DNA of 39,022 nt from Planctomycetota bacterium (GTDB lineage Bacteria; Planctomycetota; PLA2; JAEUHO01), in contig JAJDEM010000366.1 of assembly GCA_029259795.1 (NCBI GenBank), positions 1 to 39,022 of the forward strand, written 5' to 3'. This document shows, in pieces, positions 1-39,022 of the stretch (positions are counted from its first letter, which is position 1; every line of letters begins with the position of its first letter). The notes beneath the pieces were generated by a model. The model searched no databases, was not told the DNA's origin, and saw only the letters and a program-made list of their open reading frames with translations. The position numbers and the translations under genes were made by a program.

Positions 1-1130
1 TTGCTGAGCCCCTGCCTCTGCTGAATAGAGGCCACGTTGATGAGCATGCCGAGTGCGGCGGATGGATTGCCTGCGCGGGCATAGAGGGCCCGCGCCTGCT
101 TGAACTGGGTCAGTGCCTCGCCGTACTCACCCCGGCGGGTATGAACGGCGGCGATGTTCACCAAGGTGTCCGCTTGGGAACTCGGCGCGCCGAGCGCGGT
201 CGCTACGACCTGAGCGCGGCGGTAGGTCGCCAGCGCGGCTTCGAGGTTGCCGCTTCGCTCCTGCCGAAGTCCAAGGCTTCCGAGGACACCCACCAGCTCG
301 CGGCTCGGTCCCAGCGGACGCAACAGGCGCTCGGCGTCCTCCAACGCGGCGAGCGACGCCTTCGGGCGGCCAACCTCCGCCAGCATGTCACCGCGCGCGG
401 CCTGAATCGACCCGATCGTTCGCTGGCTGCGCGACGCACGCGCGGCCGCCAACGCCGCATCGAGTCGCTCGGTGACGCCGGCGTCGCGTCCCGACGACTT
501 GATCCCGCGAACTTGATACAGGAGAATCCTCGCAGCGAGCGCGTGCCAGCCCAGCTCCCGAGTGGCCTGGAGCACGCGCTCAAGCTCGGCAGCCGCGCCT
601 TCAGACTCTCCCAGGGCGCCACGCATGCGCGCGTCGTCCGCGGAGATCAGCAGGCCCGGAATCGTCGTCAGATCTGCCTCGGCTGCCTGGAACGTGGCCC
701 GCGCGTCCTTCAGGCGGCCCGTGTCCATGAGACGCCGACCTTCAGTGAGGGCCTCGCGCAACGCGGCCTCGCCCGCCGGGTCGGCCCGCCGAGTGACGTA
801 GTTCTGGAGTGCTCCTCCGTCATCGTGGGCAACGGCCCGAGCCCACGCGGCAGCGGCAGGCCCAAGATCTCGCGCTCGAAGCCGATCAAGGACCATCCAT
901 GCGTCGACCCTGCGGCTTGTCGCGAGCTCCTGCAGCCGCTTGGCGTCCTTCGCTTCGTGTGCCTTGGCAACAGCGGAGGCCATGGCGTCGGAGGTCTTCG
1001 GGCGCACATCTTTGGCGTCCGGGCGCTCGTCCTCGGCGCCCAAGGGGGACAGACTCGCTGCTAGCACGACGGCCAGCGTGGCGAGCCCGCGCACGGCTCC
1101 AGCCACCGAACTCGCCCGATGTGTCGTCAT
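1..1130 (-). CDS. Exported TPR protein, N-terminal part (3' end off the window); probable TPR-CHAT family
   Basis: An open minus-strand frame runs from an ATG at 1128-1130 to the left edge, giving about 376 residues without a stop. The start is preceded by AAGGGG. The N-terminus is a signal peptide with a hydrophobic core (LATLAVVLAASLSPLGAED). The rest is helical and Ala/Leu/Arg-rich, with TPR-like units such as LEAALATYRRAQVVATALG and YGEALTQFKQARALYARAG towards the edge. This fits the sensor/scaffold half of an exported TPR protein. By analogy with the complete TPR-CHAT gene at 23477-26482, the missing C-terminus may be a CHAT peptidase domain, but this cannot be seen. A 14-bp palindrome lies just upstream of its ribosome-binding site. 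It lies 106 bp downstream of the Met/Pro-repeat protein gene on the same strand. Confidence 0.8.
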   Translation of the reverse strand, partial: MTTHRASSVAGAVRGLATLAVVLAASLSPLGAEDERPDAKDVRPKTSDAMASAVAKAHEAKDAKRLQELATSRRVDAWMVLDRLRARDLGPAAAAWARAVAHDDGGALQNYVTRRADPAGEAALREALTEGRRLMDTGRLKDARATFQAAEADLTTIPGLLISADDARMRGALGESEGAAAELERVLQATRELGWHALAARILLYQVRGIKSSGRDAGVTERLDAALAAARASRSQRTIGSIQAARGDMLAEVGRPKASLAALEDAERLLRPLGPSRELVGVLGSLGLRQERSGNLEAALATYRRAQVVATALGAPSSQADTLVNIAAVHTRRGEYGEALTQFKQARALYARAGNPSAALGMLINVASIQQRQGLS

Positions 1131-1145
1131 GTGCCGCCACCCCTT

Positions 1146-1159
1146 GCCTCGTACGAGGC
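1146..1159. promoter_or_regulatory. Perfect 14-bp palindrome upstream of the TPR gene
   Basis: GCCTCGTACGAGGC is perfectly self-complementary. It ends 16 bp before the ATG of the TPR gene, next to its AAGGGG ribosome-binding site. It could be an operator for a dimeric regulator. A snap-back hairpin in the leader is less likely because there is no natural loop. Function is inferred from position only. Confidence 0.35.
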
Positions 1160-1236
1160 GCGGAAGATCCCAAGTCCCTCGCCAGGGTACCTCCGCCGGG
1201 AAAACGACGCCCGGATACCGGCGCGGCGCGGTGCGG

Positions 1237-2073
1237 CTACTTCCCCGCGCCGGTGGTGACCGCCAGCGGCTTCTTCGTGTAGGCCGTGACAACGGTGCTG
1301 CGCGTCATCTTGCGACCCATCATGTCACTCGTCGTGACGTTCTTGAGCGTACCGCCCGCGAACGTGCGGCTGCTGAGCATCGTGGTCGTCGACTTGCCCA
1401 TCGTGTGCACCACCGTCATGGTGATCTCGCGGCCCGTGAAGGCCTGCTTGCCGATGGTGTGGGAGGCACTCAAGCGGCTGACTTGCCAGGTCATGGTGGC
1501 TTTTTGACCCATGGCGTTCATCGTGGTGACCATCTTGAGTACGCCAAGCTTCGGGTGTTCCCAGACCTTGCCCTTGCTGAGCTGGCTCTTGGTGCCGCGC
1601 ATCTTCGGCTTCGCGTCGCCCATCAGGGCTTCCATGTTCGCGACGGCTTTGACCTTGCAGGTGTAGCTCTTGCCTTCGACGGTCACGGCCTCTTCGCCTG
1701 CGTCCTTCACCTGCCCGTCGAGCTTGATCGTGCGCACCCGCGGTTCGACGACCGTGCGGGTCGTCTTGCGTCCCATGACAGTGCTCACGACGCTTAGCAC
1801 GTAGCCGGCTTTGGTGATGCCGGTGAGCGTGGTCGTGACCGTGTCAACCGTCGTGCCGCCCTTCGGCATGTTGGGTATGTTGGGCATGTTCGGCATCTTG
1901 GGCATGCCCGGCATCTTGGATGTGGTCGTCTCTGTGTAGCTGCTTCCGATGCCGTGACCCTTCCACAGGGACTCGTGCTTGATCCAGGCGTCCATGCTCC
2001 ATTCGCCGGCGGTGGCAGGTGCAGCAAGCAGTGAGACGACAAGCAGGGCGGCAAGCGTGATGACAGCGCGCAT
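1237..2073 (-). CDS. Exported protein with Met-Pro repeat, unknown function
   Basis: A 278-residue protein with a clear signal peptide (hydrophobic core LAALLVVSLLAAPATAG). Residues about 54-71 form a short repeat of Met-Pro-x units (PGMPKMPNMPNIPNMPK), encoded by degenerate 9-bp repeats at about 1861-1920. The rest is rich in Thr, Val, Lys and Met, with an alternating pattern typical of beta structure, and no Cys pair is kept apart from one residue in SYTCKV. The ATG at 2073 is preceded by an AGGAGA ribosome-binding site. Recurring phrases (MGRKTTRTV, MGRKMTRSTV, MGQKATMTW, MGKSTTTML) suggest internally repeated strands. I do not recognise the family. Met-rich runs in exported proteins sometimes bind copper, but nothing else here points to that. 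It lies in a run of minus-strand secreted-protein genes. Confidence 0.85.
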   Translation of the reverse strand: MRAVITLAALLVVSLLAAPATAGEWSMDAWIKHESLWKGHGIGSSYTETTTSKMPGMPKMPNMPNIPNMPKGGTTVDTVTTTLTGITKAGYVLSVVSTVMGRKTTRTVVEPRVRTIKLDGQVKDAGEEAVTVEGKSYTCKVKAVANMEALMGDAKPKMRGTKSQLSKGKVWEHPKLGVLKMVTTMNAMGQKATMTWQVSRLSASHTIGKQAFTGREITMTVVHTMGKSTTTMLSSRTFAGGTLKNVTTSDMMGRKMTRSTVVTAYTKKPLAVTTGAGK

Positions 2074-2173
2074 GGGTTCTCCTCTGGGCCCGCATCGTAT
2101 CCAGGTAGCGGGACGGGGGTGCCCGGTGAGGGTGGCTGGGGGTACGGGGCCAGAACGACCCGCTCAACAGCGC

Positions 2174-2344
2174 CTACTTCGCTGGCATCTTCTCGCGCAT
2201 GGTGACGATCAAGAGATGCCCGCCTTCGGCCTCGCCGGGGCCCAACGAGACCACCCACCCTCCGCCGTCTTGGTCGTGGCGGCACGGGAGGCGGAGCACG
2301 CTCCCGCCGGCAGGCAGCGTCTCGGTCGTCGAAGCCTGGCGCAC
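2174..2344 (-). CDS. Small ORF (about 56 aa), probably the coding remnant of a larger gene
   Basis: The minus frame ending with TAG at 2174-2176 reads as convincing protein at its C-terminus (GGWVVSLGPGEAEGGHLLI, then MREKMPAK), with GC-rich third positions like its neighbours. No ATG lies in frame, and the only reasonable start is GTG at 2342-2344. Upstream the same frame stays protein-like (a VPWLPFPQAP stretch) but is cut by an in-frame TGA at 2402-2404 and stays open up to the stop codon of the 673-residue protein gene (2510-2512). It could be a small gene with a GTG start, a pseudogene broken by a stop or frameshift, or a region with a sequencing error. No family is recognised. The GGGGGAGG at about 2495 on the minus strand would suit a start further upstream than the TGA. 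Confidence 0.4.
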   Translation of the reverse strand: MRQASTTETLPAGGSVLRLPCRHDQDGGGWVVSLGPGEAEGGHLLIVTMREKMPAK

Positions 2345-2509
2345 GGCGCATGCGGGGGGATCCTGGACCGGGGCGCGTCGGCGCCCCCAAGCGTACCGGG
2401 GTCAGCCCGTGGCCGCCGGTGCCTGTGGAAAGGGCAGCCAGGGAACACTCCAACGGCGCGGCGCCGGCTCGCGACCGGTGAGAATGTGCCTTCGCTGCCT
2501 CCCCCGCTG
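2345..2509. other. Gap between the small ORF and the 673-aa gene
   Basis: This stretch, with 2074-2173, makes up the rest of a 436-bp interval. It contains the upstream extension of the small ORF frame (broken by TGA at 2402-2404) and a GGGGGAGG purine run on the minus strand. No other structure was seen. Confidence 0.4.
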
Positions 2510-4531
2510 CTAGTCGAAAAATGCGAAGCTGGAGCGGACGAACTCGAACCAGGCCTTCCCCGCGTTTCGAGGGCCGACGACGCTGATGGCGTAGAACGAC
2601 CGGTCGCGCGCAACGTACCAAGCGTGGCATTGCTCGGACTTCGACATCCAGCTCAAGGTCTGTGCGTCCAGGCCGCCGAGCTTGGCGGGGATCCCGAGCG
2701 TCGTTCCCTCGGGAGCCGACATCTTGTCCCGCATGATCTCCTCGACCACACCCGCGAACCACTTCATGTCCTGGCCGGCCTGCAGTGCACAGATCGCAAA
2801 GGCGACGACATCGAATCCTTCGCCCGCCCACGTGCGGATGGACGCGACGGAGGCGATGGACTTCGGAGTGATGTCCCGCCCGCGTCCGCGTTCGGCGCCA
2901 ACCTTGAGTCGGTAACCGAAGCGCTGGTCCTGAATCTGGCCGTCTTCGACCGCGAAGGCTGGCACGTTGGCGTCGAAGTCAATCCCCGCAAGGAGTGCAG
3001 CCCATGCCGCCGCCGATGTGACATCGGAGTCTCCGCCCGCGCGATCGCTGCCGAAAAGCCTGAACGCCTGGTTGCCCCGCGCGGCGGTCGTGACTCGGAT
3101 GGTGTAGACGACGTCATCATCCGCGCGAAACAAGAGCGACGTGAGCGCCGGAACACCCGAGATCTGGGTCTTCGCAGGCGGCTTGCCCAGGACCTCCTCG
3201 CCCTCGCCGACGAGATCTGCCAGCACGGACCGGTGATACGCCGCCGCGCCTCCCGCCGGAAGCGCCTCGGCGGCAAGGAAGCCGCGAATCCCGCTGGTCG
3301 GATCGACGAAGCTCACGAGCGCACCCGGATCGGACGTCTTGGCATCGTCCCCAGCCTCGAAACGCCAGAAGCCCGCCTTGGGCTTCGAAAGCTGTAGGCC
3401 GAGTGCGAAGTTGCGATAGGCACCCCGACGGAGGCAGAAGTCGCTCCCGACAACGTTCTCCGGATCGACCACCCCGGCCATGCGCGCCGCAAGCTGGCGC
3501 GCCGCGGTCGGCGCCAGGACTTGGATCGTCGCCAAGACCCCCTGTAGCGCGGGCAACACCTGCGAAGCCAACGACTCCTCGTACCAGAACTGCAACTGGT
3601 AGCAGGTCGGGCCGTCGAAGAACGCGCCGCGTAAGAACTCGTAGCGCCCGTTGCTCGTGACGAGAAACCGCTCCATGCGCAGCTGGTGGCCCGCAACCGA
3701 GTACATGATGGGCTTGCCGCGGGGCTTGACCTCGACGCCATCGGCCCAGAGGTGCACCACATGCTTGGCGAAGGCGGGCTGGTCTACCCCACGGGCCTGC
3801 TCCGCGACGAGCACGCCGTACGCGTCGGCGGCGCCGAAGACGAAGCCGACCTCCGCCTCGGCATCCAACTTGGTCAACTCATCACCAACGACCAAACCCC
3901 AGGCCGGCGACGGGTCCACCCGCAGGCGATACGGTGCGCTCTCGAACACGCCGGCCGCGAGCCGCCAGCCGGGTCCCTTGGCGTCCGGGCTCGTTACAGA
4001 GCGAGCCCGACCCCGCACGCGCCCGGGCAGCGCGGAGAAGGCCTTGAAGAACGCCTTGATGACAGACCTCGGTCGACTGGCGGGCAGCCCCCACGCGAGC
4101 ACTTGGAACGCAAACCCATCGCGGATGAAGACGTGGTTGATGAACAGGACCTCGATTTCGTTGACGCTCCCGGTCACCTCGAACCGCACGGCATCCTGCT
4201 GCGCAAACCGCACCTCGCTCGTTGCGAGGACCCTCTTGTTGACCAACGGCATGTTGTTGATGAGAACCGTCGCGAAGGCCTGCGCATCCGTTGATGCCCA
4301 GCGCTCGACGATGACGACGCCGTAGGTTCCGCGGGGGCCGACGGCGCCCGCAACGGAGTCCGGAACCACCTTTCTAGCCTCGTTCTCGGCAAGGAGTCGC
4401 CAGCCGGCCCCCGGGTGCTCGATCCGGAACCGGTGTTCATCGTCGACAATGTGCTTGGCTTCCTCCGCTTGCGCGCGACCCGCCACCAAGCAGATCAAGC
4501 CGAGGGTGATGAGCGTCGCGCACCGATGCAT
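2510..4531 (-). CDS. Exported 673-aa protein with four similar domains, unknown function
   Basis: The start is ATG at 4529-4531, chosen over an ATG 105 bp upstream because it has a GGAGG ribosome-binding site at ideal spacing and begins directly with a signal peptide (ATLITLGLICLVAGRAQA). After cleavage the protein appears to be four related domains of about 140-160 residues. Each opens with an F/Y-x-(I/L)-x-(strand) phrase: RFRIEHPGAGWRLL at about 33, YRLRVDPSPAWGLV at about 200, FALGLQLSKPKAGFWRF at about 375 and FGYRLKVGAER at about 560. Each closes with an amphipathic helix such as VIKAFFKAFSAL or FEFVRSSFAFF. The pattern resembles the PsbP/MOG1-like fold used by many hypothetical secreted proteins, but this is a guess from strand/helix rhythm. 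It is divergently placed from the ABC-F gene. Confidence 0.85.
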   Translation of the reverse strand: MHRCATLITLGLICLVAGRAQAEEAKHIVDDEHRFRIEHPGAGWRLLAENEARKVVPDSVAGAVGPRGTYGVVIVERWASTDAQAFATVLINNMPLVNKRVLATSEVRFAQQDAVRFEVTGSVNEIEVLFINHVFIRDGFAFQVLAWGLPASRPRSVIKAFFKAFSALPGRVRGRARSVTSPDAKGPGWRLAAGVFESAPYRLRVDPSPAWGLVVGDELTKLDAEAEVGFVFGAADAYGVLVAEQARGVDQPAFAKHVVHLWADGVEVKPRGKPIMYSVAGHQLRMERFLVTSNGRYEFLRGAFFDGPTCYQLQFWYEESLASQVLPALQGVLATIQVLAPTAARQLAARMAGVVDPENVVGSDFCLRRGAYRNFALGLQLSKPKAGFWRFEAGDDAKTSDPGALVSFVDPTSGIRGFLAAEALPAGGAAAYHRSVLADLVGEGEEVLGKPPAKTQISGVPALTSLLFRADDDVVYTIRVTTAARGNQAFRLFGSDRAGGDSDVTSAAAWAALLAGIDFDANVPAFAVEDGQIQDQRFGYRLKVGAERGRGRDITPKSIASVASIRTWAGEGFDVVAFAICALQAGQDMKWFAGVVEEIMRDKMSAPEGTTLGIPAKLGGLDAQTLSWMSKSEQCHAWYVARDRSFYAISVVGPRNAGKAWFEFVRSSFAFFD

Positions 4532-4793
4532 GCCAATCCTCCGGGGCGTGAGTGTACAGGAGCCGTGTGATGTGAACGCGACCGCCAGGGCATGGGCGCC
4601 CTCACGGGAGCGCCGCCGGCTCTGGCGCGAAGCCACGGATCCCGCTCACAGTGCGGCACGTGTTCGCCGTGGGTGAACATGAGCGCTGAGGTCGTCAGCG
4701 GGTGGGCAGCCCCCTCCGCGGTTCAGCCCGCAGCTCTCCGGTTTCTCCCCCGCCCCGGACTCTCTGCTCCCACGGCCCCGGTAGGCTCCCCCG

Positions 4794-6305
4794 ATGCCGC
4801 TCCTTCAACTCCAAGGCCTCACCGTCTCCTTCGGTGGCCCCCCCATCCTCGACGCCATCGACCTCAACATCGAGCCGGGCGAGCACCTCGCCCTGCTGGG
4901 CCGCAACGGCGCCGGCAAGTCCACCTTGATGCGCGTCATCACGGGCGCCCAGGAAGCCGAGGAAGGTAGCGTCTACGGTCGTTCCTCCTGTCGCGTGGCC
5001 TACCTCGACCAGCAGGTGCCGCATGATCTGACCGGCACGATCCTGGACGTCGTGATGTCGGCGGAAGGGGTTGCCGAGCACGCGGCCAAGGCCGCCATCT
5101 CGCGCATCGGCCTCAATCCCTGGGACTGGGTACCGGACGTCTCCGCCGGCATGAAACGCCGGACGCTTCTGGCGCGTGCGCTCGCGACAGAGCCGGACCT
5201 GCTCCTCCTCGACGAGCCGACCAACCACCTCGACATCGAAGCCATCGCCTGGCTCGAGGACTTCCTCCTCCGGCGGCGTCGCGCGCTGCTGTTCGTGACG
5301 CACGATCGTGCGTTCCTGCGCCGCGTCGCGACAGGCATCCTCGACCTCGATCGCGGCAAGCTTACGCGTCACGATCCGGACTACGACACCTACCTCGAGC
5401 GCAAGACCGGATCGCTCGCCGTCGAGGCGCGCCAGGACAAGCAGTTCGACAAGAAGCTCGCCCAGGAGGAGACCTGGGTCCGCAAGGGCGTGAAGGCTCG
5501 GCGCAAGCGCAACATGGGTCGTGTGAAGGATCTGGAGGACATGCGCGAAACGCGCGGAGACCGCCGCGAACTCGCGGGCTCCGTGAAGATCGCAGCACAC
5601 AGCAGCGCGCCCTCGGGCCGCATCGTGCTGCGGGCAAAGGACGTCTCCTTCGCCTGGCCCGACGGACCCTCGATCAAGGGCCTCACAACCGAGATCCAGC
5701 GGGGCGACCGCGTCGGCATCATCGGGCCGAACGGCACCGGGAAGACCACTCTGCTGCGTCTCCTGCTCGGGGAGATCGAGCCGACGAGCGGCACCATCGA
5801 GCAGGGCGCGAACGTCGACATTGCCTACTTCGATCAACTCCACGCCCACCTCGACGAGAGCCTCTCGGCGGCGGACAACATCGGCGAAGGCTCGAGTACG
5901 GTGCTGGTCAACGGCATGGAGCGGCAGGTCATTTCCTACCTGCGCGACTTCCTCTTCGATGCCGACCAGGCGCGCGGCTCGATCACGAAGTTCTCGGGCG
6001 GCGAGCGAAACCGCCTCCTGCTCGCCAAGCTCTTCGTGAAGCCTTCAAACCTCCTCGTGCTCGATGAGCCGACGAACGATCTCGACGTGGAGACGCTCGA
6101 AGTCCTGGAAGGCCTGCTCGCCGAGTACAAGGGCACGATCCTGGTCGTGAGCCACGACCGCGAGCTGCTGGATCACGTGGTAACGAGCACGCTGGTGCTC
6201 GAGGGCGAGGGACGCGTCGGCGACTTTGTCGGCGGCTACTCCGACTGGCTCTCCCAGCGCAAGGTGAGCAGCGATGCCCCCCAGGGCAAGTCGAAGAAGA
6301 AGTAG
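4794..6305 (+). CDS. ABC-F ATPase, Uup-like
   Basis: A soluble 503-residue protein with two ABC domains and no membrane segment, as in the ABC-F family of ribosome- or DNA-junction-associated ATPases. Domain 1 has Walker A GRNGAGKST (36-44) and Walker B LLLLDEPTNHLD (about 136-147). Domain 2 has Walker A GPNGTGKTT (311-319), signature FSGGE (400-404) and LVLDEPTNDLDVETLE (about 421-436), the last being characteristic of Uup. The linker (about 205-265) is charged and helical, as expected for the P-site-tRNA-interaction region. Two oddities stand out. The first signature is VSAGM instead of LSGGQ, and the C-terminal coiled-coil domain of E. coli Uup (about 635 residues) is missing, the protein ending in a short Lys-rich tail. 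It is a single gene converging on the kinase gene. Specific role (ribosome rescue versus precise transposon excision-type functions) cannot be told. Confidence 0.92.
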   Translation: MPLLQLQGLTVSFGGPPILDAIDLNIEPGEHLALLGRNGAGKSTLMRVITGAQEAEEGSVYGRSSCRVAYLDQQVPHDLTGTILDVVMSAEGVAEHAAKAAISRIGLNPWDWVPDVSAGMKRRTLLARALATEPDLLLLDEPTNHLDIEAIAWLEDFLLRRRRALLFVTHDRAFLRRVATGILDLDRGKLTRHDPDYDTYLERKTGSLAVEARQDKQFDKKLAQEETWVRKGVKARRKRNMGRVKDLEDMRETRGDRRELAGSVKIAAHSSAPSGRIVLRAKDVSFAWPDGPSIKGLTTEIQRGDRVGIIGPNGTGKTTLLRLLLGEIEPTSGTIEQGANVDIAYFDQLHAHLDESLSAADNIGEGSSTVLVNGMERQVISYLRDFLFDADQARGSITKFSGGERNRLLLAKLFVKPSNLLVLDEPTNDLDVETLEVLEGLLAEYKGTILVVSHDRELLDHVVTSTLVLEGEGRVGDFVGGYSDWLSQRKVSSDAPQGKSKKK

Positions 6306-6368
6306 CGGCGAACGAGTCCTGCGCGCCGTCTCGGGCTTGAAGGCGGAGCCGCGAATGCGGAGACCGTG

Positions 6369-6387
6369 CCGTCGCTCGCTGCGACGG
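6369..6387. terminator. Hairpin between convergent genes, possible bidirectional terminator
   Basis: CCGTCGC, a TCGCT loop and GCGACGG form a perfect 7-bp stem in the 83-bp gap between the ABC-F gene and the stop codon of the hybrid kinase. There is no T-tract on either strand, so intrinsic termination is uncertain. Confidence 0.35.
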
Positions 6388-6388
6388 G

Positions 6389-8662
6389 CTACGCGGCCCA
6401 GCGCTCCAGGAGCTCCCGGAGGTTCTCGACCTTCACGGGCTTGCTCACGTAGTCGTCCATGCCGGCGGAGATGCAGCGCTCACGATCCCCTTGCATCGCG
6501 TTCGCCGTCATCGCAACGATCGGCGTACGACTCACGAGCCCGTCGAGACCGCGAATCTTCTCCGTCGCACAGTAGCCATCCATCTCGGGCATCTGACAGT
6601 CCATCAGAATGACGTCGTAGGGAAAGCGCATGGCCATGTCGAGCGCCTCTCGACCGTTGGCGACCACATCCACGCGACACCCGAGCCTCTCGAGCTGGCG
6701 CATCGCGACCTTCTGGTTCACGACGTTGTCCTCCGCGACGAGAACGCGGACGGGTGTCAGACGCAGCGGAGCAGGGCTCGTCGCCACCTGTCCGCCGGCC
6801 GCAAGCCAGTTCTCGGTGATCAAGCCCACATCGACGCCGCCGAGGCGAGCGGCCCAGAGCGACTTGAGCACCGCATGCAACTTCGTCTGCTTGATGGGCT
6901 TGACGAGGTAGGCCTGGTAGCCCAGCTCCTTCATGCGCTGGCTCTCACCTCTCTGCCCCACCGACGTCAGCATCACGAGAGCGATCTCGGCGATCGAGGC
7001 GTCGGCCTTGATGCGGCGCGCGACTTCCGCACCGTCCATGCCTGGCATCTGGTAGTCGATGATCGCCATGTCGTACGGCGTGCCCGCCTCCTGCGCACGC
7101 CGCAGCTCGAGAAGCAGCTGCTCCCCGGTCGCGACGGCCCTGGCCATGACACCAAACGCCGTGAGCTGGAGCGTGAGGATCCGACGGTTGACCTCGACAT
7201 CGTCGAGGATGAGCGCGCGGAGGCCCGTCAGCTCGACCGGCGTCTCCGGAGGCAGCGCCTGGGTCGTGTCCAGCTCGAGGGGAATGCGGAACCAGAAGGT
7301 CGAGCCCTCTCCCAGCTTGCTGTCGACGCCGATCTCGCCCCCCATCAGCTTCACGAGGCGCTTGGCGATGGAGAGCCCGAGGCCGGTACCGCCGAACGTG
7401 CGCGTCGTCGACGCGTCAGCCTGGGCGAACGCATCGAACATCTTCGGGCACGCGTCGGCGGCAACGCCGATGCCCGTGTCCCGCACACTGAAGTGGAACA
7501 TGGGCACGTCGCCGTCGTCCTCGAACTGCACGCGCACCAGCACATGCCCCTCGGACGTGAACTTCACCGCGTTCCCGGCGAGGTTCGTCAGGATCTGACG
7601 GATGCGGCCCGGGTCGCCGATCACACCGCGCGGTACGTCGACCTCGACATTGCCGAGCAGCTCGATACCCTTGCTGGCCGCACCCGCGGCAAGCTGTGCG
7701 ACGACATCCTCGACCAAGATCTGCAGATCGAACCCAATGGGTTCGATGTCGAGCTTCCCGGCCTCGATCTTCGAGAAGTCCAGGATGTCGTTGATCACGC
7801 AGAGCAGGGCGTCGCCGGACCGCCGGATCGTGTCGACGCAATCGAGCTGCTCGTCGTTCATCTCGGTATCGAGCAGAATGCCGGTCATGCCGATCACGCC
7901 GTTCATCGGCGTGCGAATCTCGTGGCTCATGTTGGCCAGGAAGTCGCTCTTGGCGCGGCTCGCCGCTTCCGCGGCGAGCTTGGCATCCTCGAGTTCCTCG
8001 GTCCGTGCGATGACCTGCTGCTCGACATGTGCCTTGGCCGTCTCGAGCTGTGCCTGCCGGAGCGCGCCCGCGCGCATTCCCTTCACCGCCTTGAGGGTCG
8101 ACATGACGAGGAAGGTGTTCTCGAACAGGACCCAGAACGCGTGCTCGACCCAGCGCCAGGGGCTGGCGTTCAGCACCCCGAACACCGACTGCGGCCAGTA
8201 GATGCCTCGCAGCGCATGGTCCGCGGCCACGACGATGGTGGCCGTCATCAGCACGCGCCAGTCGCGATAGAAGGCGAGGAAGGCGAGCGAGCCGAACACA
8301 TGAAAGTGGGTCTCGATGCGGCCACCCATCACGTGGATCAGCAGAGCCGAGAAGAGCATCTGCGCCGCCGCCAGGACATGGCGTGACAGATGCGTCCCGG
8401 GTCGCATGGCGGCCAGCAGCCCGGGGAACCCCACAAGCAACCCGCCGAGCACCAGCGAAGCGCGGAGGTGGAGGTGCATGCTGGACTGGGCGCCGATCCA
8501 CGTCGACGGCGTGACGACCAGCGCGAGGATAACCACCGCGGCCCACTGCGCGATCAAGAGCTTCAGGAGGAAGCGGTCCGTCCGGATGGCCAGGGCACGA
8601 GACTCTTCATCGAAGAGCACCGCGGCGCGTTGAATGGTGGCAGCGTCGATCGTGTTGCTCAT
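6389..8662 (-). CDS. Membrane hybrid sensor histidine kinase with two receiver domains
   Basis: A 757-residue protein. Residues 30-190 hold about six membrane helices with very short loops ([16 protein letters not shown], a sequence common in this kind of membrane sensor), followed by a coiled coil at 198-240. The HisKA domain has its phospho-acceptor His247 in [10 protein letters not shown]. The HATPase has an N-box (NLAGNAVKF, 359-367), DTGIGV (about 395-400) and GGTGLGLS (424-431). Receiver 1 has Asp536 ([11 protein letters not shown]) with Lys in VKPIK. Receiver 2 has Asp688 ([11 protein letters not shown]) with Lys in SKPVK. No DNA-binding output or Hpt domain is present, so the phosphoryl group must pass to an unlinked partner. 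The start ATG overlaps the TGA of the upstream thioredoxin-like gene (TGATG), implying coupled translation. Confidence 0.93.
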
Positions 8663-9288
8663 CAGACGTCCCCCTCAGGGGCCGTTGCTTGTCGGGGCGA
8701 AGCGGGCACGTAGATCGGGCAGCCGAACACGGGCGTCTCGATCGTCGCCGAGGCACCCTGCCGAAGGAACGCACGCACGGCGTCGGAGCCCGCGTTGTCG
8801 CCCTCGTGTCCGCGCGTCGCCGTGATCCCGCCGTGAAAGCGCAGCGCACCGTGCGCATCAAACAGTGCGACATGGCCGGAGGTTGCCGCGCGGAAGCGGC
8901 GTGCCTCGCGCCCACCGCGGTCATGCCGGACGCGCACGCCGGCAAGCGCGCACAGGGAGTCCCAGAGCCCGGTCTCGGCCCAGGCCTCGGCCTCGGCGTC
9001 CGGCCGGAAGACCACGACATCGACATCCGCGCGATCCGCCGTGTGGCTGAGGAGCTTGCCGAGCTCGGCAACACTGGCCCGGGTACAGGGGCAGCCCGGA
9101 TGCACGAACATCAGCAGCCGGTAGCGACCCGCCGGCGCGGCCAGAAGACTGTCCTCGGGCCAGCACGCCGGAGCAGGCTCCTTCGCGCCCGGCCTGCCTT
9201 CGTAGGCGGCCAACCCACAGAGGCAGAAGACGACCCCGAGCGCCCAGACTGTGGTCAGGATGCCCAAGTTCAAGCGCGAAAGCGTCAT
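8662..9288 (-). CDS. Membrane-anchored thioredoxin-like protein (RedB-like), partner of the hybrid kinase
   Basis: A 208-residue protein with an N-terminal membrane segment (about 10-29) and then a thioredoxin-like domain: strand [14 protein letters not shown], with Cys66 and Cys68 in a C-P-C arrangement rather than the usual CxxC, then a helix SVAELGKLL. Later come VDVVVFRP and [18 protein letters not shown], which looks like the cis-Pro/final-strand half of the fold. It resembles short proteins that some annotations call RedB; I keep the symbol empty because the name is not function-based. The gene is coupled to the downstream hybrid kinase by a 1-nt TGATG overlap. A redox or ligand-sensing module delivering a signal to the kinase is a reasonable inference. 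Other Cys residues (42 and one near the C-terminus in FGCP) could take part in thiol chemistry. Confidence 0.8.
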
Positions 9289-9298
9289 TCCACTGTCC

Positions 9299-9315
9299 CC
9301 CAGACCACGTCTGGG
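9299..9315 (-). promoter_or_regulatory. Leader hairpin covering the ribosome-binding site of the thioredoxin-like gene
   Basis: On the minus strand CCCAGAC, GTG and GTCTGGG form a perfect 7-bp stem with a 3-nt loop. It ends 10 nt before the ATG at 9286-9288, and its 3' arm runs into the G-rich Shine-Dalgarno tract (TCTGGGGGACA). Folding should hide the ribosome-binding site of the operon. Regulation by this structure is inferred. The rest of the gap to 9589 shows nothing I can call. Confidence 0.4.
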
Positions 9316-9589
9316 AGCATCCTCGACACGTGCGAGAGCCCAGATTCAGCGCAGTGCCGGCCGATTCACGCACCGCTTACAATCGAACCCTGTCAGGATA
9401 CGGCTCGTTGCTGGCGGCTGGGACTGGGACCTGACGACGAGTCACGAGGCTGGCGCAGAACGGGGCCAGGCCTCGCGTCGGCCGGGAGCCGTGCCCGACG
9501 CGACGTCGCCACGCGGAATCCACGAATCCGAGCCGCTTCCCTGACTCGTAGGCTCTCTTGGTCTCGATGGCCGGATCTGGAGAGAGCCC

Positions 9590-9826
9590 ATGGACGCCTC
9601 AACGGCCTACCTTCTGATCGGTGGCGCGCTCTTTCTCGGCTTCGTCCTCGGACGCCTCAACCCCGGCAAGCCGCTGCCGCCCGCTGCGCCGCCGGATGCC
9701 GACGCCCTCGAAGCGGCGCGCCCAATCCTCGAACGGGACGGCAAGATCGCCGCGATCAAGGACTACCGCGAGCGCACCGGCGTAGGGCTGCGCGACGCGA
9801 AGGCGGCCATCGACAATCTCGTCTAG
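9590..9826 (+). CDS. Small membrane protein with ribosomal L7/L12 C-terminal-like domain
   Basis: 78 residues. Residues 7-22 form one membrane helix (YLLIGGALFLGFVLGR), then a Pro/Ala linker, then GKIAAIKDYRERTGVGLRDAK, the helix-turn-helix that in ribosomal bL12 C-terminal domains reads as K-x-x-x-I-K-x-x-R-x-x-T-G-L-G-L-K-E-A-K. Comparable small membrane proteins with this motif occur in many bacteria and have no firm function. A GGAGAG ribosome-binding site precedes the ATG. It is separated by about 100 bp from the downstream DUF2225 gene and may share a transcript with it. It is not the ribosomal protein itself: the bL12 N-terminal dimerisation domain is absent and replaced by a membrane anchor. 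Confidence 0.85.
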   Translation: MDASTAYLLIGGALFLGFVLGRLNPGKPLPPAAPPDADALEAARPILERDGKIAAIKDYRERTGVGLRDAKAAIDNLV

Positions 9827-9929
9827 GCAAGCGCTTCGCGGGCAAGGCGGCCTGCTTCCGACCAAACTCCGCTGCGCCCGCGTCCTGTATGCTCGCCTGC
9901 GCGCCCACGGCGCAGGTGCGGAGGGTTCC

Positions 9930-10979
9930 ATGCTGCGACTGATCACGCTCGGACTGGGCATTCTCGTTCTCGCCACGAGCGTGGCGAGTGCAACGACCGG
10001 TGATTGGGTCGATGTGACCTGCCCCGTCTGCGAGAACAAGTTCCAGGGCTACGAACTCCACAGCACGAACACCTTCGGCGGCCAGGATCGCGACCTCTGT
10101 GGGCACGCAGCAGGAGATCAGCCGTTCCTGCTCGCGTGCTGGACGTGTCCGCAGTGCGCCTACACGGGCCACGAAGAGGACTTCGACCCCGAGGGTCCCT
10201 CGAAGGAACTCATTGCCCGTCTGAAGGTCAAGAACCCGCTGGTCGCCGCGCAGAAGATCGACCCGAAGGCGAAGCGCATCGACGCGATCCCCGCGTGGAT
10301 CCGCTGGGACCTCGATTCGCAGGTTGATGTGCTGAAAAAGGCGTCCGCCGAGACGCGGGCGTGGGGACGCCTGCGCACGGCCCAGACACAGCGCTTTCAG
10401 CTGGCGCGGCCCAAGACGCTGGCAGACCCCCTCCATGCGCTGTGGTCCGCCTACTTCAAGCGCCTCCCGAAGGAGCTTCGGCGCAAGTCCTACGACCGGA
10501 CGATCGCGATCGCGAAGGCACTCGAGAACGACGCCGACAACGCGAAGCTGCCCCTGACGGCGCCGGAGCGCGTCCATCGGTGGCTTGCCGCCGCGCGCCG
10601 GTTCCTCTCACGCGGCGAGAGTCCGGCTGCCGCCCGCGTCATCGGGAAGCTACGGAGCGCCAACAAGGAACTCGCTCCTCATGTCAGCACCCTCGTGGAG
10701 GACGTCGAGACGCGCATCGCGCGCGAGCGCGTCTACATCGCGCATGCGGTGCCGCTCTTCGAGTCGCTCACGAAGGAGGCGGATCGCCCGGTCGAGGAGA
10801 AGGTGGCGATCCGCTACCTCGTGGGCGAGCTGCGGCGCAAGCTCGGCCAGCCCAAGGAAGCGCTCCGCTGGCTGGAGCCGCTGCTTGAAGCCGGCACGCC
10901 CGACTGGCTCAGGACCTACGCGAGCGACGCCATCCAGAAGACCAAGGCTGCCATGAAGTCAGGCAGCTCGGACCGCTGA
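9930..10979 (+). CDS. Exported DUF2225-like zinc-ribbon protein
   Basis: A 349-residue protein. Residues 1-22 are a signal peptide. Residues 31-80 carry C31-P-V-C34, C57, C70 and C73-P-Q-C76-A-Y-T-G, the layout of the DUF2225 family, which normally has two CxxC pairs before a helical TPR-like region. Residues 160-345 are helical, with VEEKVAIRYLVGELRRKLG and PKEALRWLEPLLE as TPR-like units, which also matches the family. A GGAGGG ribosome-binding site precedes the ATG. The molecular function of DUF2225 is not established, and the Cys cluster probably holds zinc. An exported DUF2225 protein is slightly unusual, since many Firmicute members lack a signal peptide. Confidence 0.85.
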   Translation: MLRLITLGLGILVLATSVASATTGDWVDVTCPVCENKFQGYELHSTNTFGGQDRDLCGHAAGDQPFLLACWTCPQCAYTGHEEDFDPEGPSKELIARLKVKNPLVAAQKIDPKAKRIDAIPAWIRWDLDSQVDVLKKASAETRAWGRLRTAQTQRFQLARPKTLADPLHALWSAYFKRLPKELRRKSYDRTIAIAKALENDADNAKLPLTAPERVHRWLAAARRFLSRGESPAAARVIGKLRSANKELAPHVSTLVEDVETRIARERVYIAHAVPLFESLTKEADRPVEEKVAIRYLVGELRRKLGQPKEALRWLEPLLEAGTPDWLRTYASDAIQKTKAAMKSGSSDR

Positions 10980-11018
10980 GCGCGCGAGCCCCGATCCGCA
11001 GGAGTGCTCCCCCACAGC

Positions 11019-12614
<1,596 letters not shown>

Positions 12615-12928
12615 GCGGTCTACCTCCAGCGTGGCGGATCGCTGCCCGCCGAGACTCACGTGCCACGCGCCGCCAGGCCATCCTGCCGGCGCGCCCTCGG
12701 CGCGCAATGTACGCCAATCAGGGGACCTCGCGCGAGGCTTCATCCCGGACGCGCGCTTGCCCCGAGAGACGGCCCTGAGGGTGGCAGAGGCATGCGCTGC
12801 CCACGGTCTCTTGGGCACCGAGCGACCGTGACCGAGGGTGTTTGGACGACTCCCTACTCCCGGCAGAAATCCCAGCCCCCCGAGGACAACGGGGTAGACT
12901 CACAGTTCAACCTCCCGGAGGCCTTCTT
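12615..12928. other. Divergent intergenic region of pckA and the thioredoxin-like/ABC operon
   Basis: A 314-bp gap that must hold both promoters. It contains a perfect hairpin at 12689-12705 (GCGCGCC, CTC loop, GGCGCGC) that would sit in the pckA leader, and a TAGACT sequence at about 12895 that could be a -10 element for the plus-strand operon. No coding frame here looks real; the open frame upstream of 12929 lacks a ribosome-binding site. Confidence 0.4.
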
Positions 12929-13669
12929 ATGCCCCTGCTTCGCCTAGCTCTCGCCGCATCCTTCCTCGCAGCGACCCTCCTGGCCCAGCCCGGGGTGGGC
13001 AGTGCGGCTGCCCTTGACGACATCACCGCGGCCAACAAGGCCGGCAAGACGGTGTTCCTCGTCGTCACGGATGCCGCGGGCAAGGATCTCGCGGCCGCCC
13101 GGAGCGTGGCCAAGCAGGCCATGGAGGGGACAAAGAACAGCGTCGTGCTCGAGCTGAACCGCTCCGACCCGAAGCAGGCCGCTGCCGTACGTGGCTACCG
13201 GGTCGCCGGTGCGCCCGTGCCGATCGTCATGGTCATCGCGCCCAACGGCGTCGGCGCTGGCGCCTCGCTGGTCAAGAAGGGCGCGCTCGCGCGCTTGCTC
13301 CGCCTTGTGCCGACGCCGTCCAAGGCCCGCTACCTCAAGCTCCTCAGCCAGCGCCAGACGGCGCTCGTGGTCTTCAGCCATGGCCGGATGAAGCAGGAGA
13401 GCGCGCTGTTCGCCGAGGTTTCCAAGACGGTGCAACAGGGCAAGGGCAAGATCAGTGCCGTCTTGGTCGACGTCACCTCCCCCGCCGAGCAGAAGTTCCT
13501 GCGCGAGTGGAAGATCGATCCCAAGTCGACCCAGCCGACGCTCGTGGTGATGAACCCGAAGGGGCAGACCCTCGGCAGGCTTGTCGGTGCGACGAAGGCC
13601 GCCCAGATCCTCGCCACCACGAAGAAGAAGCCCTGCTGCGGCGACCCGAGCTGCAAGGGCTGCAAGTAG
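12929..13669 (+). CDS. Exported tandem thioredoxin-like protein with Cys-rich tail
   Basis: 246 residues starting at the ATG at 12929 (CCGGAGG ahead; the frame is open upstream but the signal peptide MPLLRLALAASFLAATLLA starts here). Two similar halves of about 100 residues follow, each with the rhythm of a thioredoxin fold. The first has TVFLVVTDAAGKD then APVPIVMVIAPNG. The second has QTALVVFSHGRM then TQPTLVVMNPKGQTLGRLVG. Neither half has a CxxC active site, so both look non-catalytic. The C-terminus ends in CCGDPSCKGCK, a four-Cys cluster that could bind metal. The stop codon is 2 bp from the ATG of the FtsX-type permease, so the three genes form one operon. It may be a periplasmic binding or delivery partner for the ABC system, which is inference. 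Confidence 0.8.
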   Translation: MPLLRLALAASFLAATLLAQPGVGSAAALDDITAANKAGKTVFLVVTDAAGKDLAAARSVAKQAMEGTKNSVVLELNRSDPKQAAAVRGYRVAGAPVPIVMVIAPNGVGAGASLVKKGALARLLRLVPTPSKARYLKLLSQRQTALVVFSHGRMKQESALFAEVSKTVQQGKGKISAVLVDVTSPAEQKFLREWKIDPKSTQPTLVVMNPKGQTLGRLVGATKAAQILATTKKKPCCGDPSCKGCK

Positions 13670-13671
13670 CC

Positions 13672-14892
13672 ATGAATCTCGCCGGGGTCGCCTGGAAGGA
13701 ACTGAGTCACCGCCGCTCGAGCCTCGTCTCGGGACTCGTGGCCATCACGCTCGGCATCGCCGTCATCGTGGGCGTGCGGTCCGTGACGATCGCGTCCGAA
13801 CATGCCGTCGCCGTGAAGCTCGACAGCCTGGGCGCGAACGTGCTCGTCCTCCCGCAGGGCGCCACGGTGGACGACTACCACACCGCCGACATCGACGCGC
13901 CGACCTTTCCCGAGGAGTACGTCGAGCGCATGGTCACCAGCGCCCTGCTTGGCGTGGAGAACATCTCGCCCAAGCTCACGCGCCGCCGCAAGGCGGAAGG
14001 CATCGGGCTCGTCGTCACCGGCATCCTGCCGGACAGCGAGGTTGCCTCCAAGCCGACCTGGCAGCTCGAGGGACTTGAAGGAGCTACCGTCGAGCACGTC
14101 TGCAGTGGCTCGCTCGGCGCGCACGCCGACCCGCGCCTGCAGCGCAAGGTCATCGACATTCTGGGCGAAGACGAGTGCCTCCTTGGCGCGCAGGCGGCCA
14201 AGCGCCTGGGCAAGAAGGAAGGTGACAAGGTCGAGCTGCGCGACGAGCACGGCAAGCCCGTCACGCTGACGATCGGCGCTGTGCTGCCGGAGACGGGTAC
14301 GGTCGACGATGACCGCCTATTCATGCATCTCCACGCCATGCAGACCATGCTGGGGATCGGCCACCAGGTCAGCGCCATCGAGGTCATGGGCTGCTGTGAG
14401 CAGATCAGCGACGGCCTGCTCGGCAAGCTGCGCAACGTCCTGCCGGACACCCGCGTCACCGGCATCAAGCAGATCGTCTCGACCCAGCAGGAGACCAACC
14501 AGCTGATGGACAAGATCAGCTGGGGCATCCTGGTCATCGTCCTGCTGGTCGGTGGGCTGTCGATCGGCAACTACATGTGGGGCAACGTCACGCAGCGCCG
14601 CCGCGAGATCGGCATCCTCCGCATGCTTGGCGCACGCCGTCTGCGCATCATCGGGATGCTGCTCTCGAAAGCCATCGTGCTCGGCGTCGTCGGCGGACTG
14701 CTCGGCTACGCGCTGGGCACCGGCGTCGTCACAGCCATGGGCCCCGACACCCTCGGCCTCCAGGTGCGCGCGCTGCCCAGCTGGATCGCCGGCAGCGTGG
14801 CGCTCGCGGTCACGGTCGCCGTCCTCGGCTCCCTGCTGCCGGCGTGGCTCGCGTCGCGGTTTGATCCCAGCGCGAACATGCAGGAGATCTAG
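13672..14892 (+). CDS. FtsX/MacB-family ABC transporter permease
   Basis: 406 residues with the FtsX topology: one membrane helix near the N-terminus (about 20-42), a large extracytoplasmic domain (about 45-280), then three helices at about 283-303, 328-351 and 366-389. RRREIGILRMLGARRLRIIGMLL after the second helix is the conserved cytoplasmic coupling region of the FtsX family. The extracytoplasmic region contains GEDECLLGAQAAKRLGKKEGD, typical of the MacB-like core. The ATG follows the preceding stop codon by 2 bp, and the stop is 1 bp before the GTG of the ATPase. The family acts in mechanotransmission, extracting lipoproteins or peptides from the membrane rather than moving substrates through it. 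The substrate is unknown. The Cys-rich exported partner hints at a metal-related role (compare Nos-type maturation systems), but this is weak. Confidence 0.92.
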   Translation: MNLAGVAWKELSHRRSSLVSGLVAITLGIAVIVGVRSVTIASEHAVAVKLDSLGANVLVLPQGATVDDYHTADIDAPTFPEEYVERMVTSALLGVENISPKLTRRRKAEGIGLVVTGILPDSEVASKPTWQLEGLEGATVEHVCSGSLGAHADPRLQRKVIDILGEDECLLGAQAAKRLGKKEGDKVELRDEHGKPVTLTIGAVLPETGTVDDDRLFMHLHAMQTMLGIGHQVSAIEVMGCCEQISDGLLGKLRNVLPDTRVTGIKQIVSTQQETNQLMDKISWGILVIVLLVGGLSIGNYMWGNVTQRRREIGILRMLGARRLRIIGMLLSKAIVLGVVGGLLGYALGTGVVTAMGPDTLGLQVRALPSWIAGSVALAVTVAVLGSLLPAWLASRFDPSANMQEI

Positions 14893-14893
14893 G

Positions 14894-15580
14894 GTGCTGC
14901 TCACAACCGAGAACCTCGGCAAGCGCTACCAGCGTCGTGACGTCAGCGTGGACGCCTTGCGCGATGTGAACCTGGAGATCCAGGAGAACGCCTTCGTTGC
15001 CGTCACCGGCCCCTCGGGCTCGGGCAAGACGACCTTGCTACTCACCCTGGCCGGACTCCTCAAGCCGACGGCTGGCCGCATCCGCTTCCGCGACACGCAG
15101 CTCGAGGGCTTCTCCGACGCGCAGTGGGCTTCGTTTCGTCACAAGAACCTCGGCTTCGTGATGCAGAACTTCAGCCTGGTCCCCTACCTCAGCGCCCGTG
15201 AGAACGTCACGCTGCCGCTGGTGATCGCGGGCTCGAAGGGCAAGCAACAGAAGACGCGCGCACTGGAACTCCTCGAGCGCGTCGGCCTCGGCGACCGCGC
15301 CGATCACCTGCCGCGAGAGCTCTCCGCCGGCCAGCAACAGCGCGTCGCCATCGCCCGCGCGTTGGCGAACGAGCCCGCCCTCGTCCTCGCCGATGAGCCG
15401 ACGGGGAACCTCGACCCCGCGCTGGCCAACGACGTGCTCAAGCTGCTCGGGGATCTCAACGCCGAGCACGGCACCGCCATCCTCATGGTCACCCACAGCC
15501 CGGAGGCTGCCCGCGCTGGAACGCATCGCGTTCACATCGAGGCCGGCTGCGTCGTCGAGGCCGCGGCCCAGCCCGCGTAA
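14894..15580 (+). CDS. ABC transporter ATPase, LolD/MacB type
   Basis: 228 residues from a GTG start at 14894. The frame is open far upstream inside the permease gene, but this start is where the family begins (LLTTENLGKRY). It has Walker A GPSGSGKTT (39-47), Q-loop Gln91 in FVMQNFSLVPYLSARENV, signature LSAGQ (143-147) followed by QQRVAIARALA, Walker B LVLADEPTGNLD (163-174) and H-loop His201. Signature Gly145 is preceded by Ala instead of Gly, a tolerated variant. It energises the adjacent FtsX-type permease; the 1-bp spacing implies translational coupling. It converges on the SMP-30-like gene, whose stop lies 20 bp away. Confidence 0.94.
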   Translation: MLLTTENLGKRYQRRDVSVDALRDVNLEIQENAFVAVTGPSGSGKTTLLLTLAGLLKPTAGRIRFRDTQLEGFSDAQWASFRHKNLGFVMQNFSLVPYLSARENVTLPLVIAGSKGKQQKTRALELLERVGLGDRADHLPRELSAGQQQRVAIARALANEPALVLADEPTGNLDPALANDVLKLLGDLNAEHGTAILMVTHSPEAARAGTHRVHIEAGCVVEAAAQPA

Positions 15581-15600
15581 TATGGCCCGTACGGGGCTAC

Positions 15601-16644
15601 CTACTTGCCGGCCGGGCTCTTGCCCGTGTCGCTTGCAGGCTTGGCCTTGGCTGCATTCCCGGTAGCAGACTTGCGTACGGGGCGCTGAGCCGCCCCGACG
15701 AGCATGGGCATGCGGTAGAGCGAGGAGCGCGCCGTCACGAAGAGGGTGCGTCCATCCGCGCCACCGAACGTGCAGTTGGCGGGCGACTCAGGCACCGGCC
15801 ACTTGCCGAGTTGAATGCCGACCGCAGACCAGACCCAGATGTGGCCCTGCCCCGCGGCGTACACGTTGCCCCGGGCGTCGAGTGTGAGGCCGTCCGGCCC
15901 ACCGCGGGCCTTGAGGTCGAGATCGGCAAACGCACGGCGCTTGCCGACCGTCCCCGCGGCTGTCACCGGGTAGGCGACCACGCGCTTGCCCGTGCTGTCC
16001 GCGACATAGAGCGTGGCGCCATCGGCCGAGAGCAGGATGCCGTTGGGCTTGGGCACGTCCGCAATGCGTTGATGCACGGCGCCCTTGGCGTCGCGGTAGT
16101 AGACCGCCTCGGTATCGATCTCGCGGTCGTCGTTCCTCCGGCCGTAGCGCGGATCCGTGAACCACACGCCGCCGTGGGCATCGAGCGCCAGGTCGTTGGG
16201 GCTGTTCAGGCGCTTCGTTTCCCAGTGCGAGGCCAAGACGGTGCTCTTGGCAATGCCGCCCCCCTTGGCCAACACCAGTCGCACCACCTGACGCCTGCGC
16301 CCCTCGCAGGCAATGAGTGCGCCGTCGGCTGAGAACATCAGTCCGTTGCTGCCGCCGCTGTCTTCGCGAACCACGCTGGTCTTGCCGGTTCGCGCATCGA
16401 AGCGATGGATGCGATTGCCGCGGATGTCGCTGAACACCAGCGTCCCATCCGCCGCCGCGGCGGGGCCTTCCGTGAAGCCGAATCCGGTGGCTACGCGCTC
16501 GAAGGCGGCGCCCGGCTTGCGCAGGGGTCCTGTTTCGTTGATCGGCTTGGCCGCCGGCTTCTTGGCCTCCCCGTCCTCGGCACGCGCGGTCGAGGCGAAG
16601 AAGCCGATCAGGACGGTGAGCAGAGCGGCGGCGGCGTTTCGCAT
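15601..16644 (-). CDS. Exported SMP-30/gluconolactonase-like beta-propeller hydrolase
   Basis: 347 residues with a signal peptide (AAAALLTVLIGFFASTARA). The mature protein is a six-bladed propeller of the SMP-30/gluconolactonase/LRE type. Metal ligands expected in the family are visible: Glu59 in TEGPAA, Asn150 in NSPNDLALD, and Asp251 in GGPDGLTLD, with Asn201 in KPNGILLS near the pocket. Such enzymes hydrolyse sugar lactones or related esters with a divalent metal; the real substrate here is unknown. The C-terminal 25 residues are a Lys/Ala/Ser-rich tail without structure. It is divergent from the lipoprotein gene at 16721 over 76 bp and converges on the ABC ATPase gene. Confidence 0.9.
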   Translation of the reverse strand: MRNAAAALLTVLIGFFASTARAEDGEAKKPAAKPINETGPLRKPGAAFERVATGFGFTEGPAAAADGTLVFSDIRGNRIHRFDARTGKTSVVREDSGGSNGLMFSADGALIACEGRRRQVVRLVLAKGGGIAKSTVLASHWETKRLNSPNDLALDAHGGVWFTDPRYGRRNDDREIDTEAVYYRDAKGAVHQRIADVPKPNGILLSADGATLYVADSTGKRVVAYPVTAAGTVGKRRAFADLDLKARGGPDGLTLDARGNVYAAGQGHIWVWSAVGIQLGKWPVPESPANCTFGGADGRTLFVTARSSLYRMPMLVGAAQRPVRKSATGNAAKAKPASDTGKSPAGK

Positions 16645-16720
16645 GCCGAAATCCTACCGGGCCGGCCCGTGCCGGCGGGGCCTCCCTTGCCCCGTACCCT
16701 GGGACTGGCAGGAGGTCTCC

Positions 16721-17110
16721 ATGCGTGCTCGATCCAGGCCGGCGGTGGTGCTGTTTCTCTTCCTGAGCCTGATCGTCCTCGGGGGCTGTGATCCAGACAT
16801 CACGGTCAGCCCGGAGATCGACCTGGGTGATCCCGAAGTCGGGGCCCGCGTCGAGGCGCTGGAGGGCGACGTCGAGCGGCTCGAGGCCGACGCCATGGCG
16901 CACAAGGCCCGCGCCGACGCCCTCGAAGGGGAAGTGGAGCGACTGCAGGAGGAGAACGTCGTCATCGCGCATGCAGACGGCTTCACCTTCCGCCTCAACA
17001 TGCAGGCCGCCATCGTCTTGGTGATCGCGTGCCTCTGCCTGACCACCTTCTTCGTCGCGCGCCTGAAGTTCGGCGCTGACGGACGGTCACCTGAGGACGA
17101 GGCGCCGTGA
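16721..17110 (+). CDS. Small lipoprotein with coiled coil and C-terminal membrane helix
   Basis: 129 residues from the ATG at 16721, which has GGAGG ahead. Residues 1-21 are a lipoprotein signal (LFLFLSLIVLGGC) with the lipobox Cys at about 22. Residues 40-80 are a heptad-like coiled coil (VEALEGDVERLEADAMAHKARADALEGEV is the pattern, not fully quoted). Residues about 93-113 form a second hydrophobic segment (AIVLVIACLCLTTFFVARL). A protein lipid-anchored at one end and membrane-spanning at the other would lie along the membrane as a hairpin or bridge two membranes. I do not recognise the family. It lies 61 bp upstream of the regulatory-like repeat protein gene and may be co-transcribed with it. 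Confidence 0.82.
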   Translation: MRARSRPAVVLFLFLSLIVLGGCDPDITVSPEIDLGDPEVGARVEALEGDVERLEADAMAHKARADALEGEVERLQEENVVIAHADGFTFRLNMQAAIVLVIACLCLTTFFVARLKFGADGRSPEDEAP

Positions 17111-17171
17111 GTCCCCCAGGGCGCACGCTCGCGTAGACTGAGTGCCCGCCAAGCGGGTCCCCGGAGGTGCG

Positions 17172-18863
17172 ATGTCGGCTACGCCCGGTGCCAGGCTGCC
17201 CGCCCCCCTTCTCGTGTTCGTGCTCCTCGCGGCCGTGGGCACTGTGTTCATTGCGATGTGGAACGGTCCCGACGACACGCAGCCTTCGGCTGACCCCGAG
17301 CGATCGGTCGCGAGGGATGAACCCAGCGCTGCGACCCTTGCGGTCCGCGGGGCGGAGGCTCCTGGGACACAGCCCGCCGGAACAGAGGGCGCACGGCCGA
17401 ACGCCAAGGCGGGATCCGCCGCGCTCGACGAAGCCGCGGCAGATACGACGGCAGAGCCCACCAGTCGACTCCTCCTCTTCACGGCCGAAGCCTTCCGCTT
17501 GTTGGGCCAGGGCGAGTATCCGGCGGCCCCCGGCAGCGTGGTCGATGAGCTCGGCTCGGCCGAAGAGCGTCCCCTCGAGCTTCCGCGCGCCTACGTCGTG
17601 GGGCAACCAGGCGCCTACGGCATCCGCGGCGACTTCGGCACGACGGGCAGCTACACGTGGCAGGGCCTCGCGACCTTGACGCATGACGCGCGTGCCCCGA
17701 CCGAGGCCGAAGAGGACACGAAGGACCCAGCCAAAGCCGCGATCCGTGGATCGATCGTCGATGCCGAGGGAGAGGCGATCCCGGGCGCGGAGGTGATCCT
17801 CTACTCGAGCTTCTACGTGCGTCAGGCCTACTACGACCACCGGGTTCGCCAGATCGGGCGCGTACTTGCCGATGCGAAGGGCGTCTTCGAGGTCCGCCCT
17901 GTGGATCTGGACACCGTGCACTTCGGCGGCAACGGCGAGGTGCTCATGACCGTGCGGCATGCGCGCTATGCAGACATCGTGGCTACGCGGCTCCGAGGCA
18001 TCCGCCCGGGCCAAGCGATTGACATCGGCAGGGTCCTCCTCCCTTCGCGGTCAGCGAAGCTCTCGGGCGTCATCCGCAACCTGAAGGGCGAGCCCGTCGT
18101 TGGCGCGGCGGTCCGCGCCTCAGGCGACATGACCCCCTCGGACTACGACAAGACCGAACGCATGATCGTCCTGGATGCATGCCCGACCGCGATCACGGAC
18201 GAGAACGGAGCGTACGAACTCACCGACTTCGCCGCCGGCGAAGCCGTGCTCTCGATCCACGTGAACATCGACTGTGTTCGCCACGAGCGTAGGCGCCTTG
18301 GCGGCGAGAGCACGTGGAGCCCACGTGTGCTCGCGGGCGGCGAGGTGCGTGGCCGCGTGGTCGATGGCTCCGGCGACCCGGTCGCTGCGGCGGTCGTGGC
18401 CGGCGGCGGCAACTGGACCCCATCGAATGCGGACGGCACCTTCTGGCTCGACAACATCCAACCGGGACCGCTCACGATCGAGGTGGCCCATCACCTCTGG
18501 TACGCCGTCTCCGTGAAGGACGTAGCGACGGACGGCAAGGAAGACATCGAGTTGGTGCTCGAGACGCGCCTGCCCCGGGTGACGATCCAGGTGGTGGACG
18601 AGGCCGGCGAGCCCATACCGCTGGTGGCGATCGACTGGACCTGGCCCAAGGGACAGGGTCCGGGTCTCTCCACGCCGGACTCTCGCTTCTGGCACGACCC
18701 CAAGGGCGTGTCAGAGGTGATCGTCCCGGAGGGCACCGAGGGCGCGACGATCTCGATCCCCGAGGCCAACCGCGTGGGGACGATCGCGCCAGCGGAGTTG
18801 ACGGACGGCGCCGAGCTCCGGGTCGTCCTCCGTGAGCCCGCGCCCGTACCTGACGACAAGTGA
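17172..18863 (+). CDS. Membrane-anchored protein with carboxypeptidase-regulatory-like repeats
   Basis: 563 residues from the ATG at 17172 (GGAGGTGCG ahead; ten codons upstream of this are open but lack a site). One membrane segment at about 10-29 acts as anchor or uncleaved signal. Residues 30-190 are low-complexity and linker-like. Then come at least four beta-sandwich units of the carboxypeptidase-regulatory-like type, recognisable by their opening phrase: IRGSIVDAEGEAIPGAEVIL (about 195), LSGVIRNLKGEPVVGAAVRA (about 297), VRGRVVDGSGDPVAAAVVAG (about 394) and VTIQVVDEAGEPIPLVAI (about 471). These domains are Ig-like and act in protein-protein or surface contacts; they have no enzyme activity. 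No catalytic carboxypeptidase domain is present. Confidence 0.87.
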   Translation: MSATPGARLPAPLLVFVLLAAVGTVFIAMWNGPDDTQPSADPERSVARDEPSAATLAVRGAEAPGTQPAGTEGARPNAKAGSAALDEAAADTTAEPTSRLLLFTAEAFRLLGQGEYPAAPGSVVDELGSAEERPLELPRAYVVGQPGAYGIRGDFGTTGSYTWQGLATLTHDARAPTEAEEDTKDPAKAAIRGSIVDAEGEAIPGAEVILYSSFYVRQAYYDHRVRQIGRVLADAKGVFEVRPVDLDTVHFGGNGEVLMTVRHARYADIVATRLRGIRPGQAIDIGRVLLPSRSAKLSGVIRNLKGEPVVGAAVRASGDMTPSDYDKTERMIVLDACPTAITDENGAYELTDFAAGEAVLSIHVNIDCVRHERRRLGGESTWSPRVLAGGEVRGRVVDGSGDPVAAAVVAGGGNWTPSNADGTFWLDNIQPGPLTIEVAHHLWYAVSVKDVATDGKEDIELVLETRLPRVTIQVVDEAGEPIPLVAIDWTWPKGQGPGLSTPDSRFWHDPKGVSEVIVPEGTEGATISIPEANRVGTIAPAELTDGAELRVVLREPAPVPDDK

Positions 18864-18875
18864 CGTCCACGTCAC
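18860..18875. promoter_or_regulatory. 16-bp inverted repeat across a stop codon, plus hairpin at 18961-18976
   Basis: GTGACGT, CC and ACGTCAC form a perfect 7+2+7 inverted repeat spanning the TGA of the upstream gene. In the same 121-bp convergent gap, GGCGG, AGCACT and CCGCC at 18961-18976 extend to a 7-bp palindromic stem. Either may help terminate transcription, although neither is followed by a T-tract. Confidence 0.3.
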
Positions 18876-18984
18876 GGGCGTAGCACCCACCCGGCTACCT
18901 TGGTGCTCTTCGGGACGAGGGCCAGCAGTGCCCGGCGACAGCTTCACGGGTGTTTTCTGCGGCGGAGCACTCCGCCCCGCTCGA

Positions 18985-19644
18985 CTAGTAGCCGGGGCCG
19001 CGGTTCTCGGGACGCTTGGGGCAGCATGCGCCGCTCTTGGCGCCGGCGGTCTTCGCGCGACGCTTGAACTTCAGCTCCATGTGCTTGAACTTCACGCCAC
19101 CCACCTCCATGTGCATGCGCATCATGAAGTGGTCCTTGTCGACGACGATCCACTGGGTCTCCATGGGCATCTTCCCCATCGGACCTTCCCAGACCATGCT
19201 GACCGTGAAGCTCTTGCCGTCCTTGCTCGCGGCACCGGTGGACATGCCAATGCCGGTGCTGAAGCTATCGATCCACGTGCTCTGGTACCGCTGCTTGAAG
19301 TTGTCAAAGGCCAAGATGCCGAGGCCTGTGAAGGGCATGCCCTTCAGGTCGCCGCTGTAGTCCGTGGCGAGATAGCGACCGCCCAAGATCCACTTGCTTG
19401 ACGCCGTGGCCGTGGACTTGACGGGGTTCTCATCACCGGGCTGCATCCACAGCGTGGACTCGGCGTCGAAGTCACCAACCATGGGCTCCATCAGCTTGTG
19501 ACCGGGGCCGGGCGTGGCGAGCTCCGCCATCATCTTCATCATCTCCTCTTCGCTCGGCTGGGCATCATCCGAGAAGCCATTGCCGGCGAGGAAGCCGATC
19601 AATCCAGCCGCGAATACGGCACCGACAACCATGCGAATCTTCAT
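18985..19644 (-). CDS. Exported DUF1579 protein
   Basis: 219 residues with an N-terminal signal peptide (VVGAVFAAGLIGFLAGNGFS). The core matches DUF1579: GPGHKLMEPMVGDFDAESTLWM, then SKWILGGRYLATDYSGDLKGMPFTGLGILAFDNFKQRYQSTWIDS in consecutive strands (only key parts given), then MVWEGPMGKMPMETQWIVVDKD. DUF1579 proteins form a small beta-barrel (lipocalin-like) and are common in Planctomycetota and Acidobacteriota; function is unknown. The C-terminal tail contains GACCPKRPE, with an extra Cys pair not usual for the family. The ATG is followed by lysine-rich residues typical of a signal peptide; a TTGGAGAA site precedes it. Confidence 0.9.
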   Translation of the reverse strand: MKIRMVVGAVFAAGLIGFLAGNGFSDDAQPSEEEMMKMMAELATPGPGHKLMEPMVGDFDAESTLWMQPGDENPVKSTATASSKWILGGRYLATDYSGDLKGMPFTGLGILAFDNFKQRYQSTWIDSFSTGIGMSTGAASKDGKSFTVSMVWEGPMGKMPMETQWIVVDKDHFMMRMHMEVGGVKFKHMELKFKRRAKTAGAKSGACCPKRPENRGPGY

Positions 19645-19834
19645 GCGAGTTCTCCAAGTGAGGTTCCGAGGATCGAAGCCACCGGGGGGCTCTCAGGCCC
19701 GCGCCAGGGCCGTGGATCATAGGGAGTTGCGCGCGCCAGGGCACTCAGAAACGGGCGCTGGATGGGCTGGGTGCTCGGGGCGGGTGCCGAGACCGCCCCT
19801 CCTCGGCCCAAACTCCGCGTACGCTCCCGCTGCG

Positions 19835-20767
19835 ATGCCTACCCAATCCAACGACCCGCTTGCCTGGCGGCGGCCGCCGCGCCCCCGCGCCCTGTCCGAC
19901 CCCCACAACGACTGGACGGACGAGTTGTGCCGGGCGCTCCTCGCGGTGAAGGACGCTGACCTGACCTGGCGAGAGTTCAAGGCGTTCTACAACCCGTGCC
20001 CGGCCGGCACGTTCGAAGAAGTCGCCTACTACCTCCCACTTGCCATTCGGTACCTGGTGGAGCGTCGGGATGGATTCGGCGAGTTCTTAGACGGGTTCGC
20101 GACCTGGCTCTCCGAGCACGCCGAGGACCTTGAAGACCTGGGCGCCACGGACGCCGTGACCACAGGTCTCGCAAACGTACTTCACGCGTGGACATCCGAG
20201 TTTCACATCATTCACTTCGACGAAGCCGCCTGCCGCGCCAAGGAATGGGTCCTGAAGTACTTCAACTACGTCGACCCTACCGACGAGGTGACTGAACTGA
20301 TCCACTGCCTCGTCAGGGAGAGTGCGTTCCGAGCACCCGCCGAGCGCTTTGTCGCGGAGCTCGCGGCCTCGGACTCCCCAACCGACGCGGCTTGGTTCCT
20401 GGAGCTCGCGCGCCAGCAGGAAGAGGGCCACTACCGCATCACCGGCGAGGCCCAAGACCACGACGAAGGGCTGGAGGAATGTCTAGGCGAGGTCCAGCAA
20501 CTCATGGAAGCGATGGGCTGTGCCGAGGGAATCGACCTCACGGACATGGACACGGAAGCCATGGACGCGAAAACCATGGCCGAGGGAATTCGCGAGGCCG
20601 GTCGACGCGCCGATGCGGTCAAGAGCGAGGCCATCCTCTCCTTGGTGCGTGATCAAGGGCTGAGAGAACGCGCAGCCGCGCTCGTGGCCGGGAGCGACTT
20701 GCTCGATCCTGCGGCAAGCTACTGGCGAGACACCCGGGCCTCCCTTCGGCTTGACCGAGACGCCTGA
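19835..20767 (+). CDS. Soluble acidic protein, unknown function
   Basis: 310 residues from the ATG at 19835. The frame is open for about 100 codons upstream, but that part is Arg/Pro-rich and not protein-like. The ribosome-binding site is weak, so the start is a best guess. There is no signal peptide or membrane segment. The sequence is mostly helical and strongly acidic (DTEAMDAKTMAEGIREAG; HAEDLEDLGATDAV). A run WFLELARQQEEGHYRITGEAQDHDEG and the end LDPAASYWRDTRASLRL are distinctive. No domain is recognised. It is transcribed away from the DUF1579 gene and is followed after 152 bp by the phosphotransferase gene. Confidence 0.75.
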   Translation: MPTQSNDPLAWRRPPRPRALSDPHNDWTDELCRALLAVKDADLTWREFKAFYNPCPAGTFEEVAYYLPLAIRYLVERRDGFGEFLDGFATWLSEHAEDLEDLGATDAVTTGLANVLHAWTSEFHIIHFDEAACRAKEWVLKYFNYVDPTDEVTELIHCLVRESAFRAPAERFVAELAASDSPTDAAWFLELARQQEEGHYRITGEAQDHDEGLEECLGEVQQLMEAMGCAEGIDLTDMDTEAMDAKTMAEGIREAGRRADAVKSEAILSLVRDQGLRERAAALVAGSDLLDPAASYWRDTRASLRLDRDA

Positions 20768-20852
20768 GTCCTCTGCCCTGCGGAGTACCGAAGCGCGCGT
20801 CGATCAACTCGGGGGAGACGCCTCCGCTGATCGCGCCAGGGTGCCATGCGCG

Positions 20853-20864
20853 GCGTCATGACGC
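20853..20864. promoter_or_regulatory. 12-bp palindrome upstream of the phosphotransferase gene
   Basis: GCGTCATGACGC is a perfect palindrome 55 bp before the ATG at 20920. A second imperfect element, GCGGAG at 20780-20785 and CTCCGC at 20822-20827, lies nearer the upstream stop codon and contains a GGAGTACCG phrase like the repeats found further right. Possible operator; position is the only evidence. Confidence 0.3.
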
Positions 20865-20919
20865 GCCCCCCCCACCCGCCGAGGTTCACGCAAGCTCGGC
20901 GCCGTGGTTGAATCCGCGG

Positions 20920-21858
20920 ATGAAGCCCTTGCCCCCCTGGTCCGCGCCCAACTGGCCCGCGGAGACCGAGCCGGCCATGGATGCGGCTCTTGCTGAGGTG
21001 GGCCGGCCTCGCCTTGGCGCCGTCCGCACGGAGAAGGCCTGGGGTCGCTCGTGCGTCCAGACCGTGGACACCGAAGCGGGCCCCGTGTGGATCAAGTACG
21101 GCTACGGACTCCCGCCCGGTGAAGAGCTGGTTCTCGCCCGACTCGTTCAGCGCTGGCCGGACCGCGTGCCCGAGGTCGTGGCGACCTGGCCCGGTGCGGT
21201 GGCGATGAGTCCCCTCCCTGGCGTCGAGCTCACGCCCGCACACGCCCTCAACTACTGGTGCGACGCCGCCAGGGGCCTTGCCGAGCTCGAAGCGGGCGAA
21301 CGCAGCCATGTCGAGGCCTGGCTCGCCCTGGGAGTTCGCGACCGACGAGCGAAAGCATGGAGCGACGCCGTGCACGACCTGCTCGCCAGCCCCGTCCTCG
21401 CGGGACTGGATGGCCCAACCCGGGCGCGACTCGAAGCCTTCGTTCCGGAGTTCATCTCGCGCTTCATCGACAACTTCACAAGCCCCGCCACGCTCGTCCA
21501 CCAGGACTCCGGCTGCTGCAACATGCACCTTGATGAGGCCTCGGGACGGGTGGTTCACTTCGACTGGACGGATGTCGTCGTGGGTCATCCGGTGTTCAGC
21601 TGCGACCGCCTGCTCGACCAGGCTCTTGCCGAGCACCACGGCGCCATCATCGACGCGTTCTGCGAGCCTCTGGGTATCGACCTCGTCGAGTACTGGGCCA
21701 TGCGGCGTTCCAATGTCCTTCACGAAGTCTTGCGCTACCACGACGAGATCGAGCACGTGGACCGCGAGGACCCCATGCACGCCTCACTCTCCAAGTCGGT
21801 GTGCTCGCAGTTGAAGGCGCTCGTGGACTTCGAGACCGCGCGTTCACACAATCCGTAG
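20920..21858 (+). CDS. APH-like phosphotransferase
   Basis: 312 residues from the ATG at 20920; a TTG four codons earlier is an alternative start. The fold is that of aminoglycoside-phosphotransferase/choline-kinase-like enzymes. Brenner motif LVHQDSGCCNMHLD gives His194, Asp196 (catalytic base) and Asn201 (metal). VHFDWTD gives Asp215 (metal, DFG-like position). Lys59 in VWIKYGYG is a likely ATP-binding lysine. Gln replaces the usual Gly in H-G-D, an accepted variant. The substrate cannot be told. Such proteins phosphorylate small molecules or are orphan kinases, and resistance to an antibiotic should not be assumed. The next gene, the DsrE-like protein, starts 41 bp downstream, so they may be co-transcribed. 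Confidence 0.85.
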   Translation: MKPLPPWSAPNWPAETEPAMDAALAEVGRPRLGAVRTEKAWGRSCVQTVDTEAGPVWIKYGYGLPPGEELVLARLVQRWPDRVPEVVATWPGAVAMSPLPGVELTPAHALNYWCDAARGLAELEAGERSHVEAWLALGVRDRRAKAWSDAVHDLLASPVLAGLDGPTRARLEAFVPEFISRFIDNFTSPATLVHQDSGCCNMHLDEASGRVVHFDWTDVVVGHPVFSCDRLLDQALAEHHGAIIDAFCEPLGIDLVEYWAMRRSNVLHEVLRYHDEIEHVDREDPMHASLSKSVCSQLKALVDFETARSHNP

Positions 21859-21899
21859 GATGAATCCCGGTAAGGCATCGCCCTTGCCCTGGAGCCCCC

Positions 21900-22241
21900 A
21901 TGCAGTCCGACACCCTCGTCTCGTTCACCCGCAATGGCCTGGGGCATGCTGACCCCGCCCTTCAACTCAAGCTCGCCGGCGTTTGGTTGACGATGTGCAT
22001 CGAGAACGATCGCTTGCCCGGCGCGATCACGTTCTATACGGAGGGCGTACACCTCGCATGCGACGGCTCTCCGGTGCTCGAGCAGCTGCGAGCACTCGAG
22101 GCGAAGGGCGTACGCCTGATTCTCTGCAAGACCTGCGTCGATGCGTTTGACCTGGGCGACAAGGTCGCGGTTGGCGTCGTGGGCGGAATGGGCGACATCT
22201 TTGCCGCACAGACCCACGCCGCCAAGATCGTCGCGCTCTAG
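21900..22241 (+). CDS. DsrE/YedF-like small protein
   Basis: 113 residues. It resembles the C-terminal DsrE-like domain of YedF: an N-terminal strand (TLVSFTRNGLGHAD), LAGVWLTMCIENDRLPGAITFYTEGVHLAC (helix-strand, key parts) and then LILCKTCVDAFDLGDKVAVG with Cys76 and Cys79 at the place where family members bind or carry sulfur. YedF homologues are linked to sulfur or selenium transfer. The N-terminal TusA-like domain of YedF is missing. There is no signal peptide. The gene follows the phosphotransferase gene closely. Confidence 0.85.
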   Translation: MQSDTLVSFTRNGLGHADPALQLKLAGVWLTMCIENDRLPGAITFYTEGVHLACDGSPVLEQLRALEAKGVRLILCKTCVDAFDLGDKVAVGVVGGMGDIFAAQTHAAKIVAL

Positions 22242-22269
22242 CGCGTCAGGCAACGGCGCCAGGCCCACG

Positions 22270-22330
22270 TTGCACCGGCTCGTGACTGTGTCTCCGAGCG
22301 GTTCACACAGAGCCTGCCCCCCGCCCCGTT
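22270..22330 (+). repeat. Intergenic repeat family II, copy A
   Basis: Begins TTGCACCGGCTCGTGACTG and continues through CACACAGAGCCTGCCCCCC. It is clearly homologous to the copy at 23265-23325 and more distantly to 33429-33488. GGCTC at 22278-22282 can pair with GAGCC at 22310-22314, enclosing a CTGTGT/ACACAG pair, so a folded RNA or DNA form is possible. It lies in the convergent gap between the DsrE-like and protease genes. Confidence 0.6.
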
Positions 22331-22359
22331 TCGACCCTCACCCCGAGACGTCTCCGCGC

Positions 22360-23073
22360 CTACAACTTCGTCGCCTCGACGAGGATCACCCCCGTGATGA
22401 CCGCCACGCTCTGGCCGTTCACGCGATGGGTCAAGTGGAGTCGGCCCTGATGCAGGCGCAGTCCGTAGCGCTTGCGCCTGAGGGATGGGTCAGGAACGAA
22501 GCCGACGACGGCACCGAACTGGTTTCTTTGCGACCGGTAGGCGAACGGGTCCCATACGTGGACGCCGCTCACCATCAGCATGCCTGTCTTGCGAGCCTTC
22601 GCGACATCTGCGTCGACGCCGGTCACGATCACCGCATGCCCGGTGTACCCACCCTGCGTGTAGTTGAGAATGACGGGCCGGCCTTGCTTTACGTGGTTGT
22701 AGAGCACGAGGGCAAGCGGTGCGCCCGGGACGTACTGACCGGACAGCACGACGCTTCCACCGCTCGCGTCCTTGATCACGACGTTCGTTGTGCGAATCAT
22801 CTCGGCGGGTGAACCCGCCCGGTCGATCGGCATGCCCTTGATTCCGGAGACGATCGCCTCTTGCGGCAGGCGAACGCCGCTATGAGCCAGCACCATCTCC
22901 GCGCACGAAGCCCAGCACCAATTCTGCTGCCGCTGCACACGATAGTGCTTGGCAAACTCCTTGTCCGGGATCCCGATGAAGACGGGGCCGTCACGTCCGG
23001 CGGCGGTACCCGAGAAGCTGAGTGAGCACGCGACAGCAAGCAGCAGAAGGCGAGCCAGATTCCTGGGTTGCAT
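22360..23073 (-). CDS. Exported papain-like cysteine protease (peptidase C70/C39-like)
   Basis: 237 residues from the ATG at 23071-23073, which has GGGAGG ahead and begins directly with a signal peptide (LARLLLLAVACSLSFSGTAAG). The frame is open upstream for about 135 codons, but that part has no such features. The catalytic motif is QNWCWASCAEMVL with Cys53, typical of papain-like proteases of the C70/AvrRpt2 and C39-like groups. His146 is in GGYTGHAVIVTG, and Asp175 in VHVWDPF completes a triad. After signal removal the protein is almost all catalytic domain, so no prodomain is seen. The C-terminal 45 residues may form an extra beta hairpin. It is divergent from the TPR-CHAT gene (23477), which also encodes an exported cysteine peptidase-type protein. 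Confidence 0.87.
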   Translation of the reverse strand: MQPRNLARLLLLAVACSLSFSGTAAGRDGPVFIGIPDKEFAKHYRVQRQQNWCWASCAEMVLAHSGVRLPQEAIVSGIKGMPIDRAGSPAEMIRTTNVVIKDASGGSVVLSGQYVPGAPLALVLYNHVKQGRPVILNYTQGGYTGHAVIVTGVDADVAKARKTGMLMVSGVHVWDPFAYRSQRNQFGAVVGFVPDPSLRRKRYGLRLHQGRLHLTHRVNGQSVAVITGVILVEATKL

Positions 23074-23476
23074 GGCGCAACCTCCCTTCCTTCGTTCGTT
23101 CGACAGTCCGCCGACCACCGCTTCATCCACGACATCTCCTAGAGCGGCGGGAGGCGCCGGGCGTTTCGCGGAGGTGCAGGACACGGCGACGCGTACCAAG
23201 TTCACCCGTCGGTAGCGCAGGTCGAACTCGAAGTCCATGAGGTGGCAAGGGAGTACGGCACCCATTGCACCGGTTCGTGAGCGCGTCACCGGGGGGTGCA
23301 CACAGTGCCTGCCCCCCCTCCCCCGTCGCTTCCGCACTCCTGGGCTGACGCTGCGGGCGACTTCGACGAGATGGGTGGGTGCGAGCCGGTATCCGTCGTT
23401 CGGATCTCGTACGAATAGGACTGGCTCCCTATCGCTAGCCGAACGATGATCGCGCTCCCCAGGGGAGATTCGGTGC
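23074..23476. other. 403-bp divergent intergenic region of the protease and TPR-CHAT genes
   Basis: Must hold both promoters, and no convincing promoter hexamers were found. It contains repeat family II copy B (23265-23325) and, just before it, GAGTACGGCAC at 23251, which matches the arm sequence of repeat family I. A long minus-strand frame crosses it but looks like an unused extension of the protease gene. Confidence 0.5.
23265..23325 (+). repeat. Intergenic repeat family II, copy B
   Basis: Begins TTGCACCGGTTCGTGAGC and continues through CACACAGTGCCTGCCCCCC. It aligns with copy A (22270) over about 60 bp in the same orientation, with weaker similarity about 20 bp further upstream (GGCAAGGGAG versus GGCAACGGCG). 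Copies A and B therefore flank the protease gene as direct repeats. Confidence 0.6.
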
Positions 23477-26400
23477 ATGCGGCGTGGACTCTGTAGCCTT
23501 CTGTTGATTCTCGCACTCGCTGCGCCCGCCCACGGCGAAGACGACCCCGCAAAGGAGCCCGCACCGGATCCGCGGCTCAGCCCCGAAGTCGTGGAGTCGA
23601 GGAAACTCGAACGCCAGACGGTCGCGCTGAATCAGAAGCAGAAGTTCCTGGAGGCCATTCCGCTAGCGCGCCGCGTCCTCGAACTGCGCCAACGCGTGCT
23701 GCCGCCGGGCGACGGGCTGATGGGGAGTGCCCACTTCAACCTGGGCATGGTGCTCAAGGGGCAAGGCCTCTATCGCGAAGCCCGGCAGCACCTGGAGAAG
23801 TCCCTGCAAATCATGGAGGCACTGCGTGGCAAGGACCACAAGGTGGTCGCTGAAGATCTCGCGGCCCTCGCGCAAGTGCTTGCGAAGACCGGTGACTTGC
23901 AGGGGGCGAAGGCTGCGTTCATCCGAGCGATCGCCATCCAAACCACGTCGATTGGTGGCGATCATCCAGAGACTCTCGCAACGAAGCAGCGCTTTGGACT
24001 GCACCTTCTCGAGCTTGGCGCACTCGACCGCGCGCTGGCGTTGTTCCAGGAAGTCGAGGCTGCCCAGCGAAAGAAGCACGGCGACAGCCACCCTGAGGTT
24101 GCGTCCGCACTGAACAACCGCGGTCTCGTCCATGTCGAGCGTGGGGAGTTCGAAGCGGCCGTGGCGCTGGCGGAGCAGGCCCTCGCGATCACCGAAGCCA
24201 ACTTCGGCGCCAAGCACCCCGAGGTCGCGATCTCACTGGCCAATCTCGGCCAGATTCTGGTGGATCAGGGGGCATACAGCGAGGCCGAGCGGGTCCTGAA
24301 GCGGTCCTTGGCTGTGCTCGTCGAAGCCCTGGGTCCGGCGCATTTGTATGTGGGCATCCTCAACGGGCGCGTGGGAACCGTCGCCCTCCGCCAGCGTCGA
24401 TTTGGCGACGCGGAGCGCCACGCGCGGCTGGCGCGCAAGATCGTCGAGGAAGTCCAGGGGACGGACACGGCCGCAGCCGCAAAGATCCGCAGCAACCTCG
24501 GCGTCATGCTCGTCCACGCGGGCAAGGCGGAGGAGGCCCTTCCCCTGTTCGAGGAGTCGCGCAAGATCTACGAACGCGACCTGGGGAAGGAGCATCCGGA
24601 CGTTGCCGGTGCCGACTACAACCTCGGCTTCGCGCTTTCCAAACTCAAGCGGCATGCGCCGGCAGCCCTCGCCCTGCGTCGGAGTCTCGAGGGGCGCAAG
24701 GCAGCGTACGGCCCCCAGCATCCCCTGGTTGCAGCCGCAGCGTTGTCCCTCGCCGATGCACTCGCGGAGACGGGCAAGCATGCGGAAGCCAAGCAGCTCT
24801 ATCTGGAAGCGCTCGCCTCCCATGAAGCGCGCCTCACACGGCGCCTCTCGACCCTGACGTCATCCGAGGCACGCAGCATGGTCCATGCTGCCTGGGGTTC
24901 GGTGCGCGGATGGCTGCGCATCGCACCCAAGCTGGGAGAGACCGGCTACGACGTCGTGTTGCGGTTTCGCGGCCTGGCGGCGCGGGCCGTCATGGAGCAG
25001 CGCCGCACGGCACGCATCGTCGGACGCGGCGACCCCGCCAAGCTGGAGGCCCTGCGAGAAGCGGAGAGTCGCATCGCCGTGATCGCATCGACGCTTCCGC
25101 CGCGCGAGCCCAAGAAGACGCGAGCGTCTCGTCGCGCACTCTGGCGCAAGACGTACGCCGACGCCGTGGCCGCGCGAGACGCGCTGTGGCGCGAGCTCGA
25201 GAAGAAGCATGCCGCACTCGGGACGGCAAGGGCCCGGATCCGCGTCAATCTCAGTGCCATCCGGTCGGCCCTGCGGGACGATGCCGCCGTGGTGGACATC
25301 GTTCGTGTTGGCAAGCACTACATGGCTTGGGTGTACCGGCGGACCGGCGACGTCTCTCGCGTCGACCTGGGTGACGCAGCCAAGATCGACGAGGCGGGTC
25401 AGCTCTTTGCCGAGTTCGCGTCCGACCCGGGAGTCCAGGTAACAGAGAAGTCGTGGCGCGACGCAGCGCAGGCACTCCATGGCCTCGTGTGGGCGCCCCT
25501 GGCCGCGCGCCTTGACGAGGGTGTCCGGGTCGTCTACCTCGTGCCGGATTCCGCCCTCGCGACCGTGCCGATCGGCGCCCTGCCTGGCCACGGCAAGGCC
25601 ACCTACCTCATGGACCAGTTCGACCTCCGCTTCCTGACGACACCGCAAGACCTCGTCGCGCGCGACTTCAAGGTGCGCAAGCGCGAGGGCGTGCTGGTAG
25701 TCGGCGGCGTGGACTACGACAACGCCGCCCCGCCAAAGGGCTCCGAGAAGGAGGCCGCGACCACGCCGGTCCGCCCGCGGGCAAAGCGCACGTTCCTGGC
25801 CCTGCCCGGCGCCGCTGCCGAGGCCAAGGCCGTTCGCGCTTCCGCGAGCGGGACGGTTGAACTCCTTCGCGGCGCAGCGGCAACGGAGGCTGCCGTCGCG
25901 CGGCACGCCGAATCGGCGCGAACCCTGCACATTGCTACGCATGGATTCGTTCGGACCGATGTGATGCGCGGACTGCGGCCCGGGGACGCGAAACAGGAGT
26001 GGCTCGGTGGCAGCGCCGAACGCCGCTTGGCCTCGGGGCACGACCCCCTGCTCCTCGCAGGGCTTGCGCTCGCGGGCGCCAACGTTCACGACGGTGGCGG
26101 CACAGACGACGGCATCATGACCGCGCTTGAAGTGTCGGGGCTTGACCTTGACGGTGTCGATCTGGTCGTGCTGTCTGCTTGCGAGACAGCCCTCGGGCTG
26201 CCGACCGCGGGAAACGGCGTCATCGGGCTCGTCCAAGCGTTCCATGCGGCCGGCGCGCAACAAGTCGTCGGAAGCCAGTGGCTGGTCGACGACGAGGCGA
26301 CCCGCCTTCTCATGACCGCGCTCTACAAGCATCTACGGCCCGGCTCGGACGGCGCCCGAACGAACGTCGGTTCCGCATTGCGAGAGGCCCAGCGACTTGT

Positions 26401-26482
26401 GAGAGCCCGCCCGCGCTGGAGTCACCCCTTCTACTGGGCGGCTTGGACTGCGTGGGGAGCGCCTCCAGCCAGCAGTCGATAG
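23477..26482 (+). CDS. Exported TPR-CHAT protein (TPR array plus CHAT cysteine peptidase domain)
   Basis: 1001 residues; GGGGAG precedes the ATG. It has a signal peptide (GLCSLLLILALAAPAHG). Residues about 75-450 hold seven to eight kinesin-light-chain-type TPRs of about 42 residues, each with a phrase such as HPEVASALNNRGLVHVERGEF or HPDVAGADYNLGFALSKLKR. Residues about 450-640 are a helical linker. Residues about 660-995 are a CHAT domain, a caspase-like peptidase fold: strand LHIATHG with catalytic His822 and LVVLSACETALG with catalytic Cys902, then VVGSQWLVDDEATRLLM and the closing HPFYWAAWTAWG. Both catalytic residues are present. TPR-CHAT proteins act as proteases regulated by partner binding (for example with the type III-E CRISPR effector), but no Cas gene is here. 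Most Planctomycetota examples are uncharacterised. Confidence 0.95.
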   Translation: MRRGLCSLLLILALAAPAHGEDDPAKEPAPDPRLSPEVVESRKLERQTVALNQKQKFLEAIPLARRVLELRQRVLPPGDGLMGSAHFNLGMVLKGQGLYREARQHLEKSLQIMEALRGKDHKVVAEDLAALAQVLAKTGDLQGAKAAFIRAIAIQTTSIGGDHPETLATKQRFGLHLLELGALDRALALFQEVEAAQRKKHGDSHPEVASALNNRGLVHVERGEFEAAVALAEQALAITEANFGAKHPEVAISLANLGQILVDQGAYSEAERVLKRSLAVLVEALGPAHLYVGILNGRVGTVALRQRRFGDAERHARLARKIVEEVQGTDTAAAAKIRSNLGVMLVHAGKAEEALPLFEESRKIYERDLGKEHPDVAGADYNLGFALSKLKRHAPAALALRRSLEGRKAAYGPQHPLVAAAALSLADALAETGKHAEAKQLYLEALASHEARLTRRLSTLTSSEARSMVHAAWGSVRGWLRIAPKLGETGYDVVLRFRGLAARAVMEQRRTARIVGRGDPAKLEALREAESRIAVIASTLPPREPKKTRASRRALWRKTYADAVAARDALWRELEKKHAALGTARARIRVNLSAIRSALRDDAAVVDIVRVGKHYMAWVYRRTGDVSRVDLGDAAKIDEAGQLFAEFASDPGVQVTEKSWRDAAQALHGLVWAPLAARLDEGVRVVYLVPDSALATVPIGALPGHGKATYLMDQFDLRFLTTPQDLVARDFKVRKREGVLVVGGVDYDNAAPPKGSEKEAATTPVRPRAKRTFLALPGAAAEAKAVRASASGTVELLRGAAATEAAVARHAESARTLHIATHGFVRTDVMRGLRPGDAKQEWLGGSAERRLASGHDPLLLAGLALAGANVHDGGGTDDGIMTALEVSGLDLDGVDLVVLSACETALGLPTAGNGVIGLVQAFHAAGAQQVVGSQWLVDDEATRLLMTALYKHLRPGSDGARTNVGSALREAQRLVRARPRWSHPFYWAAWTAWGAPPASSR

Positions 26483-26619
26483 GGCGTCCTGGGGTAGCGA
26501 GACCGGCCCGTTGCCTCTGCGCATGTACGGAGCCCGGCACCTCGGCACGCCCCTTGCTCCCAGTCCGCTGCCTACGCGAGATGTGCTGTTCGCACGGCTC
26601 GCCCGGTCGGAGGTGCGTC

Positions 26620-28800
26620 ATGCTCCGCAGATCGTGTGTACGCCGACACAGCTTGGCGCTGTTGCCCGTGATCGGGCTCCTGCTGCTTGCGGCCCCTTCA
26701 ACACAGGCGGGCGAGATCGACCGCTACACGCGCCTGCTCCAAGGCACGGCGGACCACTTCGAGTTCGGCATGCGCGTCGAACGCTCGACGGACGATGCCG
26801 GCGGCTTCGACCTCTCGGTCTGGAAACGCATGGGCGACGGAGGCGTGAGCTTCCAGTGCTTGGCCCACGGCAGCGCGAAGCACAAGAAGGCACTCTTGAA
26901 GCTGGCCGAGATCATGCAGAAGGCCTCCAAGGAGGTCCAGACCGGCGGCGTGCCGACCGTCAAGAAGACGCGGCACACCATCGAGGGCTACAGCGTCTTG
27001 GAAGGAGACACCCCCTCATGGACCTACAAGACCCCCACGTCGAACACCACCATGCCGCGCATCCGCACCATGACCGTCGACGTCTCCCCGCTTGTGACCC
27101 TCACCGTCACCACAAACGGCACTGCAGGCAGCCCCATGCGCTACATGCGCAAGCTTCTCCAGGACTACAGGGCAGGCGGAGCCACGCCCCCCCCTCCGAA
27201 GCAAAAGACCGACGCGGACGATCCCCCACTCACAGAGGAAGCGTTCGATGTCTTCGAAGTCCGCATCGCGGCCAGCCTCGAGGGCTACGCCGGCGCCGTC
27301 GAGCGCGTCTCGCAGAGTGAGTACAGCGCCGGGCGGGTGACCATCACCGGCGTGGTCCGCGACACGGAGGGCGCACCGATCCCCGGCGCCACCGTCGTCA
27401 CCATGGAGCAGGACCTCTCCACCACGACCGACAAGAACGGCCGCTACAAGCTTGTCGCGCACGGCACGGGCGAGAAGCCGTGGACCAAGACGCTCGACCT
27501 GGTCATGGCACGCAAGCTCACGAACTTCGCCTGCCGCCTGGAGTCTCGAGGCCCGCTCGTCGCCAACGGCAAGCTGCAGCGCGTGACGCTGCACCTGACC
27601 AACGAGGGCAAGCCGCTGAAGGAACGCGAGGTCAGGGTGAGCCTGCCGCCCGAGTGGAACCACCGCACACGCAAGGCCTCCTGGGTCGCCCACGGCAAGA
27701 TCCGCAGTCTTCCGGACACGCTCACGACGAACAAGCAAGGCGCGGTCACCTTCGACTTCCCCGCGGCGGGCCTGCTGCCCGGCCTGCCGAAGGTCCTGCA
27801 CAACCGCGAGTACCTCCACTACTTCCCCGTGCGCGCCGAGCTCGTGGTCACAGACGTCCTCACCAAGCTGACCTGCCGTACGGACTACCGACTGGTCAGC
27901 CCGTTCCCCCACATCACGAAGTTCCGCATGATCGATGTGACAGCGGGCAACTGGCAGCCCAAGCCAGGCTCCCTGCTCGAGATCGACGACCCCGACAGCA
28001 CCTCCTTCGATGTGGAGATCCGCGTCATGGGCCGCATGCGCATCCCCCGCGTGAAGGAGCGCTACATCCGGAAGATGTACCTGCCCAAGCATGACGGCAA
28101 GCAGTTGGTGTTCTTCTACCAACCCCCGGCCTGGGGCATGGACCTGACCAAGCAGCCGCAAGCCCTGTGGAAGGAGTTTGGCCTCTTCAACCTTCAGCTC
28201 GCAGGCAAGATCGTGCTCGACAAGGCTGGCACCGCATTCCTGAAACAGGTCTCCGCTGCGGGCGCCTACGCGTCCATCCCCAACAAGCTCATCGGCAACG
28301 CCCACCTCTCGGACGCGGCCCTGAAGCACCTCGCCGCAGGCCAAGCCGCCTACGCGGAGGACGTACTCAACGGAGCCAAGAAGCTCTGGAGCGTCGTGGA
28401 GACGACCGACAAGATCGAGCAACAGATCGATGACAAGACCTCCGGGACGGAGGACAAACTCATCAACGCATGGGACACGGTGGGCGGCATCATCGAGATC
28501 TCGGACAAGGCCAAGAACGCCGAGTTCGCCACCAAATGGGGCAGCAAGCTGCTAGACGCCGGGAGGCTCAGCAAGATGAGCGATGTGATCTCGAAGTCCG
28601 GCGTCCCCCTCGAGGTCCTGAAGGTCGTATACGAGAATGCCAAGTTCATGCTGAAGCTCCACCGCCAGTTCGAGGCGGTGTGCAACGCGCAGAAGGACAC
28701 GCTGCTCATGCCGGTGTTCGTGACGGTCACCGACGCGGACGGCTACCGCACGACCGCAGCACGTAGCGTCACCATGTGGCTCTGGAAGAAGGGGGACTGA
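26620..28800 (+). CDS. Large exported protein with one carboxypeptidase-regulatory-like domain
   Basis: 726 residues from the ATG at 26620 (GGAGGTGCGTC ahead). The frame is open far upstream inside the TPR-CHAT gene, but the signal peptide (LALLPVIGLLLLAAPSTQA) and the site fix this start. Residues 30-190 are a domain of unknown type. At about 235-290 there is one Ig-like carboxypeptidase-regulatory-type unit (VTITGVVRDTEGAPIPGATVV and TTTDKNGRYKLVA). Residues about 300-450 are strand-rich and may form one or two more beta sandwiches (RVTLHLTNEGKPLKEREVRVSL). Residues 530-690 are helical and Lys-rich. There are no catalytic motifs. Its TGA overlaps the ATG of the next gene, so the two are coupled. 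Confidence 0.87.
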   Translation: MLRRSCVRRHSLALLPVIGLLLLAAPSTQAGEIDRYTRLLQGTADHFEFGMRVERSTDDAGGFDLSVWKRMGDGGVSFQCLAHGSAKHKKALLKLAEIMQKASKEVQTGGVPTVKKTRHTIEGYSVLEGDTPSWTYKTPTSNTTMPRIRTMTVDVSPLVTLTVTTNGTAGSPMRYMRKLLQDYRAGGATPPPPKQKTDADDPPLTEEAFDVFEVRIAASLEGYAGAVERVSQSEYSAGRVTITGVVRDTEGAPIPGATVVTMEQDLSTTTDKNGRYKLVAHGTGEKPWTKTLDLVMARKLTNFACRLESRGPLVANGKLQRVTLHLTNEGKPLKEREVRVSLPPEWNHRTRKASWVAHGKIRSLPDTLTTNKQGAVTFDFPAAGLLPGLPKVLHNREYLHYFPVRAELVVTDVLTKLTCRTDYRLVSPFPHITKFRMIDVTAGNWQPKPGSLLEIDDPDSTSFDVEIRVMGRMRIPRVKERYIRKMYLPKHDGKQLVFFYQPPAWGMDLTKQPQALWKEFGLFNLQLAGKIVLDKAGTAFLKQVSAAGAYASIPNKLIGNAHLSDAALKHLAAGQAAYAEDVLNGAKKLWSVVETTDKIEQQIDDKTSGTEDKLINAWDTVGGIIEISDKAKNAEFATKWGSKLLDAGRLSKMSDVISKSGVPLEVLKVVYENAKFMLKLHRQFEAVCNAQKDTLLMPVFVTVTDADGYRTTAARSVTMWLWKKGD

Positions 28801-29900
28801 TGCGATCCGTACTCCCGCTCATCCTGCTGCTCGCCTTCGCCACGCCGGCCTTCACGGCGGAGGACGCTCGGCCGGAGATCGACACCCTCGTACGCAGCTA
28901 CTACGACGCCATGGCCGCCGAGGACCTAGGCAAGGTTGCCACGCTGCTGCATCTCACCGATGAAGACGCGGCCAAGGCCCTGCTCGAACGCTACCACCTG
29001 ATCTTCCAGGCGACGGACCTCAGCATCCGCTCGCTGAAGATCACAGACGTCAAGCTCGACGAAGCGGGCGAAGGCGGCGTCGTCTACGCCACCGTCCAGA
29101 CCACCATCGCCAAGCCAGACGGCTCGGACTCCTTCGAGAAGGCGAGCGAGGTCGCCCTGGTCGTGGCGCGCGCCGAGGGACGCTGGCGCATCCTGCGCGC
29201 CACCACCCAGGGGCGCTTGGCCATGGAGCGCAAGCTGATCCTCCACGGCCAGCATCTAGCTGAGCTGCGCGAGAGTGCGGACGGCTCCACGAAGGAACCA
29301 TGGGACAAGGACGGCGACACGACCAGCCGCCCCACCGAGGACACGCCCCCGCAGACGGAAAACGCAAGCGCCGCGAAGCAGCCGGAAGGCGTCGCAGGTT
29401 GGATGCTCGTGGCTGGCTTCCTTGCCCTGCTGGCGTTGTTCGCCACGCGCCTGGCCTTCGCTCAGCGCCTGCTGGGTGCCTTGCTTGTAGCGCCGCTGAT
29501 CGCAGGCACGCTCGTGGCCTTGGGCAATGTGGCGCTCGGCGACGCCCCGGGCGAACTCGCGCTCCCGGAAGTGCTGCTCTCGCCGTGGACACTCTGGGAG
29601 AGCGGGCAGGTGTGGCTGCCCGCCGCGGCGTGGGCCGCGGGTGGACTCGTCGGTGGGCTGATCGTGGCAGCTCCGGTGCGCGCGCTGCTCGCCGGCGTGT
29701 TGATCCCGCTGGGGCCGTGGATCCTGATCCAGAAACCCTGGTTCGAGTCGATCCCCGCCAGCGCGCAGGGCTTCCAGGACACCTTCGAGCGCCTGGCCTG
29801 CGGCGCACCGCATGACCTGCAGGCACTCTTGGGCGCGTGCTTGGTGGGTGCCCTGTTCGGTGGGTTGATCCTGCCCGGAGGACGGTCGAAGGCGGCCTGA
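28800..29900 (+). CDS. Exported/membrane protein with NTF2-like domain and polytopic C-terminus
   Basis: 366 residues from the ATG at 28800, which overlaps the preceding TGA (TGATG) behind AAGGGGGA. A signal peptide (VLPLILLLAFATPAFTA) is followed by a domain at about 28-150 with the look of an NTF2/SnoaL-like fold (IDTLVRSYYDAMAAEDLGKVATLL at its start; RWRILRATT at its end). A Thr/Glu/Pro-rich linker at about 165-200 follows. Residues 202-362 contain four to five membrane helices (for example GWMLVAGFLALLALFATRL and LLGALLVAPLIAGTLVALG). No family is recognised for the whole. Coupling to the preceding exported protein suggests they form a pair. Confidence 0.85.
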   Translation: MRSVLPLILLLAFATPAFTAEDARPEIDTLVRSYYDAMAAEDLGKVATLLHLTDEDAAKALLERYHLIFQATDLSIRSLKITDVKLDEAGEGGVVYATVQTTIAKPDGSDSFEKASEVALVVARAEGRWRILRATTQGRLAMERKLILHGQHLAELRESADGSTKEPWDKDGDTTSRPTEDTPPQTENASAAKQPEGVAGWMLVAGFLALLALFATRLAFAQRLLGALLVAPLIAGTLVALGNVALGDAPGELALPEVLLSPWTLWESGQVWLPAAAWAAGGLVGGLIVAAPVRALLAGVLIPLGPWILIQKPWFESIPASAQGFQDTFERLACGAPHDLQALLGACLVGALFGGLILPGGRSKAA

Positions 29901-30148
29901 CGGTCCACCGCGGCGCGGCGGAGAGCGGCGTCACCCCGGCTGGGCAAGTCCACGGCTCCTCCTGCCGGCCAGAGAACCTCACATGCGCGACTGCAGGATA
30001 CCGAACCCGGGCACGAAGACCGGCTCAACATGACCGAGCCTTCTTCGAGCGCGACCTGGACGAGAGCGGTGAGCTCGAGCCGGTACTCCATGGTCTGTTC
30101 ACGGCTCCGTACCCGCTCCCCCTCCTGCAGTACGCGATGGACCGCCGC
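29901..30148. other. Intergenic stretch with a partial repeat
   Basis: No coding frame here is convincing. CTGTTCACGGCTCCGTACC at 30095-30113 matches the 38150-38168 copy of repeat family I at 18 of 19 positions, and CGGTACTCCATGG lies just before it (30081-30093). Confidence 0.45.
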
Positions 30149-30514
30149 CTAGCTAGAGCCGCCCTGCCTCTCGACGAAGCGCGCGAAGGCCTTGGTGGCG
30201 TTGGCGCGCGGAATGACGCGCATGCTCTCGAGGTTGCCTGGGAGGTCGAGGCCCTCCGCCTGCCAGGTGATCAGGGCGCCCGCCGGGTAGCTACCGCGCG
30301 CGTCGCAGACGAACGGCCGTAGCGCGACAGACGAACCAGTCAGTTGCTTCGCGACGACCTCGGCACCGTGCCGGGCGGAACCACGCTCACTTCCGAGAGG
30401 CGATTGCCCATCAAGCATGCGGGCGACATCCGAGAGACCCGCGAAGCTGATACGGAAGCCCTGAACCCGGACCTCCGCAACGAAACGCTGGAGCATGTTG
30501 AAGCCGTCGACCAT
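30149..30514 (-). CDS. Small soluble protein, unknown function
   Basis: 121 residues if the ATG at 30512-30514 is used; ATG at 30494-30496 or TTG at 30551-30553 are alternatives, none with a good ribosome-binding site. The sequence is protein-like in composition: MLQRFVAEVRVQGFRISFAG near the start, then KQLTGSSVALRPFVCDARG and GALITWQAEGLDLPGNLESM, ending with a charged helix (KAFARFVERQ). It has no signal peptide, membrane segment or known motif. It is isolated between plus-strand genes and is followed on its upstream side by a palindromic repeat element (30604). Confidence 0.55.
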   Translation of the reverse strand: MVDGFNMLQRFVAEVRVQGFRISFAGLSDVARMLDGQSPLGSERGSARHGAEVVAKQLTGSSVALRPFVCDARGSYPAGALITWQAEGLDLPGNLESMRVIPRANATKAFARFVERQGGSS

Positions 30515-30603
30515 GCCGGGGATCGTACACGGCGCACAGCGGCGCTCAGTCAAACGACGCCCAGCATCGTCCCGCCGTAGACAGGGGAGTCAGCCACGAG
30601 CAG

Positions 30604-30673
30604 GTACGGTACGCGGGCAGTACTCATGGCTCTCCAGCACCAGAAATCCATGAGAAGGGCCCCTACTCCGTAC
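30604..30673. repeat. Palindromic repeat family I, copy R1
   Basis: Outer arms GTACGG (30604-30609) and CCGTAC (30668-30673) enclose inner arms TCATGG (30624-30629) and CCATGA (30648-30653). The spacing from outer to inner arm (20 bp) and across the inner loop (24 bp from arm start to arm start) is repeated almost exactly in R2 and R3. It sits just upstream of the small membrane protein gene at 30701. Confidence 0.65.
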
Positions 30674-30700
30674 TCAGAACCACGCAGGGGAGGACTCGGT

Positions 30701-31207
30701 ATGCTGGCCGCCATGAGCCGACCCCAGACGAGAGCCCCGCATCAGCGTCGCCTCCGCCCACCGGCCACCGTGACCGCGGCGGGACTGCTTGATCTTCTCT
30801 ACGGCGCCGCCGGTCTGTGGTTTGGCATCGCCCTGCTCTCCATGGACGACATGGGACGCTGGGCGGAGCGACCCGAGTGGCTGCGCCGGAACCTGCGTGC
30901 GATCGACACGGAGCTCACCGTCATCGCGTGGGTTCTGATCCTCACAGCGCTGGCCGCTGTGGCCCTCGGCCTGCAGCTGGTGCGCAGCTCAGCGAAAGCG
31001 CGCACGGCGCAGCGCTTCAACGCATCCGTTGCACTCGCCGCCGGCGTATTCCCGATGTGGTTGTTCGGGGTGAGTTGGACGATGGGACTCGTTGCGGCAC
31101 TCAACGTGGCAATCCTTCTCATGATCGAGTCGCCCTCCGCGCGGAGTTGGTGGCGCACGCGCGGCGGCCCTCCCCCACTGGACACGGCCCCCAGCAACCC
31201 CAGTTGA
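30701..31207 (+). CDS. Small polytopic membrane protein, unknown function
   Basis: 168 residues from the ATG at 30701, chosen for its GGGGAGG site; ATG at 30713 is an alternative. After a basic N-terminus there are four membrane helices: about 25-45 (AAGLLDLLYGAAGLWFGIALL), 70-92 (VIAWVLILTALAAVALGLQLV), 107-126 and 127-145 (FPMWLFGVSWTMGLVAALNVAILLM). No motif points to a function. It is placed between two copies (R1 and R2) of the palindromic repeat, as if inserted into or framed by them. Confidence 0.75.
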   Translation: MLAAMSRPQTRAPHQRRLRPPATVTAAGLLDLLYGAAGLWFGIALLSMDDMGRWAERPEWLRRNLRAIDTELTVIAWVLILTALAAVALGLQLVRSSAKARTAQRFNASVALAAGVFPMWLFGVSWTMGLVAALNVAILLMIESPSARSWWRTRGGPPPLDTAPSNPS

Positions 31208-31213
31208 CTTGGG

Positions 31214-31286
31214 GAGTACCGAGCCCGTGCCGCCGTCATGGACTTCCCGCGCCAGAAATGCATGAGAAGCGCCCGACTCGGCACTC
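31214..31286. repeat. Palindromic repeat family I, copy R2
   Basis: Outer arms GAGTACCGAG (31214-31223) and CTCGGCACTC (31277-31286) pair at 9 of 10 positions. Inner elements are TCATGG (31236-31241) and GCATGA (31260-31265). Compared with R1 and R3 one outer pair is swapped from G-C to C-G on both arms, a compensatory change. It starts 6 bp after the stop codon of the small membrane protein. Confidence 0.65.
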
Positions 31287-31310
31287 CTCACGCACGCCGT
31301 GTTCCGTACT

Positions 31311-31345
31311 CGGTACTGAGTGCGCGCGGGGCAATCTGAGTACCG
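31311..31345. repeat. Inverted repeat upstream of the cyclase-like gene
   Basis: CGGTACT (31311-31317) and AGTACCG (31339-31345) form a perfect 7-bp stem around a GC-rich loop; with the next two bases after one mismatch, 9 of 10 positions pair. It shares the GTACCG core with repeat family I and is 61 bp before the ATG at 31407. Confidence 0.5.
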
Positions 31346-31406
31346 TACCCTTTGGACGGGCTCCGTATCTCTCGACACGCACGGACACTTGCACAGGAAG
31401 CCGGCT

Positions 31407-33296
31407 ATGAACCAGGACGCGGCAGGCCAGATCGACACGCTGCTCAACCGAGGCGACGTGTTCGAAGCCTACGAGGCCGCACGCGAGGCCCTCATCGACG
31501 ATCCGAGGAGCCAGCCCCTGCGAGAGCGTCTTGCGCGCGCGCTGATCCGCGCAGGCGCCGAGACCGAAGCGCTCGACCTGCTCGCCGCTCTCCTCGAGGA
31601 GGGGCACGCGAGCGGCGAGGTCCTCGGACTCGAGGCCAGCACCCGAAAGAGCAGGGCGCTCGCAAGCGCGGATCCCGACGTACGACGCGATGGACTGGCG
31701 AGGGCGCTGGACCGCTATGAGCAGGCCCGCACGGCGTTCCCCGAAGACTACTGGTTCGGAGTAAACGTCGCGACGCTCGCATTCGTCCTCGGTGAGCCGG
31801 AGCGTGCCCGGGAGTGCGCCCGTGCGCTGCTGCCGCAACTCGCCTCGCACCTGGCCGACGACGCCTGGAAGCGCCGTGGATGGGCTCTCGGCACCGAGGG
31901 CGAGGCGCGACTCGTCCTGGGAGATGAGGAAGGCGCCATCGAGGCGTACGGACGCTTCCGCGACCTCACGGCTGCGAACGCGGCGTGGGAGATGCGCGCC
32001 TCGGCTCTGCGCAACGCGCGCTTGCTGCTCCACGCGGAGCCGCCGCTTGCGCGTGTCGAGGTCGACGCAGCTCGTATCGAGGCGTTGCTTCAGACGCCGC
32101 CCGTCGCGATCGGGGCGGGGCACATGATCGACGCACCGGGACGCGTCGCGGAGCGGTTCCCGGCCACATTGCGGCCGGCCGCGCGGGTGGTCATCGAGGA
32201 GTTTGTGGCCCGCCACGGGGTCAGCCAGGGCTACGCGTGCTTGGCACGCGGCACGGACACCCTGTTTCACGAGGTGCTCAGCGAACGGGGCGTGCGCCGC
32301 TTCGCGATGGTGCCCTACCGCGCCGAGGCCTTCGTCGCGGACAGCGTCGCAGACCACGAGGACGCGAGCTGGGTGGACCGGTTCCAGGCCCTCTGGAGGG
32401 GCGCCGACAATCGGTGCACCGCTTCGCGCTACCGCTTCGCCTGGGACTCGCTCTGCTACGAGTTCGCCAACGAGGTGCTGACGGGCCTCGCACTGCTGGA
32501 GGCCGAGGCTCTCGGCACTGAAGTCGTTGGATTCGCGCTCTGGGACGGCAAGGCCGGAGACGGCCAAGGCGGCGCCGAGTCCATCGTGCGACTTTGGCGC
32601 GACCGCGCGGCCCCGATCGACGTTGAACTCATCAGCCCGGAGGACCTGGCCGCCGGTCGCCTGCAGGCGCAGCCCTGCATCGACGCACGAACGCCGCCGG
32701 ACTCGCAGCCGCCGGATTCAGAGCCGCTGGACCCGCAGTCGCTGGACCCGCAGCGTGCCGAGGTCATGGCCCTGTTGTTCGCAGACGCCCGGGGCTTCGG
32801 CAAGCTGGACGAAGTGGGCAACGAGGTCTTCGCGACCCAGTTCCTGACGCTCCTCGCGAAGGTGATCCAACGCCATGACGAGCACATCTTCGAGCGCAAC
32901 ACGTGGGGCGACGCCGTCTTCCTTGCCATGACCGATGTCGAAGCCGCGGGTCATCTTGCGCTCGACCTCTGCAGCACCATCGTCGCGGCCCGACCCGAGC
33001 TCATCGCGGCAGGCCTGCCTCCAGAGTTGGACCTCCGGGTTGCCCTGCACGCCGCTCCGGTGCGAGTGCTGTTCGACCCGATCCGTGATCAGCCACGCGT
33101 CTCGGGCGCGCAGATCAGCGAGGCCGCGCGTATCGAGCCGATCACGCCGCCGGGCCATGTCTATGCCAGTCAGTCCTTCGCGGCTCTCAGCCGCGCACGC
33201 GAGGCCACTGGCTTCTCCTGTCGGTACGTTGGCCAGACCGAGCTCGCCAAGAACTACGGACGCGAGCCGCTCTACATCGTCGAGCAACGCACGTAG
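31407..33296 (+). CDS. TPR / SLOG-like / class III nucleotide cyclase-like protein
   Basis: 629 residues from the ATG at 31407 (AGGAAG ahead). Residues 5-235 are helical TPR-like repeats; FPEDYWFGVNVATLAFVLGE (111-130) resembles the TPR-S/TRAFs-binding type region found in conflict-related signalling proteins. Residues about 240-410 look like a Rossmann-type SLOG-like nucleotide-binding domain (YACLARGTDTLFHEVLSERG at 276-294, VVGFALWDGKAGDGQGG at 373-389). After a Pro/Asp/Ser-rich linker (428-450), residues 452-629 match a class III adenylate/guanylate cyclase domain: Asp460 in LLFADARGFG and Asp502 in NTWGDAVFLAM, both metal-binding positions kept. It may sense or make a nucleotide signal; activity is not certain. 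No signal peptide. A strong hairpin follows the stop codon. Confidence 0.82.
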   Translation: MNQDAAGQIDTLLNRGDVFEAYEAAREALIDDPRSQPLRERLARALIRAGAETEALDLLAALLEEGHASGEVLGLEASTRKSRALASADPDVRRDGLARALDRYEQARTAFPEDYWFGVNVATLAFVLGEPERARECARALLPQLASHLADDAWKRRGWALGTEGEARLVLGDEEGAIEAYGRFRDLTAANAAWEMRASALRNARLLLHAEPPLARVEVDAARIEALLQTPPVAIGAGHMIDAPGRVAERFPATLRPAARVVIEEFVARHGVSQGYACLARGTDTLFHEVLSERGVRRFAMVPYRAEAFVADSVADHEDASWVDRFQALWRGADNRCTASRYRFAWDSLCYEFANEVLTGLALLEAEALGTEVVGFALWDGKAGDGQGGAESIVRLWRDRAAPIDVELISPEDLAAGRLQAQPCIDARTPPDSQPPDSEPLDPQSLDPQRAEVMALLFADARGFGKLDEVGNEVFATQFLTLLAKVIQRHDEHIFERNTWGDAVFLAMTDVEAAGHLALDLCSTIVAARPELIAAGLPPELDLRVALHAAPVRVLFDPIRDQPRVSGAQISEAARIEPITPPGHVYASQSFAALSRAREATGFSCRYVGQTELAKNYGREPLYIVEQRT

Positions 33297-33297
33297 C

Positions 33298-33319
33298 CTC
33301 CTGCCCCCGAGGGCAGGAG
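33298..33319 (+). terminator. Strong hairpin directly after the cyclase-like gene
   Basis: CTCCTGCCC, CCGA and GGGCAGGAG form a perfect 9-bp stem with a tetraloop, 1 bp after the stop codon. No T-tract follows, but the stem position and strength suit a terminator for the plus-strand gene. Confidence 0.6.
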
Positions 33320-33329
33320 ACGCACGGGA

Positions 33330-33407
33330 GTACGGAGGCGCGGAGCACGGGCCATCGTCATGGATTTCCCGAACCGGCTATCCATGAGAAGGGCCCCGGC
33401 CCCGTAC
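33330..33407. repeat. Palindromic repeat family I, copy R3
   Basis: Outer arms GTACGG (33330-33335) and CCGTAC (33402-33407); inner arms TCATGGAT (33358-33365) and ATCCATGA (33380-33387), a perfect 8-bp pair. The left arm is followed by AGGCG, as in the array at 38066-38212. It lies in the convergent gap between the cyclase-like and 911-residue genes. Confidence 0.65.
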
Positions 33408-33428
33408 CTAACCGACTCCTCACCTCAT

Positions 33429-33488
33429 TTGGCACCGGCTCATGATCGGGTCACCGGCGGGGACGAGAAGAGCCTAACCCCCTCCCAC
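33429..33488 (+). repeat. Intergenic repeat family II, copy C (diverged)
   Basis: Begins TTGGCACCGGCTCATGATC and continues through GAGCCTAACCCCCTCCC. Similar in order to copies A and B, and it keeps the GGCTC / GAGCC pairing seen in copy A. It lies 22 bp after R3, so families I and II occur side by side here, as the GAGTACGG next to copy B also suggests. Confidence 0.45.
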
Positions 33489-33521
33489 CGGCACCGTGCC
33501 GTCACCCGCCGCGCGGAATCT

Positions 33522-36257
33522 CTAGGCTGCGGCATAGCGGCCGAGGTAGTCCTGCTCGGCCACATCCAAGTCGCCCGCGCACTCCGCAGCTACGATCCTG
33601 GCACGCAGTTCTGAAAGATCTGCAGGAAGATCCTCGGCCTTCGCGACCACCCTGGGGTCTGGCAGTAGGGCCGTCAACGTGAGTTCACTCCACCACCGCA
33701 GGAACGACGCGTCGTCGCCAGCAGCATGGGCACGGGCGTCATGTAGTCGCCACGCCGTCGTGCCCAACGCCTCGCGCAGGACTTCATCGTGGCCCTCGAC
33801 GAGGGCTACGGCGCGCGCGTAACCCAATGCGCAGAGGGGGTCGAGTCGGCCGTCAAGCCGAGCGACGTCCAGCCAGGCTTGGCGAACTGCCTCAAGTCCC
33901 TCGTACCGCGCTTCCGCGGGCATCCGACCAAGGCGCTCTCGCTCAGCCCAAGCCAGAGCATACGCCACCCACGTGCTGCCGGGGAAACGGCGCCGGGCAT
34001 GCCGAAGCAGGTCGAGAGCCTCACCGAGCCCCTCACGATCAACCATGGCCAGTACCACCCCCCCTTGGCCGGCTGCCTGCGAGCTGGCCTCGGCGACGGC
34101 CAAGAGCGGCGCGATGCGCCTTCGAGCTTGGTCGCGAACCTCACCCGGATGTCCTCGCAAGGAGGCGCCGTGGAGACGGCGAGCCCACGCACGGAGCATG
34201 GGGCCATCGGCTAGGAGGGTGTCCAGATGGCTACGGTCGGTCACGGGCCGCGCCACGACTTCGTTCATGGCTTCCTCCTCCGACTCGCGCGCCTGCTTCG
34301 CACCATCCTCCGAGATGACGGCGTCCGTATCGCCCGCCAGCTTGGCACCATCCTCAGAGACGACGGCGTCCGTGTCGGTCGCCGGGCTCGCACGTTCCCG
34401 TGTCCGTTGCGCTTTTTCCGGCGGAGTCTGAATGCCCGGCGCCTCTTTCGGCCCTTGAATCTTGCGCTGCAACTTCATGAGGATCTTCTTGACGGCGTCA
34501 GCCTCATCAATCCGGTGCGCTTGCGTAAGCACTGACGCAAGCAACTCCCAAGCGGGCACGCTGCGCGGGCTCACTTGGGTCGCCTGCAGGGCCGCCTCAA
34601 TCGCCTCGTCGAGCTCGCCCATCTGGGCACGCAAACCGCTGAGGGTGACCCATGCGACCAGCTTGTCCGCGGTCGGCAACTGGGTGGCCTGCACAGCCGC
34701 GCTGACGGCCTCATCCATCTGGGCTGCGTCCCGGTGAGCCTTGGCGCGGACGCACCATGCGACGACATCTTGGGGGAACATGCGCGTGGCTTGAATGGCT
34801 GCCTGCACGGCCTCTAATCTCAGGTTGGCGTTGCCGAGCGCCTTGGTCAGGACGCTCCACGAGCCAACATGATCTGGGAATCGTCTGGTTGCCCGCTTCG
34901 CAGCCTCAACGGCCTCGCGGTGCTGCCCCGCTTCGCTCATTGCGCTCACAAGCGTCGTCCAAATGTTCTCGTTGTCCGGGAATCGGCGTACCGCCTCACC
35001 TGCGACGTCCACGGCCTCAGACTGTCGTCCCCCAGAACTGAGGACCGCGGCCAGGGTGTTCCAAGCAACGCCGTTGTTGGGGAATCTCCGTGTGGTCTCC
35101 CAGAGCACAGATGTGGCCTTGCCCAGTTCCCCCTGCGCTATCAAGACATTAGCCAAGATGGTCCACGAGTAGGGGTCCCATGGATCGTACTTGCGGGCAA
35201 GGTGAGCCCAATCCAGCGCGAGTTGCGGCCGCGCAGCGGCGACACGTGATGCGAAAGAACATGCGGACCGGGTGACGTTGAAGGCGTCCCCGGAGTAGTC
35301 CGCGTACAGCGCCTGTTCCCGGAGGAGAATTCGAGCGGACTCCAGGGCGCTGTCGACATCGCGTCCGAGCGCCTGTGCGATCTGCTTCGACCGCGGCCCC
35401 CAATCCGGAGCTCGCCGTATGTCCCACTGTCGCGACCGAGCCGCCCCCGCACCGGCCGGCTCCAGTACCTTGATCCACTTTGAGACCTGGGTCTCGGCAA
35501 TGTGGTCCGCCTCGTGCCAGAAGGCACGCCAACGCTTCGGGGAGGGCGCCCCGGCCATGGCGCCCCGCGCTGCCACCAGCCACTCTGCCTTGGCTCGGTC
35601 CGCGCGGAGCCAGCCTTCGTTCGCACGCCGCTGCAGGCCTTCCGCAAGGCGGATCAGACCGTGCCCGACATGCTCCGGAAAGGCCCCGCCAGAAGGCATG
35701 AACCGGAGACCGACGACGCCGTAGCGCCCGCGGTACCAGGGTTCCTCCGGCGGCAGCCCGCAGAGACGCAACCAATGGCTCCGAAGGTCGAGGCTCTCTT
35801 GATGGCGCGCCAGCGCGAACCATGTCGCACCGACCGGATCTCGCGGCCTCCCTTCGACCAAGGCATCCAGATAACCAGCGTCGTCAAGAAAGCGGGTACA
35901 GAGGGCGTTGGCGCTGTTTCCCAGCCCATCAGCCAGGCCGATCAACTCACCGACCTGACACCAAGCACGCGCAATCACAGGCGCACTGCCATCGTCGCGA
36001 CTGTAGCCCCAGAAGTGGTTCACCCAGTCGGCCAACGCGTGGTCTACGAAGGCTACGAACTCACGCTGTCCCGCGAACACTGTCAACCACCGAGCAAGCA
36101 CGTTTCGCGGTTCGGAGGGCGCCAGGAGCCCGAGCTCCGCTCGACCGAGAAACAGGTCGTCCAGGGCGACCACCGGATTTTCGGCGAAGCCCCGAAGCCA
36201 GCTTGGCACTTTACGGCCGCCGAAGAGACGGTCTATGTCCAACTTCGGGGCTGTCAT
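33522..36257 (-). CDS. 911-aa TPR protein with N-terminal HEADH motif, unknown function
   Basis: A large soluble protein without signal peptide. The N-terminal about 340 residues are an unrecognised helical domain containing FWHEADHIAE (His248-Glu249-x-x-His252), a candidate zinc-protease HExxH motif; a third ligand cannot be placed. Residues 345-598 are six or seven 34-residue TPRs (phrases such as RFPNNGVAWNTLAAVL and RFPDNENIWTTLVSAM), with WTILANVLIAQGELGKATSVL first. A charged linker at about 600-665 contains a 15-residue tandem duplication (TDAVVSEDGAKLAGD repeated). The C-terminal 250 residues are helical again. Its ATG overlaps the stop of the 350-residue gene (ATGA), so the two are translated as a pair. 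By eye the region is a little less GC-rich than the window's core genes. Confidence 0.8.
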   Translation of the reverse strand: MTAPKLDIDRLFGGRKVPSWLRGFAENPVVALDDLFLGRAELGLLAPSEPRNVLARWLTVFAGQREFVAFVDHALADWVNHFWGYSRDDGSAPVIARAWCQVGELIGLADGLGNSANALCTRFLDDAGYLDALVEGRPRDPVGATWFALARHQESLDLRSHWLRLCGLPPEEPWYRGRYGVVGLRFMPSGGAFPEHVGHGLIRLAEGLQRRANEGWLRADRAKAEWLVAARGAMAGAPSPKRWRAFWHEADHIAETQVSKWIKVLEPAGAGAARSRQWDIRRAPDWGPRSKQIAQALGRDVDSALESARILLREQALYADYSGDAFNVTRSACSFASRVAAARPQLALDWAHLARKYDPWDPYSWTILANVLIAQGELGKATSVLWETTRRFPNNGVAWNTLAAVLSSGGRQSEAVDVAGEAVRRFPDNENIWTTLVSAMSEAGQHREAVEAAKRATRRFPDHVGSWSVLTKALGNANLRLEAVQAAIQATRMFPQDVVAWCVRAKAHRDAAQMDEAVSAAVQATQLPTADKLVAWVTLSGLRAQMGELDEAIEAALQATQVSPRSVPAWELLASVLTQAHRIDEADAVKKILMKLQRKIQGPKEAPGIQTPPEKAQRTRERASPATDTDAVVSEDGAKLAGDTDAVISEDGAKQARESEEEAMNEVVARPVTDRSHLDTLLADGPMLRAWARRLHGASLRGHPGEVRDQARRRIAPLLAVAEASSQAAGQGGVVLAMVDREGLGEALDLLRHARRRFPGSTWVAYALAWAERERLGRMPAEARYEGLEAVRQAWLDVARLDGRLDPLCALGYARAVALVEGHDEVLREALGTTAWRLHDARAHAAGDDASFLRWWSELTLTALLPDPRVVAKAEDLPADLSELRARIVAAECAGDLDVAEQDYLGRYAAA
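34301..34390 (-). repeat. 45-bp in-frame tandem duplication in the TPR gene
   Basis: Two copies of a 45-bp unit (starts at 34301 and 34346, each beginning GCACCATCCTC on the plus strand) encode the TDAVxSEDGAK duplication in the linker of the 911-residue protein. The few differences between copies make it look like a fairly recent slippage duplication. Confidence 0.7.
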
Positions 36258-37306
36258 GTCAACAAGTCCCCGTCGGTCTCAACCGCGAAGTCGTGACGGC
36301 CAGATGCCTCGCGCACCTCAAGGATGTGCAGGCCGCGCGCGTCGGCAAGTCGGGCCTGCGAGACAGGCAACCGCAAGACTCCCACCCGGAAGAGGTGTGA
36401 GCGCGTCCACTGCACTGTGGGATGGAGTACCTCGCGGCGGTGCGCGACGGACGGATCCTGCGTGTCTCCCAAGTGGATCGTGTAACCCGTCCATTCCCCG
36501 ACAGGTGACGGGACGAAAGCCGCCGACAGACCTCCGTCGAGTACGCAGGGCGGGACGAGCGGACGAACGGCCCCGCTACCGGGCGTCGTGGGAATCAGTC
36601 GAACCGGATAGCGGAATACGAACACCGGAATGGTCTCACCCGGCGCCATCGGAGCGTAGTGCAGGAGACCGAGGCGATTCCGCAGGCGATCCGGCCAATC
36701 CGGAGCGTCGCCATCTGGTGCGTCACCGAAGAGGTCATCGGCGTCTTCAAAGAACCCCGCAAACACGGGTCGTCTATCCGCCAATCCTGCGAGGTCTGCC
36801 AGGACGCCGTCGAGCTCCTTCGCTGCAACGGAATCTCCGCCGAGACTGCGTTCGGCCGTCTTGAGCAGGTGGGCTGGCTCACCGTGACGCGAGATGGCCG
36901 CGATATCGGAGACTGGCATCATACGGATGAGGTAGCGCGGCGCATCAACCCGCGCAAAGGGGGACTCATCCCATCCCGACCGAAACGTGTCCGGCACTAG
37001 GTGAGGATCGGAAGTGTCGAAGTGTGCGGGACTGGCCTGTTCATCCCCCGACACAAACACCTCGCGCTCCAGATAGAGCTGATGGCGTGCTCGCCAAGTC
37101 GCGAGGTCGTTGGGCGTGCCCTGGTAGGTCGCGTAGGTTTCCCCACGAGCCAGCGAGACCCGCTCGTCCAGTTGGAAGTTCCTAGCTACAAATGCGCTCA
37201 TTTCTCGGTCTGGAGAACTCCGATCCTTTCCGATCGCGGAGAGGAGCTGATGGAACGCGCCCTTGTCGCAGAACACAGAGCGCCCCTTGTGGCTCAACGC
37301 TGCCAT
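36254..37306 (-). CDS. 350-aa protein of unknown family, coupled to the TPR protein
   Basis: 350 residues from the ATG at 37304-37306, chosen for its TTTGGAG site; a TTG four codons earlier is possible. No signal peptide. The N-terminal half is mixed (SVFCDKGAFHQLLSAIG, DLATWRARHQLYLEREVFVSGDE). The C-terminal part is strand-rich (ETIPVFVFRYPVRLIPT, EWTGYTIHLGDTQD, HLFRVGVLRLPVSQARL, GLHILEVREASG). No motif is recognised. The stop codon overlaps the ATG of the 911-residue TPR gene, so the two products probably act together, for example as a dedicated partner or as effector and scaffold. Codon and base use look slightly less GC-biased than in the core genes, consistent with acquired DNA. Confidence 0.8.
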   Translation of the reverse strand: MAALSHKGRSVFCDKGAFHQLLSAIGKDRSSPDREMSAFVARNFQLDERVSLARGETYATYQGTPNDLATWRARHQLYLEREVFVSGDEQASPAHFDTSDPHLVPDTFRSGWDESPFARVDAPRYLIRMMPVSDIAAISRHGEPAHLLKTAERSLGGDSVAAKELDGVLADLAGLADRRPVFAGFFEDADDLFGDAPDGDAPDWPDRLRNRLGLLHYAPMAPGETIPVFVFRYPVRLIPTTPGSGAVRPLVPPCVLDGGLSAAFVPSPVGEWTGYTIHLGDTQDPSVAHRREVLHPTVQWTRSHLFRVGVLRLPVSQARLADARGLHILEVREASGRHDFAVETDGDLLT

Positions 37307-37439
37307 GACTGGCTCCAAATCGTCTTGCTTGGCCCATTCTCGAGTGGGGGCTGGGCCGGAGCATATGAGCTCCGTGCCGCCCTGCCCACTGCGGCCCCCC
37401 TAGGATCGCAGAAGGGTACCGTGCCGCCCAACGATCTCA

Positions 37440-37613
37440 CTAGCTGAAGATCCGTTCCGCAATCGTGGTGGTGAACTGTCCACGGAACTCCGCACTCGTG
37501 GCTGAGAAGCCCAACCGGGATAGCGCAGACCCTGCTGGAACGGCGCAGGAGGCCTGCTGCCGCCCTGGGCCGCCGTCTCGGCCCCGCTCACAGCCGGACC
37601 GTAGCCCAGCCAC
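37440..37613 (-). CDS. Possible small protein (57 aa)
   Basis: A GTG at 37611-37613 opens a frame to TAG at 37440-37442. The C-terminal half looks real (SALSRLGFSATSAEFRGQF, then TTTIAERIFS), while the N-terminal half is Arg/Gly-rich and doubtful. A shift into the frame beginning with GTG at 37589-37591 is possible if there is a frameshift. No ribosome-binding site is clear. It lies between the 50-residue ORF and the 350-residue gene in the same direction. Confidence 0.35.
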   Translation of the reverse strand: MAGLRSGCERGRDGGPGRQQASCAVPAGSALSRLGFSATSAEFRGQFTTTIAERIFS

Positions 37614-37619
37614 GTTCGA

Positions 37620-37772
37620 CTACCCCTCCTCCCTGCCCGTGGAGGCGAGAATCTCCCTGAGTGTGCGACCGAACAGGCGTGCGGCCTCTGCGCTCAGAGA
37701 ACCCTGGGGCAGACGGGAGTGAGCTGGGCACACGGCCACCAGTGTCTCGACCGATTGACGAATGGCATCCAT
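37620..37772 (-). CDS. Possible small protein (50 aa)
   Basis: An ATG at 37770-37772 directly after an in-frame stop opens a 50-codon frame ending with TAG at 37620-37622. The product is helix-forming (MDAIRQSVETLVAVCPAH; SAEAARLFGRTLREILASTG), with a tidy amphipathic second helix, and third positions are mostly G or C. No good ribosome-binding site is seen. A 102-codon plus-strand frame from a GTG at 37661 to 37969 overlaps it and cannot be ruled out as the real gene. It could be a small adaptor for the downstream pair. Confidence 0.4.
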   Translation of the reverse strand: MDAIRQSVETLVAVCPAHSRLPQGSLSAEAARLFGRTLREILASTGREEG

Positions 37773-38247
37773 TGGGCGCTAGGGATCGGGCCACGTGCAC
37801 GGGTGGATACGTTGCAACATCTACATCACAGACGGGGACGCCGATTGTCCTAGATGAACAGTGCGCGGACACAACGGCCGCAGGCCACGACTTAGTCACG
37901 TATCTTGATACCGCATGTTCGGAGGCCGTGGAGCGAGGCACATGGCTGCAACGCAACCGGCTGGGGTGAAACGACGAGGGCGTACCGCGCCACAGACTGC
38001 GCAAACCCGCGGGCAACCACGCTGCATTCGACGATCGCCTCGATTCCCAGCTGTCGGGGCGCGTTGGTACGGAGGCGACGTACGGAGGCGGGCTCCGTTG
38101 TTGCAGATTGGCCGTCGCGGGCGCTCTCCGCGAGGTGAATCTGCAACAACTGTTCACGCCTCCGTACCGTACTCATCTGCAACAACTCTTCACGCCTCCG
38201 TACCGTACTCATCCCATCTCCGTACCTCTTCGTACGGCTGAGTGGGC
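37773..38247. other. 475-bp gap between the third CHAT gene and the small ORFs
   Basis: Contains GTATCTTGATAC (37900-37911), a 12-bp palindrome in locally AT-richer DNA that could be an operator or promoter region for the minus-strand genes downstream, and the repeat array at 38066-38212. An open minus frame (38212 to 37892) exists but is largely made of the repeat. Confidence 0.45.
38066..38212. repeat. Hairpin and 36-bp tandem-repeat array (repeat family I relative)
   Basis: Two 36-bp units at 38141-38176 and 38177-38212 differ at one base; each begins CTGCAACAACT and ends CCGTACTCAT. To the left, TTGTTGCAGATT (38098-38109) is the exact reverse complement of AATCTGCAACAA (38138-38149), with an inner CGCGG/CCGCG stem (38116-38120, 38128-38132). 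GTACGGAGGCG occurs at 38067 and 38080, with its complement CGCCTCCGTAC at 38157 and 38193. The whole can fold into a long hairpin. The GTACGGAGGCG core is shared with R3. Confidence 0.7.
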
Positions 38248-39022
38248 CTACCGCGCCGCGCCCCAGAGGACCCACGCGGCCCAGTAGTAGGGATGCTTCC
38301 ACTTCGAGTGCGCGCGAACGTGCTCCTGCGCTTGGCGCAGCGCCTCGGCCGCAGCGAGCCCGCCCTTGCCGCCCTTCGGCTGCCACAGTTCGTAGAAGCG
38401 CACCATCAGCGCCTGGGTGGCGTCGTCGTCAACCTGCCAGAGCGAACCCATCACGCGCGGGGACCCCGCCATCTGAAAGCCCTGTACCAGACCGACCACA
38501 CCCTCGCCCGCCTCGGCGGTACCTAGCGCCGTCTGGCAGGCCGACAGCACCACGAGCTCGACGCTGTCGAGGTCGAGCTGCGAAGCCTCCAGCGCCGTGA
38601 GGATCCCATCGTCGCCGGTACCGCCGCGCCGGGTGTTCGCTCCCGCCAAGGCCAGCCCGGCGAGCAGCATCGGATCGTGTCCCTGGCCTAGCTGGCGCTC
38701 GGCGTCGGCACCGAGCCACACCCGATCGCGAGACTTGCGCGCAAGACCTCGCATCAGGTCCTCCCGTACGAACCCGTGCGTCGCAAGATGCAAGAACCGC
38801 ACGCCGCCAACCGCCTCGCGTAGCGCAGCCTCCGTGGCCTGCGTGCCGGATAGGGTCTTCGTCGAGGCCCCCAGCAGGGCGGCGATCGCCGCGGCTTCGG
38901 CCTTCGTACCCGGCAGGGGTACGAACGAACCACCGCGTGGAGCAGGTTGCCGGGGCGCGGAGGCGATCGGGCGATCTGCCGCCGCATCGGTCGCCGGCGC
39001 GCGCGCGCTGCGGTAGTCGACA
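38248..39022 (-). CDS. CHAT-domain protein, C-terminal part (5' end off the window); probable TPR-CHAT family
   Basis: About 257 residues from the right edge to TAG at 38248-38250. The visible part is a CHAT domain very like that of the 1001-residue protein at 23477: LHLATHG with the catalytic His codon at 38776-38778, HDPMLLAGLALAGAN, then LVVLSACQTALG with the catalytic Cys, MGSLWQVDDDATQALM and the end HPYYWAAWVLWGAAR. Both catalytic residues are present. At the left a PLPGTKAEAAAIAALLG helix matches the start of the same domain. The N-terminal TPR part is presumed to lie beyond the edge. Its downstream neighbours on the same strand are the small ORFs and the 350/911 pair, beyond the repeat array. 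Confidence 0.92.
   Translation of the reverse strand, partial: VDYRSARAPATDAAADRPIASAPRQPAPRGGSFVPLPGTKAEAAAIAALLGASTKTLSGTQATEAALREAVGGVRFLHLATHGFVREDLMRGLARKSRDRVWLGADAERQLGQGHDPMLLAGLALAGANTRRGGTGDDGILTALEASQLDLDSVELVVLSACQTALGTAEAGEGVVGLVQGFQMAGSPRVMGSLWQVDDDATQALMVRFYELWQPKGGKGGLAAAEALRQAQEHVRAHSKWKHPYYWAAWVLWGAAR

What the first reader, a model, noticed from the sequence alone, without database searches (positions are those of the whole stretch)
31407..33296. TPR, SLOG-like and cyclase-like domains in one protein, both metal Asp kept
The architecture joins a putative sensor, a nucleotide-binding Rossmann-like domain and a class III cyclase-like domain with Asp460 and Asp502 at the two metal positions. 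It may produce or detect a nucleotide messenger. The SLOG-like assignment rests on sequence pattern only.
Basis: partly seen in the sequence, partly recalled or inferred. Interest (0 to 1): 0.5.

Follow-up and report, generated by a model that had tools for sequence, protein, structure and literature searches.

The report
Sensor protein ending in nucleotide cyclase
A bacterial gene encodes a sensor joined to a nucleotide-binding domain and a domain shaped like the enzymes that make cyclic-nucleotide alarm signals; relatives in other bacterial groups sit, more often than chance would give, near genes that could read such a signal, but no activity has been tested.

Summary
The finding holds. Gene 31407-33296 (629 aa) has a TPR-S sensor (Pfam PF20308, E 3e-14), a SLOG domain closest in fold to YpsA (Z 19.5) and a class III cyclase domain (family profile E 2e-13 against solved cyclases; fold Z 21.5). 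Asp460, Asp502 and transition-state Arg575 are kept. The base-selecting pair and transition-state Asn are not canonical (Asn498, Arg564, Ser571). Relatives differ there too, and published cyclases lack that Asn, so I read unusual specificity rather than decay.

The family is sparse but spans about ten phyla with an intact cyclase triad, often with an extra RyR domain that this copy lacks. Cyclic-nucleotide-binding (CNBD) genes lie near 6 of 21 such relatives (0.55 loci expected, P 9e-6); TIR genes near 4 of 24 (0.27 places expected, P 1e-4). Best mechanism: a sensor-gated cyclase feeding CNBD receptors and TIR-type effectors in defence-like clusters. The window has no CNBD or TIR gene; activity, base and trigger are unknown.

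New variant of a known kind: all modules are known. I found no paper on this combination, but the two likeliest sources were not held.

The parts
31407..33296 (+). whole gene, TPR-S / SLOG / class III cyclase-like protein, 629 aa
   Evidence: AGGAAG at 31395-31400, 6 nt before the ATG (read)
31410..32030 (+). TPR solenoid, residues 2-208 (eleven helices in the model); TPR-S profile match at residues 21-125 (31467-31781)
   Evidence: PF20308 E 3.2e-14; model m62261aa99a06; family profile A6 matches ASK1/MAP3K5 5ulm E 2.8e-7, with designed TPR proteins scoring better
32058..32666 (+). SLOG (YpsA-like) domain, residues 218-420
   Evidence: YpsA 2nx2 Z 19.3 in the whole model, Z 19.5 for the domain alone
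32250..32258 (+). GxD motif of the YpsA clade, G282-T283-D284
   Evidence: D284 invariant in the 21 rows of A5, G282 in 90% or more; motif described in PMC6459960 (passage)
32568..32576 (+). G388-G389-A390, where many relatives have GGT
32673..32729 (+). low-confidence linker, residues 423-441
   Evidence: pLDDT under 50
32757..33287 (+). class III cyclase-like domain, residues 451-627
   Evidence: profile of 15 family rows against solved structures: 53 sequences at E<=0.01, best 3et6 1.9e-13; fold Z 21.5, rmsd 2.2, 177 aligned to CyaB 3r5g
32784..32786 (+). metal Asp460
   Evidence: with Asp502 and Arg575 kept in 26 of 37 members
32898..32906 (+). Asn498 (place of the base-selecting Lys/Glu) and Trp500 (two residues on, same face of the strand by inference)
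   Evidence: Asn in 16 and Glu in 6 of the 26 members with the triad; Trp in 14 of 21 rows with the triad
32910..32912 (+). metal Asp502
33096..33131 (+). Arg564 (base-selecting Asp/Cys position), Ser571 (transition-state Asn position), Arg575 (transition-state Arg, kept)

Best explanation
A sensor-gated nucleotide cyclase of a defence-like signalling system. The TPR-S domain senses a stress or invasion cue, or a partner protein (with an RyR domain in many relatives; absent here). The YpsA-like SLOG domain binds a nucleotide-derived ligand and gates the enzyme. The C-terminal class III domain then dimerises head to tail and cyclises an NTP with Asp460/Asp502 and Arg575; its base is probably not chosen by the usual Lys/Asp or Glu/Cys pair. 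The cyclic nucleotide is read by a CNBD protein which, in some relatives, is coded nearby with ABC exporters, a Crp-type regulator and TIR or STAND proteins. Shown by computation: domains, fold, kept metal Asp and Arg, family, enrichment of CNBD and TIR neighbours. Inferred: sensing, gating by SLOG, dimerisation, catalysis, base and link to defence. In this genome the receptor would have to be coded outside the window.
For: TPR-S E 3.2e-14, in 25 of 25 members of A2. Cyclase. SLOG; GxD motif kept. Metal Asp and Arg575 kept in 26 of 37 members. At columns conserved in 90% of the other members with the triad, the window copy departs at 2 of 26 in the cyclase (9th most deviant of 26) and 1 of 20 in SLOG (8th of 20). 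Eight CNBD genes in the flanks of 6 of 21 loci with the triad, against 0.56 genes and 0.55 loci expected from the same genomes' own density, P 8.9e-6; all eight are also PF00027 places. TIR_2 in the flanks of 4 of 24 loci, 0.27 places expected, P 9.9e-5; 3 of 21 counted once per lineage, P 5.7e-4. RyR domain in relatives.
Against: No activity data. The window has no CNBD or TIR profile match in 39 kb; 15 of 21 loci with the triad have no CNBD gene in the stretch held (some stretches are short). The canonical base-selecting residues are absent. 11 of 37 family members have lost the triad, so the protein can work without it. The TPR part of the window copy is the third most deviant of 26 (5 of 21 columns) and its row lies on a long branch (1.66 changes per column). 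PADLOC gave no match to the window protein. The SLOG profile finds no solved chain by sequence at E<=10, so that assignment rests on fold and motif.
Confidence: 0.57

Rival explanations
1. The cyclase domain is a non-catalytic nucleotide-binding or dimerisation module, so the protein detects rather than makes a messenger, and the SLOG or TPR part carries the output.
For: Base-selecting pair and transition-state Asn not canonical. In 11 of 37 members the triad is lost while the three SLOG motifs looked at are kept or nearly so. PMC7159879 says that several cNMP cyclase domains fused to vWA components of conflict systems are catalytically inactive (passage).
Against: Both metal Asp and Arg575 kept in 26 of 26 members outside Bacteroidota and Fermentibacterota. 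Cyclases with Ala (Ma1120) or His (Rv1900c) at the Asn position are published. CNBD neighbours point to a product that is read.
Confidence: 0.22
2. The SLOG domain is the main enzyme: it processes a nucleotide (LOG-like or NAD-related chemistry) and the cyclase domain is an accessory regulator.
For: SLOG motifs persist where the cyclase has decayed (11 members). SLOG proteins are predicted as sensors or as nucleotide-processing enzymes (PMC6459960, passage).
Against: The reverse also occurs: 6 of 26 members with the triad have eroded SLOG motifs, and two of these (L052, L055) have CNBD neighbours. The closest fold is YpsA, not LOG; YpsA's reaction, if any, is not known to me.
Confidence: 0.13
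3. A housekeeping or developmental cNMP regulator, not a defence component; TIR, STAND and CHAT neighbours reflect genomes rich in such genes.
For: The window's neighbours are CHAT, TPR and unnamed proteins; PADLOC named no system; the Parasphingopyxis members sit among ordinary genes by eye.
Against: Patchy presence: 0 of 5 other genomes of the genus, 1 of 6 of the family. The TIR enrichment is measured against the same genomes' own density.
Confidence: 0.25

Closest known systems
YpsA clade of the SLOG superfamily (B. subtilis YpsA, PDB 2nx2)
   Same: fold (Z 19.5, rmsd 2.5, 163 aligned) and GxD motif
   Different: here inside a TPR-S/cyclase protein; 10-12% sequence identity; no sequence-profile match to any solved chain at E<=10
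Class III nucleotide cyclases (CyaB 3r5g, Cya2 2w01, Rv1900c 1ybu, Ma1120 4wp9)
   Same: fold (Z 20.0-21.5), two metal Asp, transition-state Arg
   Different: Asn498/Arg564 at the base-selecting positions, Ser571 at the Asn position, Trp500 beside the pocket
Pycsar (PycC with PycTIR/PycTM)
   Same: class III cyclase with CNBD and TIR genes as candidate partners in relatives; in EaPycC, changing F100, R142 and Q144 together abolishes activity (PMC11224242, passage); R142 and Q144 are four and two residues before metal D146, which by counting are positions 498 and 500 here
   Different: PADLOC's PycC model is not matched by the window protein, and weakly (0.013) by 1 of 25 family members; large TPR-S/SLOG part; TIR and CNBD lie in separate genes in the loci looked at
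TPR (TRAF-binding) region of animal ASK1 / MAP3K5 (5ulm)
   Same: family profile of the TPR region matches it over about 150 residues, E 2.8e-7; Pfam MAP3K_TRAF_bd matches 21 of 25 members at E<=0.1
   Different: ASK1 has a kinase instead of SLOG and cyclase (recalled)

Membership tests
TPR-S (PF20308) | score above Pfam's gathering cut-off | tested here: met
   53.8 against 27.6 bits; also in the genome search
SLOG superfamily, YpsA clade | SLOG-type Rossmann fold | tested here: met
   YpsA Z 19.5, then DprA/LOG/TRPM2
SLOG superfamily, YpsA clade | GxD/E motif | tested here: met
   G282-T-D284
SLOG superfamily, YpsA clade | match by sequence profile | tested here: inconclusive
   no Pfam family at E<=1 in this region; no solved chain at E<=10 with profile A4
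SLOG superfamily, YpsA clade | binds or processes a nucleotide | not testable with these tools
   needs a binding or enzyme assay
Class III nucleotide cyclase | class III fold and family profile | tested here: met
   the single sequence is below Pfam detection
Class III nucleotide cyclase | two metal Asp and transition-state Arg | tested here: met
   D460, D502, R575
Class III nucleotide cyclase | transition-state Asn | tested here: not met
   Ser571; absent also in published cyclases
Class III nucleotide cyclase | Lys/Asp (adenylate) or Glu/Cys (guanylate) pair | tested here: not met
   Asn498/Arg564; so it is not filed as an adenylate or a guanylate cyclase
Class III nucleotide cyclase | forms a 3',5'-cyclic nucleotide | not testable with these tools
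   needs an enzyme assay
Pycsar | PycC profile | tested here: not met
   window protein no match at E<=1 or E<=0.1
Pycsar | CNBD effector gene next to the cyclase | tested here: not met
   no CNBD profile match at E<=1e-4 in the 39 kb window and no PF00027 place on this contig; present near 6 of 21 relatives

The most novel reading that the evidence does not exclude
The RyR/TPR-S/SLOG/cyclase proteins are the central enzyme of an undescribed second-messenger immune system found across about ten bacterial phyla: a nucleotide-derived cue is converted by one polypeptide into a cyclic nucleotide of unusual base (the Asn/Trp pocket) that switches CNBD-controlled ABC exporters or regulators and TIR effectors. 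Lineages have kept either the SLOG or the cyclase half when one decayed, and the sensor shares its ancestry with the core of animal ASK1.
Probability: 0.27. Interest if true: 0.78.

Novelty: new variant of a known kind. Interest (0 to 1): 0.55.

Why it matters
If true, it adds a one-protein link between nucleotide sensing (SLOG, RyR) and cyclic-nucleotide output to the known bacterial alarm systems. It gives a directly testable gene set (cyclase, CNBD/ABC, TIR) in several phyla, and it would tie the TPR core of animal ASK1 stress kinases to a bacterial signalling family.

Tried and rejected
A scan of genome contigs with the single window sequence gave no relative; the three-row alignment gave 45 loci. 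A viral-contig scan found no relative. The phage collection gave 22 records; in the 10 listed the match covers up to 12% of the query, in its RyR part. The plasmid collection gave partial matches in 5 records, 12-23% of the query; the Tolypothrix one is a C-terminal fragment without both metal Asp, beside a TIR gene, so I did not count it.

I dropped the idea that the lack of CNBD genes near cyclase-degenerate loci (0 in 12 loci) separates them from the others: for the eight that could be held against their genomes only 0.19 would be expected. 'Never both SLOG and cyclase lost' (0 of 37; 6 lost SLOG motifs, 11 lost the cyclase triad) is weak, since relatedness was not removed and the 11 come from two phyla. 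I considered integron cassette sites for the flanking palindromes and did not pursue it: diverged copies exist elsewhere, and two of the three copies fold no better than shuffles (29 and 68 of 200 shuffles fold as well; the third 3 of 200).

Rows dropped before counts: the CNBD test used 21 of the 26 loci grouped as intact (L045 and L069, fragments, and L080-L082 left out); L051, cut off before its cyclase, was left out of that group though it has a CNBD gene. The TIR test used 24 (the 21 plus L080-L082). L042 has a TIR gene by hmmscan but no place in the genome search, so it is not counted. One handle (L061) was not held and not searched. The place list was cut, so I used its counts per genome and looked up only the eight flank genes in the list. 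The profiles used to find flank CNBD and TIR genes were built from sequences of these same loci. Gene calls in the flanks come from my own rough codon-usage caller (part of the output was cut).

A viral or cellular library of predicted structures was not searched; the fold searches were two second looks at Foldseek's PDB matches.

Papers: PMC7159879, PMC11224242, PMC4886424, PMC4215837, PMC6459960 and PMC8195603 seen as passages only; PMC2447327 returned no passage. The two papers most likely to have drawn such architectures (Burroughs et al. 2015, NAR; Burroughs and Aravind 2020, J Bacteriol; both recalled) were not held. Searches for this combination in print: no paper; 361 papers, 20 listed; 21 papers, 20 listed; no title or abstract start that I saw names it.

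Full report
Observation. The frame at 31407-33296 (+) encodes 629 aa. Pfam finds TPR-S at residues 21-125 (E 3.2e-14) and other TPR models, but no SLOG and no cyclase model at E<=1. NCBIfam gives three hits far below their cut-offs and PADLOC none. The window lies in a 4.29 Mb, 417-contig genome, 89% complete. Two relatives, one in its own family (G010) and one in its order (G012), have contigs of the same length and matches as records titled Planctomycetota (L056, L037), so the host is a planctomycete by inference.

Relatives. With the single sequence 6 of 59 genomes match, its own included and two of them only weakly (2e-4, 9e-4). With a three-row profile 15 of 392 genomes of the phylum match at E<=1e-10, its own included and several by one domain only. 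A scan of species genomes gave 45 loci. Members with the full metal/Arg triad come from ten phyla by record title: Planctomycetota, Verrucomicrobia, Pseudomonadota (gamma; alpha with cultured Parasphingopyxis), Armatimonadetes, Acidobacteria, Methylomirabilota, Nitrospinota, Nitrospirae, Deltaproteobacteria/Myxococcota and Chloroflexota. The gene was not found in 5 of 5 other genomes of the genus (70-92% complete). A tree of 37 rows puts the planctomycete rows in more than one place (L020/L021 outside a branch with support 97/98 that holds L010, L011, L018 and the window), but the window row is long and joins another long one.

Architecture. An AlphaFold2 model on 25 rows has pLDDT 89.1 and pTM 0.90: helices 2-208, Rossmann domain about 221-409, a linker of low confidence, and a cyclase domain 451-627. 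The C-terminal domain matches class III cyclases (CyaB Z 21.5, Cya2 20.9, Rv1900c 20.1) and the middle one YpsA (Z 19.3). Folded alone (pLDDT 90.6) the middle domain ranks YpsA first (Z 19.5, the next 12.1); by their titles rows 1-34 look SLOG-type to me (DprA, ShosA, LOG, cofactor carriers, TRPM), and the first plainly other fold is row 35 at Z 6.9. The YpsA-clade GxD motif (PMC6459960, passage) is G282-T-D284. The cyclase profile of 15 rows matches 53 solved sequences at E<=0.01, best 1.9e-13, all cyclases by name or known as such to me. The TPR profile of 19 rows matches ASK1 (E 2.8e-7), with designed TPR and PPR proteins scoring better. Many relatives have an N-terminal RyR domain: seven of the ten N-terminal pieces above the Pfam cut-off (L044, L052, L036, L046, L040, L055, L047), the other three (L042, L038, L048) below it; also L080 and L081. 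The window protein starts at the TPR-S part and Pfam finds no RyR in it.

Active site. Both metal Asp and the transition-state Arg are kept in 26 of 37 members; the 11 that lack them are Bacteroidota (8) and Fermentibacterota (3). Among the 26, the Lys/Glu position is Asn in 16, Glu in 6, and Gln, Ser, Ala, Lys in one each. Among the 21 rows of A2 with the triad the Asn position is Ser 12, Thr 5, Asn 3, Val 1, and position 500 is Trp in 14. The Asp/Cys position varies and is Arg564 in the window. Ma1120 (Ala at the Asn position; Ala to Asn greatly lowers one activity and abolishes the other) and Rv1900c (His) are published cyclases without that Asn (PMC4215837, PMC4886424, passages). In the cytidylate cyclase EaPycC changing F100, R142 and Q144 together abolishes activity (PMC11224242, passage); by counting from metal D146, R142 and Q144 are positions 498 and 500 here, which is why I infer a non-standard base. 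The window copy departs at 2 of 26 otherwise conserved cyclase columns (S465G, G550A) and 1 of 20 in SLOG, but at 5 of 21 in TPR, third most deviant of 26.

Neighbours of relatives. A CNBD profile finds eight genes in six of the 21 testable loci (L041, L042, L043, L044, L052 three times, L055) and one in L051, which is cut off before its cyclase. Pfam's PF00027 matches all eight as well: each appears among the places, and five were also scanned. The same 21 genomes have 168 PF00027 places in 86.5 Mb, so 0.56 genes and 0.55 loci are expected in 247 kb; P(6 or more loci) = 8.9e-6, and 3.1e-6 with Parasphingopyxis counted once. Clusters worth naming: L044 cyclase - ABC exporter - CNBD; L052 ABC-CNBD - Crp-like - RyR/TPR-S/cyclase - CNBD-containing gene - TIR; L055 ABC exporter - CNBD - RyR/TPR-S/cyclase - TIR/WD40. 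PF13676 has 87 places in 106 Mb of 24 genomes; 0.27 would be expected in the flanks and 4 loci (L052, L054, L055, L081) have one, P 9.9e-5, or 5.7e-4 for 3 of 21 lineages. STAND or DUF4062 proteins lie beside L042 and L046 by Pfam and, by eye only, beside L012. Against the reading: 15 of 21 loci show no CNBD and 20 of 24 no TIR_2 place in the stretch held.

The window itself. No CNBD or TIR profile match at E<=1e-4 in 39 kb. Of the seven other proteins scanned, its neighbours are a TPR/CHAT and a truncated CHAT protein, a large TPR protein, two proteins with weak or partial family matches, one with a carboxypeptidase-regulatory-like stretch and one without any match. The genome has a CNBD in a 148-aa frame (C334) and one frame on C113 with two weak CNBD places, six other cyclase places and one other TPR-S gene. 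The C334 protein is the best candidate receptor, by elimination only, in a genome that is not complete.

Judgement. Domains and fold are established by computation. Catalysis, base, cue and biological role are inferred. All modules are known, and the kind (modular nucleotide-signalling proteins of bacterial conflict) is known; the four-module combination with CNBD/TIR neighbours was not named in what I saw of the paper searches, with two key papers not held. Hence 'new variant of a known kind'.

Noticed in passing
window 30604-30673, 31216-31274, 33330-33407: A 60-75 bp imperfect palindrome (core TCATGG...CATGA) occurs three times, bracketing a small frame (30626-31207) and the focal gene; the core pattern has no other copy within one mismatch in the genome as held, but diverged partial copies lie on contigs C292 and C237.
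   Followed up: partly
window 33522-36257 (-) and 36254-37318 (-): Two overlapping genes facing the focal gene: a 911-aa TPR protein and a 354-aa protein without any Pfam, NCBIfam or PADLOC match at E<=1.
   Followed up: no
window 23477-26482 (+) and 38248-39021 (-): TPR/CHAT (caspase-like) protein and a second, truncated CHAT protein at the window's edge.
   Followed up: no
L012 5511-10405 (-): A relative split over two frames appears to continue past its cyclase domain into a second TPR-S and SLOG unit, and lies between two genes that begin like DUF4062 proteins (by eye).
   Followed up: partly
L013 5127-6971 and L077 7977-9849: TPR-S joined to a SLOG-looking stretch of the 'GVTGHR...EGADR...GGT' type in L013; in Mucilaginibacter L077 a frame matching only the SLOG part lies directly before a TPR-S frame (no Pfam family for that L077 frame).
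   Followed up: partly
L087 5980-7053 (Rhizobium beringeri plasmid): A cyclase domain with the NTWGD motif is followed in the same protein by a NUDIX-like stretch (by eye), with an annotated NUDIX gene next to it.
   Followed up: no
L086 4768-6534 (Caballeronia sp. SBC2 plasmid): A plasmid-borne relative with TPR part, eroded SLOG part (by eye) and cyclase in a named isolate; possible material for experiments.
   Followed up: partly
L010 7628-8404 (+): Divergent gene beside the relative in G012 that looks like a classical SLOG followed by a TIR- or deoxyribohydrolase-like stretch (by eye).
   Followed up: no
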